DNA of 64,000 nt from Sulfurospirillum deleyianum DSM 6946 (GCF_000024885.1 NC_013512.1:248001-312000), one strand, 5' to 3'. Positions 1-64,000 are shown, counted from the first letter of the stretch. Made by a program: numbers and translations. The notes: generated by a model not told the origin, from the letters alone.

Positions 1-630
1 AAAAGAGTGCTGCAAAGACGAAGCGAAGTGAAGATGGCAGAGTTTGAGTATAACTTAGAACTCTCAAAAGCTCTGTTTAGTGATATCAATTTAGCGTATA
101 AAAAACCGCTTTTGGAGTTTAATGATGCAAAGGCTATTTATGATGATTTTTGTAAAAAGCATCAAATAACTCAACCCATAATAGCTTTTCATGTAGGTTT
201 TGGAGGCTCAAGCGATGCAAATTTGAATCTTGATGAGTATGAAGTGCTTATCCGTGAAGTTATCAAACAAGGCAGATATCAAGTCGTACTTACATTTGGC
301 CCGGATGAAAAAGCTCTTTATGAAACGATGCAAAAGAGACTCGTTGATGTCAATGCCCTTTTTTATCTCTCGATTGAAGGATTGGTTTACTTTGCAAAAT
401 TAGTGAGTCATTTTAAACTCTTTATTTCTACTTCAACCGGAACGTATCATCTCGCTTCGCTGATGGGAACACCGACTATGACATTTTTTGCAGATAATCT
501 TTTTGCAAGTCCTAAAAGGTGGAAGAGCATTGGAGAAGAAAACTTCCAAAAGTATTTTAGTTTACCACGTGATAATGAGAATAAAAAAATAGTGCTAGAA
601 GAGGTCAAAAAGAATTTGGTAGAGCTTTAA
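1..630 (+). CDS. Glycosyltransferase family 9 (heptosyltransferase-like), 5' end outside window
   Basis: C-terminal half of an ADP-heptose:LPS heptosyltransferase-type enzyme. The frame is open back to base 1, so the true start lies upstream and the GTG at 7 is not a credible start. The visible part carries the GT9 C-terminal Rossmann features: a strand followed by HVGFGGSSDANL, then the nucleotide-sugar segment STSTGTYHLASLMGTPTMTF near the end. Family members transfer heptose or a related sugar during lipopolysaccharide core assembly on the cytoplasmic face of the inner membrane. It ends tail to tail with the acyltransferase gene, overlapping it by 4 bases, which suggests the end of a surface-polysaccharide locus. 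The exact sugar cannot be read from this fragment. Confidence 0.85.
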   Translation, partial: KRVLQRRSEVKMAEFEYNLELSKALFSDINLAYKKPLLEFNDAKAIYDDFCKKHQITQPIIAFHVGFGGSSDANLNLDEYEVLIREVIKQGRYQVVLTFGPDEKALYETMQKRLVDVNALFYLSIEGLVYFAKLVSHFKLFISTSTGTYHLASLMGTPTMTFFADNLFASPKRWKSIGEENFQKYFSLPRDNENKKIVLEEVKKNLVEL

Positions 631-1178
631 TGCTCCCAACTGATGCCTTCTTTGACAATTTTTGCGGGGTTACCGGCTGCTATGGCATTGCATGGGATTG
701 ATTTTGTCAAAACAGAGCCTATCCCGATCACAGAGTTTGCTCCGATATGCACACCCTTGAGTATTACTACATTATCGGCTATCCATATTTTATCGCTTAG
801 TATAATATCTTTAGCGCAGTTTATTACCTGTGCGTTCTGAACGATAGGATGCCCATCAGAGGTCATCAGCTTAGCATTTCTACTCAGCATACAATCATCG
901 CCTATTGTTAATGTTATATCTTTTTCTTTTGCAGAGAGATAACATCCATCACCTATAATTGAATTTTTGCCTATTATTATTTGACAATTATCGCCAACTA
1001 TTTCTATAAAAGAACCGTTCATCTTGACACCATTTTTGATATGCAAGGTGTTGTTTGATCCTTTAATGACGACTTTTGTTTTAGATATTTTTATAGTGCC
1101 ATCAACTAATATTTTATTGTTCTGTCCCTTTATTTTGATTTTATTTTTTAATGTTTGAAAAAACGTTAATTGATTCAT
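627..1178 (-). CDS. Left-handed beta-helix acyltransferase (hexapeptide repeat, WbbJ/CatB-like)
   Basis: A 183-residue protein made almost entirely of hexapeptide-type turns (I-G-x-x-S-x-I-G, I-x-x-x-V-x-I), the parallel left-handed beta-helix of O-acetyl- and N-acyltransferases. The C-terminal signature IGANSVIGIGSVLTKSIPCNAIAAGNPAKIVKE is the usual acetyl-CoA-binding end, split here only for reading: key parts are IGANSVIGIGSVLTKS and AAGNPAKIVKE. A candidate catalytic His is in TSDGHPI. Location beside a GT9 gene points to acetylation of a surface sugar. The substrate is not evident. Confidence 0.85.
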   Translation of the reverse strand: MNQLTFFQTLKNKIKIKGQNNKILVDGTIKISKTKVVIKGSNNTLHIKNGVKMNGSFIEIVGDNCQIIIGKNSIIGDGCYLSAKEKDITLTIGDDCMLSRNAKLMTSDGHPIVQNAQVINCAKDIILSDKIWIADNVVILKGVHIGANSVIGIGSVLTKSIPCNAIAAGNPAKIVKEGISWEH

Positions 1179-1416
1179 GTTTGTTCTTTATGTATTAGAT
1201 TTTGTTCACAACCCATTGAAATAAGCGTTTTTAAACATAGCACATCACTTTTGAAACTCTTGATATTTCAAGGGGTCATACAAGAAGTCTAATGTAAAAT
1301 GTCTCTATTTGTCAAGTAAAATATAAAATTAAAAGGCTCAGGTTTCTATTCTTAACGTTTGGCAATTTTAGTATAAGAAGTAAATGCAACTTCCAGAAGA
1401 ACACCTCACATGTAAA

Positions 1417-1451
1417 ACGTAAAAACATAAAATTTTACTATGTTTTTACGT
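1417..1451. promoter_or_regulatory. Perfect 13-bp inverted repeat upstream of the psrA1 promoter
   Basis: Arms ACGTAAAAACATA (1417-1429) and TATGTTTTTACGT (1439-1451) are exact reverse complements around a 9-base loop. No T-run follows on either side beyond the arm itself, so it is a poor intrinsic terminator. It sits about 150 bases upstream of psrA1 in a 419-base gap and may be an operator or a weak terminator for the genes to the left. A degenerate copy of the ACATGT word is directly adjacent (1408-1413). Confidence 0.5.
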
Positions 1452-1530
1452 CACTCATCTACTTCAATTCCCACAAAAAGCCTCTTAGTTTAAAATCAAA
1501 CAAAAAAATATAAATTAAAATTCGTCTTTC

Positions 1531-1552
1531 AAATTTACATAAAATTTACATA
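1531..1552 (+). promoter_or_regulatory. Tandem 11-bp direct repeat at the psrA1 promoter (candidate OmpR-type site)
   Basis: Two exact copies of AAATTTACATA abut each other (1531-1541 and 1542-1552). The 11-base period is one helical turn, the usual layout for dimers of OmpR/PhoB-type response regulators. A -10-like TAAGAT lies at 1560-1565, putting the repeats over the -35 region, where such activators bind. The OmpR-type regulator at 12185-12856 is an obvious but untested candidate. Confidence 0.5.
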
Positions 1553-1559
1553 GCTTTCC

Positions 1560-1590
1560 TAAGATACCACTATCAAATCTTATGAAAAGG
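1560..1590 (+). promoter_or_regulatory. Probable promoter -10 and ribosome binding site of psrA1
   Basis: TAAGAT at 1560-1565 resembles the -10 of epsilonproteobacterial housekeeping promoters. AAAAGG at 1585-1590 precedes the ATG at 1598 with a normal gap. The rest of the gap 1179-1530 is AT-rich, and apart from the inverted repeat and direct repeat I see no gene in it. Confidence 0.45.
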
Positions 1591-1597
1591 ATGAAAG

Positions 1598-3892
1598 ATG
1601 ACTCAAATGCTTAGCCGAAGAGGCTTTCTCAAGCTCTCTTCTACTGCAGCAGCCGTTGCAGGTTTTTCGAGCATCCCTGGAACTTTAGGTGCCATGGATG
1701 AGATCAAAAAACAGTACAAGGGCAACACAAAATTTACACCGAGTATTTGTGAAATGTGTACGAGTTCTTGTACCATCGAAGCACGTGTGGAAGATGGAAA
1801 AGGGATGTTCATTCGTGGCAATCCAAAGGATAAAAGCCGTGGGGGAAAAGTGTGTGCGAGAGGTTCGGCAGGGTTTAATCAGCTTTATGACCCACAACGT
1901 TTAGTCAAACCTATTATGCGTGTGGGCGAGAGAGGTGAGGGAAAGTGGAAAGAGGTCAGTTGGGACGAAGCATACACTTTCATTGCCAAAAAACTCGATG
2001 AAATCAAACAAAAGCATGGTGCGCATACGGTGGCATTTACTGCCCGTAGCGGTTGGACAAAAACATGGTTTCACAACCTCGCACAAGCCTATGGTTCTCA
2101 TAACCTGTTTGGACACGAAGCAACCTGTCCATTAGCGTATGGTATGGCGGCGAAAGATGTCTACAATCACGGAAGTATTGGGCGTGATTTTGCCAAAGCC
2201 AAATACATTATCAACATGGGTCACAATGTTTTTGAAGGGATTGTTATCTCGTATGCTCGTGCGTATATGGATGCCCTTTCTCATGGTGCGAAACTCGTCA
2301 CGTTAGAGCCTAGACTTTCAACCATGGCAGCCAAATCAACCGAATGGCATGCGATTAAACCAGGGCATGATTTGCCATTTGTTTTGGCGTTTATTCATAC
2401 CTTGATTCATGAAAATCTTTACGATAAAAAATTTGTTGAGAAGTATTGTGAAGGGTTTGAGGAGTTAAAAGCTTCTGTTGAACCATATACTCCTGAGAAG
2501 ATGGCTGTTGAGTGTGATATTCCAGCCGATACGATTAAACGCTTAGCCAGAGAGTTTGCAAAAGCGGCTCCAAAAGCGGTTTTTGACTATGGTCACCGTG
2601 TAACATTTACTCCTCAAGAGTTAGAGCTTCGCCGTGCGATGATGATGGTAAATGCTCTTGTGGGTGCTGTGGAGAAAGAGGGTGGATACTATTTGGGTAA
2701 AAGTGCGGATTTTTACAACCAGTTTATCGGTGAGGGTGATCCCAAAGCACCTAAACTTAAAAAACCAAAAATTCCTGCGTATCCAAAAGTGAGTGTTCCT
2801 CGCATTGATAGAATTGGCGAAAAAGACAGTGAATTTTTCTTAGCCAAAAAAGGGGCTGGTATTGTGACGTTGGTGCCACATGCGGCACTTAAAGAGCTTC
2901 CAGGAGTAGGTTACAAAATTCATGGTTGGTTTATTGCCCGTAATAATCCTGTGATGACACAATCGAATATGGAAAATGTCATTAAAGCGCTGAAGGCGAT
3001 GGATTTGGTGGTCGTTCATGACATTCAAGTCTCCGATACGGCATGGTTTGCGGATGTTGTTCTTCCAGATACGACCTATCTTGAAAGAGATGAAGAGTTT
3101 ACCGCCAGTGGTAGCAAAAACCCAAGTTACGGTGTGGGTCGCCAAAAAGTGGTTGAACCCGTAGGCGATGCACGTCCGGGTTGGCGTGTGGCAAAAGAGT
3201 TAGCGGAAAAAATGGGTTTAAGTGCGTACTTCCCATACAAAGACATTGAGGATTATCGTTTGCAACAAGTGGGCGATAATATTGATTTACTCGCCAAACT
3301 CAAAGCCAACGGCAGTGCGAGTTTTGGTGTGCCTCTTTTATTGCAAGATAAAAAAAGTGTTGCAAATTTTGTGAAAAAATTTCCATCTGCCGCGGTGCAT
3401 GTTAATGAGGAAGGCACGATCGATTTTCCTCACAAAATTAAACTCTTTAGTCCCAAACTTGAAGAGGTTTCTAAAAAAGGAGCCCTTAGTTACGAGCCGT
3501 ACAAATACAAAGAGAATGATGAGCTCTATTTTATCAATGGAAAATCAGCCGTTCGTACCAATGGTCATAACGGTAACAATGTGTGGCTTAATAACTTATT
3601 GGATGATGCGGCGGTGTGGATTCATCCAAAAACAGCAGCACGACTGGGCATTAAAAATGGCGATAATATCGAGGTTTATAACAAATACTCTAGCCAAAAA
3701 GGCAAAGCCCTCGTGACCAAAGGGGTTAGAGAAGATACGGTGTTTGCTTACTTTGGATTTGGTCATGTGAGTAAAGAGCTAAAACGTGCCTATGGCAAAG
3801 GTGTTCATAGTAATGCGCTTTATTCGCCACATGTATCGGCTAACTGCGGTATGAACCTGCATGTTGTTGGCGTTAAAGTTAAAAAAGCGTAA
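1598..3892 (+). CDS. psrA: Polysulfide/thiosulfate reductase-type molybdopterin catalytic subunit (first copy)
   Basis: 764 residues, the normal size for PsrA/PhsA of the DMSO-reductase superfamily. The N-terminus has a twin-arginine signal (SRRGFLK at residues 6-12, then a hydrophobic stretch), so the enzyme is exported folded. Cys51, Cys54, Cys58 and Cys86 form the C-x2-C-x3-C-x27-C site for a [4Fe-4S] cluster. Cys177 in [10 protein letters not shown] is the likely molybdenum ligand, as in PsrA. The C-terminal molybdopterin-dinucleotide domain includes the [12 protein letters not shown] and NGHNGNN regions. It reduces polysulfide or thiosulfate with electrons from PsrB/PsrC. Followed after 15 bases by psrB. 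Sequence alone does not separate polysulfide, thiosulfate or a related oxyanion as substrate. Confidence 0.9.
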
Positions 3893-3907
3893 GGGGAGGA
3901 GAGAACA

Positions 3908-4480
3908 ATGGCAAAAAAATATGCAATGGTCCACGACAACAATCTCTGCATCGGCTGTCAAGCGTGCAATGTTGCGTGTAGATCCGAAAATCAACTACCA
4001 GAATCAGTCTATCGTTTGCAAGTGTGGATTAAGCCTGAAGAGTATCCCAATGGAACACTAGGCTACGAATACCACCGCCAATCGTGTGTGCATTGTGAAA
4101 ATACACCGTGTGTCAACGTCTGTCCAACCCACGCTTCGTTTAAAAATGAAGATGGCATCGTGCTTGTAGATGTGGACTTGTGCGTGGGATGTTTGTACTG
4201 TGTGGCAGCCTGTCCGTATCAAGCACGTTACGTAGACCCAGTAACCAAAGCGCCCAATAAATGTACCTTTTGCTACGAATCACGCTTAAGCAGAGGCGAA
4301 GAGCCTGCGTGTGTGACCGTGTGTCCCACAGAAGCGTTGGTATTTGGGGATTTAAATGACCCTCAAAGCAAAATCAACACCGTGCTTTCAGAGCGTGTCA
4401 CGTACCAACAAAAAGAGAGACTTGGAACAAAGCCAAAAATGTTTATTGTACCAAACCATAAAGGAGGGATCAAATCATGA
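3908..4480 (+). CDS. psrB: Four-cluster ferredoxin-type electron transfer subunit (PsrB)
   Basis: 190 residues with four Cys groups typical of the DMSO-reductase B-subunit family. The first is CIGCQACNVAC near residues 14-24, then CVHCENTPCVNVCP, CVGCLYCVAACP, and finally CTFCYES with CVTVCP. These bind four [4Fe-4S] clusters in a chain between PsrC and PsrA. There is no signal peptide; such subunits are exported with the Tat-signal-bearing PsrA. GGAGG-like sequence precedes the ATG. The stop overlaps the psrC start by 4 bases (ATGA), implying coupled translation. Confidence 0.92.
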   Translation: MAKKYAMVHDNNLCIGCQACNVACRSENQLPESVYRLQVWIKPEEYPNGTLGYEYHRQSCVHCENTPCVNVCPTHASFKNEDGIVLVDVDLCVGCLYCVAACPYQARYVDPVTKAPNKCTFCYESRLSRGEEPACVTVCPTEALVFGDLNDPQSKINTVLSERVTYQQKERLGTKPKMFIVPNHKGGIKS

Positions 4481-5442
4481 ATCACATCGCAGGCTCATTA
4501 GAGCAATACTCAACACTTATATGGCATTGGCCGATTGCGGTTTATCTTTTTTTAGCAGGACTCTCTGCGGGTGCGGCGATGACCTCTTTGATGGTAAAAT
4601 GGATAGAAGGTAACAACAAAGCGCCATGGGATGGTTTGATTAAAGCAGGTGCGCTTCTAGCGCCACTGACCATTTGTTTGGGTCTGTTTTTATTGATTTT
4701 TGACTTAACAAGACCGCTTCATTTTTGGAAATTGTTGATTCATTATAACTTTAGCTCGGTGATGACACTGGGTGTTTTAGGCCTTTTTATCTATACGCCA
4801 CTGAGTTTCATTTACGCAGCGATTAAGTTTAAACCGTGGTTGTTTGAAACGGGTCCTTTTGCAGGACTTTTAAAACCGTTTAAAGGCATCATTGACAGTA
4901 TTGGCGACAATCCAGCATGGTTAGAGCGAACCCTTTTCTTGTTTGCGGTTATCATCGGTATCTATACAGGCTTTTTACTCTCAGCCATGTACAGTTATCC
5001 GCTCTTTAACACACCGTTGTTGCCGATTCTTTTTCTCGCTTCTGGGCTTTCATCAGGCGTTGCGGCTTCGATTTTGTTTGGACTTCTCTTTTTCAAATCA
5101 GAGGTCAACCAAAAAAATGCCAAATACCTTTTGGAGCTTGACTTAAGAGTGGTACCGATGGAGTTGTTGCTTTTATTTGCACTCTTTGTGGGTATGTATT
5201 TTCAAGGAGGCGATAAAACACTCGTTGCTATCCAAGCTTTAACCACAGGTGTGTGGGCATATGTCTTCTGGATTGGTGTGATTGGGATTGGTATTGCTAC
5301 GCCTCTTTTAATTGCGGTAACGGCTTTAAGACACCATGCGTACCGTGTAGGTTACATTTTGCTTAATTCCGTAGTCGTACTTGTGGGTGTTGTTTTCTTA
5401 AGACTTTACATTCTCTATGCGGGTCAAACCTTCGTAGGCTAA
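4477..5442 (+). CDS. psrC: NrfD/PsrC-family quinol-oxidising membrane anchor
   Basis: 321 residues with about eight strongly hydrophobic helices, matching the NrfD/PsrC family. The first helix region (WHWPIAVYLFLAGLSAGAAM) is typical of the family. The subunit anchors PsrAB to the periplasmic face and oxidises menaquinol. A second copy at 11213-12181 is clearly related along its whole length. The gene ends 10 bases before a strong terminator, so psrABC is a closed three-gene operon. Confidence 0.92.
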   Translation: MNHIAGSLEQYSTLIWHWPIAVYLFLAGLSAGAAMTSLMVKWIEGNNKAPWDGLIKAGALLAPLTICLGLFLLIFDLTRPLHFWKLLIHYNFSSVMTLGVLGLFIYTPLSFIYAAIKFKPWLFETGPFAGLLKPFKGIIDSIGDNPAWLERTLFLFAVIIGIYTGFLLSAMYSYPLFNTPLLPILFLASGLSSGVAASILFGLLFFKSEVNQKNAKYLLELDLRVVPMELLLLFALFVGMYFQGGDKTLVAIQALTTGVWAYVFWIGVIGIGIATPLLIAVTALRHHAYRVGYILLNSVVVLVGVVFLRLYILYAGQTFVG

Positions 5443-5452
5443 AAAAATAGTC

Positions 5453-5480
5453 AAAAACCCCCAAAATTGGGGGTTTTTTT
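5453..5480 (+). terminator. Intrinsic terminator of psrABC
   Basis: AAAAACCCCC (5453-5462) pairs with GGGGGTTTTT (5469-5478) across a short AATT-rich loop, and a run of T completes a textbook rho-independent terminator immediately after psrC. Confidence 0.92.
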
Positions 5481-5565
5481 TATTGGTAAAATGGTTTTAT
5501 TGTGATAGAATTTCCCATGTATCGCCGCCTTAAAGGAATTACAAAATACTATCTGGGGCATTTTT

Positions 5566-8367
5566 GTGAAATTAATCAACCATACCTATCAAACGCTTGA
5601 GGCGTTAGAAGTCTTTGTTAAAAGTACTTTTAAAGGCGATGAGCACTTACTCATTCAACTTTTTTGTGGTGAAGTCGAACACCATCAACTCTCTTCTGTT
5701 ATCTCCTTTTTAAAATCCTTTTTTTCTAATAGTGTACTCATTGGTGCTAGTACCGCTGGAGAGATAGCTTCTGGAGTGATATATTCGCATTCGATACAAA
5801 TCAGTTTTTGCCATCTTGAAAAATCTCAAGCGAAAGTTTATTATTTTGAGGATGCCAGTTTTGAAAATGGGAAAAAAGCTGCACAGGCACTTTTAGAGGA
5901 TGATACCAAAGTATGCATCGCTTTTTCACACCCTTTTGGAGAAGATGATAGTGAATCTTTTTTAGAAGGATTTAATATGCACGCCTCGCATATTCCTTTA
6001 GCAGGGGGTAATGTTGCGGATAAATTTTTACTTCAAAAAACGTCTATTATCTATGAAAATCAAATCGTAGAACGGGGTATTGTGTTGGTTGGTTTACGTG
6101 GAAAATCTTTACATGTAAATAGTGCGTATTCTTTAGGTTGGACACCTTTAGGTAAAGAGTTTTTAGTAACCAAAGCACACAATAACGCACTCTACGAAAT
6201 TGATGGTGTGCCTGTAAAGTCAATTTATGAGCACTATTTAGGAAGCGGTAGTGTGAAAAAATTTCCTTACAATGCGATGGAATTTCCATTTATGAAAATG
6301 TCTGATGGCATCGAAGTGTATCGTTCTTTAATTGCTCAAAACACAGATGGTTCGTTTCACTATGCAGGGCATCTTATTGTAGGAGATACAATACGTTTTG
6401 CCATTGGAAATGTTGAGGAGATTATGCAAAAAGCCTTACTTTTACAAGAAAAAATGGATGAAAAACCAGTAGAAGCACTTTTTGTCTATTCGTGTAGTGC
6501 ACGACAACTTTTTCTCAAAGAGCATTTAAATTATGAGTGTGAGCTTTTAGAAAATATTGCGCCAACGGCTGGATTTTTTACCTATGGGGAGTTTTTTCAC
6601 TCCAAGCGTAAAAATCAGCTTTTTAATCTTGCTACTACGGTTTTAGGACTCAGTGAATCTGATTTTATGGTGAATCATACGGTGACTAAAACGCCAGAAG
6701 TACACTGTTCAACCCTCAAAGCCCTTACCCATTTAGTCAATACAACTCAGCATGAACTCGATGTTAATGTCAATTTTCTTAATCAGTATAAAAAAATATT
6801 AGACGCATCTTGTATGGTCTCTAAGGTGAGTGTTGATAAGGTGATTACCTATGTCAGTGAGCCTTTTTGTGCCATGGCTGGTTTTTCAAAAGAGGAGATT
6901 TTAGGGCAAAGCCACCGTATTTTTAGACCCAGTGATGCTGACCCTTCTTTGTATGATGATCTTTGGGCAACAATACGTAAAAAAGAGATATGGAAAGGCA
7001 TAACCAAAGGGGTTAATAAAAGTGGGCAAACGCATTATTTGCAAAATACGATTATGCCTATTTTGGATGAAAATGGGGAGATTTTAGAGTATATTTGTGC
7101 GCATTTTGATATCACAGAGTTGGTGCTTAAAGAGAGAATTATTGAGAAGCATTTTAAGGATGAACTCACAGGCTTTGGAAACAGAGAAGCCCTCTTTTAC
7201 CGTTTAAATTTAGACCATCAGCCTAAATTGTTGGTTTTGATTAATTTGGTTGGATTTTCAGAGATCAATGACTATTTGGGCTATGATGTGGGTGATGAGC
7301 TTTTAAAATATGTAGGGCGTTTTTTAGCGACGAGTTTTCATAATTGCAGTGATGTGGTGTTTCGTATCAATGGTGATGAGTTTGCAATTCTTTTATGCGG
7401 TAATGATTTGAAAAATGATGGTATAGATGCATTTATTACTAAAAGTGTCAAAGAGTTAGAGAAAAAAGTTTTCACGATTCACGGATATGAAGTTGTGCTA
7501 AGGCTCAATGTGGGTGTGGCTGAGGGCAGGGATGCTAAAGTGTACATGCGTTCGCACATTGCGCTTAAAGAGGCAAAAAAAGAGAATAAGTTGATACTGT
7601 TTTACCGTGATGAAGATGAGGGATTAAAACAAAAAACCAAACACAATTTATATACGATTCAAAAGATAAAATATGCCATTGAAAATGACCGTATTGTGCC
7701 TTTCTTTCAAGGTATTTATGACAATACACTGCATCAAATCACCAAGTATGAAGTGCTGATGCGTTTGCAAGAAGAGGATGGGAGTTATTTAAGTCCCTAT
7801 CATTTTTTAGAACAGGCGAAGAAAACAAGGTTGTATGAGAAACTGACCAAGATTATGATTCAAAAGGTGTTTGCCTACTTTAAAGATTTGCCGTTTGATT
7901 TTTCAATCAATCTCACCAAAGGCGATATGCTCTCCTCTTCTGTCAAGGAGTCTTTGTTTGAGCATATTAAAAATTTTCAATGTGGGCATCGGGTTATTTT
8001 AGAAATTGTTGAATCTGAGGGTATTGAAAATTTTCATGAGATTATCCATTTTATTTATGAGGCGAAAAAGTTGGGATGTCGCATAGCCATTGATGACTTT
8101 GGAACGGGTTATTCTAATTTTTCGTATCTTATCAAGCTTGATATTGATTTTTTAAAGATAGATGGCTCGTTGATTCGAGATATTCATATCAATGAAGTGA
8201 ATTTTATGATGGTTGATACCATGGTCTCGTTTGCGCATAAAATGGGCTACAAGGTGGTGGCTGAATTTGTCGATAATCCGGAGGTTCAAGCTAAGCTTGA
8301 ATCTTTACATGTAAACTTCTCACAAGGCTATTTGTTTAGTAAACCAATGCCTATGATTGAGCGATAA
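5566..8367 (+). CDS. FIST-PAS-GGDEF-EAL signalling protein (probable c-di-GMP phosphodiesterase)
   Basis: 933 residues, cytoplasmic, no membrane helices. Order: FIST N and C domains (about 1-370, with GASTAGEI at 60-67), PAS (about 410-520), GGDEF (about 530-680), EAL (about 700-930). The GGDEF signature is NGDEF, so cyclase activity is doubtful. In the EAL domain the name motif is EVL, but the metal and catalytic motifs persist: ILEIVESEG, IDDFGTGYS (about 840), LKIDGSLI and QGYLFSKP. A phosphodiesterase is therefore the better guess. FIST domains are thought to bind small ligands such as amino acids. The start is GTG after TGGGG. Only 9 bases separate it from the second psrA, so it is the first gene of that operon. 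Confidence 0.88.
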   Translation: MKLINHTYQTLEALEVFVKSTFKGDEHLLIQLFCGEVEHHQLSSVISFLKSFFSNSVLIGASTAGEIASGVIYSHSIQISFCHLEKSQAKVYYFEDASFENGKKAAQALLEDDTKVCIAFSHPFGEDDSESFLEGFNMHASHIPLAGGNVADKFLLQKTSIIYENQIVERGIVLVGLRGKSLHVNSAYSLGWTPLGKEFLVTKAHNNALYEIDGVPVKSIYEHYLGSGSVKKFPYNAMEFPFMKMSDGIEVYRSLIAQNTDGSFHYAGHLIVGDTIRFAIGNVEEIMQKALLLQEKMDEKPVEALFVYSCSARQLFLKEHLNYECELLENIAPTAGFFTYGEFFHSKRKNQLFNLATTVLGLSESDFMVNHTVTKTPEVHCSTLKALTHLVNTTQHELDVNVNFLNQYKKILDASCMVSKVSVDKVITYVSEPFCAMAGFSKEEILGQSHRIFRPSDADPSLYDDLWATIRKKEIWKGITKGVNKSGQTHYLQNTIMPILDENGEILEYICAHFDITELVLKERIIEKHFKDELTGFGNREALFYRLNLDHQPKLLVLINLVGFSEINDYLGYDVGDELLKYVGRFLATSFHNCSDVVFRINGDEFAILLCGNDLKNDGIDAFITKSVKELEKKVFTIHGYEVVLRLNVGVAEGRDAKVYMRSHIALKEAKKENKLILFYRDEDEGLKQKTKHNLYTIQKIKYAIENDRIVPFFQGIYDNTLHQITKYEVLMRLQEEDGSYLSPYHFLEQAKKTRLYEKLTKIMIQKVFAYFKDLPFDFSINLTKGDMLSSSVKESLFEHIKNFQCGHRVILEIVESEGIENFHEIIHFIYEAKKLGCRIAIDDFGTGYSNFSYLIKLDIDFLKIDGSLIRDIHINEVNFMMVDTMVSFAHKMGYKVVAEFVDNPEVQAKLESLHVNFSQGYLFSKPMPMIER

Positions 8368-8376
8368 AGGGCTTAC

Positions 8377-10641
8377 ATGTACAATCAAAAACGCAGGGAT
8401 TTTTTCAAAATTGCCACATCCACAGCACTCCTTCCTAGCGGTTTGAGCGCTCAGGGACTTTTAGGTGGGGAAGATAAATCCATCCGTTCCCTCTGTGAAA
8501 TGTGCAGTAGCCGTTGTGCGATGGAAGCACGTGTGAAAAATGGCAGAGTGGTTTCAGTGCAGGGCAATGCGTACATGAAAGAGATGGAAACCTCTTTGTG
8601 CGCAAGAGGGGTGGCGGGTATTTCTCAACTTTACGATACGCAAAGGCTCACACAACCGCTGATTCGCATGGGAAAACGGGGTGAAAACAGGTGGCGTGCG
8701 GTGAGTTTAGAAGAAGCGCTATCGTACATTGCCAATAAACTTAGCGATTTGAAAAAAAACTATGGGGCTAAAAGCGTTATCTTCTCCTCTAAAACAGGAG
8801 AGTCGTACGATATGTTACGCTCTTTTGCTTATGCGTTTGGCTCACCCAATGTATTTTCTCACTGGAGTTCGTGTCCGATTGCGATTGAGAGTGCGTTTGA
8901 GCATACGTTTGCAGAGCGATTGGAGCGGGATTTTGAAAACGCCAATTATATTATCAATTTTGGGCATAACCTTTTTGAAGGGCTGGATATTCCTTTAACC
9001 AAAGCAATGGCACGTTTTGCCTCCAATCCGTCTAAAAAATTGGTGGTGCTTGATCCACGTTTTTCGGTAATGGCATCGAAAGCGGATGAGTGGTATCCCA
9101 TCAAGGCGGGAAGTGATTTGGCGTTTGTTCTGAGCCTTTTACATGTATGGATTCGTGATGGAAAATACGACAAAGCGTTTGTTAAAGAGTACACGGTAGG
9201 ATTTGAAAAACTAGCCGATTCACTTAAAGAGCTTACCCCACAATGGCAAGAGTCTTTCACTTCCATCCCTGCACGGGTAGTGGAGAGAATTGCGCATGAA
9301 GTGTATGAGGCTTCCCCTCGGTGTATTTTGGACTGGGGGCACAAAGCCACCACGTCTCCTTCGGAGTATCAGCGAAGCAGGGCGATTATTATTGCGAATG
9401 TTTTAATGGGAAATGTGGAAAAACGAGGGGGTATCTACTTTGTAAAGAGTGCGGAGCGTATCAATGCCTTATCTAGGGAAAAGCGTGTTCCAACGCTCAA
9501 CAACGCTTACCCTAGAGTGTTTCCAAACGAAGAGCGTTTAGAAGGAGCTGGACAAAAGGGAGCGTATGCTTTTACATCTCAAGAACACGGCGTGTTGCAA
9601 GCCATTCCTGAGGCGATACTGTCGCAAAAACCTTATGCCATTAAAGGATGGTTTTTAACCCGTCACAATCCTCTCATTACCCTTGCGCATCCGCAAAAAA
9701 TGAAAGAGGCGATGGAAGCTTTGGAATTGATTGTGGTGAATGATATTTATCTGAGTGAAACAGCGATGATGGCAGATGTGGTTTTGCCAGAAGCCACTTA
9801 TTTGGAGCGGGATGAGGGTGTTCGTGACCAGAGTGATAAGGTGCCGTGTTATACGATGCGAAATCGTGTGATTGTTCCTTTGGAGGGGACAAAAAGTGCT
9901 TTAGAGATGCTAAGAGCTTTGGCACATACCATGGGAATAGATGGGCATTATGCGTGGCGTACAATAGCAGAACTTCGTGCCTATCAAGCCAAAGGCGTGG
10001 AAAATGTCTTAGAGACACTTTTGCGCAGAGGTGTGGTGCAATTTGGGATTCCTGAGCTTTTTATGCGAGAGCCAAAAGATGTGAGCATTTTTATGGAGCG
10101 TTTTCCTAAAAGTCAACTATTTTTAGATAAAGATGGTGTGTTTGGAAAGGTGCTTAAAACCTTATCAACGCCTTCGGGAAAGATAGAGCTTTTCTGCGAA
10201 GCCATTGAGGCGCAGTTTAGCGGTTATGGTACACCACAGATGGTGGATATGGATGTGACGCAAGGGTATCCTTATGTGCTGATGAGTGGTAAAAGTGCCA
10301 TTCATACCAATGGGCATACTCAAAATGTTCCCTATTTGCATCAACTGATGTCTGATAACCCTATTTGGATGCATCCTCAAACAGCCAAAGCACATGGTCT
10401 CAAAATGGGAGAGACATTTTATATCGAAAATGGCATTGCTAAAGAGAGGGCAACGGCATTTATCACAGAGGGAATTCGCCCTGATACCCTGTTTGCGTAT
10501 ATGGGCTTTGGAAGAGAGGCTCCTGCTTTAAAACGGGCGAACGGCAAAGGGCTTAATCCCTCAAAACTACTCTCTTTACGCAGTGCGCCTGTGTGTGGAG
10601 CGATGATCAGTAATGTGGGTGTGAAGATTTCAAAAGTGTAG
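8377..10641 (+). CDS. Polysulfide/thiosulfate reductase-type molybdopterin catalytic subunit (second copy)
   Basis: 754 residues, a diverged paralogue of the protein at 1598-3892. The Tat signal is KRRDFFK (residues 5-11). Cys40, Cys43, Cys47 and Cys75 keep the C-x2-C-x3-C-x27-C cluster site, and Cys166 in HWSSCPIAIES is the likely Mo ligand. The active-site surroundings differ from the first copy (HWSSCP against HEATCP), so substrate or affinity may differ. The start codon lies inside a TTACATGTAC copy of the window-wide palindrome, and AAAGGG upstream serves as ribosome binding site. Downstream psrB- and psrC-like genes follow at 8 bases and by overlap. Thiosulfate, polysulfide or another sulfur oxyanion are all possible substrates. 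Confidence 0.88.
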   Translation: MYNQKRRDFFKIATSTALLPSGLSAQGLLGGEDKSIRSLCEMCSSRCAMEARVKNGRVVSVQGNAYMKEMETSLCARGVAGISQLYDTQRLTQPLIRMGKRGENRWRAVSLEEALSYIANKLSDLKKNYGAKSVIFSSKTGESYDMLRSFAYAFGSPNVFSHWSSCPIAIESAFEHTFAERLERDFENANYIINFGHNLFEGLDIPLTKAMARFASNPSKKLVVLDPRFSVMASKADEWYPIKAGSDLAFVLSLLHVWIRDGKYDKAFVKEYTVGFEKLADSLKELTPQWQESFTSIPARVVERIAHEVYEASPRCILDWGHKATTSPSEYQRSRAIIIANVLMGNVEKRGGIYFVKSAERINALSREKRVPTLNNAYPRVFPNEERLEGAGQKGAYAFTSQEHGVLQAIPEAILSQKPYAIKGWFLTRHNPLITLAHPQKMKEAMEALELIVVNDIYLSETAMMADVVLPEATYLERDEGVRDQSDKVPCYTMRNRVIVPLEGTKSALEMLRALAHTMGIDGHYAWRTIAELRAYQAKGVENVLETLLRRGVVQFGIPELFMREPKDVSIFMERFPKSQLFLDKDGVFGKVLKTLSTPSGKIELFCEAIEAQFSGYGTPQMVDMDVTQGYPYVLMSGKSAIHTNGHTQNVPYLHQLMSDNPIWMHPQTAKAHGLKMGETFYIENGIAKERATAFITEGIRPDTLFAYMGFGREAPALKRANGKGLNPSKLLSLRSAPVCGAMISNVGVKISKV

Positions 10642-10649
10642 GGTAAGAG

Positions 10650-11216
10650 ATGGGAAAAGCGTATCGGTTGATTTACGATGAAAATGCCTGTATTGGGTGT
10701 CAAGCGTGCAGTGTGGCGTGTCGTGTGGAGCATGGTGTGCCAGAGGATTTTTTTAGGCTTCAAGTACGTATGGAGCTTAAAGGCACTTTTCCAAATCTAG
10801 GTATGCACTATGAGCGCATGGCGTGTGTGATGTGTGAAAATCCCCCATGTGTCAGCGTTTGCCCGACCTTTGCCTCGTTTCAAGATGCACAAGGATTGGT
10901 GCATATTGATGAGCGAGTGTGTATTACATGTAAATATTGCATTTTAGCCTGTCCTTACCATGCACGTTTTGTCAATCCTATAAAAAATGTGGTTGAAAAG
11001 TGTGATTTTTGTTATGACACAAGGCTTTCTAAAAAACTTTTACCTGCGTGTGTGAGTATTTGTCCAACCGAAGCGCTGACATTTGGCGATATGCATGAAG
11101 CCCAAAGTGAAGTGCATTGTCTCTCCATGCGTGAGGTTTTGATTTTCCCTAAAGCGCATCTTCAAACAAAACCCAAAGTCGCCTTTATTCCCAATCGAAA
11201 AGGGGTCAAATCATGA
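10650..11216 (+). CDS. Four-cluster ferredoxin-type subunit of the second Psr-like enzyme
   Basis: 188 residues with the same four-cluster pattern as the first PsrB: CIGCQACSVAC, CVMCENPPCVSVCP, CITCKYCILACP, then CDFCYDT and CVSICP. One cluster-binding segment (ITCK) is encoded by a copy of the TTACATGTAA palindrome at 10924-10933, so the word overlaps cysteine ligands without harming the motif. The stop overlaps the next start as ATGA. Confidence 0.9.
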   Translation: MGKAYRLIYDENACIGCQACSVACRVEHGVPEDFFRLQVRMELKGTFPNLGMHYERMACVMCENPPCVSVCPTFASFQDAQGLVHIDERVCITCKYCILACPYHARFVNPIKNVVEKCDFCYDTRLSKKLLPACVSICPTEALTFGDMHEAQSEVHCLSMREVLIFPKAHLQTKPKVAFIPNRKGVKS

Positions 11217-12181
11217 CACCAATTTGGGGCAGTGTGGCACAGTATGAGATGATTCATTGGTCGTGGGCGATTGCAGTCTATCTTTTTCTAGCAGGGCTTA
11301 GTTCAGGCTCTATCATGGTCGCTCTTCTTGTAAAATGGAACCGCCATGAACGCAGTAACTCCTCGATTTGGGATGCGATGATTAAATCAGGTGCGGTGGT
11401 CGCCCCTGTGGCAATTTTTCTAGGTCTGCTTCTTTTAGTAGTCGATTTGGGGCGTCCTCTTTCTTTTTATTGGCTTTTGATTCGCTACAACATTACCTCG
11501 GTGATGAGTTTGGGGGTACTTTTTTTACTGCTTTATACGCCTATTGTGGTGGTGTTTATGCTCTTAGTCTTTGAGCGTACGGTGATTAAATATACCTTTT
11601 TATCGCCTTTGGTGGCTTTGATTCAAACGGTGAAAGAGCTACACTCGTATGCAAAAGTGATTGAGTATTTTCTTTTTATTACGGCGTTGTGTATTAGTTC
11701 TTATACGGGATTTTTACTCTCTGCTTTGTATGCGATTCCTTTGTGGAATAGCCCTGTTTTACCTATTTTATTTTTGACTTCAAGCCTCTCTTTAGGGATT
11801 GCGGTGAACATTTTAACAGGACTTCTTTTTTTTAAAAGTACGATGAATGCCGAGAGCATCAAATACCTTTTGGTGCTGGATTTGCGGGTTATTTTAACGG
11901 AGTTGCCACTCTTAGCCCTTTTATTTATTGGGATGGTTTACGCAGGGGAAGAGTCCGCACAAGCGGCAAAAGCAGCGCTTTCACAAGGCTTTTGGGCAGG
12001 ACTTTTTTGGATAGGGGTGATTGGTGCAGGACTTGGTTTGCCTTTGCTGACTGTTATTTTCGCACTCAAAAGTCATGTATATCGTTTGCATTATGTTGTG
12101 ATTAACTCGATGGTAGTGATTGCAGGGGTGCTTATTCTTCGCTATTATATTGTCTATGCAGGGCAAATTTATTTAGGATAG
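11213..12181 (+). CDS. NrfD/PsrC-family membrane subunit of the second Psr-like enzyme
   Basis: 322 residues, about eight helices, opening with HWSWAIAVYLFLAGLSSGS, nearly the same as the first copy. It is expected to oxidise menaquinol at the inner membrane and pass electrons to its Fe-S partner. Three bases separate it from the response regulator gene, so structural and regulatory genes appear to share one transcript. Confidence 0.9.
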   Translation: MTPIWGSVAQYEMIHWSWAIAVYLFLAGLSSGSIMVALLVKWNRHERSNSSIWDAMIKSGAVVAPVAIFLGLLLLVVDLGRPLSFYWLLIRYNITSVMSLGVLFLLLYTPIVVVFMLLVFERTVIKYTFLSPLVALIQTVKELHSYAKVIEYFLFITALCISSYTGFLLSALYAIPLWNSPVLPILFLTSSLSLGIAVNILTGLLFFKSTMNAESIKYLLVLDLRVILTELPLLALLFIGMVYAGEESAQAAKAALSQGFWAGLFWIGVIGAGLGLPLLTVIFALKSHVYRLHYVVINSMVVIAGVLILRYYIVYAGQIYLG

Positions 12182-12184
12182 GGC

Positions 12185-12856
12185 ATGAAAATTTTATTGT
12201 TAGAAGATGATTATAACTACAACGAAAGTATCAAAGAGTATTTGGAACTTCTAGGCTATGAGGTGGATGCTTTTTTTGATGGCGAGAGTGCGTTGGATGC
12301 GATTATGCAAAAGACCTACTATCTCTTTTTACTCGATGTCAAAGTGCCTAAATTAAATGGTCACGAACTGATAAAATACATCAAAGAGGCGAACATTACC
12401 ACACCCATTATTATCATTACCTCTTTGGTGGATATTGACAATATCGCTATTGGGTATGAGCTTGGGTGTAATGACTATCTTAAAAAGCCTTTTGAGCTTA
12501 AAGAGTTAGAACTGCGTGTGAAAGAGTTGATTAAGAAGCATTACCAAACCAGCTCCGAGAGTGAGTTTACACTCGCATGTGGGTATATCTTTAACTTTGA
12601 GACAGGAGAGCTTAAAAAAGAGGATAAAACGATTGTGACGTTTACCTCAAAAGAGCAAGATTTGGTGCGTTTTTTGATTCGTCGAAAAAACAGTTTTTGT
12701 GATATTGAGATGATTCGTGAAAACGTGTGGGAAGGCAAAGAGATAAGCTATGCAGACATACGAATGTATATTCGAAAAATTAGACTGAAAGTAGGAGATG
12801 AGCATTTCATCAAATCATCCAGAGGCTTAGGATACAAAATCGATGTTGTCTTATAA
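12185..12856 (+). CDS. OmpR-family response regulator
   Basis: 223 residues. Receiver domain 1-115: acidic pair Glu7-Asp8-Asp9, phospho-acceptor Asp51 in LFLLDVKVP, ITS switch residue, and the conserved Lys in LKKPF. The C-terminal winged helix (about 125-220) ends SSRGLGYKI, the usual OmpR/PhoB end. Its start is 3 bases after the membrane subunit gene and its end overlaps the kinase start by 14 bases. It probably controls one or both psr operons; the tandem repeats at 1531-1552 are a candidate site. Confidence 0.93.
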   Translation: MKILLLEDDYNYNESIKEYLELLGYEVDAFFDGESALDAIMQKTYYLFLLDVKVPKLNGHELIKYIKEANITTPIIIITSLVDIDNIAIGYELGCNDYLKKPFELKELELRVKELIKKHYQTSSESEFTLACGYIFNFETGELKKEDKTIVTFTSKEQDLVRFLIRRKNSFCDIEMIRENVWEGKEISYADIRMYIRKIRLKVGDEHFIKSSRGLGYKIDVVL

Positions 12857-14024
12857 CCCACTGCGTTTGGTTTTTGTTTATACCCTTCTTGTTATGGCAC
12901 TTTTTTGTGTGCCCAGTTACTTTGCGATTCAAAGTACCATTATGGAAGAGAAGTATAAAGCTACGCACGAATTGGTTGAATGGATAGGCAACCATGAAAA
13001 AACGATTTTTGCAACGCCTTCGTTTGAAATTCCTCGTAGTGTGCGTTTTCATATCAATATTTACGATGACAGGCATGCATTGTTGCATTGTGATATCACT
13101 GAGCCTTTGAATGATTTGGATTTTAGGGTGCGGTTTATTTATCCTTTTTTGTACTATCAAAAAGAGGTTAAAACGCCTGAGGGGCTTTACTATTTGGTGG
13201 TGCAACTCCAACTGAATTACGCCAAAATCATCTTTTTAACCACAATGCTTTTTTTTAGTGTGCTTTTTTTGATTTACGTGATGAGTCATATTTTTATCAA
13301 CTCCAGTATCTATCCTTACCGTAAAACGCAACAATACATGAACGATTTTTTTAACGATTCGATGCATGAGCTTAAAACGCCTTTGGGTGTGATTAACATC
13401 AATGTTGAACTGCTTTCGCATTACAGTGCTCCTTCCAAGCATCTTCAACGCATTAAAGCAGCCACCAAGCAGATGCAGATGACCTATGAAGATGTGGAGT
13501 ATTACATTAAAAATAAAAAGGTAACCTATAATAAAGAGGTGATTAATCTCTCCGAATATCTTAATTTGCGTATTGCTTTTTTTGAAGATATTGCGATTTC
13601 AAAGTCCATCGTTTTGGTGGCGAATGTAAGTCCTAAAATGATGATTTATATGAATAAAGTAGAGTTGCAACGCATCATTGATAACACACTTTCCAACGCC
13701 ATAAAATACTCTTTTTTTCAAGGCATAGTGGAAATTGGTTTGGTTGAAAAAGATGAGACGCAGTGTATTTTAACGATTCAAGATTATGGGCAGGGCATTA
13801 AGGATTTGTATAAGGTTTTTAAACGCTTTGAGCGGGAAGATTCAGTGCAGGGTGGTTTTGGATTGGGGCTTAATATCGTCCATAATATCTGCAATAAAAA
13901 CGACATTGACATCGAAATAGAGTCGTATGAAAACAAAGGTTCACGCTTTACTTACATTTTCAAACGGGATAAAAAGAAACTGCTGGATTTTGTTGAAGCA
14001 GATGAGAAAAAGGGTCTTTCATGA
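12843..14024 (+). CDS. Membrane sensor histidine kinase
   Basis: 393 residues with two membrane helices (about 5-25 and 120-145) enclosing a roughly 95-residue periplasmic sensing domain. The phospho-acceptor is His175 in SMHELKTPLG. The ATPase domain has the N box NTLSNAIKYS, GQGI and GFGLGLNIV. It is the cognate kinase of the overlapping upstream regulator. The last codons overlap the next gene by 4 bases. The signal is unknown, but operon context suggests a sulfur compound or the redox state of the enzyme. Confidence 0.92.
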   Translation: MLSYNPLRLVFVYTLLVMALFCVPSYFAIQSTIMEEKYKATHELVEWIGNHEKTIFATPSFEIPRSVRFHINIYDDRHALLHCDITEPLNDLDFRVRFIYPFLYYQKEVKTPEGLYYLVVQLQLNYAKIIFLTTMLFFSVLFLIYVMSHIFINSSIYPYRKTQQYMNDFFNDSMHELKTPLGVININVELLSHYSAPSKHLQRIKAATKQMQMTYEDVEYYIKNKKVTYNKEVINLSEYLNLRIAFFEDIAISKSIVLVANVSPKMMIYMNKVELQRIIDNTLSNAIKYSFFQGIVEIGLVEKDETQCILTIQDYGQGIKDLYKVFKRFEREDSVQGGFGLGLNIVHNICNKNDIDIEIESYENKGSRFTYIFKRDKKKLLDFVEADEKKGLS

Positions 14025-14869
14025 AAGAGAAAAAGTTTTTTTTAAGTGCGACGCTGATGTTGCTTTTTGGCGTTATTATGCTCTTTTTGTATCAAAAATC
14101 AATGGCATATGAAGAGGAAGAGGCGTTGCAAAAGCAGATGGACTCTTTGCTGTTGACCCTGCACACGAAAATTAAAGAAACAACAACGATTTCGCTCGCT
14201 AGTTCAGTGGTTTTGGCAAAAAATCCTTATGTCCTTGCCTGCTTGAGAGAGCAAGATAAAGAGAAGTGTTTGGACTACTTGATAGAGATTAAAAATACCC
14301 TTGCGTATGCTAATGTTTTTGAAAATGCCCGTTTTCATCTTCATACCAAAACGTTTAAGAGTTTTATGCGGTTGTGGGATTATAACAATCAAGCGCTTGA
14401 TGATTTAAGTGCTTTTCGCCATGCGTTAGAGAAAATCAAGGAAACAAAGTATCCGATGGATGGGGTTGAAATCGGGCGACATGGAATGTTTTTGCGTGCG
14501 ATTGTGCCTGTTATTGATGCGCATGAGTATCTAGGAACGCTAGAAACAGTGGTTGATTTTAAGGCGCTGAGTGATTATTTTAGTAAAGATGGTGTGACGT
14601 TTTATGTACTGATGAAAAATGAGTACCGCTCCATCGCCAATGCGATTGTGTATGATGAAAAGCTCTCGTTAGATAACTATACGATTGTCAATCAATCTTT
14701 CAATGGACTCTATTTTATTAAAGAGATGAATTTTCAAGGTACGGGTTATGTCAAGCGAGGTGACCACTACGTCCTTTATACACCGATTATGGATTTGAAT
14801 GGCGAAAATGTAGGGTTTTTTGTTTTAACATGGAAAGAGAGTCTCTCCTTAGCCTCGTTTAAAGGCTAA
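14021..14869 (+). CDS. Periplasmic Cache-like sensor protein with no output domain
   Basis: 282 residues: one N-terminal membrane helix (about 8-27) and then a periplasmic domain to the very end. The pattern FHLHTKTFKSFMRLW with DDLSAFR matches the double-Cache sensory modules found in epsilonproteobacterial chemoreceptors and kinases. There is no HAMP, kinase, MA or DNA-binding part, so it cannot signal alone. Translation is coupled to the kinase by a 4-base overlap. The likely role is a ligand-binding partner of the kinase. A simple binding protein is an alternative. Confidence 0.7.
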   Translation: MKEKKFFLSATLMLLFGVIMLFLYQKSMAYEEEEALQKQMDSLLLTLHTKIKETTTISLASSVVLAKNPYVLACLREQDKEKCLDYLIEIKNTLAYANVFENARFHLHTKTFKSFMRLWDYNNQALDDLSAFRHALEKIKETKYPMDGVEIGRHGMFLRAIVPVIDAHEYLGTLETVVDFKALSDYFSKDGVTFYVLMKNEYRSIANAIVYDEKLSLDNYTIVNQSFNGLYFIKEMNFQGTGYVKRGDHYVLYTPIMDLNGENVGFFVLTWKESLSLASFKG

Positions 14870-16124
14870 GGTTTTTTCTCGCTTCATTTCGGATTCTATC
14901 CATGCCCATGTAAAATTCTTTCATGAGTACTAAAAAGAGATAATCCCCAAACTCTGTGGTGACAATGCTCTCTTTATTCTCTTTAATCGCTTTAGCAAAT
15001 TTAAGCGCCATCAGCTCTTTTTTAAGGGCATCTTCGATTTTGATGCCAAACATTATTTCAAATTTTTTCTTTGAGAGTTTGCCGTTGAAAAGATCAACCA
15101 TCAAGCGATAGTACATACGAGAATTTGCCTCAAAGGTACGCTCTTTAACCACCGCACTTTTTCTCTGTGCAATACATTCTGCGTATTTATCAAGCGCAAA
15201 TTCGTTATGGTAGAGGGTGTTGTTGATAAAACTAAACGAGCCAGAGCCCACACCTACATACTCTTCATTGTCGATGACGTACTCATCAAAAATCGCCTCT
15301 TTCTCTTTGGAAAATGACCAACCATGACGAGAGGGGTAAGACTTTTTAAGAGACTCTTTGATGATGTTAAAAAACTCATATTCATTGGTAAGGCTAAATT
15401 TCCCTAGGGTTTTAGTCACACTGCTTTTGACCATAGATGAGGTCATCAGCGGGTAAAAACTGCTCTGCTCAGGTGAGAGTTTTGTCAATGTTTCAATATC
15501 GTACAAAAGATTTTCCTTGCTTTGATTAGGAAAATTAAAAATCAAATCCACACTGGTAATTGGTAAAATACCGAGCATGGAGGCAATTTTTCGGTACACC
15601 TCTTCGCCTGAGCCAAATTTTTCATAGCGTCCGAGTTTTTTCAAAAGTGTGTCATCAAAGGTTTGAACACCCACAGAGAGGCGATCGACCAAACCATCGA
15701 GGCGAAGCACGGTTTTGGGTTGAATGTGGTTAGGGTCACTCTCACAGGAAACATGCTTAATGTCAAAGAGTTTTTTCACCAGTTCAATGGTTTGAATCAG
15801 CTCTTCTTCATCAATGAGCGGTGTTCCTCCCCCAATGACAAGGTAGTTAAAACGATAGCCAAGTGCTTTTACATGTAAAATCTCTTCACGCAAATGTTTA
15901 AAGTAGTGGGTTGCTGCCTCTTTGGTGTAGTTAAATTTGTTAAAGGAGCAGTAGGGACAAAACATGGTACAAAAAGGCACATGAATGTACAACAGATACT
16001 CTTTATCTTCAGGCGGTGGCGGCAATCTATCAGCAGGCTTTTTTACATGTAAATAGTGTTTGGTGTATTGGTGCATAAAATAACTGGTCGCATTGGTGAT
16101 AATCTTAACGTTGTTTTCTCTCAT
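14859..16124 (-). CDS. HemN/HemW-family radical SAM protein
   Basis: 421 residues. HVPFCTMFCPYCSF carries Cys52, Cys56 and Cys59, the C-x3-C-x2-C site for the radical-SAM [4Fe-4S] cluster, followed by the GGGTP SAM-binding motif. The C-terminal domain resembles HemN-type proteins. Those act in oxygen-independent coproporphyrinogen oxidation or as heme chaperones. The fourth Cys of true HemN (C-x-C) is replaced by C-S-F, which favours the HemW/HutW side. It converges on the Cache gene with an 11-base overlap. Two copies of the TTTACATGTAAA word lie inside (15869, 16042). Confidence 0.82.
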   Translation of the reverse strand: MRENNVKIITNATSYFMHQYTKHYLHVKKPADRLPPPPEDKEYLLYIHVPFCTMFCPYCSFNKFNYTKEAATHYFKHLREEILHVKALGYRFNYLVIGGGTPLIDEEELIQTIELVKKLFDIKHVSCESDPNHIQPKTVLRLDGLVDRLSVGVQTFDDTLLKKLGRYEKFGSGEEVYRKIASMLGILPITSVDLIFNFPNQSKENLLYDIETLTKLSPEQSSFYPLMTSSMVKSSVTKTLGKFSLTNEYEFFNIIKESLKKSYPSRHGWSFSKEKEAIFDEYVIDNEEYVGVGSGSFSFINNTLYHNEFALDKYAECIAQRKSAVVKERTFEANSRMYYRLMVDLFNGKLSKKKFEIMFGIKIEDALKKELMALKFAKAIKENKESIVTTEFGDYLFLVLMKEFYMGMDRIRNEARKNLSL

Positions 16125-16383
16125 AATCTCTTTCCTCTTTTACGCTTACTGTGTGCATTATAATGCGTTTGTGTGATATTTCGAAGGTGATGAATGTCAC
16201 AGCTTCTTCACTCTTGACTTACGGTAGCTCTTTAGTACCATTTTTTAAGAAATTTTTTCATTTCTCTTTGGGCATTATAAAGGGTAAGCGTAATTTTTAT
16301 GTAAATAAATGGTAACACAGAAAAAAAGGAAAAACGGGGGAAGAACGTTTTACATGTAAGGCTACACTCTATAATCCTAAATT
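16125..16383. other. Intergenic stretch without a gene
   Basis: 259 AT-rich bases between two minus-strand genes. It holds one copy of the iterated palindrome followed by GGCT (16349-16364). I see no convincing terminator, promoter or coding frame. Confidence 0.5.
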
Positions 16384-16695
16384 TTATGAAACGGCATTGT
16401 TTTCTTCTCGTAAGCGTTTGAGTTTGGTATCGAGTAAAAAAGGGGCAAAGGGAATCAGTGAACAGGCGAAACAAAAAAGGGAAAATTTTAATTCCCATTG
16501 GTAGCGCATGGAAGCGTGAAAAAGTGAAGCGACAAAGAGAATGAACAAAACACCGTGCGTCATACCAATATAGCGTACTAACGTGGGGTCTCCTGCGATG
16601 TACTTAAGTGGCATGGCAATGCCAATTAACACTAAAAAGGAGACTCCATCCATCGCACTAAAAAGGCGCACTCTTGTTAAGCTGTTTCGTAACAT
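16384..16695 (-). CDS. DUF3817-type small membrane protein
   Basis: 103 residues with three hydrophobic helices. RVRLFSAMDGVSFLVLIGIAMPLKY, then HGVLFILFVASLF, match the pattern of DUF3817 (YdzA-type) proteins, quoted here only in short parts: SAMDGVSFLVLIGIAMPLKY and GMTHGVLFILF. Function unknown. The start ATG follows AAGGAGT. An open frame on the same strand at 16232-16498 overlaps it out of register and looks like noise. Confidence 0.75.
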   Translation of the reverse strand: MLRNSLTRVRLFSAMDGVSFLVLIGIAMPLKYIAGDPTLVRYIGMTHGVLFILFVASLFHASMRYQWELKFSLFCFACSLIPFAPFLLDTKLKRLREENNAVS

Positions 16696-16781
16696 TATTT
16701 AACTCCTTGACGAAAAAAGTATCATAGCCAAAGAGATTAAATTGTTGTTAAATAGAATCTTCCGCACAGTGAAAATTGAGT

Positions 16782-16819
16782 TATAATGAAGCCAGAAAAT
16801 CTTTACATGTAAAGGAGAA
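16782..16819 (+). promoter_or_regulatory. Promoter -10 and palindrome-derived ribosome binding site
   Basis: TATAAT at 16782-16787 is a consensus -10. The TTTACATGTAAA word (16802-16813) runs directly into AAAGGAG, so the 3' arm of the palindrome forms part of the Shine-Dalgarno sequence for the ATG at 16823. Confidence 0.6.
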
Positions 16820-16822
16820 AAA

Positions 16823-17320
16823 ATGAAGGCGTTAAAGTATTTTTTCATGGTTTTACTGATGAGTGCATCCATGCTTTTTGGGGCTGATTTTGGTTGGATG
16901 TCAGGGCTTAATACACGTTATGAGTCTAATCCAACAGGTCTTCGCTCAGGGCTTAATGAGCGTTTTAATGTGGGCGATGCAGTCATTTCAAGCGTCGTGA
17001 AAAGTGTGGCAAAACCTGCTGATGCGTATATGATTTTGAAATTAGCAGAGATGTCAGGTTTGAGTTCAGGTGATGTGTTGAAACGTTATGAGCGAGATAA
17101 GGGCAAAGGTTGGGGTGCTTTGGCGCAAAGTTTGGGGATTAAACCAGGTTCGCCTGAGTTTAAAGCACTAAAAGCTGGGCACGATATGGACGCTGTTTCA
17201 AAGAAAAATGCCAAAGATAAAAAAGACGCCCGTGAAAAGTCAAATGAAAAATCCAAGGCTAAAAAAGATAAAGCGGATGATTTTTCGGACAAATCCAAAG
17301 GCAAAGGCAAAAACCAATAG
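16823..17320 (+). CDS. Exported protein of unknown function with lysine-rich tail
   Basis: 165 residues. Signal peptide 1-20 (MKALKYFFMVLLMSASMLFG, likely cut before ADFG). A central region (about 50-115) contains KGWGALAQSLGIKPGSPEF, a pattern I have seen in other exported hypothetical proteins but cannot name. The last 45 residues are almost only Lys, Asp, Ser, Gly and Ala, highly charged and probably disordered. A good promoter and ribosome binding site precede it. No function is assigned. Confidence 0.75.
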   Translation: MKALKYFFMVLLMSASMLFGADFGWMSGLNTRYESNPTGLRSGLNERFNVGDAVISSVVKSVAKPADAYMILKLAEMSGLSSGDVLKRYERDKGKGWGALAQSLGIKPGSPEFKALKAGHDMDAVSKKNAKDKKDAREKSNEKSKAKKDKADDFSDKSKGKGKNQ

Positions 17321-17377
17321 CATTTTAAAATTGCGTTAAATCGGTTATAATTGCAAAAAAACTCAAAGGACTTTTCA

Positions 17378-18295
17378 ATGCAAACCTATGCATGTGGACA
17401 TATCAATCCCGATTCAGATTCTGTGGTATCGGCGATTTCCCTCTCATATCTCAAAACAAAACTGGGTGAAACCTGCACACCCGCACGTCAAGGAGAGTTA
17501 AGCCCCGAGACAAAATTTATCCTTAGTACCTTCAAACTAGAAGCGCCTCTACTTAAAAATGACTTCTCAGGCGATAATCTTTACATTACCGATTATTCAG
17601 ACCTTGCACAAGCCCCACACAATCTTAAAGAGACCAACATTTTAGGCATTGTTGACCATCATAAGCTCGGTGACATTACCACTACAACGCCTCTTGAGTG
17701 TTGGATTCGCCCTGTGGGTTGTACCAATACGATTGTCAAAGAGATGTTTGACCACTATAAAATTGACATTCCAAAAGACATCGCAGGAGCGATGATGCTC
17801 GCCATTTTAAGTGATACGGTGTTGTTCAAATCGCCAACGTGTACCAAAACGGACACCAAAGCGGTGAAAGAGTTGGCGCAAATTGCGGGCGTGGAAGATT
17901 TTAAGGCGCTGGGTATGGAGATGTTTTTAGTCAAATCCGCCGTCAAAGGCGCAAGCCCTCGTTCACTCTTACTTCGTGATTATAAAGACTTTGAGATGGG
18001 TGGCAATAAAATTGGCATCGGTCAGCTTGAAGTCGTTGATTTAAAAGTCTTTGATGAGATGAAAGAATCCCTTTTTGCGGATATGAAAGCCTATAAAGAA
18101 GAGGGCAATCGTCACACCGTGATGCTTTTATTGACAGATATTATGGTTGAAGGCTCTCAATTTTTAGTGGTGAGTGATGATGAGAGTAAGATTGAAAATG
18201 CGTTCAATACCAAATTAATCAACCATGAAATGTGGGTCGATAAAATTTTAAGTCGTAAAAAACAGGTGATTCCTGTTATGGAAAAGCAGTTTTAA
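17378..18295 (+). CDS. ppaC: Manganese-dependent inorganic pyrophosphatase (DHH family)
   Basis: 305 residues from the ATG at 17378, chosen because AAAGGA (17365-17370) lies at normal distance and the protein then begins MQTYACGHINPDSDS. Family II pyrophosphatase metal motifs are present: GHINPDSDS, the DHH signature as VDHHKLGD, and an SPRSLLLRDYK segment for phosphate binding near the C-terminal domain (DHHA2). It hydrolyses cytosolic PPi. TATAAT at 17346-17351 is the likely -10. Confidence 0.92.
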   Translation: MQTYACGHINPDSDSVVSAISLSYLKTKLGETCTPARQGELSPETKFILSTFKLEAPLLKNDFSGDNLYITDYSDLAQAPHNLKETNILGIVDHHKLGDITTTTPLECWIRPVGCTNTIVKEMFDHYKIDIPKDIAGAMMLAILSDTVLFKSPTCTKTDTKAVKELAQIAGVEDFKALGMEMFLVKSAVKGASPRSLLLRDYKDFEMGGNKIGIGQLEVVDLKVFDEMKESLFADMKAYKEEGNRHTVMLLLTDIMVEGSQFLVVSDDESKIENAFNTKLINHEMWVDKILSRKKQVIPVMEKQF

Positions 18296-18305
18296 AAGCG
18301 CTTTT

Positions 18306-19085
18306 GTGAAAAAAAGTCCGCTGAAAAAACGCTACCTCCTTCAAAATCCCAAAGAAGCAGTGCGCACCTTTGCCACTGCTTTTCCTTCCTATGAAAAGCT
18401 CTTTTTAGGGCTTTACCTTGAAAATTCTAGCCACTATGCAAATCCTTTGGGAGTTTTGAGTATTCGTTTTGAAAGGGTTGAAGAGATAGTAGTTTTTGAG
18501 GATATCTGTGCTTCTTACATTTGTGAAGAGGTGAGTGAGGATAAGCGGTATAAAAAACGTTTTCTCTTGTTGTTTGGCATACCAGAGCGTTATGACTTTT
18601 TGATTGAAGAGGTCTTTAAACGCTGTGATGCCCTTAAAATGCCCCCTTTTGAATTTGCTTTGCTAGGGGGAATGAGCAGTCAAAAAGTCTTACGGGTCTT
18701 GTTGTATCAACAGATGCGTTGCTTGGAAGAAGCGGTTGCTCTTTTGCTCGAAGATGATGCCAAAGCCCCTAAACGCCTAAGTCTTTATGCACGTGAGTGT
18801 ATCGCTCTTTTGGAGTTGGGTCGTTCTTTATTTGATGCTTCTTTGTGTGAGGGTTTTATGGAGAAACTATCACTTTTTACATGTAAACAGAGGGTTGTTT
18901 TATTGCGTTTTGTGCAGACAAAGGCGTATGAGACATTTAAAATGGATATGGACTTTTTTTTAAGAGAGCAAAGTGGGTTTTATCTTTTAGAAAAGAGTGA
19001 GATGCCTTTATTTTTTTTGCTGAAAAAAAAGCACAAAAAAGGGAGTGCTAGGATAGTAAAAAGGCTTAGAAAAGCGCTGATTTAA
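18306..19085 (+). CDS. Hypothetical protein
   Basis: 259 residues, GTG start 10 bases after ppaC, probably cotranscribed. Rich in Leu, Lys and Glu, mostly alpha-helical in appearance, with a very basic end (KKKHKKGSARIVKRLRKAL). No signal peptide or membrane helix. I recognise no motif. It contains a copy of the palindrome read as FTCK (18876-18887). Confidence 0.7.
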   Translation: MKKSPLKKRYLLQNPKEAVRTFATAFPSYEKLFLGLYLENSSHYANPLGVLSIRFERVEEIVVFEDICASYICEEVSEDKRYKKRFLLLFGIPERYDFLIEEVFKRCDALKMPPFEFALLGGMSSQKVLRVLLYQQMRCLEEAVALLLEDDAKAPKRLSLYARECIALLELGRSLFDASLCEGFMEKLSLFTCKQRVVLLRFVQTKAYETFKMDMDFFLREQSGFYLLEKSEMPLFFLLKKKHKKGSARIVKRLRKALI

Positions 19086-19133
19086 AATTAAATGTTCATT
19101 TGCTACAATAAGAGATAATTAGATGTATAAGGG

Positions 19134-19858
19134 ATGATTTTGGAGACCAACGAAAATAAACAGCAAAAAATTGTGCAAATGTTCGATGAAATCGCAGGAA
19201 CGTACGATACGGCGAACCGTGTTTTAAGTATGGGCATTGACATTCAATGGCGTAAAACAGCGTGTGATGAAACGTTTTCAAGGTATCAAAAGCCCATTGC
19301 GTTGATTGTCGATGTGGCGTGTGGTACGGGTGATATGATGGGATATTGGGCAAAGCAGGCGAAAAAAGCAGGACGAAAGATAGAAAAAATTTTGGGGATT
19401 GACCCATCCGTTGGGATGACCGATGTGGGTAAACAAAAATTTCCAGAGTTTGAGTTTGTGATTTCTGAAGCAACAGCACTTCCTTTGGAGAATGAAAGTG
19501 CGGATATTTTAAGTATTAGTTATGGTATTCGCAACGTGGTGAAGCGCCAAGATGCGTTTAAAGAGTTTGCCCGTGTGCTTAAAACGGGTGGTTATGTGGT
19601 GATTTTAGAGTTTACCAAAGATGAGAAAAAAGGTATTTTCTTTGTTCTGAAAGATTTTTATTTGAACAAAATTCTTCCTATCTTAGGTGGACTGATTTCT
19701 AAAAACAAAGCCGCATACGAGTATCTCCCCAACTCCATTGAAGGTTTTTTAACCTCTTCTATGCTTCAAAAAGAGCTAGATGAAGCAGGTTTTGAGACGG
19801 AGTTTTGTAAAAGCTTCTCTATGGATATTTCAACCCTTGTGATCGCTAAAAAACGCTA

Positions 19859-19859
<1 letters not shown>
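19134..19859 (+). CDS. ubiE: Demethylmenaquinone methyltransferase UbiE/MenG
   Basis: 241 residues. N-terminal FDEIAGTYDTANRVLSMGID is the UbiE signature, followed by the SAM-binding motif VDVACGTGDM and the second signature YGIRNVV. It methylates the naphthoquinone ring in menaquinone synthesis, the quinone needed by the Psr enzymes here. A -10-like TACAAT lies at 19104-19109. The stop overlaps the xseA start by one base (TAATG). Confidence 0.93.
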
Positions 19860-22101
<2,242 letters not shown>

Positions 22102-22200
22102 TCACTTTTTTTATGTATTATAGCAATTTCACGCAATTTTGTTAAAAACTTACCTTAAAGAATTTTAAGAAATAAAATGTATAATTTTGGCGAAACTTAT

Positions 22201-22346
22201 TTCTCAGGGCAGGGTGCAATTCCCTACTGGCGGTAATCTTCTAGGAAGAGAGTCCGCGAGCGCTTTTGTCTTTACATGTAAAGGTAAAAGGTCAGCAGAT
22301 TTGGTGTAACTCCAAAACCAACGGTTAAAGTCCGGATGAGAGAGAA
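22201..22346 (+). ncRNA. FMN riboswitch (RFN element)
   Basis: All conserved blocks are present in order: CAGGGCAGGGTGCAATTCCC, TACTGGCGGTAA, AGTCCGCGAGC, GATTTGGTGTAACTCCAAAACC, CCAACGGTTAAAGTCCGGATGAGAGAGA (parts quoted shorter: GGTGTAACTCC and AGTCCGGATGAGAGAGA). Outer ends TTCTC (22201-22205) and GAGAA (22342-22346) close the first helix. The variable helix contains a full TTTACATGTAAA copy (22271-22282). It controls ribB 92 bases downstream in response to FMN. Confidence 0.96.
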
Positions 22347-22411
22347 TGTAGTCTATGATTGCCATTGTTTGTGACAAGTTCAGTGCTATATTTAACAATG
22401 CCCTGATTCAA

Positions 22412-22435
22412 GTTTACTCTAAACCAAAGGGTTTA
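22412..22435 (+). promoter_or_regulatory. Candidate riboswitch expression platform covering the ribB ribosome binding site
   Basis: TAAACC (22420-22425) can pair with GGTTTA (22430-22435), enclosing the AAAGGG Shine-Dalgarno of ribB. GTTTA (22412-22416) can instead pair with TAAAC (22420-22424), freeing it. The two hairpins exclude each other. No T-run is present, so translational control is more likely than termination. Confidence 0.5.
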
Positions 22436-22437
22436 CC

Positions 22438-23082
22438 ATGAATCAAATGTGTGCGAATTTCTCGTTAGAACACTCCGTTTCGCTTGCTCTAAAAGCGCTT
22501 CAAAACAAAAAAGGTGTCATTGTCATGGATCGTTATGATCGTGAAAATGAAGCCGATATTATCTTTCATGCCGAGTCCTTAACCCCTGAGCAAATGGCAC
22601 TTCTCATTCGTGAGTGCAGTGGCATTGTCTGTTTATGCTTACCGCCTCAAAAAGTAGAAGAGCTAGAACTTCCTATGATGGTCTCGCACAATGAGTCAAA
22701 ATTTCAAACCGGTTTTACCATCTCCATTGAAGCTAAAGAGGGTGTGAGCACAGGTGTGAGTGCGAAAGATAGAGTCACCACCATTCAAGCAGCCATCCAT
22801 CCTGAGGGCAAAACAAAAATCGTCTCTCCTGGGCATGTTTTTCCTTTGCGTGCTCGTGAAAATGGGGTCTTAGAGCGTGAGGGGCACACCGAAGCCTCGG
22901 TAGACTTGATGAAGCTCGCAGGGCTTTCCCCGTATGCCGTACTGTGTGAAATGACTAACGCCGATGGGTCTATGAGTGTGGGCGAAACGATACGTTTGTT
23001 TGCGCAAAAGCATGATTTTCCTATGATAAGCATTGATGAGATTATTGCCTATCGGAAGATGCTTCAAGGACAAAACGCTTAA
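22438..23082 (+). CDS. ribB: 3,4-dihydroxy-2-butanone 4-phosphate synthase
   Basis: 214 residues, the length of a stand-alone RibB without the GTP cyclohydrolase II half. Motifs: [13 protein letters not shown] (metal and substrate acidic loop), [21 protein letters not shown], and [18 protein letters not shown] with the catalytic His/Glu. It makes the four-carbon precursor of riboflavin from ribulose 5-phosphate. It is preceded by the FMN riboswitch. The 3' end overlaps the convergent LysR gene by 41 bases. Confidence 0.95.
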
Positions 23083-23926
23083 ATTCGCTAAAGAGTTTAC
23101 TGGCGTATTTGTCTTTGTGGTAAATAAGATAAAAAGGGCGTTTGAGGCTGATATTTTTGAGTGTCACCTCAAACAACTCCCCTCGTTTTAGCTCATTTTC
23201 GACCACCACACGAGAGAGGCAGGTGATACTTTCGTTGTAGCGAAGTAAAAGGGTTTTTGCCTCCTCAAACTCACTAAATTCTAAAAAGAGCGGAAGGGTT
23301 TTGACACTCTCCCCTAAAGCCTCTAAAAAAACCTCCCGTGTGCCTGAGCCCTTTTCTCGCAAAATCCACTTTTTATCAAAGAGCTCATCAATGTAGCACT
23401 GTTTGTTGTGAAGCGCTTTGTCGCTACTCACGACGATAAGCTCATCATCAGCGATGACCTCTTTGCGTATCTCTTTTTCATCACACGAGGATTCGATAAA
23501 ACCCATATCTATCGCTCCATTTTTCACCATTTCAATGATAGAGGCTGAGTTTTGAATGGTTTTATGCACACTCACACTAGGATGCAAGAGACGAAAATCA
23601 TAAACGATGCTTGGCATAAGGTACTCGCCGATGGTCTTACTCGATGCGATTTTTAAACTTCCAGCAAGGGCGTTGTGCGAAAAAAAGAGTTGGGCTTCTT
23701 TGAGTGCTTCATAATGCGGATGGGTTTTTTCATAAAAGAGCCTTCCTTTTTCACTTAAGACCAATTTTTTGCCAATACGGTCAAACAAAGGCTCTCCTAC
23801 TTTTTTCTCTAAAGATTTGATGGCAAGGGAGATGGCAGACTGCGTAATGCCTAGCTTTTTAGAGAGATTGCACAGATGGGCATCTTCGCAGAGATGGTAA
23901 AAAATGCTTAATTCTTTGAGTGTCAT
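23042..23926 (-). CDS. LysR-family transcriptional regulator
   Basis: 294 residues. N-terminal winged helix with [21 protein letters not shown], then an effector-binding domain starting near residue 90 ([16 protein letters not shown]). Divergent from the yeiH-type gene with 103 bases between, the same arrangement as yeiE/yeiH in enterobacteria, so it most likely regulates that transporter. The effector is unknown. Confidence 0.9.
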
Positions 23927-23998
23927 GGCTACTTCTTAATTAAAAATATTTATGATTATATCGAGTTTAATTTATTTTACTTATTGTTTTGAATGATT

Positions 23999-24004
23999 TA
24001 TAAT
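23999..24004 (+). promoter_or_regulatory. -10 element of the YeiH-type gene
   Basis: TATAAT lies 25 bases before the GTG start in the LysR/yeiH divergent region. The surrounding region is AT-rich and has room for a LysR box, but I cannot single one out. Confidence 0.5.
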
Positions 24005-24029
24005 TGACAAAAAAACTAAGGATTTAGAG

Positions 24030-25052
24030 GTGTTTCAAAAAGCCAATCGTTCCAATACCCTAAGCGGTCTTTTATTTGTCGCTTTATTTGCCATGAGCGC
24101 AAGTTACATTGCCCAGTTTGAAGGACTTAAGCGTTTGGGCATAAGCCCTTTAATTGTGGGGATTTTACTGGGCATGTTCTATGCCAATACCTTGCGTCAT
24201 AAACTCCCCAAAGAGTGGGAAGCGGGCATTTTTTTCTCCACCAAAACGCTTTTACGAGCGGGCATTGTGCTCTATGGTTTTCGAGTGAGTTTTCAAGAGA
24301 TAGCGCATGTGGGTATGGTGGGTGTTGTGGTGAGTGTCTGCGTGGTGGCTTCAACCTTTCTCATTGGCTATGTGGTAGGAACGAAGTTTTTAAAACTCGA
24401 TAGAGACACCACCATCTTAACCAGTGTGGGCAGTTCCATCTGTGGAGCGGCGGCGGTTTTAGCAACCGAGCCTGTGGTTAAAGGTGAAGCGTATAAAAGC
24501 ACGGTTGCCGTTTCTACCGTGGTGCTTTTTGGAAGCATTGCGATGTTTTTGTATCCGTTTATCTATCAGTTAGGCTTAGTGCCTCTATCCCCTGAAGCGA
24601 TGGGCATTTACATTGGAGGGACGGTGCATGAGGTCGCACATGTGGTGGCTGCGGGTAATGCCATTAGCGAAGATGTGGCGCAAAGTGCGGTCATTGTGAA
24701 GATGATACGGGTGATGATGATAGCCCCTTTTCTCATTTTGCTTGGTTTGTACTTAGCCAAAAGTAGCTCTCAAAGCAGAGGCAAAACGGTGGTGGCGATT
24801 CCGTGGTTTGCGCTCTATTTTATAGGGGTGGCGGGATTTAACTCTTTGCATCTTCTGCCCAGTAGCGTGGTGGAAAACATCAATGTGCTTGACACCTTTT
24901 TGCTCACCATGGCGATGAGTGCGCTAGGCATGGAGACGCATGTTCACAAATTTAAAAATGTGGGCATGAAGCCTTTGTATTTGGCAGGGATTTTATTTTT
25001 GTGGTTGATTTTTGGAGGATATTACATCGTAAAACTTTCGTTGATGGTGTAA
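24030..25052 (+). CDS. YeiH/UPF0324 family membrane transporter (putative sulfate/sulfite exporter)
   Basis: 340 residues, about ten helices. GSSICGAAAVLATEPVV and GGTVHEVAHVVAAG are the conserved family segments. GTG start after AAGGATTTAGAGG. Family members are often annotated as sulfate exporters on thin evidence. A role in sulfur-compound efflux would suit a sulfur-respiring organism but is inference. Confidence 0.85.
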   Translation: MFQKANRSNTLSGLLFVALFAMSASYIAQFEGLKRLGISPLIVGILLGMFYANTLRHKLPKEWEAGIFFSTKTLLRAGIVLYGFRVSFQEIAHVGMVGVVVSVCVVASTFLIGYVVGTKFLKLDRDTTILTSVGSSICGAAAVLATEPVVKGEAYKSTVAVSTVVLFGSIAMFLYPFIYQLGLVPLSPEAMGIYIGGTVHEVAHVVAAGNAISEDVAQSAVIVKMIRVMMIAPFLILLGLYLAKSSSQSRGKTVVAIPWFALYFIGVAGFNSLHLLPSSVVENINVLDTFLLTMAMSALGMETHVHKFKNVGMKPLYLAGILFLWLIFGGYYIVKLSLMV

Positions 25053-25093
25053 GGGCTTATAGACTTTTTTTCAGGTAAAAAATTAAATTTCAG

Positions 25094-25118
25094 AAAGTTA
25101 AAAGTTTAACTCTGACCC
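25094..25118 (-). repeat. REP-like element related to the ends of the RAYT locus
   Basis: Read on the minus strand this 25-base element begins GGGTCAGAG and ends CTTTTAACTTT. It matches the left end of the RAYT locus (61626-61650) at 21 of 25 positions by eye. The two are 36 kb apart with no transposase here, consistent with a REP sequence mobilised or left by the RAYT family. Confidence 0.6.
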
Positions 25119-25140
25119 ACTAAAATCTGAATGCCGAGCT

Positions 25141-25176
25141 GAGAAATAGTTGTGCCCGCAGGGTCAACTATTTCTC
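25141..25176. repeat. 12-bp perfect hairpin after the YeiH-type gene
   Basis: GAGAAATAGTTG (25141-25152) pairs exactly with CAACTATTTCTC (25165-25176). The loop TGCCCGCAGGGT can form three further G-C pairs. No T-run follows, so an intrinsic terminator is unlikely. It lies 22 bases from the REP-like element and may belong to the same unit. Confidence 0.6.
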
Positions 25177-25252
25177 TCCAAGATTTTGTTATGTTTCTTT
25201 GCTCTTTATCGTCAATGTAATTTAAATATAAATTTGTCATATATATAAACAC

Positions 25253-25435
25253 TTAAAATTTGATTTTTTTCAATTTCATTTCCCGAATCTTCTTCAAGTA
25301 ACTTGAGAAAAAATTATCATTCTTAAGCTGTTCTATCAATTCTTTTGTAACTTCTTTATCGGCTTCTTCAGTGGGTACATCATTGTATTCTATTAGTAAG
25401 TTTTTAATGTTTTCAATTGAAATATTATTTTTCAT
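25253..25435 (-). CDS. Small hypothetical protein
   Basis: 60 residues with a good AAGGAAG ribosome binding site 6 bases before ATG. Helical, charged, Lys/Glu/Asn-rich (EEADKEVTKELIEQL). No known motif. It is alone in a 560-base gap between YeiH and YitT, AT-richer than its neighbours, and near a REP-like element, so it may be an acquired or orphan gene. Coding status is likely but not certain. The rest of the gap (25436-25614) shows nothing I can name. Confidence 0.5.
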   Translation of the reverse strand: MKNNISIENIKNLLIEYNDVPTEEADKEVTKELIEQLKNDNFFSSYLKKIREMKLKKIKF

Positions 25436-25614
25436 TCTTCTTCCTTTATATTTGCTGATTAGCTATTTCTAATTTTTTTCTCAAGAAATGCTTCTTTTGA
25501 CACATAACTATTTATTCAACGAACATTATATAAGAAACAGCCTAAAAAATAAAAAATACCACACCTGTATTACACTATACCGTCAATCATAAAAAACACT
25601 TTCAATGAAAGCGC

Positions 25615-26466
25615 TTAGTCTCTTCCTAAAAACTCTGAGGCCTCGGAGATGATGAGAAACGCTTCGGGGTCGTATTCTCTTATGATGTCTTTTAGCAGTT
25701 GGATTTTTGCACTCTCGACGGTGACCAAAATCACCGTTTTGACTTGCTTTTGGTGGTGAAGTCCCACGCCTGTAAAAATCGTGCCGTGCTCTTCGATGCG
25801 CTCTCTGATTTGCTCGGTTAAGGTTTCAACATTGTTGGAGACGATTTGCACCACTTTGCGAGGTGGACGACCAATTAAAATCACATCAATCATCTTAGCG
25901 GTCACGTAAACGCCAAGCATACTATACAGCGCTTTTTTGATGTCGCCGTGCGTGAGGATAAACGCAAACATAATGCTAATATCAATGGCAAAAAGCACTT
26001 CGGAGGCTTTAAACTTACTCTTCATCGCCACGATTTCACCGACCACGGAAGTGCTTCCAGTAGAAGAGCGCCCTTTAATGACCAAGCCCACACCTAGTCC
26101 TATAAACATACCGCCAAAAATTGCGGCTAAAAGGATGTCATCGGTGATGGGGTTAAGTTTCAGAAATTCTCTAAAAAAGTCCGTAAAAAACGAGGTTCCC
26201 AACATGGCAAGGAGGGTTTTAAAGGTGTACTGTTTTCCAAAATAGACAAACCCCAAAATAACAAAAGGAATACTCACCAAAATGATGAGCGTTCCAAGGG
26301 TCAGTGAGTCAATGAGATAGTGCAAAATGAGCGCAATGCCAATGCCCCCTCCCGTGACCATATTGTTAGGCGATAAAAAACAGACGACGGCAAACGCCAT
26401 GGACATAGTTCCTAGTAACACATAAACGTATTGCAAAAAGGCAAGGGAGGCGGAGGTTTTTTTCAT
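25615..26466 (-). CDS. YitT family membrane protein (DUF161/DUF2179)
   Basis: 283 residues: five to six helices in the first 200 residues with repeated GGGIGIALILHY and GLGVGLVIKGRSSTGSTSVV segments, then a cytoplasmic DUF2179 domain (about 210-283, GRPPRKVVQIVS to the end). Function of the family is unknown. It overlaps the upstream sppA gene by one base. Confidence 0.88.
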   Translation of the reverse strand: MKKTSASLAFLQYVYVLLGTMSMAFAVVCFLSPNNMVTGGGIGIALILHYLIDSLTLGTLIILVSIPFVILGFVYFGKQYTFKTLLAMLGTSFFTDFFREFLKLNPITDDILLAAIFGGMFIGLGVGLVIKGRSSTGSTSVVGEIVAMKSKFKASEVLFAIDISIMFAFILTHGDIKKALYSMLGVYVTAKMIDVILIGRPPRKVVQIVSNNVETLTEQIRERIEEHGTIFTGVGLHHQKQVKTVILVTVESAKIQLLKDIIREYDPEAFLIISEASEFLGRD

Positions 26467-27326
26467 TACTTTAAATACCCCATGGTGTTTAAAAGAGGAA
26501 GGTGTGCGCTACTCTCCAATCTTTTCATCCATTTATCCATCGCATCTGGTTTTTGCCATACGGGGTGCGTAATATTGGCAAGCTCTTCCACTTTGGTTTT
26601 GGCACTGCTTAGGGAGCCAATTTCATCAATGAGATGCACATTGAGCGCCTTACTGGCGATAAAAACTTGTGCGTTGGCAAACTCATCAGGTTTGGCAAGG
26701 TTAAGTCCTCTAGCCGTAGCGACATCTTTAACAAACAAATCATAGGCGTCATCAATCAAATTTTTGAGCGCACCTCGCTCTTTTTGCGTCCATTCACGGG
26801 TAAAGGTGCCCATTTGCTTGTACTCTCCCGCACTTAAGACCTGCTCAGAAATGCCCAGTTTTTTAGCCAACTCTGCTACATTGGGCGCTTGAAACAAAAC
26901 CCCAATGGAGCCTATGAACGCTCCAGGATTGGCGATGATGTAGTTTGACCAAATGGAGGCGTAGTAACTTCCGCTGGTCATACTTCCCCCAGCATACGCC
27001 ACGACAGGTTTTTTCTCTGCCAAGCGTTTTACCGCCATAGAAAGCTCAATGGAAGGAGCCAGTGCGCCACCAGGGGAATCTACATGTAAAAGCACACCTT
27101 TGATGTTTTCATCGTTTTGTGCTTTGTCGATGTTCTCCAAAATCTCTTCCACATTTAAAATCTCACCCTCAAGCTTGACAATCGCAAGATTAGGCGTTTT
27201 AAGCTCATCTTGTGAGCCAAAAATGAGCACCAAAAGCAGTAAAAAAAGCATCGCTTTAAAGTGGTTTTGGATGTAGGTAAAAATAGCGCCTATCCAAAGA
27301 AAAGGTTTTTTAAGGGTTTCTAGCAT
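26466..27326 (-). CDS. sppA: Signal peptide peptidase SppA (short form)
   Basis: 286 residues, N-terminal membrane helix, then the S49 protease fold. HVDSPGGALAPS, the catalytic Ser in AYAGGSMTSGSYYAS and the downstream Lys region of the serine-lysine dyad are visible. It cuts leftover signal peptides in the membrane. The neighbouring deaminase gene overlaps by 7 bases. The pair sits beside aroQ as it does in Campylobacter. Confidence 0.92.
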   Translation of the reverse strand: MLETLKKPFLWIGAIFTYIQNHFKAMLFLLLLVLIFGSQDELKTPNLAIVKLEGEILNVEEILENIDKAQNDENIKGVLLHVDSPGGALAPSIELSMAVKRLAEKKPVVAYAGGSMTSGSYYASIWSNYIIANPGAFIGSIGVLFQAPNVAELAKKLGISEQVLSAGEYKQMGTFTREWTQKERGALKNLIDDAYDLFVKDVATARGLNLAKPDEFANAQVFIASKALNVHLIDEIGSLSSAKTKVEELANITHPVWQKPDAMDKWMKRLESSAHLPLLNTMGYLK

Positions 27327-28546
27327 AGTTCTTCTCCGTCAATAAAAGTTAAATGGGTGTGATGGGTGTGTAAAATAAGCTGTAAAGGAAGGGTCTCAAT
27401 GGCGCATTCTTGCGGTAACGTCACCACAATCATATCCGAAGCCAAGCCCTCTTTTAAAGCACCGCACGGTAGTTTTAAGGCATGAGCGGCGTTACATGTA
27501 ACGCTTTGAAGCAAGGTTTTGGCTAAGGTGTTTAGCGCTTTGTCTGAATGCATCATAAGGCTACTTCGCATCTCATCCCAGAGGCTTAGTGAGATGTTGG
27601 AGCTTAGTCCATCGGTTCCAAGTGTCAGGTTAATGTTTTCGTTTTCCACAGCCTCTACATCAAGTGCTCCCACGCCTAAGAGGCGATTGGAGACAGGGCA
27701 GTGGGTGAGGGTTGCGTTTTGTTCAGCGATGGTGTGCAACTCTGCTTGATTGGCGTGAACGCCATGCGTAAAAAGGGTGGCATTTTTCTCAAAAAGAGCA
27801 AGATACTCCACGCTTGTGCACATCGGTTTGGCGTGAGGATTAAAGGCGCTAAAAAAGCTTTGAAAATCTCCACTTCCCTCATCCATCCATGCCCGTTCCG
27901 CTGGAGACTCCATAAAATGCGTAGAGACCACACACCCTTCATCAAGGGCAAGTTGAAGCGCTTTTTTCGCCAAAATAGGATGGGTAGAGTAGGGCGAATG
28001 GACTGAAATAGCAGGGATAAAGTGTTTACATGTAAACTCCTTACTCGCTTCCAATCGTCCTCTAAAATCGCTGTACATCACATCAACCGCACTAGGCACG
28101 GAGCCTAGGACTTCATTAAAATAAACGACACGTTGCGGGGCGTTCACACACGCTTCCAAATCGGCTCCAAAACTGCTAATCGCACCAAGGCTCGTGGTTC
28201 CACTTTTAAGCATCTCATGTAGTTTACATGTCATGAGTTCCGTGGTTGCAAGTGCGCTCAGTTCATCTCGGTGTGCGATGATCGATTGAAGCCATGGGAT
28301 AAAATCGCCATAGCGTAGCATGCTTTGGTTTGCGCTAAATTCTAAATGCACGTGGCTGTTAATAAGACCTGGTAGAAGCACACTGTTTTTTGGGGTTTGC
28401 AGTAGCGTTGCGGTGGGGTGTTTTTCTTTGAGAATGGAGGCTTTTCCTACCTCTAAAATCTGCGTATCAAAAAGCACCGCACCCTCTTCAATGATTTCAA
28501 ATTGTTCGTTACATGTAAGAACAAAATCGGCGGTTATCAGTGTCAC
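27320..28546 (-). CDS. Aminofutalosine deaminase-like amidohydrolase (COG0402)
   Basis: 408 residues. Amidohydrolase motifs: LPGLINSHVHLEF (HxH), VSTHFMESPAE, HGVHANQAEL and LGTDGLSSN (catalytic Asp). COG0402 members from related organisms deaminate 6-amino-6-deoxyfutalosine in the futalosine route to menaquinone. This protein sits in the conserved epsilonproteobacterial position between sppA and aroQ. Activity on S-adenosylhomocysteine/methylthioadenosine-type substrates is the alternative. It contains four palindrome copies or near-copies (27492, 28025, 28214, 28509), the densest in the window. Confidence 0.82.
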   Translation of the reverse strand: MTLITADFVLTCNEQFEIIEEGAVLFDTQILEVGKASILKEKHPTATLLQTPKNSVLLPGLINSHVHLEFSANQSMLRYGDFIPWLQSIIAHRDELSALATTELMTCKLHEMLKSGTTSLGAISSFGADLEACVNAPQRVVYFNEVLGSVPSAVDVMYSDFRGRLEASKEFTCKHFIPAISVHSPYSTHPILAKKALQLALDEGCVVSTHFMESPAERAWMDEGSGDFQSFFSAFNPHAKPMCTSVEYLALFEKNATLFTHGVHANQAELHTIAEQNATLTHCPVSNRLLGVGALDVEAVENENINLTLGTDGLSSNISLSLWDEMRSSLMMHSDKALNTLAKTLLQSVTCNAAHALKLPCGALKEGLASDMIVVTLPQECAIETLPLQLILHTHHTHLTFIDGEELC

Positions 28547-28579
28547 TCTTTTCCTTTATTAAACCATAAATTCGTGTAA

Positions 28580-28608
28580 TTGTATCGTAAACTAAGTACA
28601 GCTATAAT
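28580..28608 (+). promoter_or_regulatory. Housekeeping promoter of the aroQ-flagellar gene train
   Basis: TTGTAT (28580-28585) and TATAAT (28603-28608) are spaced by exactly 17 bases. The ribosome binding site AAAAGG (28626-28631) precedes the aroQ ATG at 28638. Confidence 0.7.
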
Positions 28609-28637
28609 AGAACAAAATTTTTAACAAAAGGTAATGC

Positions 28638-29120
28638 ATGAAAATTGTTGTGATTCAAGGTCCAAATCTCAATATGCTCGGTCATCGTGAGCAAAATGTG
28701 TACGGTGCGATGAAATTAGAGGAAATCCACTCTCAAATGGAAGCGGTTGCAAAGCAAAATAACTTTGAAATTGAATTTTTTCAATCCAACCTAGAGGGTG
28801 AAATTGTCGATAAAATTCAAGAGTGTTTAGGTGATGCGGATGGTATTATTATCAACCCAGCGGCATATACACACAGCTCTATTGCCATTCGTGATGCGAT
28901 TAGTGCGGTCTCTTTGCCAGCGATTGAGGTGCACATTAGCAACATTTATCGACGTGAAGAGTTTCGCCAAAAAAGCATGACAGCCCCCGTATGCACAGGT
29001 CAAATCAGCGGTTTTGGTCCTTTTGGTTACCACCTTGCGATGATTTCTATGATGCAAATGCTAGGCGAACTTGACGCCCTTCGTAAAGCCCAAGCGGCAC
29101 AACAAGTTACCCAAGCCTAA
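28638..29120 (+). CDS. aroQ: Type II 3-dehydroquinate dehydratase
   Basis: 160 residues. [11 protein letters not shown] at the start (catalytic Tyr just after, in NVYGAMK), [29 protein letters not shown] and the closing [10 protein letters not shown] are the type II signature blocks. Third step of the shikimate pathway. First gene of a long plus-strand train. Confidence 0.96.
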
Positions 29121-29121
29121 C

Positions 29122-30153
29122 GTGAATAACTACATTCTGATGGATGAGAACGCACTCTTTTATGAGTGCGGTTTCTCGTGCGATAACGCTCTGTTTTTAA
29201 AACTCGGTAGCGAGGCGTTTTTTATTACCGATGGACGCTATACGACGGAGGCTTCAAGCCTCATCTCCAATGCGCACGTATTAGAGGGCGATAGAGGTGA
29301 TTTGCTCAAAACTGCTCGGTTACTGATGCGCAAAAGCAAGATTCAGACAGTGGCTTACAACCCGTTGGAGTGGAACGTTGAGCGTTTTGCAAAGCTGAGT
29401 GAAAAACTTTCCATCACGTTTCAAAAAAGACCCAATTTCTCACAACAAAAACGCATCATCAAAACTGAAGATGAACTAAGAAAGCTTCAAAGAGCAGCAC
29501 AGTTTGGCAAAGAGGCGTTTGATGCTTTTGCGAAGCATCTCTCTGCTTTGGGTGAGGGCGTGGATGAGAAGAGAGCTTTTTTTGAGGCGGAGATGCTTTT
29601 AAAACGTCAAGGTAGTTTGGGGCTCAGTTTTGAGCCCATTGTTGCGTTTGATGCCAATGCCGCCAAACCGCACGCTTTGCCTACGGATAGCACGCTTCAA
29701 AAAGGAAGTTTGGTGCTCATGGATGCGGGTGTGAAATATGAGCGCTACTGCTCCGATAGAACCCGTACCGCCTTTTTTGATGGAACGCTTCGCTTTGAAA
29801 AAGAGCAACACTTTAGCGATACGCAAAGACAAAAAGTGTACGACACGGTTTTAAAGGCGCAAGAGATGGCTCTTAAAGCGGTGAAAGTGGGTGTAAAAGC
29901 CAGTGAGATTGACAAAGCCGCACGTGAAGTGATTGAAAAAGCGGGATATGGACGCTATTTTGTGCATTCCACAGGGCATGGTGTGGGATTGGATATTCAT
30001 GAATTACCCGTGATTAGCGCACGCTCACAGGCGATCATTGAGGAAAATATGGTCTTTACCATAGAACCTGGGATTTATCTGCCCAATCAGTTTGGGGTGC
30101 GCATTGAAGATACGATTAGTGTACGAAGCAATGGTGCGGAGATTATGGGGTGA
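29122..30153 (+). CDS. M24-family Xaa-Pro aminopeptidase
   Basis: 343 residues from the GTG at 29122, one base after the aroQ stop; the protein then begins MNNYILMDENALFYECG. This start is preferred over a longer TTG frame that would overlap aroQ by 50 bases. Pita-bread fold with metal ligands in LMDAGVKYERYCSDRTR, HSTGHGVGLDIHE, FTIEPGIYLP and GVRIEDT. It removes N-terminal residues before proline. Confidence 0.9.
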   Translation: MNNYILMDENALFYECGFSCDNALFLKLGSEAFFITDGRYTTEASSLISNAHVLEGDRGDLLKTARLLMRKSKIQTVAYNPLEWNVERFAKLSEKLSITFQKRPNFSQQKRIIKTEDELRKLQRAAQFGKEAFDAFAKHLSALGEGVDEKRAFFEAEMLLKRQGSLGLSFEPIVAFDANAAKPHALPTDSTLQKGSLVLMDAGVKYERYCSDRTRTAFFDGTLRFEKEQHFSDTQRQKVYDTVLKAQEMALKAVKVGVKASEIDKAAREVIEKAGYGRYFVHSTGHGVGLDIHELPVISARSQAIIEENMVFTIEPGIYLPNQFGVRIEDTISVRSNGAEIMG

Positions 30154-30617
30154 AGTTAGAGAAGATTCGTTTTTTTCCTTCCTATCGAGGCAGTGCAAAA
30201 GCCTATACCTATCGTGCATTGATTGGTGTAGGAGGCAATGAGGGAGAGGTAAAGAAACGGTTTGTTGCCCTCTATCGTTTGCTCCAAGATGACCCTCGTT
30301 TGCATGTAGAGGAGAGTTCTCCTCTTTTTAAAAATCCACCCTTTGGCTATGCTCATCAAAATGATTTTTACAATGCCGTGATGGTCGTGGAAACTTCTTT
30401 ACATGTAAACGCATTGCTGAAAATACTTTTACATGTAGAGAAGCGCTTTAGACGGGTGCGTCTTTTTAAAAATGGTCCAAGAACCCTTGATTTAGATATA
30501 ATATTTTTCAATCATGAAAGGCGTCATCAAAAACATGTCATCGTTCCCCATCCAAAATGGCAGGAGCGTTTATCTGTGGGTGTACCGCTCTTAGCGTTAA
30601 AACGTTTTAAAGGATAG
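30150..30617 (+). CDS. folK: 6-hydroxymethyl-7,8-dihydropterin pyrophosphokinase
   Basis: 155 residues. ALIGVGGNEGEVKKRF at the N-terminus and GPRTLDLDIIFF are the HPPK signature. GTG start overlaps the upstream stop (GTGA). Folate synthesis. A palindrome copy and a near-copy lie 17 bases apart inside it and both read LHV (30398, 30428). Confidence 0.94.
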   Translation: MKLEKIRFFPSYRGSAKAYTYRALIGVGGNEGEVKKRFVALYRLLQDDPRLHVEESSPLFKNPPFGYAHQNDFYNAVMVVETSLHVNALLKILLHVEKRFRRVRLFKNGPRTLDLDIIFFNHERRHQKHVIVPHPKWQERLSVGVPLLALKRFKG

Positions 30618-30621
30618 AAGG

Positions 30622-31893
30622 GTGAAATTTCATACGTTTAGTGGTGGAACGCCAGCAGAAGCACTCAAGCGGGCACAACAAGAGTGCGGTGAAAATGCGC
30701 TGGTAATTAGTACCAAACAGATTCGCAAAAAAACCATTAGCTCTTCCGCACTTTATGAGGTGGTGGTAGCGATTGAAGAAGAGAGTACGCCACCTAGAGT
30801 GGAAAAAGTAGAGTCTCTAAAACCACGTGGTGGTGAAGATGTCCTCTTTAGTCTCTCAGAAGCGGCAAAACAAATTTCTCAAATTGCACAAGCCACGAGT
30901 GAGCCCTCTTTGTCTCAGGGAATAAAGGTATCTGAAAAAAGCGTACCCAGTGAAGAGTTAGGTGATATCAAAAACGAAATCAATAAACTTGCAGATAAAA
31001 TTAAACTCATTCAAGAGATGTTTTGGGAAGAAAAAGCACCAATCCGTAACCATTTAGCCATTCCCTCAGAATTTTCTGAAATTTATAAATTAGCCAAAAT
31101 AAGCGGTATGGGCGAGGATCATTTAGAAAATATTATGAATCTCACGTTGGAGCATATGCCAGGACGTATGAAAAACAGCTCAGAGACCATTAAGCGCTAT
31201 TTTCAAGTGTTGCTTCGTAAACTGATTCCTGTGAGAGTAGAAGCGGAAGTTCAAAAAGGAAACAAACGGGTGATGATGTTTGTGGGTCCCACAGGTGTGG
31301 GCAAAACTACGACCATTGCCAAACTAGCGGCTCGTTACTCTTACATTCAAGAAAAACGCTCAAAAGTTGGCATTATTACGCTTGATACGTATCGAATTGG
31401 TGCGGTGGAGCAACTTTTTGCGTATGCCAAAATGATGCGTTTGCCTATTGAAGATGTGGTTGACCCCAATGATTTTAATAATGCGCTCTCTTCGCTCAGT
31501 CATTGTGATGTCATTTTGATTGATACCGTGGGAAGTTCGCAATACGATAAAGAAAAATTGGTAAAACTCAATAAATTTTTACAAAATTCACAACTGCAAA
31601 TTGATGTCAATTTAGTCCTCTCCGCAGGGTGTAAGTTGGAAGATTTAAAAGAGATTTATAAAAATTTCTCTTTTTTAGATATTGATACCTTAATTTTTAC
31701 AAAGTTTGATGAGACAAAAGCATTTGGAACGATTTTTTCTTTGATTTATGATACGGATAAACCTGTGAGTTATTTTTCGATTGGGCAGGAGGTTCCTGAT
31801 GACATTGTTCCCGCATCGAGTGACTTTTTGGTCGAGTGTATTTTAGAGGGTTTTGAGAAAAAAAGAGGTAACGATGGAAACACAGGCAAATAA
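30622..31893 (+). CDS. flhF: Flagellar SRP-type GTPase FlhF
   Basis: 423 residues: N-terminal B domain (about 1-130) and an NG GTPase domain with GPTGVGKTTTIAKLAARY (P-loop), LDTYRIGAVEQL, DTVGSSQYD and TKFDETKAFG. It sets polar placement of flagella and, in Campylobacter, influences sigma-54 flagellar gene expression. Start GTG, 4 bases after folK. The stop lies inside flhG. Confidence 0.95.
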   Translation: MKFHTFSGGTPAEALKRAQQECGENALVISTKQIRKKTISSSALYEVVVAIEEESTPPRVEKVESLKPRGGEDVLFSLSEAAKQISQIAQATSEPSLSQGIKVSEKSVPSEELGDIKNEINKLADKIKLIQEMFWEEKAPIRNHLAIPSEFSEIYKLAKISGMGEDHLENIMNLTLEHMPGRMKNSSETIKRYFQVLLRKLIPVRVEAEVQKGNKRVMMFVGPTGVGKTTTIAKLAARYSYIQEKRSKVGIITLDTYRIGAVEQLFAYAKMMRLPIEDVVDPNDFNNALSSLSHCDVILIDTVGSSQYDKEKLVKLNKFLQNSQLQIDVNLVLSAGCKLEDLKEIYKNFSFLDIDTLIFTKFDETKAFGTIFSLIYDTDKPVSYFSIGQEVPDDIVPASSDFLVECILEGFEKKRGNDGNTGK

Positions 31894-32746
31894 ACTTCAA
31901 GAACTGGTTGGTTCTGTTTCATCCAAGACGCAGAGTCGCACAAAATTTATTGCCATCACGAGCGGTAAAGGTGGCGTGGGTAAAAGTACCGTGAGTGCCA
32001 ATATGGCAAATGTACTCTCCAATAACGGCTATAAAGTCGCTCTTTTTGATGCGGATATTGGTCTTGCCAATTTAGATGTCATTTTAAATGTGCGTATTGA
32101 TAAAAATATTTTACATGTACTCAAAGGTGAGTGTTCCCTAAGCGATATCATCGTACCCATCAAAAAAAATCTTCTCCTTATTCCAGGGGAGAGCGGCGAT
32201 GAAATTTTAAAATACTCTGAACAGTTTGTCTATGAGCGATTTTTAGAAGAGACAAAAGTGCTTGATGATGTTGATTTTATGATTATTGATACGGGTGCGG
32301 GAATTGGGGAGCATATTCAGCTCTTTTTAGAAGCAGCGGATGAGGTGATTGTCGTCACCGTTCCAGACCCTGCGGCTATTACGGATGCGTATGCGACGAT
32401 TAAGATTACCAGTAAGACACAGTCTTATATCCATGTGATTTTAAATATGACGAAAAGCGAGAAAGAGGCACAACTCATTTTTGATAAGATCAATAAAGTC
32501 GCACAAGCTAACATAGGAAATGGTTTAAAACTTAATCTCATTGGCAAATTACCTGAGGATAAGCTTATTTCAAAAAGTATTAAACAGCGTACCCTTTTTA
32601 CCAATGATGCGCCTAACTCTTTAGCTTCTTTAGATATGAAACACATTGTCAACAATCTTGTCTATAAATTGGAACGAAAAGTGCTTAAAACAGATACCTC
32701 AAAAGGCTTTGGAAGCTTTTTTAAGCGTATTATTGAGCAATTTTAG
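31874..32746 (+). CDS. flhG: MinD-like ATPase FlhG (FleN/YlxH)
   Basis: 290 residues from the ATG at 31874 with AGAGG 6 bases before; a start 21 bases upstream lacks this. Deviant Walker A SGKGGVGKSTVSANMA, then LFDADIGLANLD and IIDTGAGIGEHIQ. It limits flagellar number as the partner of FlhF. Overlaps flhF by 20 bases. Confidence 0.95.
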   Translation: METQANKLQELVGSVSSKTQSRTKFIAITSGKGGVGKSTVSANMANVLSNNGYKVALFDADIGLANLDVILNVRIDKNILHVLKGECSLSDIIVPIKKNLLLIPGESGDEILKYSEQFVYERFLEETKVLDDVDFMIIDTGAGIGEHIQLFLEAADEVIVVTVPDPAAITDAYATIKITSKTQSYIHVILNMTKSEKEAQLIFDKINKVAQANIGNGLKLNLIGKLPEDKLISKSIKQRTLFTNDAPNSLASLDMKHIVNNLVYKLERKVLKTDTSKGFGSFFKRIIEQF

Positions 32747-32768
32747 ATACATTCCATAAAGGCGATGC

Positions 32769-33137
32769 ATGGTTAAGGCAGAGAATTTCATCTATTTTTT
32801 TACAATTTGTGGGTTTTTTATCGGATTGATGTTTTCAATACTTAATTTCTCAGAGGCTGAGGAGATACTTTTTTACACCTTAGAAATTACCTTGGTGTTT
32901 TATCTCATTATCCATGTAGCCGTGATTAATTTCTTTGACTTTGATAAAATCGCAACGTTTATTTTTAATAAAAAAGAGCATGAAAATATTGGAGATTACT
33001 TTATTCAAGAGCTTGAAAGCAGAGAAAAAGTGATGGATAATCTTTTAGCCAGTTTAGATAATATGAACCAGCAGTATGAGAAATTCATGAAAGGCTCGAT
33101 GGAAAGCAATGAATCCTATGGTCAAAAAGCAGCCTAA
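32769..33137 (+). CDS. Small two-helix membrane protein of the flagellar operon
   Basis: 122 residues. Two hydrophobic helices (about 7-28 and 36-58) followed by a soluble helical tail with coiled-coil character (ELESREKVMDNLLASLDNMN). It sits between flhG and fliA; Campylobacter jejuni has a membrane protein of similar kind in the same position (Cj0062c). No function is known to me. The 3' end overlaps fliA by 29 bases. Confidence 0.8.
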   Translation: MVKAENFIYFFTICGFFIGLMFSILNFSEAEEILFYTLEITLVFYLIIHVAVINFFDFDKIATFIFNKKEHENIGDYFIQELESREKVMDNLLASLDNMNQQYEKFMKGSMESNESYGQKAA

Positions 33138-33822
33138 CCCATACAGTCAAAATTTAAAAAAAGAGCAAGATGAACTTGTATTGCAATACCTTCCTGCGGT
33201 TCGTGCTATGGCGTATCGGTTACGTGAGCGTTTGCCAGCTTCTGTGGATGTGAATGATTTAATTTCGATTGGTACAGAGGAGATGATTAAACTCTCCCGT
33301 CGCTATGATAAAGACCAAAATGACTCTTTTTGGGGATACGGTAAAAAACGTGTGTATGGCTCTATGCTCGATTTCTTACGCTCCCTTGATACGATGAGCA
33401 GGGCTAACAGGCGTCTCATTAAATTGGTTGATCAAGAAATTACTGCTTATTTGGGTGAACATGGGAGTGAGCCTGATGATGCGTATTTGGCAAAAGTGTT
33501 GGGCGAAGATAGTGAAAAAATAGCTGAAGCACGCAATAGTGCGATGATTGTCTCTGTGATGTCACTCAATGAACAAGTGACGATTCTCTCAGGTGAAGAT
33601 ACAGCACAAAAAGTAGAAAAAGATGAGTTGATGGAGATGGTTCAAAGCATTCTTTCAACGTTTAATGAACGTGAACAGATGATTATTCAGCTCTACTATT
33701 TTGAAGAGCTCAATCTTAAAGAGATCAGTGAAATTTTAGAGATTAGTGAGTCACGAATTTCACAAATTCATAAAAAACTGTTAGCAAAACTCAAAGAACA
33801 ATTAGGGTTATACCATGGCTGA
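33109..33822 (+). CDS. fliA: Flagellar sigma factor FliA (sigma-28)
   Basis: 237 residues with sigma regions 2 (RLPASVDVNDLISIGTEEM), 3 and 4 (LKEISEILEISESRISQIHKK). It directs RNA polymerase to late flagellar promoters such as flagellin. GGAAAG precedes the ATG at 33109; an in-frame ATG at 33118 is a possible alternative. Overlaps both neighbours. Confidence 0.94.
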   Translation: MNPMVKKQPNPYSQNLKKEQDELVLQYLPAVRAMAYRLRERLPASVDVNDLISIGTEEMIKLSRRYDKDQNDSFWGYGKKRVYGSMLDFLRSLDTMSRANRRLIKLVDQEITAYLGEHGSEPDDAYLAKVLGEDSEKIAEARNSAMIVSVMSLNEQVTILSGEDTAQKVEKDELMEMVQSILSTFNEREQMIIQLYYFEELNLKEISEILEISESRISQIHKKLLAKLKEQLGLYHG

Positions 33823-34876
33823 TATTTTAAGTCAAGAAGAGATAGATGCACTTTTAGAAGTGGTTGAAGAAGATGGTGATACCCTTAGCAGTGAACTTGA
33901 CAATACTGAAAGTAAACAGGTTATTTTATACGATTTTAAACGCCCCAATCGTGTCTCAAAAGAGCAGTTGCGTGCGGTTAAAGGTATTCATGACAAAATG
34001 GCACGTAACTTAGCCTCTCAAATCTCCGCAATTATGCGAAGTATCGTCGAGATTCAGCTTCATTCTGTGGATCAGATGACTTATGGTGAGTTTTTGATGT
34101 CACTGCCTAGTCCTACGAGTTTTAACGTTTTTTCGATTAAACCGTTGGATGGGAATTGTATCATTGAGATTAACCCATCCATTGCTTTTCCGATGATTGA
34201 CAGGCTTTTGGGAGGTTTGGGTGAGTCATACGAGGCAACAAGGGAACTGACAGACATTGAACTGAATCTTTTAGATGCCATTTTGCGTATTATTATGCAG
34301 CGTCTTAAAGAGGGGTGGGCGCCTATTACGGATATGTATCCTGCCATTGAAACCAAAGAGTCTAGCCCCAATGTTGTACAAATCGTCTCTCAAAACGAGA
34401 TTGTCATTATGGTGGTGATGGAGATTATTATCGGCAATTCTAGTGGAATGATTAACTTGTGTTATCCTGTTATCTATTTGGAGCCTATTCTCTCTCGTCT
34501 TGCCAACCGTGATATTATGCTAGGAGAAACGAGTGCGAAAAAGAGTCGCAATAAAGAGCTTAATACGCTAATTTCTCGCGCAGAGGTCTTCAATGAGGCG
34601 ATTATTGGTCAAGCAGAACTCTCTGTGGGTGAGCTTTTGGAGCTAAAAAAAGGGGATATTGTTCGTCTTGATAGAGCCGCTGATGATAAGGCGATTGTGA
34701 TGATTGACAAAAAAGAGCTTTTTTTAGCGGAGATTGGTTTGCATCGTTTTCATAAGTCAATTAAAATAGAGCGTTTGGTGAAAACCGATAAAGATGAAGT
34801 CAAAGAAGAGCTCGAAGAGTTGGAGCAGATTCGTAAGTCTAAAATTTCATCATTTGATATATCACAACAGGGGTAA
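33815..34876 (+). CDS. fliM: Flagellar motor switch protein FliM
   Basis: 353 residues. The N-terminal ADILSQEEIDALLE is the CheY-P-binding peptide, followed by the CheC-like middle domain (KPLDGNCIIEINPSIAFPM) and the FliN-like C-terminal domain. Part of the cytoplasmic C-ring. Overlaps fliA by 8 bases. Confidence 0.95.
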   Translation: MADILSQEEIDALLEVVEEDGDTLSSELDNTESKQVILYDFKRPNRVSKEQLRAVKGIHDKMARNLASQISAIMRSIVEIQLHSVDQMTYGEFLMSLPSPTSFNVFSIKPLDGNCIIEINPSIAFPMIDRLLGGLGESYEATRELTDIELNLLDAILRIIMQRLKEGWAPITDMYPAIETKESSPNVVQIVSQNEIVIMVVMEIIIGNSSGMINLCYPVIYLEPILSRLANRDIMLGETSAKKSRNKELNTLISRAEVFNEAIIGQAELSVGELLELKKGDIVRLDRAADDKAIVMIDKKELFLAEIGLHRFHKSIKIERLVKTDKDEVKEELEELEQIRKSKISSFDISQQG

Positions 34877-34879
34877 GGT

Positions 34880-35740
34880 GTGAATACATTTGTACAATTA
34901 TTGCAACAAGAAGTAATTTCAACGATTGAAGGCTTAACGGGTATTGCACCACAGGTTGAACTCAATAAAGAAGAGAGTACCGAGAGTAAACTTAGGCTGA
35001 GTCCTCCTCTTGCAAGATTGGATGTTTCTGTCGGCGGTGATATGCATGGACGTATGCGTGTTACGGTTGCGACATCCATAGCGACTGCGATTGGTGATAT
35101 GATGCTCGGTGGAGAGGGTTTAGAAAAAGAGGAGATGGATGCGGAGGATTTGGATGCAACCAAAGAGATTGTTTCCAATATATTAAGCTCTTTTTCACGC
35201 TCCCTCGCTAGTCAAAAAAACATGCCAAAGCTCGAGTTTGATATTGAAAGTGTTGAGTATATTGATGCGAATAGCGAGATTGAGTTTAGGGGATATGAGA
35301 AGCTTTTTATTTATAATTTAGCGATTCATATGTCGCACGATACGATAGCTTTTGCTATATCCAGTGAGCTTACACCACTTGTTGAAGATATGCCACGTAT
35401 GGATACACCCAAAGAAAGTATTCCAGAATCCGCTTTGATAGAGCCTAAAAAAGTAGTTCCCAGTATGAGTCCAGAAGAGATTAGTAATATAGAATTAATT
35501 AAAGATGTGAGATTGCCGATTCGTGTGCGAATAGGCTCTAAGAAGATGTTATTAAAAGATGTTTTGAGTATGGATATTGGCTCAGTGATAGAGTTAGACC
35601 AACTTGCTAATGATCCTTTAGAAATTCTAGTAGGGGATAAAGTGATTGCGATGGGTGAGGTGGTGATTGTGGATGGTAACTTTGGTGTGCAAATTGGAGA
35701 AATTGGTACCAAACGTGAACGTTTAGAGAAATTACGCTAA
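34880..35740 (+). CDS. fliY: Flagellar motor switch protein FliY (FliN-type)
   Basis: 286 residues: CheC/FliM-like N-terminal part and a C-terminal surface-presentation (FliN) domain beginning near IELIKDVRLPIRVRIGSKKM and ending VDGNFGVQIGEIGTKRERL. Epsilonproteobacteria use FliY alongside or instead of FliN. It starts 3 bases after fliM (GTG). Confidence 0.93.
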   Translation: MNTFVQLLQQEVISTIEGLTGIAPQVELNKEESTESKLRLSPPLARLDVSVGGDMHGRMRVTVATSIATAIGDMMLGGEGLEKEEMDAEDLDATKEIVSNILSSFSRSLASQKNMPKLEFDIESVEYIDANSEIEFRGYEKLFIYNLAIHMSHDTIAFAISSELTPLVEDMPRMDTPKESIPESALIEPKKVVPSMSPEEISNIELIKDVRLPIRVRIGSKKMLLKDVLSMDIGSVIELDQLANDPLEILVGDKVIAMGEVVIVDGNFGVQIGEIGTKRERLEKLR

Positions 35741-35749
35741 AGAGAGCCC

Positions 35750-36484
35750 ATGCAGGAATCAAAACGCATTAAAGATATTGAGCGCACCAATGAATGGAGT
35801 GTGCTTCGCATTATGTCTGATTTTGTCAAAGGATTTGATGAGCTTCAGGATTTAGGACCTTCTGTGACCTTTTTTGGAAGTGCTCGTTTTCATGCGAATC
35901 ATCGCTACTACAAAGAGGCTTACACGTTAGCGAAGCGTTTGGGTGAGAAGGGGTATTCTATTGTGACAGGTGGTTCCAAAGGGATTATGGAAGCTGCCAA
36001 TAAAGGTGCTTTTGAATCGAACGCCTGTGAGTCCATTGGTTTAAACATTAATCTTCCGCATGAACAATCAGGCAATGAATTTACAACCAAACACTTAACC
36101 TTTGATTATTTTTTTGTGCGAAAAGTGATGCTGATAAAATACTCTTTAGCCTATATTATTTTTCCTGGTGGCTTTGGAACGCTTGATGAACTTTTTGAAG
36201 CCCTAACGCTCACTCAAACCAAAAAAATTACCAAAATTAGCATTTTTCTTTACGGTAAAGCGTATTGGGAAAAGTTGATGGATTTTATTCAAACAACATT
36301 GGTGGAACACCATACCATTCGTCCTGAGGATGTGGAACTCATCATCTTAACGGATGATATGGATGAGATTGTCAATAAAATTGATGAACGATTGATTTTG
36401 TATGTCAATGCGCTGAAAGAAGAGGGATTAGAGCAGAGTCGTTACTATCAGAGTGCGATTGAATTTTTGTCCAATAAAGAGTAA
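35750..36484 (+). CDS. LOG-family protein (TIGR00730, cytokinin riboside phosphoribohydrolase-like)
   Basis: 244 residues. The family motif PGGFGTLDELFEALTLTQ (PGGxGTxxE) is intact, with an upstream GGSKGIMEAANKGA. These Rossmann proteins hydrolyse nucleoside 5'-monophosphates to base and ribose phosphate in tested cases. It lies 9 bases after fliY and 2 bases before the membrane glycosyltransferase. Confidence 0.9.
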   Translation: MQESKRIKDIERTNEWSVLRIMSDFVKGFDELQDLGPSVTFFGSARFHANHRYYKEAYTLAKRLGEKGYSIVTGGSKGIMEAANKGAFESNACESIGLNINLPHEQSGNEFTTKHLTFDYFFVRKVMLIKYSLAYIIFPGGFGTLDELFEALTLTQTKKITKISIFLYGKAYWEKLMDFIQTTLVEHHTIRPEDVELIILTDDMDEIVNKIDERLILYVNALKEEGLEQSRYYQSAIEFLSNKE

Positions 36485-36486
36485 TC

Positions 36487-38160
36487 GTGCACGCCAAAAA
36501 ACATTTTCTTAAAAAAACACTGCCTCTTTTTGGTGCGTTTTTACTCCTAAATGTCGTGTTGTATGAGATCAGTTTCTACATTTTTAAAACCTATCGTGCT
36601 TATTTTAACTCCGATGCGGCTATTGCCAATATTTTAGCTGAAGAGATGGTATACGCAGGGAGCTTTTTCCCCTCCCATTGGTGGTATGTCAATAACGATT
36701 TGTGGGTTTTTTATAAACAAATTCTTGTGATTCCTTGGGTACTTTTGGGTAAAAATGGCTATTTTGCCCATGCGTTTACGGTCTTTTTTGTCACTATTTT
36801 TATGATAATTTTTGTCTATGCTTTTTTACGCTCTTTAATGTTCTCACGTACTGCATCGTTGATGGGTGGCATTGTCGTGTGCGTGGGTTATTCGCCAATG
36901 TATCTGCGAGAACTTTATGGAGAAGCGGCCTATACATGGTACTTTTTGTTTATGATAGCGTTTATGTTTATTTTTAGAAAATTGAGCCCTCATGTGCTCA
37001 GTGTTGCGACACAAATTAAAGCCTTTATCTTTTTTATGGCACTGCTTTATCTACTGGTTCTTGCCAATCCTGTTCGTTTTTTTGTCTATTATGTGATTCC
37101 TTTTTTAGGCGCGTTGGGTCTTAGCCTTTATTTGGCAAAAGATTCGTTAAAAACATTTCAGGGTGTCTTAAAGCGCTTACGTTCTCTTAAACGTATTCTT
37201 ATTATTCTCTTTGCGTTAGCAGTGATGGCGATAGGTATTGTGGCACACCAAAGCCTTTTAGAGAATTTAAAAGTGGCGGGAGGAGCGAATCAAGCAGCGT
37301 TAATTGGGCTTGAGCGTTTGCCTGTGCATGTGGCACACGCTTTTTTAGGACTTTTTAATTTTATTGGTGCAGAGTGGGGAAATAATGTACCTGCCGCATC
37401 CCTTGAGGGAGGTATTGCGCTTTTAAAGTTTTTTCTCTACCCTATGGTCTTGCTCCTTCCATTCTTACATGTAAAAGGTTCTTTTTTCCAAATGAGCGCT
37501 ACGGAGCGTTTTTTTGTACTCTTTTCGTATGTGGGATTTGCGTTGATTTTTGTTTTGTATGCGACCACAGGTTTGCATGAACATGCTTGGGCAGCACGTA
37601 ATAATATTCGTTATATCTCTCCTTTTCTCATGATGATTTTAGTTTGTAATGTGATGATGTGGCGTTTTTACGCTCTGTTTGTCAAACTCTTAGTTTCTCT
37701 CTGCTTTATACTAGCCCTTGGTACGTCGTGGCAGTATATCTCGCCTAAGGAGTGGAGAGCTTTGGTGGATGAACGCATTGCTTTTGTCGAAGAACTTCGT
37801 AGTCGTGGGCTTCACTTTGGTTATGCTACGTATTGGGATTCACATATTTATACCGTCTTTAGTGACAGTGAAGTGGATATTCGCCCGATTATTATGAGTA
37901 AAGAGGGAATTAAACTAGAGCACTGGCTCTCCAATGACCGTTGGTATCAAAAAGACTCCACAGCGGGTAAAGTCTTTTTTGTCACCGATGAGAAAAATTG
38001 TGAAGTTTTTCAAGAGGGGATTAAAGCGTCCAATATGCCTGATTTTATTGATTCATTTACCTATGGCAAATACACGATTTTTATTTTTGAAAAAAATCCA
38101 CTCTATGAGAAGAAAACAGCAAAACCACCAAAGAAAAAGCGTATAATAACGCCTTCTTAA
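36487..38160 (+). CDS. Multi-pass membrane protein, probable GT-C-type glycosyltransferase
   Basis: 557 residues, about ten to eleven helices in the first 420 and a soluble C-terminal domain. The first periplasmic loop has FNSDAAIANIL, an Asp-containing pattern like the catalytic loop of GT-C enzymes that use polyprenyl-phosphate sugars. No family name is certain. With the GT2, aminotransferase and small flippase that follow, it would be the periplasmic transferase. Very basic end (KPPKKKRI). Confidence 0.65.
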   Translation: MHAKKHFLKKTLPLFGAFLLLNVVLYEISFYIFKTYRAYFNSDAAIANILAEEMVYAGSFFPSHWWYVNNDLWVFYKQILVIPWVLLGKNGYFAHAFTVFFVTIFMIIFVYAFLRSLMFSRTASLMGGIVVCVGYSPMYLRELYGEAAYTWYFLFMIAFMFIFRKLSPHVLSVATQIKAFIFFMALLYLLVLANPVRFFVYYVIPFLGALGLSLYLAKDSLKTFQGVLKRLRSLKRILIILFALAVMAIGIVAHQSLLENLKVAGGANQAALIGLERLPVHVAHAFLGLFNFIGAEWGNNVPAASLEGGIALLKFFLYPMVLLLPFLHVKGSFFQMSATERFFVLFSYVGFALIFVLYATTGLHEHAWAARNNIRYISPFLMMILVCNVMMWRFYALFVKLLVSLCFILALGTSWQYISPKEWRALVDERIAFVEELRSRGLHFGYATYWDSHIYTVFSDSEVDIRPIIMSKEGIKLEHWLSNDRWYQKDSTAGKVFFVTDEKNCEVFQEGIKASNMPDFIDSFTYGKYTIFIFEKNPLYEKKTAKPPKKKRIITPS

Positions 38161-38185
38161 TCTTTACATGTAAAGGGTATATACC

Positions 38186-39115
38186 TTGGAGTCAGTGAAA
38201 ATAAGTGTGGTTTCTCCCGTTTATGGCTGCAAAGAGTCGCTTTTTGAGTTATATGAGCGCTTAGTCGAAACGCTTTCTCAGATTAGCAATCAATTTGAAA
38301 TTATTTTTGTGAACGATGCCTGTCCACAAGGTTCGTGGGAGCGCATTGTGATGCTGTGCGCACGGGATGAAAGGGTTAAAGGAATTAATCTCTCCCGTAA
38401 CTTTGGTCAGCATTATGCTATCACAGCAGGATTGGATCATGCCAAAGGCGAGTGGGTGGTGGTGATGGATTGTGATTTGCAAGATAAGCCTGAAGAGATT
38501 ATCAAGCTTTACAACACGGCACGTGATGGTTATGATATTGTGTTTGGCAGACGTGTAGAGAGGCAGGATAGCTTTTTTAAACGGTTAGGTTCTCGTGCGT
38601 TTAATAGAGTGTTGGACTATTTTACCGATAGTAAGCATGATAATTCGATTGCTAATTTTGGTATTTACTCCCATAAAGTGATTGAAACGATTAATCGTTA
38701 CCGTGAGCATAGCCGTGACTTTTTACTCTTTGCACAAATGGTGGGATTTAAAAAAATCGAAATTGATATCGAACATGCGGCAAGGGTTTATGGCAGTTCG
38801 TCTTATAATCTTTCAAAATTGATTCGTTTAGCGATTGATTCGATTGTATCGCATTCGAACAAACCCCTTCGCCTCTCGATTCAATTAGGTTTTTTTATTG
38901 CGTTAGGCAGTTTGGTGTATGCGTGCTGGTTAGTTTTGCGTTACTTTCTTTATGGCACTGCCACTGAGGGTTGGACGAGTTTAATGGTGTCAATGTTCTT
39001 TATGTTTGGTCTTTTATTTGCCATTATTGGCATTGTAGGGCTTTACATTGGCAAGATTTTTGATGAGGTGAAAAGACGCCCCCTTTATATTATTCAAGAG
39101 ACAATTAATTTATGA
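38186..39115 (+). CDS. GT2 glycosyltransferase with two C-terminal helices (GtrB/DPM1-like)
   Basis: 309 residues. GT-A fold with VSPVYGCKESL, NDACPQGSW, MDCDLQDKPEE (DxD-type metal site) and FGRRVERQDS, then two membrane helices (about 230-255 and 265-290). This layout is that of enzymes loading a sugar on undecaprenyl phosphate. Start TTG 38186 after AAAGGG, which comes from a palindrome copy at 38163-38174; GTG at 38195 is an alternative. Confidence 0.88.
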   Translation: MESVKISVVSPVYGCKESLFELYERLVETLSQISNQFEIIFVNDACPQGSWERIVMLCARDERVKGINLSRNFGQHYAITAGLDHAKGEWVVVMDCDLQDKPEEIIKLYNTARDGYDIVFGRRVERQDSFFKRLGSRAFNRVLDYFTDSKHDNSIANFGIYSHKVIETINRYREHSRDFLLFAQMVGFKKIEIDIEHAARVYGSSSYNLSKLIRLAIDSIVSHSNKPLRLSIQLGFFIALGSLVYACWLVLRYFLYGTATEGWTSLMVSMFFMFGLLFAIIGIVGLYIGKIFDEVKRRPLYIIQETINL

Positions 39116-39804
39116 AAAAAGTAGCAATTTTACAGTCAAATTATATCCCGTGGAAGGGGTATTTTGACATTATTGGCAGTGTGGATGAGTTTGTATTGTA
39201 CGATGATATGCAATACACGAAAAATGATTGGCGTAACCGCAATAAGATTAAAACCCAAAATGGTTTGCAGTGGCTCAGTATTGCTGTGCGGCAGGAGAGT
39301 TTGCATCAAAAAATCAATGAGACGATGATAACCGATGCTAAGTGGCATGTGAATCATTGGAAAAGCATTGCGCAAAGTTATGCTAAGGCGCCCTTTTTTA
39401 AAGCCTACAAAGAGCAGTTTGAAGCGCTGTACGCAGGAGCGACACAGACACATATTAGCGAGATTAATCGTTATTTTATTGATGCATTGTGCAAAATGCT
39501 TGAGATTAAAACAAAAATTCGAGACTCCAGAGAGTTTGTTTTAGCGGAGGGCAAAAGTGAAAGACTGTTGGCATTGTGTCAAGAATTAGGGGCAACGACC
39601 TATTTGAGTGGTCCAGCCGCACGTGATTATTTGGATGAGTCCATTTTTGAAAAAGCAGGGATTGGCGTGGAGTGGATGGATTATAGTGGGTATGCTGAGT
39701 ATCACCAACTGTTTCCTCCCTTTGAGCATGGGGTGAGTGTGATAGATTTAATTTTAAATGAGGGCGAAAACGCCAAACATTTTCTTAAAAGTACAGGAAA
39801 ATAA
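39112..39804 (+). CDS. WbqC-family protein
   Basis: 230 residues opening VAILQSNYIPWKGYFDIIG and continuing DDMQYTKNDWRNRNKIK, the WbqC signature. These proteins occur in surface-polysaccharide loci and are suspected of modifying amino sugars, but the reaction is not settled. Overlaps the GT2 gene by 4 bases; the aminotransferase follows after 3. Confidence 0.85.
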   Translation: MKKVAILQSNYIPWKGYFDIIGSVDEFVLYDDMQYTKNDWRNRNKIKTQNGLQWLSIAVRQESLHQKINETMITDAKWHVNHWKSIAQSYAKAPFFKAYKEQFEALYAGATQTHISEINRYFIDALCKMLEIKTKIRDSREFVLAEGKSERLLALCQELGATTYLSGPAARDYLDESIFEKAGIGVEWMDYSGYAEYHQLFPPFEHGVSVIDLILNEGENAKHFLKSTGK

Positions 39805-39807
39805 ACA

Positions 39808-40941
39808 ATGATACATTTCAATAAACCGCCTCGAACAGGCAACGAAGATAAGTACGTTTTAGAAGCGATGAATAGTGTAAAAATGTCAGGAGACGGCACT
39901 TTTGGTAAAGCGTGTCAAGCATGGTTTGAAAAGCGCTATGGTTGTGCGAAAACGCTTTTAACGCCTTCATGCACGCACGCACTTGAAATGGCGGCTTTGC
40001 TTTTGGACATTAAAGAGGGTGATGAGGTCATTATGCCAAGCTACACCTTTGTGAGCACTGCTGATGCATTTGCGCTCCGTGGGGCAAAAATTGTTTTTGT
40101 AGATATTCGACCTGAAACCATGAACATTGATGAGCGTTTAATTGAAGCGGCGATTACGCCTAAAACAAGAGCGATTGTGCCTGTGCATTATGCGGGTGTT
40201 GGGTGTGAGATGGATGTGATTATGGAGATTGCCTTACGTCACAACCTCTTTGTGGTTGAAGATGCGGCACAAGGTTTTGAAGCAACCTATAAGGGTAAGC
40301 CTTTAGGAACCATCGGGCATTTAGGTGCGTTTAGTTTTCACGAAACCAAAAATGTGACCAGCGGCGGTGAAGGTGGATTATTACTCATTAACGATGAACA
40401 GTTTGTCCATCGTGCGGAGATTATTCGTGAAAAAGGAACCAATCGCAGTCAGTTTTTTAGAGGTATGGTCGATAAATACGGTTGGATGGATATAGGTAGC
40501 AGTTATCTGCCCAGTGAGCTTCAAGCGGCTTATCTTTGGGGGCAACTTGAAAAAGCTGAGTTGATACAAGAACACCGTCTAAATGCATGGAAAGCGTACT
40601 ATGACAGGCTTGAGCCTTTGGAGAAAAAAGGGTTCATTGAATTGGCACATATACCAGAGGGATGTGTGCATAATGCGCATATGTTCTATTTTAAAGTCAA
40701 AGATTTAGAAGAGCGAACCGCACTTTTAGAGAAATTCAAAGAAGCAAATATTGGCGCTGTTTTTCATTATCTTCCTTTGCACAGTGCTCCAGCAGGACTT
40801 AAATACGGTCGTATGGTTGGTGAAGATGTCTATACGACCAAAGAGAGTGAACGATTGGTTCGTTTGCCCCTTTATTATGGCATTAGCCTTGAAGAAATTG
40901 ATGCGGTGTGCGAAATTTTAATCAAATGGAGCGAGTGCTAA
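39808..40941 (+). CDS. wecE: dTDP-4-amino-4,6-dideoxygalactose transaminase-like (WecE/RffA)
   Basis: 377 residues, DegT/DnrJ family PLP enzyme. MIHFNKPPRTGNEDKY, PSCTHALEMAALLL and FSFHETKNVTSGGEGG, with Lys in HETKN as the likely PLP Schiff base, match WecE closely. It would make dTDP-Fuc4N or a similar 4-amino sugar from the 4-keto precursor. Its stop overlaps the next start (TAATG). Confidence 0.88.
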   Translation: MIHFNKPPRTGNEDKYVLEAMNSVKMSGDGTFGKACQAWFEKRYGCAKTLLTPSCTHALEMAALLLDIKEGDEVIMPSYTFVSTADAFALRGAKIVFVDIRPETMNIDERLIEAAITPKTRAIVPVHYAGVGCEMDVIMEIALRHNLFVVEDAAQGFEATYKGKPLGTIGHLGAFSFHETKNVTSGGEGGLLLINDEQFVHRAEIIREKGTNRSQFFRGMVDKYGWMDIGSSYLPSELQAAYLWGQLEKAELIQEHRLNAWKAYYDRLEPLEKKGFIELAHIPEGCVHNAHMFYFKVKDLEERTALLEKFKEANIGAVFHYLPLHSAPAGLKYGRMVGEDVYTTKESERLVRLPLYYGISLEEIDAVCEILIKWSEC

Positions 40942-41303
40942 TGGCGCATTTATACATTTTTGGAACGATTTTTTTTACCGTGTATGGGCAGTTAGTGATT
41001 AAGTGGCGTATTCCAAACTATGGGCATTTGCCTGAGGAAACGCTTGAAAAAATAGTTTTTTTATTGAAACTGTTTTTAGACCCATTTATTTTAAGTGGCT
41101 TTGTCTCCGCTTTTGTAGCCTCATTGTGCTGGATGGCGGCGATGACAAAGTTTGAGCTGAGCTACGCCTATCCGTTTATGGGGTTGACGTTTGTGGTGGT
41201 TTTTATCTCTTCAGTCTTTTTGTTTTCAGAGAGTGTTACCCTCTACAAAGTGTTAGGACTTGCTCTTATTGTTTTAGGAATTTTTATCTCCAGTCGTGCG
41301 TAA
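40941..41303 (+). CDS. EmrE/EamA-like small membrane protein (probable lipid-linked sugar flippase subunit)
   Basis: 120 residues from the ATG at 40941 (TAATG coupling); four helices. FELSYAYPFMGLTFVVVFI and the ending GLALIVLGIFIS resemble ArnE/ArnF and SMR proteins. In this setting it probably flips the undecaprenyl-phosphate amino sugar made by the GT2. Last gene before the terminator. Confidence 0.75.
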   Translation: MAHLYIFGTIFFTVYGQLVIKWRIPNYGHLPEETLEKIVFLLKLFLDPFILSGFVSAFVASLCWMAAMTKFELSYAYPFMGLTFVVVFISSVFLFSESVTLYKVLGLALIVLGIFISSRA

Positions 41304-41304
41304 A

Positions 41305-41332
41305 AAAAGGCGAAAATCAATTCGCCTTTTTT
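41305..41332 (+). terminator. Intrinsic terminator of the glycan cassette
   Basis: AAAAGGCGA (41305-41313) pairs with TCGCCTTTT (41322-41330), followed by further T residues. The T-run forms the first arm of a TTTACATGTAAA copy (41330-41341). Confidence 0.92.
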
Positions 41333-41343
41333 ACATGTAAAGG

Positions 41344-41652
41344 CTATTGTCTACCTTTTCCACCTCTTTCTTGTCTACGTTCTAGTTGTCCTTTTTGATA
41401 CTCATCTTTGGTAATTTTTCCATCTTTATTGGCATCAAAAACGCCAAATTCTGGAGAGTTGATGGCATTTCGCATCGGCATATTGGCTTCAGCCTTTGCA
41501 CTCATCCGCTCATTTTTTACACTTTGAAACTCCTCTTGCGTGATGATGTTATCTTTGTTGGTATCATAAGCTTCAAAAGCCACAGGACCTCTTGAGGTAT
41601 TGGCCGCATTTAAGAGACCTACGAATGCGAGTAACAGACAGATTTTTCTCAT
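41344..41652 (-). CDS. Exported EF-hand protein
   Basis: 102 residues: signal peptide 1-16 (cut near LNA-ANT), then two EF-hand loops, DTNKDNIITQEE and DANKDGKITKDE, both with complete calcium ligands. Basic, Arg/Gly-rich end. Probably a periplasmic calcium-binding protein. Overlaps the upstream membrane protein gene by 4 bases. Confidence 0.88.
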   Translation of the reverse strand: MRKICLLLAFVGLLNAANTSRGPVAFEAYDTNKDNIITQEEFQSVKNERMSAKAEANMPMRNAINSPEFGVFDANKDGKITKDEYQKGQLERRQERGGKGRQ

Positions 41653-42287
41653 TTTAACTCCTTTTTTTGAGATGTTTTGAGTGTATTTAAAAGCTGAGAG
41701 GGTTTTACATGTAACGATTCTCCAAGTTCTTTAAGGGTAGAAGTTTCTGTGGCAGGAACCCCTTGTTCTTCAAAGAATATCAAAGCAGTTTGAAGTTCAA
41801 ACGCATGTTGAATGCTTGCTTCTTTTAGGCTTAGTTTTCCAAAGCCACCGCCCTCAAAAGAGAGCTTTTTTTGAGGTTCTATACGGGTTTGAGGCTGCTC
41901 CCACGAGGCTTTAAGATTTTCTTGAAAGGTCAAAAAAGTGCTAAAAGGAATCCACTGATAGAGCGTTCCTATGAGAAAGAAGAGGGTGATTCCAAGAGCT
42001 AAGAGAAACTCTTTGGTTAAAAGTGAAAACTCTCTGATTTTGTTTCTAAAATAGCTGAATAACGCTTTGTAATTAAGGTAAATATGAAGAAACATACCGA
42101 CTAAAAAAAGAAGCATAAAGCTTACATGTAAAGCAGAAAACTCTGTTTTTTCCAATCCAAAAAGCTCCCAATGCGTTGCGTTGGCAACTCTTCCTTTGGG
42201 TGCTAAAAAAAGGACAATGCCCGTATAGCTCATGATAAAAAAAGAGAATAAAAGTGAGAGTGAAATAAAACGACGTAAACTGTTCAT
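41649..42287 (-). CDS. DUF4405-like membrane protein
   Basis: 212 residues from the ATG at 42287, which has a perfect AGGAGG; a longer frame to 42353 lacks one. Three to four helices, His residues in ATHWELFG, ALHVSF and FLHIYLN that could bind heme as in related cytochrome-like anchors, then a soluble tail of about 90 residues. Function unknown. Paired with the EF-hand gene. Confidence 0.75.
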   Translation of the reverse strand: MNSLRRFISLSLLFSFFIMSYTGIVLFLAPKGRVANATHWELFGLEKTEFSALHVSFMLLFLVGMFLHIYLNYKALFSYFRNKIREFSLLTKEFLLALGITLFFLIGTLYQWIPFSTFLTFQENLKASWEQPQTRIEPQKKLSFEGGGFGKLSLKEASIQHAFELQTALIFFEEQGVPATETSTLKELGESLHVKPSQLLNTLKTSQKKELK

Positions 42288-42407
42288 AAGAAGCCTCCTA
42301 AAAGCTCTTTTGACATTATGGCACTTTAGGATTAAAAAAGTATTAACGCTCACTTAAGTCCCTATGCGGTAGAATAAAGCATTATTTAATGTAAAGGAAA
42401 TATGATT

Positions 42408-43337
42408 ATGAGAGGCTATAAAGTCTTTGCAGGAACGGCAAATCCAGAGTTTGCAAAAAGAGTGGCTAAACATCTTTCTTTGCCTCTTTCGGCAGCTGAA
42501 ATTAAGCGTTTTAGCGATGGTGAAATCAGTGTTCAAGTGAGTGAGAGTGTACGTGGAAAAGATGTGTTTATTATTCAGTCAACGTGTGCACCTGCTAATA
42601 TTAACTTGATGGAGTTGTTAATTTTAACAGATGCTCTCAGACGAAGTTCAGCCAATAGCATTACCGCTGTTGTTCCTTACTTTGGATACGCAAGACAAGA
42701 TAGAAAAGCTGCTCCTAGGGTTCCTATTACGGCAAAATTGGTTGCCAATATGATGCAAACAGCGGGGATTGACCGTGTGGTAACGATTGATTTGCATGCG
42801 GGACAAATTCAAGGCTTTTTTGATATTCCTGTGGATAATTTGTATGGTTCTATCGTTTTTAATGACTACGTTAAAGCGAAAAATCTTAAAAATCCTATTA
42901 TTGCAAGTCCTGATATTGGCGGCGTTGCAAGGGCTAGAAGTTTCGCAAAACTTTTAGGCGTGGATATGGTCATTGTCGATAAGCGTCGTGAAAAGGCTAA
43001 TGAATCTGAAGTGATGAATATCATTGGTGATGTGAGTGGCAAAGATGTTATTTTAGTGGATGATATGATTGATACGGCTGGAACCATTGTGAAAGCGGCT
43101 GAAGTGTTAAAGAAAAAAGGGGCAACCAGTGTTATGGCGTGTTGTACCCATGCGGTTTTAAGTGGTCCTGCGTATGAGCGTTTGGCAAAAGGTGAATTGG
43201 ACGAATTGGTTGTCACTGACACTATTCCGTTAAAAGAAGCGAATGAGAGAATTAAAGTCCTTAGTGTTGCCCCTGTTTTTGCTGAAGTGATTCGTCGTGT
43301 CTATCACAATGAAAGCGTCAATGGACTCTTTATCTAA
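42408..43337 (+). CDS. prs: Ribose-phosphate pyrophosphokinase
   Basis: 309 residues from the ATG at 42408 (AAAGGA at 42393-42398, better spaced than for the ATG at 42402). [39 protein letters not shown] and the PRPP loop [14 protein letters not shown] are all present. Makes PRPP. Stop overlaps the lepA start (TAATG). Confidence 0.95.
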
Positions 43338-45130
43338 TGCAGAAACATATTCGAAATTTCTCAATTATTGCGCATATTGACCATGGTAAGAGCACGTTAG
43401 CAGATCGTCTCATTCAAGAGTGTGGTGCGGTGAGTGCGCGTGAAATGACCGCACAGATGATGGATACCATGGACATCGAAAAAGAGCGTGGCATTACCAT
43501 CAAAGCGCAAAGTGTTCGTTTGACGTACGTTAAAGATGGACAGCCGTATATTCTTAATCTCATCGACACCCCAGGTCACGTCGATTTTTCCTATGAAGTG
43601 AGTCGTTCTTTAGCCTCCAGCGATGGTGCACTTTTGGTCGTTGATGCCTCTCAAGGTGTGGAAGCACAAACGATTGCCAATGTCTATATTGCCCTTGAAA
43701 ATAACCTAGAAATTATCCCCGTGCTCAATAAAATCGACCTTCCTGCTGCTGATCCTGATCGAGTGAAAGATGAGATTGAGCATACGATTGGGCTTGATTG
43801 TTCTGAAGCACTCAGTGTCAGTGCTAAAAGTGGTATTGGGATTAGAGAACTTCTTGATACATTGGTCGATAAAATCCCAGCTCCCACGGGCGATGAGAAT
43901 GCTCCAACCAAAGCGCTGATTTATGATAGTTGGTTTGACAACTATTTGGGTGCACTCGCCCTTGTACGTGTGTATGATGGCTCCATTAAAAAAGGGCAAG
44001 AAGTCTATGTTATGGGTACAGGTAAAAAACACGAAGTCTTAAACTTGATGTATCCGCACCCTTTAGCGATGCAAAAAACAATGGAAATTAGAACAGGTGA
44101 AGTGGGCATTGTGGTTTTGGGTCTTAAAAACGTAGGGGATGTTCGTGTTGGTGATACCATTACGGATAATCACAACAAAACCGCTGAAGCAGTTGGAGGC
44201 TTTAAAGAAGTCAAACAGTTTGTTTTTGCGGGACTTTACCCCATTGAAACCGATAAATTTGAAGAACTTAGAGATGCATTAGACAAGCTTAAACTCAATG
44301 ACTCAAGCATTTCGTATGAGCCTGAAACATCTGCCGCACTTGGCTTTGGTTTTCGGGTTGGCTTTTTGGGACTTTTGCATATGGAAGTCATTAAAGAGCG
44401 ATTGGAGCGAGAGTTTGATCTTGATTTGATTGCCACTGCGCCAACGGTTACCTATAAAGTTAAAACAACAAAAGGGGAAGTGCTTGATATTCAAAATCCA
44501 AGCCAACTTCCACCCGTCAATGAATTTGAAGAGATTTCTGAGCCGTATGTGAAAGCAACAGTTTTAACACCGACGGAGTTTTTAGGGAATATCATCATTT
44601 TGATGAACAACAAACGGGGTATTCAAAAAAAGATGGATTATTTAAGCCCTGAGCGTGTACTTTTAGAATACGAAATTCCCCTCAATGAAATCGTGATGGA
44701 CTTTTACGACAAACTCAAATCCGTCTCCAAAGGCTATGCTAGCTTTGATTATGAACCGATTGGGTATCAAGTCGGTGATTTGGTGAAGCTTGATTTACTC
44801 GTTGCTGGTGAGCCTGTGGATGCACTTTCTATCATCGTACCACGTGTGAGTGCACAAAGCAGAGGTCGTGATTTTGTTAAAGCGATGAAAGAGATCGTTC
44901 CACGACAACTGTTTGAAGTGGCGATTCAAGCCAGCATTGGTACCAAAGTCATTGCACGAGAAACCGTTAAATCTATGGGTAAAAATGTGACTGCTAAATG
45001 TTACGGTGGTGACATTACCAGAAAGCGTAAACTCTTAGAAAAACAAAAAGAGGGAAAGAAGCGAATGAAATCCATTGGAAAAGTTCAGCTCCCTCAAGAA
45101 GCCTTTTTAACCATTCTTAAAATTGACTAA
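43337..45130 (+). CDS. lepA: Elongation factor 4 (LepA)
   Basis: 597 residues, the family length. N-terminal GTPase: [36 protein letters not shown]. Then the EF-G-like domains and the LepA-specific C-terminal domain ending [19 protein letters not shown]. Acts on stalled or mis-translocated ribosomes. Confidence 0.97.
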
Positions 45131-45132
45131 TC

Positions 45133-45705
45133 ATGCGTTGCCATCTGTGTTTAAAGCTCAGTTGGCAACCGCTTTGTAAAACCTGTCTCTCAACTTTTTT
45201 AACGCCAACACCTGCTTTTAGAATCCTCAAAGATGGGCTTCGGGTTTACTCTTTTTATCGTTACAGCGATATTGCTCCCTTACTACATACCAAGCATACC
45301 TTTGTGGGTGCAAAGATTTTTGCTCAATTAGGACGTCATACTTTTTATGAATTTCTCAAAACCTTTGAATTGCCCAAAGGCATATATGCGCTCCCCATTG
45401 ATGATCATATAAGACACGGTTATTCACATAGCGCCATTTTAGCCAAGGCAACCAAGCCCTATCTCACACCCCTGTATGGAAGTTTAAGAGCGCAAAATCA
45501 TAAGAGCTATTCGGGAAAAAGCCGAGCGTTTCGAGAGGCAAATAAACGGGATTTTAGGATTACATGTAAAGAGGGAATGGATGTCATTTTGATTGATGAC
45601 ATCATTACCACAGGCTCCACCTTAAAAGAGGCGCATAAGGCACTGCAAGAGCTGGGTGTGCATGTGCTATTTGCCCTTGTATTAGCCGATGCGAAAGAGG
45701 GATAA
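45133..45705 (+). CDS. ComF-family phosphoribosyltransferase-like protein
   Basis: 190 residues. N-terminal zinc-finger-like MRCHLCLKLSWQPLCKTCL and the PRPP-loop VILIDDIITTGSTLKEA. ComF proteins are needed for natural transformation in several bacteria, which is relevant to the uptake-like word in this window. Starts 2 bases after lepA. Contains ITCKEG from a palindrome copy (45560). Confidence 0.88.
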   Translation: MRCHLCLKLSWQPLCKTCLSTFLTPTPAFRILKDGLRVYSFYRYSDIAPLLHTKHTFVGAKIFAQLGRHTFYEFLKTFELPKGIYALPIDDHIRHGYSHSAILAKATKPYLTPLYGSLRAQNHKSYSGKSRAFREANKRDFRITCKEGMDVILIDDIITTGSTLKEAHKALQELGVHVLFALVLADAKEG

Positions 45706-45709
45706 AGGC

Positions 45710-45757
45710 TTTACATGTAAAAAAGTAGCCTCGTCCCCTTTATTGTCTCTTTATTTT
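45710..45757. repeat. Palindrome copy plus GGGGAC-type repeat after comF
   Basis: TTTACATGTAAA (45710-45721) is flanked by AGGCT and AGCCT, which can pair to make a short hairpin. It is followed by CGTCCCCTTTATT (45732-45744) and a T-rich tract. A similar TGTCCCCTTTAT stands at 46364-46375, on the other side of the isochorismatase gene. Confidence 0.5.
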
Positions 45758-45784
45758 CTTTATTTTTTTCAAAATCGTTTAATT

Positions 45785-46327
45785 TTACTTCACTATCTGA
45801 CTCATTGCTTTAAAAACAGGGTCTTTAGCGCTATCACACAACTCAAACAACACGGACTCATACGTCATGGGAATGACACCTGCTTGTACCATACGATGAA
45901 GGGCGATTTCGTGGTCAGCCCGTTTGCGTGAACCCGAACAGTCCACGACCAAAAAAGGTTGTATGCCCATCTGCACCAAATCCAAACACGTCTGCATCAC
46001 ACATACATGCGTCTCTATGCCAAAGACGATGGCACTTTTTTTCTTACATGTAAGCAATGCTTCATGCAAAGAAGCGTTTTGGCAACAACTAAACGTTACT
46101 TTCTCAAACACTTCCTTGTGTGGTAGTTGCTCCCTAAGGCTTGAAATCGTATGACCTAAACCTTGAGGATACTGTTCATTGAGAAATAACGGCATATCAA
46201 AAAGTGTTACACCTTGTAATAATTTATTCATATTGGCTTCTAATTCTTCATGATTATCCATGTGTACCATCAAACGCTCTTGAATATCAACCACTAAAAC
46301 CATCGTTTCGCCTCGAACCAAACGCAT
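45785..46327 (-). CDS. Isochorismatase-family hydrolase
   Basis: 180 residues, cysteine hydrolase fold. Catalytic triad candidates: Asp in LVVDIQERL, Lys in EKVTFSC and Cys in GIETHVCVMQ. Closest in look to YcaC-type hydrolases of unknown substrate. AAGGAG precedes ATG. It lies between two short GGGGAC-containing repeats and has the palindrome read LTCK. Confidence 0.88.
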   Translation of the reverse strand: MRLVRGETMVLVVDIQERLMVHMDNHEELEANMNKLLQGVTLFDMPLFLNEQYPQGLGHTISSLREQLPHKEVFEKVTFSCCQNASLHEALLTCKKKSAIVFGIETHVCVMQTCLDLVQMGIQPFLVVDCSGSRKRADHEIALHRMVQAGVIPMTYESVLFELCDSAKDPVFKAMSQIVK

Positions 46328-46380
46328 CGAAACTCCTTTTTGAATAAATGAATAAATGGAAACTGTCCCCTTTATCCTTT

Positions 46381-46414
46381 ATTTAAAAGGCTTTACATGT
46401 AAAGCCTTTTAAAT
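46381..46414. repeat. 34-bp perfect palindrome centred on the TTTACATGTAAA word
   Basis: Bases 46381-46397 are the exact reverse complement of 46398-46414. The centre is TTTACATGTAAA; the outer arms add AAGGC and TTTAAA. It covers the stop codon of the MFS gene and is probably used as a terminator hairpin on the minus strand. Confidence 0.85.
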
Positions 46415-47728
46415 ATCCTCGCAGAGTGTTTCTTCTACATTCTTAGCCATCAAGTACCAGCCAATCAACGCACCTAAAACATAAACAGCCATGACGTACA
46501 ATCCTGCAGCGTATTTGTTAAAGAAATTCGCCAAAATAGGAATGAGAAATGAGGTTAAAGCCCCTGTAATCGCATAAGAGATATTAAACGAAAATGCGAC
46601 ACCGCTGTAACGTACTTTCGCAGGGAAGGCTCTCACCATATAGTAAGGAAATGCACCCACAATACCAATGCTAAAACCGACAATAGGATAAGCAAGGTAT
46701 AAAAATGTGACACCAAAAGAGAGGGTGAAGAAGAAGAGAATAGTGGCTAAAATAACGAAAACACAGCCCCATAAAATCACTTTGCCAATGGAAAATTTAT
46801 CGGCTAGATAGCCATAAAAAACACAGCCCAATGCTAAAGCCGCTGTGGCTAAAAGACGTGAAAAAGAAACATCCATTTCTTCAAAGTGAAACTGTCCTTG
46901 CAGATAAACGTGTGCAGTCACGATAATCACCATGATCCCAGCAGAGAGTACCCATGTGAGTAAGATAGAAAGGATGGTTTGTGGGAGATGATGCGATAGG
47001 ACATTCCACACAGGAAGCTTTTTAGACTCCTCTTGTTTAGTACGCTTTTGCATCTCAAGAAAAATAGGTGTCTCTTTAAGCCAACGTCTTAAATACATCG
47101 CAATAAAGCCGAAGATACCACCCATAATAAAAGGAATTCTCCACGCCCAATCGTGCATCTCCTGAGCATTAAAATTGCTTTGCATCATGATAGAAACCAA
47201 TGAACCCAATAAAATCCCCAGTGTCAATCCTGAAGTCAGCGTTCCACACGCAAGTCCTACTTTATCTTTAGGAACATGTTCTGCGACAAATGTCCACGCT
47301 CCTGGAATTTCACCACCCACAGCTAAGCCTTGAGAAATACGTAAAATCAACAGTAAAACAGGCGCAATGTAACCCAGTTCAGCATAGGTTGGTAAACAAC
47401 CAATGAGCAAGGTAGGCACTGCCATGAGAAGAATACTAAAGGTAAACATACGTTTTCTGCCAAACAAATCGCCAAAGTGCGCCATCACAACACCACCAAA
47501 AGGACGTGCTAAATAACCAGCGGCAAAGATACCAAAGGTTTGAAGTTGGCTAAGCCAAATAGGCATATCAGTAGGAAAAAAAAGTGAGCCAATCACTTTT
47601 GAGAAAAAGACAAAAATAATAAAATCATAAAATTCCAGTGCTCCACCAAAAGCAGAAAGGGAGAGCGTTTTATAATCTTGTGTATTTAAGAACCTCTTTG
47701 AAGCCTGTGTGTGCTGTTTCATGGTCAA
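46409..47728 (-). CDS. MFS transporter, metabolite:H+ symporter type
   Basis: 439 residues, twelve helices. GGALEFYDFIIFVFFS at the first helix, HFGDLFGRKRMF (the MFS loop 2-3 motif) and GQ-type helix 4 LRISQGLAVGGEIPGAWTF are those of the MHS family (KgtP, ProP, citrate and shikimate permeases). Substrate likely an organic acid or zwitterion, not defined. Confidence 0.9.
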   Translation of the reverse strand: MTMKQHTQASKRFLNTQDYKTLSLSAFGGALEFYDFIIFVFFSKVIGSLFFPTDMPIWLSQLQTFGIFAAGYLARPFGGVVMAHFGDLFGRKRMFTFSILLMAVPTLLIGCLPTYAELGYIAPVLLLILRISQGLAVGGEIPGAWTFVAEHVPKDKVGLACGTLTSGLTLGILLGSLVSIMMQSNFNAQEMHDWAWRIPFIMGGIFGFIAMYLRRWLKETPIFLEMQKRTKQEESKKLPVWNVLSHHLPQTILSILLTWVLSAGIMVIIVTAHVYLQGQFHFEEMDVSFSRLLATAALALGCVFYGYLADKFSIGKVILWGCVFVILATILFFFTLSFGVTFLYLAYPIVGFSIGIVGAFPYYMVRAFPAKVRYSGVAFSFNISYAITGALTSFLIPILANFFNKYAAGLYVMAVYVLGALIGWYLMAKNVEETLCEDI

Positions 47729-47864
47729 AATCCCTTTTTCAATAAAAGAGAAAAGTATAACAAAATCTTCTGTATTACATATAAGAAAATGGTTAAAAAT
47801 TAAAAAAGAGAGTTAATTTTTCTTTTGTTTCGCTTGTTAAAGATTTATGGAATAAAGTTTTTCA

Positions 47865-47881
47865 CGGATAAAAATTATCCG
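47865..47881 (+). promoter_or_regulatory. 7-bp inverted repeat before the aldehyde dehydrogenase gene
   Basis: CGGATAA and TTATCCG are exact reverse complements separated by AAA, 26 bases before the ATG and just upstream of AAGGAAAGG. Could be a repressor site or an mRNA hairpin. Confidence 0.4.
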
Positions 47882-47907
47882 AATCTACTTAAGGAAAGGT
47901 GGCTTTT

Positions 47908-49404
47908 ATGGTGTACAGTAAACCCGTCTATCAATCACAGTATGAGAATTTTATTGGGGGTGAGTGGATTGCTCCTATCAATGGTGAGTATTTTGACAAT
48001 CTTTCTCCTGTCGATGGAGAACTTTTAACGAAGATTCCTCGCTCAAGTACGGCCGATGTTGATGCTGCCGTGGCAGCCGCAAAGAAGGCATTTGAGAGCT
48101 ATAAACATTTTTCAGTCATTCAAAGAAGTGACATGCTCAATAAGATTGCCGATAAAATAGAGGCAAATTTAGAGTTTTTAGCGATTTCTGAAACCTTAGA
48201 TAATGGAAAGGCTGTTCGTGAAACTTTAGCAGCAGATTTGCCTTTGGTGGTCGATCATTTTCGCTACTTTGCCTCAGTGATTCGTAGTGAAGCAGGAAGC
48301 GTGGCAGATTTGGATGAAAATACCATCTCACAAGAGGTTTATGAGCCACTGGGTGTTGTTGCGCAAATTATTCCGTGGAATTTTCCACTTTTAATGGCGG
48401 CATGGAAGATTGCTCCAGCTTTGGCTGCTGGAAACTGCGTGGTGATTAAACCTGCGAGTGCGACACCTTTATCTATTTTACTTTTGATGGAGACGATTCA
48501 AGAGGTCTTGCCCAAAGGGGTGATCAATGTCATCAACGGTGCAGGTGGAAAAATCGGTAAACATCTCTCCACCCACCCTGACATTAAAAAAGTAGGCTTT
48601 ACAGGAGAGACAACCACGGGTCAGCTGATTATGCAGTATGCTACTGAAAATATCATTCCTTCAACCCTTGAGTTAGGAGGTAAATCACCCAATATTTTCT
48701 TTCCCTCTGTGATGGCACACGATGATGACTTTTTGGATAAAGCGATTGAAGGACTTGTTTTATTTGCGTTTAACAGCGGCGAAGTGTGCACATGCCCATC
48801 ACGTGCACTGATACATGAGTCTATTTATGAGCCTTTTATGAAACGGGTTTTGGAGAGAGTTAAAGCGATTAGTCAAGAGAATCCTTTGGATGCAACCACA
48901 AGAATGGGGGCACAAGCCTCACTTAATCAAAAAGAGAAAATTTTGGAGTACATTCGCATTGGAAAAGAAGAGGGGGCGCAGTGTTTAATCGGTGGTGAAG
49001 CCTATGAAAACAAAACTTATCCCAAAGGAAATTACATTCAGCCCACCATCTTTAAAGGGCACAATAAAATGCGCATTTTCCAAGAAGAGATTTTTGGACC
49101 AGTGCTTTGTGTTACCACATTTAAAGATGAGGCAGAAGCTCTCTCTATTGCCAATGACACCATTTATGGTTTAGGCTCAGGCGTTTGGTCTAGGGATATG
49201 CATGAAATCCACCGTATGTCACGTGGCATTGAAGCGGGTCGTGTGTGGGTGAATTGCTATCATCTCTATCCTTCTCATGCCTCGTTTGGAGGGTATAAAA
49301 AATCAGGTATTGGGCGAGAAACCCATATGATGATGCTCAATGCGTATCGTCACACTAAAAATATCTTAACCTCTTTTACCCAAAAACCTTTAGGATTTTT
49401 TTAA
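47908..49404 (+). CDS. NAD(P)-dependent aldehyde dehydrogenase
   Basis: 498 residues from the ATG at 47908 (AAGGAAAGG at 47891-47899; a GTG at 47899 lies in the binding site itself). Motifs: PWNFPLLMAAWKIAPALAAGN, GFTGETTTG, LELGGKSPNIF (general base Glu) and SGEVCTCPSR (catalytic Cys). Resembles the AldB/acetaldehyde type. The adjacent DUF779 gene is the usual companion of this type. Confidence 0.93.
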   Translation: MVYSKPVYQSQYENFIGGEWIAPINGEYFDNLSPVDGELLTKIPRSSTADVDAAVAAAKKAFESYKHFSVIQRSDMLNKIADKIEANLEFLAISETLDNGKAVRETLAADLPLVVDHFRYFASVIRSEAGSVADLDENTISQEVYEPLGVVAQIIPWNFPLLMAAWKIAPALAAGNCVVIKPASATPLSILLLMETIQEVLPKGVINVINGAGGKIGKHLSTHPDIKKVGFTGETTTGQLIMQYATENIIPSTLELGGKSPNIFFPSVMAHDDDFLDKAIEGLVLFAFNSGEVCTCPSRALIHESIYEPFMKRVLERVKAISQENPLDATTRMGAQASLNQKEKILEYIRIGKEEGAQCLIGGEAYENKTYPKGNYIQPTIFKGHNKMRIFQEEIFGPVLCVTTFKDEAEALSIANDTIYGLGSGVWSRDMHEIHRMSRGIEAGRVWVNCYHLYPSHASFGGYKKSGIGRETHMMMLNAYRHTKNILTSFTQKPLGFF

Positions 49405-49451
49405 TACCAACGGCACGGGCTTTCCCGTGCTTTTTTTCATAAGGAGTCTTT

Positions 49452-49799
49452 ATGGCATTGCAAAGAGTGGTGGCGACACCTGAAGCGCTAAAAGTGATTG
49501 AACGACTCAAAAAAGAGTATGGCGAACTGGTTTTTAACCAAAGTGGTGGCTGTTGCGATGGTACGGCTCCGATGTGTTATGAAAAAAAAGATTTTCATGT
49601 TCCTTCTCGCAATGTAAAGCTTGGAGAAGTGGGCGGATGTGAATTTTTTATAGATCCTGATCAATTTGAATATTTTCGGTATTGTCAAATTATTTTAGAT
49701 GTTAAAGAGGAGAAGAGTGCGTTTGGTAACTCTTTTTCATTGGAAATTGATGAGGGGTATCAGTTTATTACGCTTTCTCGTCTCTTAGAATCAGAGTAA
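49452..49799 (+). CDS. DUF779 protein, aldehyde-dehydrogenase companion
   Basis: 115 residues. NQSGGCCDGTAPMC is the conserved Cys-rich block of DUF779. The family nearly always lies beside acetaldehyde or alcohol dehydrogenases; its role is unclear. AAGGAG before the ATG. 47 bases after the dehydrogenase. Confidence 0.9.
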   Translation: MALQRVVATPEALKVIERLKKEYGELVFNQSGGCCDGTAPMCYEKKDFHVPSRNVKLGEVGGCEFFIDPDQFEYFRYCQIILDVKEEKSAFGNSFSLEIDEGYQFITLSRLLESE

Positions 49800-49877
49800 A
49801 CATTGTTACATGTAAAAATATCATTATGAAATAGACTCAATTAAAAATGGTAAATATTTTAGGGGATTAAAAAAGAG

Positions 49878-49952
<75 letters not shown>

Positions 49953-49977
49953 ACACTTAATCTGTTAAGAGGTCGAA

Positions 49978-50006
49978 ATTATAGTAAAAAAATATTTGAT
50001 TGTCAA
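49978..50006 (-). promoter_or_regulatory. Consensus sigma-70 promoter for tRNA-Asn
   Basis: Read on the minus strand: TTGACA (50006-50001), 17-base spacer, TATAAT (49983-49978). Both hexamers are perfect, with the start of transcription expected about 20 bases before the tRNA. Confidence 0.88.
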
Positions 50007-50122
50007 GAGATAAATCAAAAAATATAAAAAAAAGTGCGATTGCTTATTTTTACATCATTTCATTCAAGGAAAAGTCAGTCAAAACATAGTACGATTATAA
50101 CCTACACTAATAAGGAGTTATT

Positions 50123-51076
50123 ATGAAAAGGAAACTTGCTCTATTAACACTTGCGGGGGCACTCAGTGTTCCGATGGTGGCTGCTGAATTTATTACCATT
50201 GGTACAGGAAGTGTCACAGGTACGTATTATCCAACGGGTGGTGCGATTTGTCAAATGGTCAATAAAAACAAAAAAGAGACCAACATTCGTTGTTCTGTGG
50301 AATCCACAGGTGGTTCTGTTTACAATGTCAATACCATCAAAGCGGGTGAGCTTGATTTTGGTATTTCGCAAAGTGATACAGCGTATCAGGCTTTTAAAGG
50401 CGAGGGTAAGTTTCAAGGTGCTGCGGCAGTTCCTGAGCTTCGAAGTGCCATAGCAATCTATCCAGAATTGCTTGCGCTTGTTGTGAGTCAAAAATCAGGG
50501 ATTAAGAGTATCACTGATTTAAAAGGTAAAAAGATTAATTTAGACTCCCCCGGTTCGGGCACGCATATGACAGCAGATTTGGTATTTGAAGCGTTTGGTA
50601 TTAAAGCATCTGATCTTGCATTGGCAAATGAGTTAAAAGTAAGCGAAGGTCCTACAATGCTTCAAGACAATCATATTGATGGTTATTTCTTTGTTGCAGG
50701 ACATCCAACAGCGAACATCAAAGATGCGGCAAACTCTGTCGATATCAGCATTGTACCTATCGATGGTCCACAAATTGACGTATTGTTGAAAAAATATCCT
50801 TATTACGCCAAAGGAATCATCTCAGGTTCTTACTATAAAGGTGTTCCGAATGATGTTCCAAGTATTGGTGTGAAAGCGGTTCTTGTCACAAGTACTAAAG
50901 TTAAAGATGAAGTGGTGTATCAAGTGGTGAAAACCATTTTAGACAATTTTGAAAAATTCAAAGAACTCCATCCTTCGTATAAAACAATCACCAAAGAGAG
51001 TTTGTTAGAAGGGTTAAGTATTCCTCAGCATCCAGGTGCGATTAGAGCATTTAAAGAGGCTGGAATTTTAAAATAA
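50123..51076 (+). CDS. TAXI-family TRAP transporter solute-binding protein
   Basis: 317 residues with a signal peptide (cut near VAA-EFI). ITIGTGSVTGTYYPTGGAIC and SPGSGTHMTADLVFEAFG are TAXI signatures. It delivers a solute, often a dicarboxylate, glutamate or similar, to the permease downstream. AAGGAG ribosome binding site; TATAAC at 50096 is a possible -10. Confidence 0.92.
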   Translation: MKRKLALLTLAGALSVPMVAAEFITIGTGSVTGTYYPTGGAICQMVNKNKKETNIRCSVESTGGSVYNVNTIKAGELDFGISQSDTAYQAFKGEGKFQGAAAVPELRSAIAIYPELLALVVSQKSGIKSITDLKGKKINLDSPGSGTHMTADLVFEAFGIKASDLALANELKVSEGPTMLQDNHIDGYFFVAGHPTANIKDAANSVDISIVPIDGPQIDVLLKKYPYYAKGIISGSYYKGVPNDVPSIGVKAVLVTSTKVKDEVVYQVVKTILDNFEKFKELHPSYKTITKESLLEGLSIPQHPGAIRAFKEAGILK

Positions 51077-51083
51077 TTTTTTA

Positions 51084-51113
51084 CATGTAAGGCTTTGAAT
51101 TCAAGGCCTTACA
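51084..51113 (+). repeat. Hairpin joined to a palindrome copy between the TRAP genes
   Basis: The word TTACATGTAA (51081-51090) runs into GTAAGGCTTTGAATTC, which folds on AAGGCCTTAC with one mismatch (51087-51112). It may lower readthrough into the permease, a common way to make more binding protein than permease. Confidence 0.55.
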
Positions 51114-51136
51114 GAGTCATATTAAAGGGTTAATGC

Positions 51137-53212
51137 GTGAAAACACTTGAAGAACGACTGGATGATGCGAAACTCATCAGTGAATTTGAAGGGCACAGAG
51201 ATTTTGAAAGCACAACATGGCAATATTGGTTTGTCGCTGCGATTGCTTTTTGCTGGTCTTTATATCAACTTTATATCGTCATCGATCCAGGAAACAGTGC
51301 TCATGTAAGAGCAATTCACTTGGCTTTTGGTATTGCGTTAGCTTTTTCAATGCATGCGATGAGCAAAAGTATTAAACTTCAATCGGTTATTACATGGTAC
51401 GATTTTGTCATTATGTTGGTAGGTATTGCTGCTGTTTTATACCAATGGTATGCCTATAGAGATCTGGCAATGCGTTCGGGTGCGTGGACACAGACAGATA
51501 TTATCGTGGGAATTGTCACTATTTTAGTCGTACTTGAAGCATCCAGAAGAGTTATGGGGCTTCCATTGATGCTAGCGGCGGTTGTTTTTTTACTGTATGA
51601 TTATTTTGGTCCTTATCTACCCGATATGATTGCACACAAAGGTGCAAGTATCAATAAAATGATGGGACAAATGGTGTTAACCACCGAGGGTATTTTTGGT
51701 GTACCATTGGGTGTGAGTGCAAGTTTTGTCTTTTTATTTGTTTTGTTTGGTTCTTTACTGGATAAAGCAGGGGCAGGTGAATATTTTATTAAAGTTTCTT
51801 ATACGATTTTGGGTAAATACGATGGAGGTCCTGCTAAAGCAGCGGTTGCGGCTTCGGGTATGTTTGGTATGATTTCAGGCTCTTCTATTGCCAATACGGT
51901 AACGGTAGGAACATTTACAATTCCTCTGATGAAGCGTCTTGGGTTTAGTTCACACAAAGCAGCAGCGGTTGAGACGGCAGCTTCGGTTAATGGTCAGTTG
52001 ATGCCTCCTATTATGGGTGCTGCGGCATTTATTATGGCAGAGTTTTTAGGATTAGATTATACGGATATCGTTTTTGCGGCGTTTATCCCTGCTTTTACCT
52101 GTTATGCGGCACTTTTTTATATTGTGCATATTGAAGCCAAAAAACATGGCTTAAAAGGAGAAGATTCTAGTACCTTGGGTCGTACATGGCCTATTTTTAT
52201 TCGAGGTATTCACTATCTGATTCCTATCTTTTTCTTGGTCTATACACTTATTGTTTTACGACAATCAGCACAAAGTGCGGCGTTTAGTGCCATTATGTTT
52301 TTGATGATTATTATGGTCGTTCAAAAACCATTTAAAGCTTACTTAAATAAAGAAAAAATAACCCTTCCTCTTGTGATGGAAGGTTTTGCTGATATTGGAA
52401 ATGGTATGGTTGCGGGTGGTAAAAATATGGTCTCTATCGCCGTTGCAACGGCAGTTGCAGGTATCATCGTAGGGTCTGTAACACTCACAGGAATTGGTTT
52501 GGTTCTTGCTGAGGTGATTGATAATCTCTCTGGAGGTTACATCTTAGGGGTTCTTTTCTTAACAGCATTTGTTTCATTGGTTCTGGGTATGGGGCTTCCA
52601 ACAACTGCCAATTATATTGTTATGGCAGCCTTAACCGCACCAATTATCATGGAATTAGCAGGCAATAGTGGTTATTTGATTCCTACGATTGCGGCGCATA
52701 TGTTTGTTTTTTATTTTGGTATTTTAGCCGATGACACGCCACCTGTGGGAATGGCGGCTTATGCTTCTGCGGCGATTGCAAAGAGTGATCCTATTATTAC
52801 GGGTATTCAGTCGTTTATTTACGATATTCGAACAGCTATCTTGCCGTTTATGTTCTTCTTTAACAATGAGCTTTTACTCATTGGTGGCGTTGATCCAGAA
52901 GATCCTAATGATGCTTCAAAATGGCAGTGGATTACCAATCCTTTCGAAATTGCTCTTATTTTTGGTGGTGCAATTTTGGGTATGTTTGCTTTCACTTCGG
53001 CGACACAGGGATTTATTTTAAGAAAAGTAAACATGATTGAACGAATAAGCTTAATTGTGGTGATTCCATTTTTAATGTTGCCTAAATTGATGGCTGTCAA
53101 ACTTGGATTGCCTAGTCATTATATCTCTTATCTCATTGGTCTTGGCATCTATGGATTTATCTATTTCAATCAGCGCATTCAGTACAAAAAAGCGCAAGCT
53201 CTTCTTGTTTAA
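51137..53212 (+). CDS. Fused TRAP transporter permease (DctQ-DctM type)
   Basis: 691 residues. N-terminal small-subunit part with four helices (about 25-130), then the large DctM part with GSSIANTVTVGTFTIPLMKR and GMGLPTTANYIVMAALTAP, the typical TAXI-TRAP permease segments. Uses the ion gradient to import the solute bound by the preceding protein. GTG start. Confidence 0.93.
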   Translation: MKTLEERLDDAKLISEFEGHRDFESTTWQYWFVAAIAFCWSLYQLYIVIDPGNSAHVRAIHLAFGIALAFSMHAMSKSIKLQSVITWYDFVIMLVGIAAVLYQWYAYRDLAMRSGAWTQTDIIVGIVTILVVLEASRRVMGLPLMLAAVVFLLYDYFGPYLPDMIAHKGASINKMMGQMVLTTEGIFGVPLGVSASFVFLFVLFGSLLDKAGAGEYFIKVSYTILGKYDGGPAKAAVAASGMFGMISGSSIANTVTVGTFTIPLMKRLGFSSHKAAAVETAASVNGQLMPPIMGAAAFIMAEFLGLDYTDIVFAAFIPAFTCYAALFYIVHIEAKKHGLKGEDSSTLGRTWPIFIRGIHYLIPIFFLVYTLIVLRQSAQSAAFSAIMFLMIIMVVQKPFKAYLNKEKITLPLVMEGFADIGNGMVAGGKNMVSIAVATAVAGIIVGSVTLTGIGLVLAEVIDNLSGGYILGVLFLTAFVSLVLGMGLPTTANYIVMAALTAPIIMELAGNSGYLIPTIAAHMFVFYFGILADDTPPVGMAAYASAAIAKSDPIITGIQSFIYDIRTAILPFMFFFNNELLLIGGVDPEDPNDASKWQWITNPFEIALIFGGAILGMFAFTSATQGFILRKVNMIERISLIVVIPFLMLPKLMAVKLGLPSHYISYLIGLGIYGFIYFNQRIQYKKAQALLV

Positions 53213-53220
53213 AATATAAA

Positions 53221-53382
53221 GTGGGTGATTTCACCCACTCTTCTTTATAAGAGTTCTTGCAGAACTCTTAACACGCCTTTAAAGCAAAGCTCTAAAGACT
53301 ACGTTAACACTAAGTTTTCTTAGCCCAAAAGACCGTACACCCTTGGTGCTTTTCCTTCTTGCAAAATGAGTTTTGCAAGAAG
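53221..53382. other. Hairpin-rich intergenic stretch between the TRAP permease and radical SAM genes
   Basis: Three perfect stems in 160 bases: GTGGGTG/CACCCAC (53221-53238), TAAGAGTTCT/AGAACTCTTA with TGC loop (53248-53270), and CTTCTTGCAAAA/TTTTGCAAGAAG with TGAG loop (53355-53382). The first likely ends the TRAP transcript; the last abuts the minus-strand stop at 53384 and can serve that gene. The middle one and the 85 unpaired bases are unexplained. Confidence 0.6.
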
Positions 53383-53383
53383 T

Positions 53384-54295
53384 CTATACGACTTTATAAA
53401 AATCTACCCCTGCGATATTCTTTACATGTAAAACATTCTGAGCAACTAAGTCTTGAAGGTTTTGAAGACTTTGTTCATCAAAACAAAGGGCGATATCTTC
53501 AAAGCTTTGCGGTCTACGTTTGAGAAGGGCTATAATCTCTTCGGGAGAAAAATGACGTTTTTCGGCAATATAATTTTTTTTATAAGCAATCGTTACATGT
53601 AAATCTTTTAATAGCCCTGCTAATTCAATCAACCGCTCCATACTGACACCTTTGACGTCATACGCAGGAGGACGGTCAATCGTTCCTACATCAATGCGAT
53701 CAGGCTGAATTTCTTGGAGAACTTTGTGGAGCGCTTCGAATGCCTCAGTTGTATCGTTTAAGCCTTGAACAACCAAAATTTCAATCACCAATTCACCGTG
53801 ATAGATTTTTCGAAAAGCCTTCATTCCCTCAATAATAGTCTCAATGTAAATCCCTTTATGAGGACGATCGAGTTTTTTAAAACATTTTGGATGTACACAA
53901 TCCAAAGAGAGTTTGACGATATCGAGTTTTGATAGCATAGTTTGAATGGCAGGTTTATCAATCGTTGAGCCATTGGAGAGAATGAGCAGTTTATGCTCTT
54001 TTTTAATCGGAATGATTGCATCAATTAATTCACCCAAATAGGGATATAAGGTTGGTTCACCATTGGCAGTTAATGTAATGACATCAATCGTATGGTGTTT
54101 TTGCAAAGCAATCTTTAGCGCATCCATAATCTCTTGAACAGAAGGGCTATTGGTGGCAGTATCGACTGTTTTTGCCCCTTTAAGTTCACAGTAAAGACAA
54201 TCAAAATTGCACTGTTTCCTATCAGGGCTTAAATCAATACCCAACGATTGTCCAAAACGCCTAGAAGTAATGGGTCCAAAGATAAGAGAGCTCAT
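53384..54295 (-). CDS. Radical SAM protein (COG0731, Fe-S oxidoreductase)
   Basis: 303 residues. LGIDLSPDRKQCNFDCLYCEL has the C-x3-C-x2-C cluster site, followed by TLTANGEPTLYP and LILSNGS. Similar to the TYW1-like radical SAM core but without a flavodoxin part. Substrate unknown. A C-terminal winged-helix-like region (HFSPEEIIALLKRRPQSFEDIA). Two palindrome copies read VLHVK and DLHVT. Confidence 0.85.
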   Translation of the reverse strand: MSSLIFGPITSRRFGQSLGIDLSPDRKQCNFDCLYCELKGAKTVDTATNSPSVQEIMDALKIALQKHHTIDVITLTANGEPTLYPYLGELIDAIIPIKKEHKLLILSNGSTIDKPAIQTMLSKLDIVKLSLDCVHPKCFKKLDRPHKGIYIETIIEGMKAFRKIYHGELVIEILVVQGLNDTTEAFEALHKVLQEIQPDRIDVGTIDRPPAYDVKGVSMERLIELAGLLKDLHVTIAYKKNYIAEKRHFSPEEIIALLKRRPQSFEDIALCFDEQSLQNLQDLVAQNVLHVKNIAGVDFYKVV

Positions 54296-54322
54296 AGAAA
54301 AATCCTTACATGTAAAAAGAGG

Positions 54323-54343
54323 TTGCCCTCTTCATGAGGGCAA
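54323..54343 (-). terminator. Intrinsic terminator of hemE
   Basis: TTGCCCTC/GAGGGCAA around TTCAT. On the minus strand it is followed by CCTCTTTTT, and the T-run continues into a TTACATGTAA copy (54306-54315). Confidence 0.85.
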
Positions 54344-54347
54344 AAGA

Positions 54348-55370
54348 TTAGAGTTTTGTGCGAGATTGAACCTGCTGAATAAAATATTTGGCGTTTTCAA
54401 CAGGAATATCAGGCAAAATACCATGCCCTAAGTTGAAGACATGACGTTCATTTTTCATGACCGAGACAATGTGTGAAATACCCGCATCAATCGCCTCTTT
54501 GCTATAAAGACGGGTTGGTTCCATATTGCCTTGAAGGACATATTTATGCCCTAATTTCTCTTTAGCTAATTCCATTGGCGTTGACCAATCAACCCCAAAA
54601 ACATCAAACTCACCATCAATCTTATCAAGATATCCACTAATGCCTTTAGGAAATAAAATCACAGGGACATGGGGATACTTGCCTTTAAGATAAGCGCTTA
54701 TCTCTTTCATATACGCCCAGCTAAATTCAAAGTAAGCACTTTCCTCAAGTGCCGCTGCCCATGAGTCAAAAATCATCACGACGTCTGCACCACTTTGAAT
54801 CTGACGCTCCATATAGCCTTTTAAGACCTCTGTGACTTTACTGAGTAAAGCATGCATAAACGAAGGATTGGTATAAATGAGTTTTTTCACTAAAGCGTAC
54901 GTCTTCGTTCCTTGCCCTTCAATCATATAGGTCGCAAGTGTCCACGGCGCACCACAAAAACCAATCAGTGCTTTATCGGCTGCGAGTTTGCCTCGAATTA
55001 AGCGAATCGTCTCATACACATACTCTAAACCATTGATTGCTTTTTGAACATCGAGCGCATCAAGGTCAGCTTGATTTTTAATCGGATGTGAAAAAACAGG
55101 ACCTTCGCCTTTTAAAAACTGAAGTTCCATTCCCATTTCTAAAGGCACAACCAAAATATCACTAAATAAAATAGCTGCATCAACCCCTAAAATATCTACA
55201 GGTTGAAGGGTCACTTCACACGCTTTTTGTGGGTCTTTGCACAAAGAGAGAAAATCACCCGCTTGTGCCCTTACTTCCATATATTCTGGCAAATAACGTC
55301 CCGCTTGTCGCATCATCCAAACAGGAGTATAGGGTGTTTTTTTACCCAAACACGCATCAACAAAAATCAT
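54348..55370 (-). CDS. hemE: Uroporphyrinogen decarboxylase
   Basis: 340 residues. [44 protein letters not shown] and [14 protein letters not shown] are diagnostic. Converts uroporphyrinogen III to coproporphyrinogen III in heme synthesis. Abuts the UPF0114 gene with a one-base overlap. Confidence 0.97.
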
Positions 55371-55879
55371 CAGTGTTTTCCACCTTTATGTAAAAAATAG
55401 AGTCCCAAAGAGAGTGCTAAAATAGATAAAGAGAGGTAGAGCATCTCTAGGGCATCTTTATATTCTGAATGTAAAACACGTTGAAAAAAGCTTACGACCA
55501 AAACCATCACAATGACTTTGGCAATTTTGTCTTTAAGCTCATCAAGGGAGCGTACATACAAAATCTTGTCGCCTCCTGTGCCCTTTGCCACATCAATATC
55601 AGAGATAAAGAGTTCGTAAATACCAAAACCAAAAATCAAAAGCACAACGGCAATCAAGTACAAATCAACAGCACCGATAATTTCTGCAACAATATCCGCA
55701 TGAAAATTTTCTGGATGCAGACCTGTAAAAAAATAAGCATAGACTTGAGTCAGTACGTGGTACAAATCTGCACTTGCGAGTAGAAAAAGGGCAAAGGCAG
55801 AAAGGATACTAAAAATAACCGCCAGAAGCGTTACCATTCTACTGGACCAAAGTCCTTTTTCAAACCATTTCTCTATCAT
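55370..55879 (-). CDS. UPF0114 (YqhA-type) membrane protein
   Basis: 169 residues from the ATG at 55879, which overlaps the asd stop as ATGA; a longer frame would run into asd. Three helices; [20 protein letters not shown] and [19 protein letters not shown] are the family core. Unknown function. Confidence 0.88.
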
Positions 55880-56907
55880 TTTTCTTCTTCTAATTGAATC
55901 CATTTTTGAGCGATTCTTACCGCATTGGTTGCAGCCCCCACACGAATCTGGTCTGCGACACACCACAAATGAAGGACGTTGTCACGGTTGATATCTTTAC
56001 GGATTCTTCCCACATAGGTTTCATTGGTATCGGTTGAGATAATAGGCATTGGATACTCTTTTTTCTCTGGATTATCAATGACAACAACATTTTCTGCGTT
56101 TTTTAAAGCTTCGATAGCTTTTTCTAAATTGACATCGTTTTCAAAATGAATGGTAATCGCCTCAGAGTGGCTTCTCATAACAGGAACACGCACACATGTG
56201 GCACTGATTTCCATTTTTTTACCCAAGATTTTTTGGGTTTCATTGACCATTTTCATCTCTTCTTTCGTGTAAGCATTGTCCATAAAAACGTCAATATGAG
56301 GAATAACATTTAAAGCGATTTGATGCGCAAAAGTTTTAGGTTCACACTGGTCAAGTTTAAAAGCAAAAAAGTCTTGCATTTGGTTGACTAACTCTTCCAT
56401 ACCATTTTTACCAGCACCGCTGACTGCTTGATAGGTTGCAACATCGACACGGGTAATGTTAAAGAGCTCATCTAAAGGTTTTAAAACCTGTACCATTTGA
56501 ATGGTTGAACAGTTTGGGTTGGCAATAATACCTCTATTTTGCCACTGTTCAATATCCGCAGGATTGCATTCAGGAACCACCAAAGGAACATCGGCGTCCA
56601 TTCTAAAATGGCTGGTATTGTCAATCACAACGGCACCCGCTTCGGCTGCATAAGGAGCGTAATGTGCTGAAATGTCACCTCCCGCACTAAAAAATGCGAT
56701 TTCCACATCATTCTCTTCAAATGCTTTTTCAGTGAGTTCTAGCACTTTATACGTTTTGCCTTTTAGTTCAACCTCTAAACCGACACTTTTACGGCTTGCT
56801 AGAGGTATGAGGGTATTGACTGGAAAATCTACCTCTTCTAAAACACGAACCAACTCTTCCCCAACGGCACCCGTAGCTCCAACGATGGCTACATTGTACT
56901 TTTTCAT
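55876..56907 (-). CDS. asd: Aspartate-semialdehyde dehydrogenase
   Basis: 343 residues. GATGAVGEELVRVLEE (NADP site), PNCSTIQM with the catalytic Cys, and SGAGKNGMEEL. Second step of the lysine, threonine and methionine pathway. In Campylobacter it is also next to flgR. Confidence 0.96.
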   Translation of the reverse strand: MKKYNVAIVGATGAVGEELVRVLEEVDFPVNTLIPLASRKSVGLEVELKGKTYKVLELTEKAFEENDVEIAFFSAGGDISAHYAPYAAEAGAVVIDNTSHFRMDADVPLVVPECNPADIEQWQNRGIIANPNCSTIQMVQVLKPLDELFNITRVDVATYQAVSGAGKNGMEELVNQMQDFFAFKLDQCEPKTFAHQIALNVIPHIDVFMDNAYTKEEMKMVNETQKILGKKMEISATCVRVPVMRSHSEAITIHFENDVNLEKAIEALKNAENVVVIDNPEKKEYPMPIISTDTNETYVGRIRKDINRDNVLHLWCVADQIRVGAATNAVRIAQKWIQLEEEK

Positions 56908-56997
56908 TGTTTAACCTTATTATTTTGTATGAGACTTTTTTAATAACCTAATAGGATGAAGGTATTAAGTTATCAAAAAAGTCTATGTTACATGTTA

Positions 56998-58155
56998 TCA
57001 ATAACTATGACGACTCTCTAAAAAAAGATCCTCTTTGCTGATAGCTTCCGCATCACTTAGAATAACAGCTCTTTCAACGACAGAGATGAGTTCTCGAATA
57101 TTTCCTGGCCAAGGATAACGCATCAGTGATTCGATGGCTTCTTCTGAAAAATAGCGTTTTTGCAAACCATACTTTTGAATCACCCTCCCTAAAATGACCT
57201 CACAAATAGGCATAATCTCCTCTTTACGTTGTCTTAATGGAGGAATTTCGATAGGAATGGTATTGAGTCGATAATACAAATCCTCACGGAAACGCCCTTC
57301 TTTGATATTTTTCTGAATATCTGCATTGGTTGCGGAGACAATGCGCACATCAATCGGAATCTCTTTGGTTCCACCCACACGCACCATCACACGTTCTTGA
57401 ATGACACGTAGAAGTTTGGCTTGAAGCATCATGGGCATTTCACCAATTTCATCTAAAAAAAGTGTGCCCCCATGAGCAACTTCAAAATACCCTTTTTTCT
57501 CAGTCGTGGCATCTGTAAATGCCCCTTTTTCATAACCAAAAAGTTCACTTTCTAGTAAATTTTCAGGAATGGCTGCCATATTAATGGCGACAAAAGGGTT
57601 CTTAGCACGTGGAGAGTTTTTGTGAACATAATTCGCAAATAACTCTTTCCCCACACCACTTTCACCTAAGAGTAATACGCTCACATCTGTTTTAGCGGCT
57701 TTTCGTGCCATAAGGAGTGCTTTATCTAAAGCAGGTGAGGTAGCGATAAAATCGTTGCTGGTCTCTTTGAGTGTTTCTATCTTTTCAGGGGTCTCTTTCA
57801 CTTTGCTTCGAATTTTATCGTGTCGTTTAATCGCTTCAACAAGGGTTTCAATCTCAAAGGGTTTGGTTAAAAAGTCTTTGACACCCAAACGTACCGACTC
57901 AATGGCACGGCTAAGCGTTGCATTACCTGTGATAACGATAATATCGTAAAGCCCATCAAGTTTTTTGATAAATTCGATACCATCCATACCTGGCATATTA
58001 ATGTCTGTGACGATTAAATCAACACTAGTGTCAATCTTTTTGAGTGCATCCAAAGCACTTTTGTAGCTCGATATTTTAAATTCTTCATACTCTCCTAGGG
58101 CAATTTCTAGGGATTTTCGCATATTTATATCGTCTTCTACAATGGCAATGTGCAT
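56998..58155 (-). CDS. flgR: Sigma-54-dependent flagellar regulator FlgR, lacking a DNA-binding domain
   Basis: 385 residues: receiver (1-115; phospho-acceptor Asp in LIVTDINMPGMDG) and AAA+ domain with Walker A GESGVGKELFA, the sigma-54 loop as GAFTDA instead of GAFTGA, GGTLFLDEIGEMP and WPGNIREL. The protein stops about 20 residues after the AAA+ domain, so the Fis-type helix-turn-helix is absent, as in Helicobacter pylori FlgR. It activates sigma-54 flagellar promoters after phosphorylation by FlgS. Placed between asd and flgQ. Confidence 0.88.
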   Translation of the reverse strand: MHIAIVEDDINMRKSLEIALGEYEEFKISSYKSALDALKKIDTSVDLIVTDINMPGMDGIEFIKKLDGLYDIIVITGNATLSRAIESVRLGVKDFLTKPFEIETLVEAIKRHDKIRSKVKETPEKIETLKETSNDFIATSPALDKALLMARKAAKTDVSVLLLGESGVGKELFANYVHKNSPRAKNPFVAINMAAIPENLLESELFGYEKGAFTDATTEKKGYFEVAHGGTLFLDEIGEMPMMLQAKLLRVIQERVMVRVGGTKEIPIDVRIVSATNADIQKNIKEGRFREDLYYRLNTIPIEIPPLRQRKEEIMPICEVILGRVIQKYGLQKRYFSEEAIESLMRYPWPGNIRELISVVERAVILSDAEAISKEDLFLESRHSY

Positions 58156-58182
58156 TTTTTAAATGTTCCTGCTAAAAAGGTT

Positions 58183-58572
58183 TTACCGAACGGTTTTTAT
58201 GGTAGCAAATTCATCTTTAAAATCTACTGTAAAGCGAATAGGCTCAATGATAAGCTCAACCCTGTCATTATTGTGTTTCGTATAGGTTTCGCTACGAGAA
58301 ATAAGATGGGAAGCAAGGGGATAAAAACAGGGTAAAAGAGTGTCAAAGTGTTGTCGTAAAAAGGTCTCTTCGGGAATTTTCGTGGGATTGCTAAGCACAA
58401 TTTTACATAACACCTCTTCGGTTCCTTCATAAGGAACACTCAAACGTGCAATGTTCTTTTGCTCATAAATCACAAGAGAATTTGCAGTGACGATTTTGTA
58501 TGAAAACCAAAACCGTTCACTGCAAAAAAGTACTTGCGTGAAAAGAATTAATAGGCAAAAAGTTCGTGCCAC
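58183..58572 (-). CDS. flgQ: FlgQ-like flagellar motility protein
   Basis: 129 residues with a signal peptide (MARTFCLLILFTQVLFC). No domain that I recognise. Position between flgP and flgR equals that of C. jejuni flgQ (Cj1025c), needed for motility with FlgP. Identification rests mainly on context. Overlaps flgP by 25 bases. Confidence 0.68.
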   Translation of the reverse strand: MARTFCLLILFTQVLFCSERFWFSYKIVTANSLVIYEQKNIARLSVPYEGTEEVLCKIVLSNPTKIPEETFLRQHFDTLLPCFYPLASHLISRSETYTKHNNDRVELIIEPIRFTVDFKDEFATIKTVR

Positions 58573-58985
58573 CTACGTGCGCTCATTGTGATTTCCATGC
58601 GAACACTGTATAAACCATCTTTAAACATAGCATCCGTGATAGCAGCGTCTTTAACAAGGGCATTAACCGATGCGACAATACGAGAATCTTTCAATGCCGC
58701 ATCTTTAACCGTTTCGCTAGAATTGATTTTAACGCCATAGAGCTTTTCCCCTAACTGACGATATCCGTCTGTAATGGCGGCACGTTTTGCAAGGGCGATA
58801 GCTTGTGCTGGAGAGACTGTGTTTTGTGGTGCAATTCCTTCTCCATAGACAACAAATGACTTTTCGTTACTAAAATCATATGCAGCAGCTTTTGGATCTT
58901 TTACAGGCGCTTCTTTACTCGCACATCCAGAGACCAACATGACTAACCCTAAGCTTGTCAAAAGTGTTATAAACCATCTACTCAT
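58548..58985 (-). CDS. flgP: Flagellar outer-membrane lipoprotein FlgP (LPP20 family)
   Basis: 145 residues. Lipobox LVSGC with lipid-modified Cys21, then an LPP20/SHS2-like domain (AIALAKRAAITDGYRQLGEKLYG). In C. jejuni FlgP forms the basal disk under the outer membrane. Next to flgQ and gyrA as in Campylobacter. Confidence 0.85.
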   Translation of the reverse strand: MSRWFITLLTSLGLVMLVSGCASKEAPVKDPKAAAYDFSNEKSFVVYGEGIAPQNTVSPAQAIALAKRAAITDGYRQLGEKLYGVKINSSETVKDAALKDSRIVASVNALVKDAAITDAMFKDGLYSVRMEITMSARRWHELFAY

Positions 58986-59023
58986 GCATACACCTTTAAA
59001 TATTTTTTTATTTTAAGCAACTA

Positions 59024-61564
59024 CTATTCCAACTCTTCGCTTGAATTTGTTTCTTCAAGAAGTAAAGAGCCTTCTTGGGGTACCGCTCCCTCTTCATCCA
59101 TGCCTTCTATCTCAGGTTCTTCATCCTCTTCTTTTGGACAACGAGCAAGACTCTGAACCACATCTTTACCTTCTACGGAAACTACTTTCACACCACTGGT
59201 ATTACGTCCAGCTTTTCGAATCGTTTCCATATCCACACGAATCATTTTTCCACTACTGGTGAGTGCCATCAAATCTTTATCTTCATCGACAATAACAACA
59301 CCGACCAAATCGGCTGTTTTTGGTGTAAGTTTCATAGCAATAACACCTTTACCGCCACGATTTTGAAGCCTGTACTCTTCAGCGGTTGTTCGCTTACCAA
59401 TACCTTTTTCTGTGACGGTTAAAAGCTCTTCTTGGTCGTTATAAATAACCGCTGCACCTACAACACAATCATTCTCTTCTTTGAAACGAATACCTGTCAC
59501 ACCACGTGCTGTTCGTCCAATTTCACGTGCATCCCCCACTTCAAAACGAATACACATACCTTTTTTTGTCACAATAAAGAGATTTTTTGCCTCTTGCGTC
59601 ACAATCTTAGCGGTTACTAAACCATCATCATCGTCCAAAGTAATGGCTCTCACACCCACGGAGCGAATATTTTTAAACTCACTTAAGTTGGTACGTTTAA
59701 TGACACCATTTTTAGTAAAGAACGCCAACGATTTGGTTTCATCAAAATCTGTTGTTGGAATGATCGCCATAATTTTTTCATCAGCTTGTAGCTGAATCAA
59801 ATTGACAACAGCTTTCCCTTTTGCGGTACGACTTCCTTCAGGAATTTTATAGACTTTAAGCCAGTAGAGCTGTCCACGGTCTGTTACAAACATCAAAGTA
59901 TCGTGTGTATCAGAGACGAAGAAACTCTCAATAAAGTCATCATCGTAGGTGGTAACGGCTATTTTGCCCTTTCCGCCACGTTTTTGTTTTTCATACTGTT
60001 TAAGAGGTACTCGTTTGATGTACCCTCGATGCGTAATGGTGACAACCATTGGCTCGTTAGCAATCAAATCTTCCACATCAATATCATCATAATCATCAAC
60101 AATCTCAGTAATACGTTTGGATTTGAATTTATCTTTGAGTTCAAGAAGTTCTTCTTTAATGAGGTTATTTAAAAGCGCTTCACTGCGTAAAATATCACTT
60201 AAACGTTGAATTTCAAGCAACAATTCTGCCAATTCATTCTCAATTTTATCTCGCTCAAGTCCTGTAAGACGCTGCAAACGCATATCAAGAATGGCACCTG
60301 CTTGAACTTCACTGAGGTTGAAGCGTTCAATCAAACCATCTTTCGCACTTTTCGTATCCGCACTGCCTTTAATGAGTGCGATAATCTCGTCGATATTGTC
60401 CAACGCAATTTTTAAACCCTCTAAAATATGCGCTTTGGCTTTGGCTTTTTCAAGTTCAAAAATGGTACGACGAATAATAACGGTTTTGCGGTGGCGTAAA
60501 AAGAGTTGTAACAGTTCTATCAGTGTAAAGATTTTAGGTTCTTTGTTATGAATCGCAAGAAGAATGACTCCAAAAGTGACTTCCATATTGGTTGATTTGT
60601 AAAGGTTGTTCAATACAATGTCACTCATCGCCTCACGTTTTAGTTCAATAACAAGGCGAATACCATCTCTATCACTCTCATCACGAATTTCGCTGATACC
60701 TTCTATCATCTTCTCTTTGACCAATGCTACGATTTGCTCAATAAGACGGACTTTATTGACTTGGTAAGGTAATTCATCGACAACGATAATATCTTTGTTG
60801 CCTTTTTTCTCAATATGTGTTTTCGCACGAATTCGAACACGACCACGTCCTGTTCGATACGCTTCGATAATTCCTTTTTTACCAAAAATAATGCCACTCG
60901 TTGGAAAATCAGGACCTTTGATAAACTCCATAATCTCTTCAAGGGTTGTTTCTGGGTTGTCGATTAAAAGGAGTAACCCATCCAACAGTTCGTCTAAACA
61001 GTGTGGAGGAATATTGGTCGCCATACCAACCGCAATACCACTTGAACCGTTAAGCAGTAAGTTTGGAACACGGCTTGGCAAGACATCAGGTTCTATCATA
61101 CTGTCATCATAGTTAGGGACAAAATCAACGGTGTCTTTATCTAAATCACGCAGTAATTCCTCTGCTAGTGGTGTCATACGAGCTTCGGTATAACGCATCG
61201 CAGCAGCGTTATCGCCATCAATCGAACCAAAGTTTCCTTGACCATCTACCGTTGGAATACGCATAGAAAAGGGTTGTGCCATACGAACCAAAGCGTCATA
61301 AACAGCTGTATCACCGTGTGGGTGGTACTTACCGATAACATCACCCACGATACGGGCTGATTTTTTGTAAGGGCTACGTGAAGAAATGGCGAGGTCATTC
61401 ATAGCATATAAAATTCTTCGATGAACGGGCTTGAGACCATCACGTGCATCAGGGAGTGCACGTCCGATGATAACACTCATCGAATAATCAAGATAACTGC
61501 TCTTGATAGATTCTTCGATATTAATTGTTTTTATGTCTTGATTGGTATTGAAAATATTATCCAT
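59024..61564 (-). CDS. gyrA: DNA gyrase subunit A
   Basis: 846 residues. Catalytic Tyr in AMRYTEARM, the quinolone region [15 protein letters not shown] (Thr and Asp at the resistance positions, the usual wild type in this group), and C-terminal beta-pinwheel repeats with the gyrase box QKRGGKG. Acidic tail. No palindrome copy occurs in this 2.5-kb gene. Confidence 0.98.
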
Positions 61565-61625
61565 TCACTCACCTTATCGTGTAATATGCGCTTATTTTAT
61601 CTTTTTTTACCTTTCCTTTCAATAT

Positions 61626-61650
61626 GGGTCAGGGCTTTACTTTTAACTTT
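61626..61650 (+). repeat. Left terminal repeat of the RAYT locus
   Basis: Begins GGGTCAGGGCTTTACTTT (61626-61643) and runs 7 bases further into the transposase stop region. The 18-base core is the reverse complement, with one mismatch, of 62440-62457 on the right side. Confidence 0.8.
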
Positions 61651-62401
61651 TGAAGATTTTGCAGACACCAGCAGGGCTTAAATGAAGATATCGTGCAATT
61701 TCACTCTTGGTATATCCATCATGATACGCCTCTTTAATGGCATTATTTCGCGCAGTTTTATGCGTTACATGTAAAAAGTATTCTGCCAATGGCTTTACAT
61801 GTAAAAGGGCAATCTCACCCTCTTTTTTCTTGTATTTGGTATGACGCAATGCCTCAATGTGCTCTAGTTCAGTTTCATTGAGAGGAGTGGATAAGGCATT
61901 AAAAAGCTCTTGAGGATTGTACTCTCGTAAAACAAAGCTGTTTTCTAAAAAGAGTGGAATGGCATCTTTTAAAATGCTGTAACTCGCACAATAGGGATAT
62001 TCTCCTACATTTTGGATGAGTTTTGCGTGGATAGGATTGGTTTCGATGTATTTAAAGAGCTTAAAAAGATGGTGTTTATCGAAGATATACCATGATTTAA
62101 AACGGTCTTGCCACAAATGCCCTACACGGTCGTGACGCTTGTTGAAGTAGCTCGCATACTGAGCATTGAGCTGACGCATACCAGCAGAGAGATTTTCACG
62201 CTTGTTTTCAAGGAGAATGTGGTAGTGGTTCTCCATAAGGCAAAAGGCGTGAATGTTAAATTTAAACTCCCTTGCGATATTTCCCATGAGTTCAATAAAT
62301 TTAGCTTTATCCTGTTCATCTTCAAAAACTTTGCCTTTGGCGACTCCTCGATTGTACACATGATGATACCCAAGACTTTCAATGCGTAGAGAGCGTGGCA
62401 T
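61643..62401 (-). mobile_element. REP-associated tyrosine transposase (RAYT, Y1_Tnp)
   Basis: 252 residues. HUH motif in MENHYHILLE, family blocks YHHVYNRGVAKG, LFKLFKYIETNPIHAKLI and GHLWQDRFKSW. A C-terminal helix-turn-helix (YTKSEIARYLHLSPAGVCKIF). The gene is intact and has an AAGGAG before ATG. It is bounded by terminal inverted repeats, and a related repeat stands alone at 25094-25118. Two copies of the palindrome are inside (61765, 61794), so the gene has probably been resident for long. Confidence 0.9.
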
Positions 62402-62439
62402 AGAACTCCTTTTTTTGCTGCCATTATAGCATAGAGTTT

Positions 62440-62457
62440 AAAGTAAAGCTCTGACCC
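62440..62457 (-). repeat. Right terminal repeat of the RAYT locus
   Basis: On the minus strand: GGGTCAGAGCTTTACTTT, 17 of 18 bases equal to the left repeat, in inverted orientation. Between it and the ATG are 38 bases with the ribosome binding site. Confidence 0.8.
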
Positions 62458-62543
62458 TTTTTAAGCGTGGAGTGCCTATTTTTTAAGAGGATGAAGTGCC
62501 ATGAAGCGTGTTATACTGTCGCAGAAAATTTTAAAGGACGTGT

Positions 62544-63473
62544 ATGCGTGTAGGGATTATTGGTGCGGGAGGTGTTGGGGTTGAACTGGTTAATTATCTC
62601 TTAACACTGGGCAATATGAGTGAGATTGTCTTAGTCAATCGCAATGTGCAAAAAGCCGTGGGCGAAGTAGAAGATTTTTCGTATGTAGAGTCATTTACCT
62701 ATGCACGTAACACCCATTTACACAGTGGAGATTACGTGGATTGTGCGCAGTGCGATGTGATTGTCATTACGGCTGGGGCACAACTGAAGGGGAGTCAAAC
62801 ACGAGATGAATTGTTGCATGAAAATGCCACGCTGATTCGTGAGATTGTGCATAAGCTCTACACCTATGCTCCTCATGCCATGCTTATCATGGTGAGCAAT
62901 CCTGTGGATGTTTTGACCCACATTGCTTACAAAGAAGCGCTTTATCCAAGGGAGCGTTTGATTAGTTCAGGCACACTGGTCGATACGGCTCGATTTATGA
63001 AAATTGTGAGCAAAAAAGTAGGCATTGATCCTAAAAATATCAACGGGTATATTTTGGGCGAACATGGCAAAGGAAGTACGCTTCCGTGGAGCATTTGCAA
63101 TATTTGCGGTTTAGATGTGGATACCTTTTGTGACCTCAATGGCTTGCCACGACTCAATCGTGAAGAGATTTATCAAGATGTTCTAAAAGCAGGATTTGAA
63201 GTTTTTTACAAAAAAGGCAACACCAACCACAGCACAGCGGCGAGTGTATTTCGTATTATTCGTGCTATTGCTAACGATGAGCACTCTGTTTTACCTTTGG
63301 GTGTTTATTTAGACGGTGAATATGGATTGCATGATGTGGTGCTCAATGTCCCTGTGGTGGTAACAAAAAAAGGTGCGAGTAAAATTTTAAAGTATAAACT
63401 GCTTCCAGAGGAACTTGAAGCGTTACATGTCAGTGCGAAAGCGATGCAAAAAATGGCGCAAGAAGTGATGTAA
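62544..63473 (+). CDS. Lactate/malate-type 2-hydroxyacid dehydrogenase
   Basis: 309 residues. NAD site GIIGAGGVGVEL, substrate-binding Arg in DTARF, catalytic His in LGEHGKGS and loop TAGAQLKGSQTRDEL. In that loop the residue at the specificity position (Gln in lactate, Arg in malate dehydrogenases) aligns with Leu, so the substrate is uncertain; another 2-oxoacid is possible. Single gene with its own upstream gap of 86 bases after the RAYT repeat. Confidence 0.85.
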   Translation: MRVGIIGAGGVGVELVNYLLTLGNMSEIVLVNRNVQKAVGEVEDFSYVESFTYARNTHLHSGDYVDCAQCDVIVITAGAQLKGSQTRDELLHENATLIREIVHKLYTYAPHAMLIMVSNPVDVLTHIAYKEALYPRERLISSGTLVDTARFMKIVSKKVGIDPKNINGYILGEHGKGSTLPWSICNICGLDVDTFCDLNGLPRLNREEIYQDVLKAGFEVFYKKGNTNHSTAASVFRIIRAIANDEHSVLPLGVYLDGEYGLHDVVLNVPVVVTKKGASKILKYKLLPEELEALHVSAKAMQKMAQEVM

Positions 63474-63503
63474 AGTCACCTCTTGCATCTTTACATGTAA
63501 GGC

Positions 63504-64000
63504 TTATAAACAGTGAGGAAAGTCGTACACTACACGCCCATTTTTAAGTGTCATCACCGCAGCACCGGTGAGTTTTTCTCCAAAAAGTGGCGAGTTTTTG
63601 GATTTGGATTTGTTGATACTCTCATCGTAAATATACTCTTTATTCGGGTCAATAATCGCAATATCCGCGAGCATCCCTTTGGCAATTTTTCCCTTTGTTT
63701 TGAGGTTCAAAATTTTTGCAGGGTTGGCTGAGGTAAGTTCAACCATGCGCTCAAGGGAAATGATTCCTTCATTGACCAATTTTAAAGTAAGTGGCACAAG
63801 GGTTTGGAGTCCTAAAATACCAAAAGGGGCATTGTCAAATTCGACAAATTTATCATCGTTATGGTGTGGGGCATGGTCAGTTGCAATGACATCCACCAAA
63901 CCACTTTTAAGCGCTTCTCGAATAGCCTTGATATCATTTTCGCTACGAAGCGGTGGAGACATTTTAAAATGGGTATTGTAGGAGAGAAGGTTTTTATCAG
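63504..64000 (-). CDS. pyrC: Dihydroorotase, N-terminal part outside window
   Basis: C-terminal part of about 165 residues; the frame is open to the window edge (NTHFKMSPPLRSE spans the last bases, so the ATG at 63962 is internal). DVIATDHAPHH holds the catalytic Asp, FGILGLQTLVPL and GKIAKGMLADIAIIDP follow. Third step of pyrimidine synthesis. Confidence 0.93.
   Translation of the reverse strand, partial: DKNLLSYNTHFKMSPPLRSENDIKAIREALKSGLVDVIATDHAPHHNDDKFVEFDNAPFGILGLQTLVPLTLKLVNEGIISLERMVELTSANPAKILNLKTKGKIAKGMLADIAIIDPNKEYIYDESINKSKSKNSPLFGEKLTGAAVMTLKNGRVVYDFPHCL

Follow-up and report, generated by a model that had tools for sequence, protein, structure and literature searches.

The psr2 locus and its reductase

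The window analysed here is a 64,000-bp stretch (248001-312000) of the single 2,306,351-bp contig of Sulfurospirillum deleyianum 5175T, a polar-flagellated organism that reduces sulfur and thiosulfate (PMC3035281). At 5566-14869 of this window, seven + strand genes follow one another at spacings of at most 9 bp or with overlaps (junctions, in order, +9, +8, -4, +3, -14 and -4 bp), and a strong terminator lies on each side. The ORF coordinates and Pfam domains bear out both the colinearity and the identities proposed in an initial annotation of this DNA, namely a FIST-PAS-GGDEF-EAL protein, PsrA, PsrB, PsrC, a response regulator (RR), a histidine kinase (HK) and a Cache protein (Table 1). A stem equivalent to the terminator upstream of the first gene is also present in relatives, and at the other end a HemN-like gene is convergent with the Cache gene, which it overlaps by 11 bp.

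Table 1. Features of the psr1-psr2 region, in positions of the window
Feature	Position	Strand	Remarks
PDE, FIST-PAS-GGDEF(degenerate)-EAL	5566-8367	+	GTG start; Pfam FIST, FIST_C, PAS, GGDEF, EAL
psrA2, molybdopterin catalytic subunit	8377-10641	+	Pfam Molybdopterin, Fe4S4; Tat motif RRDFFK; conserved Cys166
psrB2, 4Fe-4S subunit	10650-11216	+	Pfam Fer4
psrC2, NrfD-type membrane subunit	11213-12181	+	Pfam NrfD
RR, OmpR-type response regulator	12185-12856	+	Pfam Response_reg, Trans_reg_C
HK, histidine kinase	12843-14024	+	Pfam HisKA, HATPase_c
Orphan Cache sensor	14021-14869	+	Pfam dCache_3 alone; no output domain
Bidirectional terminator between psr1 and psr2 operons	5453-5478	.	11-pair stem and T run
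Promoter-like site of PDE gene	5483-5511	+	extended -10 TTGTGATAGAAT
Operon-closing terminator	14847-14871	+	terminator prediction
psrABC1, first Psr operon	1598-5442	+	psrA1 1598-3892, psrB1 3908-4480, psrC1 4477-5442
Candidate RR box TTTACATAAAATTTAC	1534-1549	+	upstream of psrA1; followed by -10-like TAAGAT at 1560-1565
Secondary TTTAC-N6-TTTAC repeat TTTACTATGTTTTTAC	1434-1449	+	upstream of psrA1; exact pattern match, weak alone, as the loose pattern also occurs by chance elsewhere

PsrABC2 has the make-up of PsrABC/PhsABC reductases: a Tat-exported molybdopterin subunit with a conserved cysteine, an Fe-S subunit and an NrfD membrane subunit, the same three subunits and domains as in the Wolinella enzyme and in Thermus 2vpw, which is the best PDB match of PsrA2. 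By analogy with known structures, the conserved cysteine of PsrA2 would be the Mo ligand. PsrA2 reaches 1088 bits with the NCBIfam model PRK15488, above the PhsA cut-off of 694, and the psr1 operon scores 1138 bits with the same model; PsrA2 and PsrA1 are only 39% identical. The sequence does not discriminate between polysulfide and thiosulfate as the substrate of PsrABC2. Wolinella psr is controlled by the AraC-type PsrR, the only regulator of Psr described in a review of the Campylobacterota, and not by a two-component system of the S. deleyianum kind (PMC6682613).

The psr genes also vary within the genus. Between the window (1598-16124) and a near relative (L125:1213-15754), psrA2 is 79% identical, below all of its flanks (psrA1 98%, PDE 93%, RR 99%, HemN 95%), a divergence that suggests internal replacement or recombination in psr2. 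Across six further loci (L028-L031, L033 and L034) psr1 is mosaic, with psrC1 about 54% identical in several species and more than 90% in others, and psrA1 of one genome (G065) is 60% identical; the psr1 subunits seem to have been exchanged separately. In another genome (G020, L028:9255-11538) stops interrupt the psrA2 match and the gene is divided between two overlapping ORFs, so that this copy looks broken.

A predicted phosphodiesterase gene between two psr operons

The initial annotation had named an inactive EAL domain as grounds for dismissing a link between sulfur respiration and c-di-GMP. This is not the case at the level of sequence, as the EAL catalytic set (ExLxR, Asn, Glu, DD, Lys, Glu, Gln) is complete: all eleven residues checked (E729/L731/R733, N782, E813, E816, D843, D844, K864, E900 and Q920) are intact, and they are identical in 17/17 aligned proteins. 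In all 11 genus proteins the GGDEF domain has NGDEF and an NLVxF-type site in place of the GG(D/E)EF signature and DxDxF metal site of diguanylate cyclases, and the protein has no hydrophobic or transmembrane segment. An intact EAL domain together with a degenerate GGDEF domain predicts that the first gene product is likely a soluble c-di-GMP phosphodiesterase (PDE). Its AlphaFold model (pLDDT 80.6; pTM 0.46, so that the domain arrangement is unsure) matches the C-terminal PAS-GGDEF-EAL structures of RbdA (PA0861) and DosP, as do sequence comparisons (5xgb/5xge, 9cmf), but the PDE differs from both in having an N-terminal FIST domain instead of their input domains, and in its NGDEF motif with the metal-site Asp missing.

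We considered whether the FIST domain is a NosP-type NO sensor, and rejected this assignment on a NosP model score of 46 bits, where the cut-off is 450. In the NosP-NosK-NosR system, a kinase and a c-di-GMP response regulator are the targets of a FIST sensor (PMC12570481). The S. deleyianum locus resembles it in that a FIST domain is linked with c-di-GMP turnover and a two-component system is nearby, but here FIST is fused to PAS-GGDEF-EAL rather than forming a stand-alone heme-binding protein of the NosP type, and the RR output is DNA-binding. A sequence search found no solved structure related to the FIST domain. The neighbours of distant PDE orthologues (LpxB, HSP90, radical SAM and others) were likewise rejected as a guide to the FIST ligand, being unrelated.

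Of the first 12 genus genomes sampled, the window's own included, 11 share the order psr1-PDE-psr2-RR-HK-Cache-HemN; the twelfth (G172) is without psr1, psr2 and PDE. A close PDE orthologue (at least 53% identity) is present in 18/24 genus genomes and adjoins psr2 as far as contigs allow. This synteny and adjacency argue that the seven-gene order is not due to chance. The PDE and the psr genes also occur separately: a basal Sulfurospirillum MAG (L147) carries psr1-psr2-RR-HK-Cache without PDE, Arcobacter/Malaciobacter genomes carry psrABC-RR-HK-Cache without PDE, and Campylobacter genomes with the set also have no PDE, their Cache gene usually being divergent or a few genes off. PDE orthologues beyond the genus, with about 45% identity, lie away from psr. 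This distribution suggests that psrABC2-RR-HK-Cache is an old module in the Campylobacterota. Because the module occurs elsewhere without PDE, and PDE orthologues occur elsewhere away from psr, the PDE gene is best read as a later, Sulfurospirillum-specific insertion between psr1 and psr2.

Such an insertion might be no more than an ordinary neighbourhood, in which the PDE merely landed between two psr operons and the PDE and the two-component system control unrelated processes. With 21 EAL domains encoded in this 2.3-Mb genome, a landing by chance is possible, and the unrelated neighbours of PDE orthologues outside the genus fit it as well, but those examined genus genomes with a close orthologue (lowest identity 53%) have retained the insertion at this position, and we regard this alternative as unlikely. 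The explanation that we hold to be on balance probable is that the seven genes form a genuine operon with two separate histories, an old psr2-RR-HK-Cache module acting on psr1 and a PDE inserted later.

The initial annotation had called the coupling of a sulfur reductase to c-di-GMP turnover unusual. We found no report of such coupling, and nothing relevant on a Cache protein with a thiosulfate two-component system, in the literature searched, which left subscription papers mostly outside. As gene linkage the coupling is real and persists across most of the genus, but the occurrence of the module elsewhere without PDE indicates that it is not ancestral and probably recent.

A candidate regulator box and its predicted target

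The psr1 operon carries none of the regulatory or c-di-GMP genes of psr2, as had been noted before, but it bears the sole strong candidate RR site. The exact 16-mer TTTACATAAAATTTAC occurs once per genome in 19/24 genus genomes (0 for the reversed control), and its sites begin 64-66 bp upstream of the psrA1 start wherever both lie on one contig. The box precedes psrA1 at 12/12 loci, compared with 0.02 expected from shuffles (the first match counted at L134 is a variant further upstream). It was found before psrA2-type psrA at 12/33 loci, all outside the genus, compared with 0.08 expected; it precedes PDE at 0/15 loci and was not found before psrA2 within the genus. In Arcobacter (L070-L072), TTTACATAAAATTTAC and then a TAAGAT -10 stand before psrA of a psr-RR-HK-Cache operon, and several Campylobacter genomes have TTTAC-N6-TTTAC upstream of psrA at a similar distance, with a clear box missing in C. 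concisus and some others. The psrA genes that lack this regulator carry a mismatched box at L079 and none at L078 and L149.

Exact letters and position are needed for the pattern to be informative, as a loose genome scan with TTKAC-N6-TTKAC gave 57 matches and the reversed control 40. Some tsdA promoters bear a TTGACG variant. A TsdA-type repeat, TTGACGCAAAATTGAC, lies elsewhere in the S. deleyianum genome (L084:12684-12699; G000:C1:1858683-1858698), some 107 bp ahead of what reads as the Rieske subunit gene of a cytochrome bc1 operon.

An 11-bp direct repeat suits an OmpR/PhoB-type regulator, and we infer that the RR encoded with psr2 binds the candidate box. Because the box precedes psrA1 and not PDE or psrA2, the kinase system encoded with psr2 probably controls psr1. 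By binding the direct repeat close to -35, the RR would activate a psr promoter: in Arcobacter and Campylobacter that of the operon to which it belongs, in Sulfurospirillum that of the neighbouring psrA1 operon. Read-through from the boxed psr1 promoter into PDE is doubtful, given the terminator between them, so that the Sulfurospirillum RR may not induce its own operon; the psrA2 promoters of the genus are without a box.

The PDE gene would have been inserted with a promoter of its own: T(T/A)TGATAnAAT stands after the psr1 terminator and before PDE in 8/11 genus genomes. In 9/11 genus genomes the PDE-psrA2 interval contains a further conserved element, TTTAAAGTCAAATTATCnTACAATA, which is retained even where insertions of about 100 bp part it from PDE or psrA2. 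We rejected TTTAAAGTCAAATTATCnTACAATA as an RR box, as its spacing does not fit TTTAC-N6-TTTAC plus a -10, and take it as an ordinary promoter-like element. S. deleyianum and its near relatives lack this element; their PDE and psrA2 genes abut (0-11 bp), and psr2 and the sensor genes would there probably depend on the PDE promoter. Separate promoters, which together with unrelated expression had been put forward as evidence against a shared unit, may thus divide PDE from psrA2 in most of the genus but not in the S. deleyianum clade, where common control of PDE and psr2 is most plausible.

These data bear on the earlier proposal that one compound sets both respiration and attachment or motility. 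In its fullest form, a single ligand acting via Cache, HK and RR would switch on all seven co-transcribed genes, so that sulfur respiration and c-di-GMP are set together. Tight colinearity within single outer terminators, the abutting PDE and psrA2 genes of the S. deleyianum clade and the persistence of PDE beside psr through most of the genus agree with this, as does a tsdA-linked regulator in the genus that likewise has a GGDEF-EAL neighbour. Against it, PDE lacks the regulator box in 15/15 loci, the box sits instead ahead of psrA1, on the far side of a conserved terminator, promoter-like elements are separate for PDE and psrA2 in 9/11 genus genomes, and the module exists elsewhere without PDE. 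We consider joint induction of all seven genes improbable. Of the earlier proposal, the colinear, terminator-bounded unit stands, but the likely target of the two-component system is psr1; that the same ligand drives the c-di-GMP link is possible. The inserted PDE makes it testable whether sulfur supply alters attachment to particulate sulfur.

Cache-RR-HK sets beside sulfur genes

The HK has two hydrophobic segments, a periplasmic loop of about 95 residues without a known domain, and only HisKA and HATPase_c domains. The Cache protein has an N-terminal membrane anchor of one helix followed by a periplasmic dCache domain with a cysteine pair (C74/C83); its model has a dCache fold (pLDDT 86.7), and its nearest structures are histidine kinase sensor domains such as 3lie and DctB. 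Their adjacency suggests that kinase and Cache protein interact. The membrane-anchored Cache protein would sense an inorganic sulfur compound (thiosulfate, tetrathionate or polysulfide) and act via the short-loop HK, by phosphotransfer, on the OmpR-type RR.

To place this system, orphan dCache_3 relatives of the window protein were gathered across the order, and a subset of loci was read, picked by Cache similarity and small size and not at random. Among the loci so chosen, 53 of 56 complete Cache-RR-HK sets lie beside psr, tsdA or sox, that is, genes of thiosulfate, tetrathionate or polysulfide metabolism: psr 17, tsdA 24 (23-24, as L118 goes better with sox), sox 12-13 and none 3. SoxY and SoxZ were confirmed in sampled sox-linked loci. 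In a tree of 63 HKs, built by a quick method and containing one very long branch (L109), all 25 psr-linked HKs lie to the same side of a branch that has 99% support, and the tsdA and sox groups are mostly apart. This recurrence of sulfur linkage in three HK lineages also argues against a two-component system that stands beside PDE and psr as an unrelated neighbour.

The window system, with an orphan dCache_3 protein, OmpR-type RR and short-loop HK beside psr, fits what we define here as the Campylobacterota Cache-RR-HK sulfur regulator, and its RR, HK and Cache genes appear, from gene content and linkage, to belong to a wider family tied to sulfur metabolism. C74 and C83 are present in 19/19 psr-linked Cache proteins examined, at identities down to about 23%, and the pair occurs in 0/36 Cache proteins of the complete tsdA- or sox-linked sets. 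As the psr-linked systems form one group, the pair is a single gain kept by selection rather than 19 separate events. Its role could be that of a redox/polysulfide switch, through which the psr class would perhaps sense its ligand, or simply that of a structural disulfide.

The nearest tested precedent is ThsSR of Shewanella halifaxensis, a thiosulfate-sensing two-component system beside phsAB-psrC (PMC5408782). Both are two-component systems next to a Psr/Phs-type reductase, with a sulfur compound as the input (for the present system, the predicted one), and ThsSR activates the promoter of its reductase. They differ in sensor domain, regulator family and architecture: in the Shewanella pair a PhnD-like sensor is fused to ThsS, and ThsR is FixJ-like (PMC5408782), whereas the S. 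deleyianum system has an OmpR-type RR, a kinase loop without a known domain, a separate dCache protein and a predicted target in the neighbouring psr1. The fused PhnD-like periplasmic sensor that marks ThsSR/TtrSR kinases is thus absent from this HK.

We tentatively propose, while holding it to be somewhat less than an even chance in its entirety, an unnamed Campylobacterota three-component family for inorganic sulfur (dCache sensor, short-loop HK, OmpR-type RR and 11-bp direct-repeat box, in sox, tsdA and psr lineages), in which the psr-lineage cysteine pair is a thiol-reactive switch for polysulfide or tetrathionate, and beside which a PDE was twice placed in Sulfurospirillum. If true, sox, tsdA and psr would share one testable regulatory principle in Arcobacter, Campylobacter, Sulfurospirillum and relatives; the 16-bp target and the cysteine pair, both defined, would be open to mutation, and a new sensor would become available with which to detect polysulfide, thiosulfate or tetrathionate. 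This three-component regulator and its predicted target are more interesting content of the locus than the c-di-GMP link.

Outside the window, the same genome holds a second Cache-RR-HK set (L069:7565-14351; G000:C1:236565-243351), divergent from a TsdA-like dihaem cytochrome. About 420 bp downstream of it lies a gene for a CHASE4-PAS-GGDEF-EAL protein of 842 aa with intact EAL motifs, and this arrangement recurs in other Sulfurospirillum genomes.
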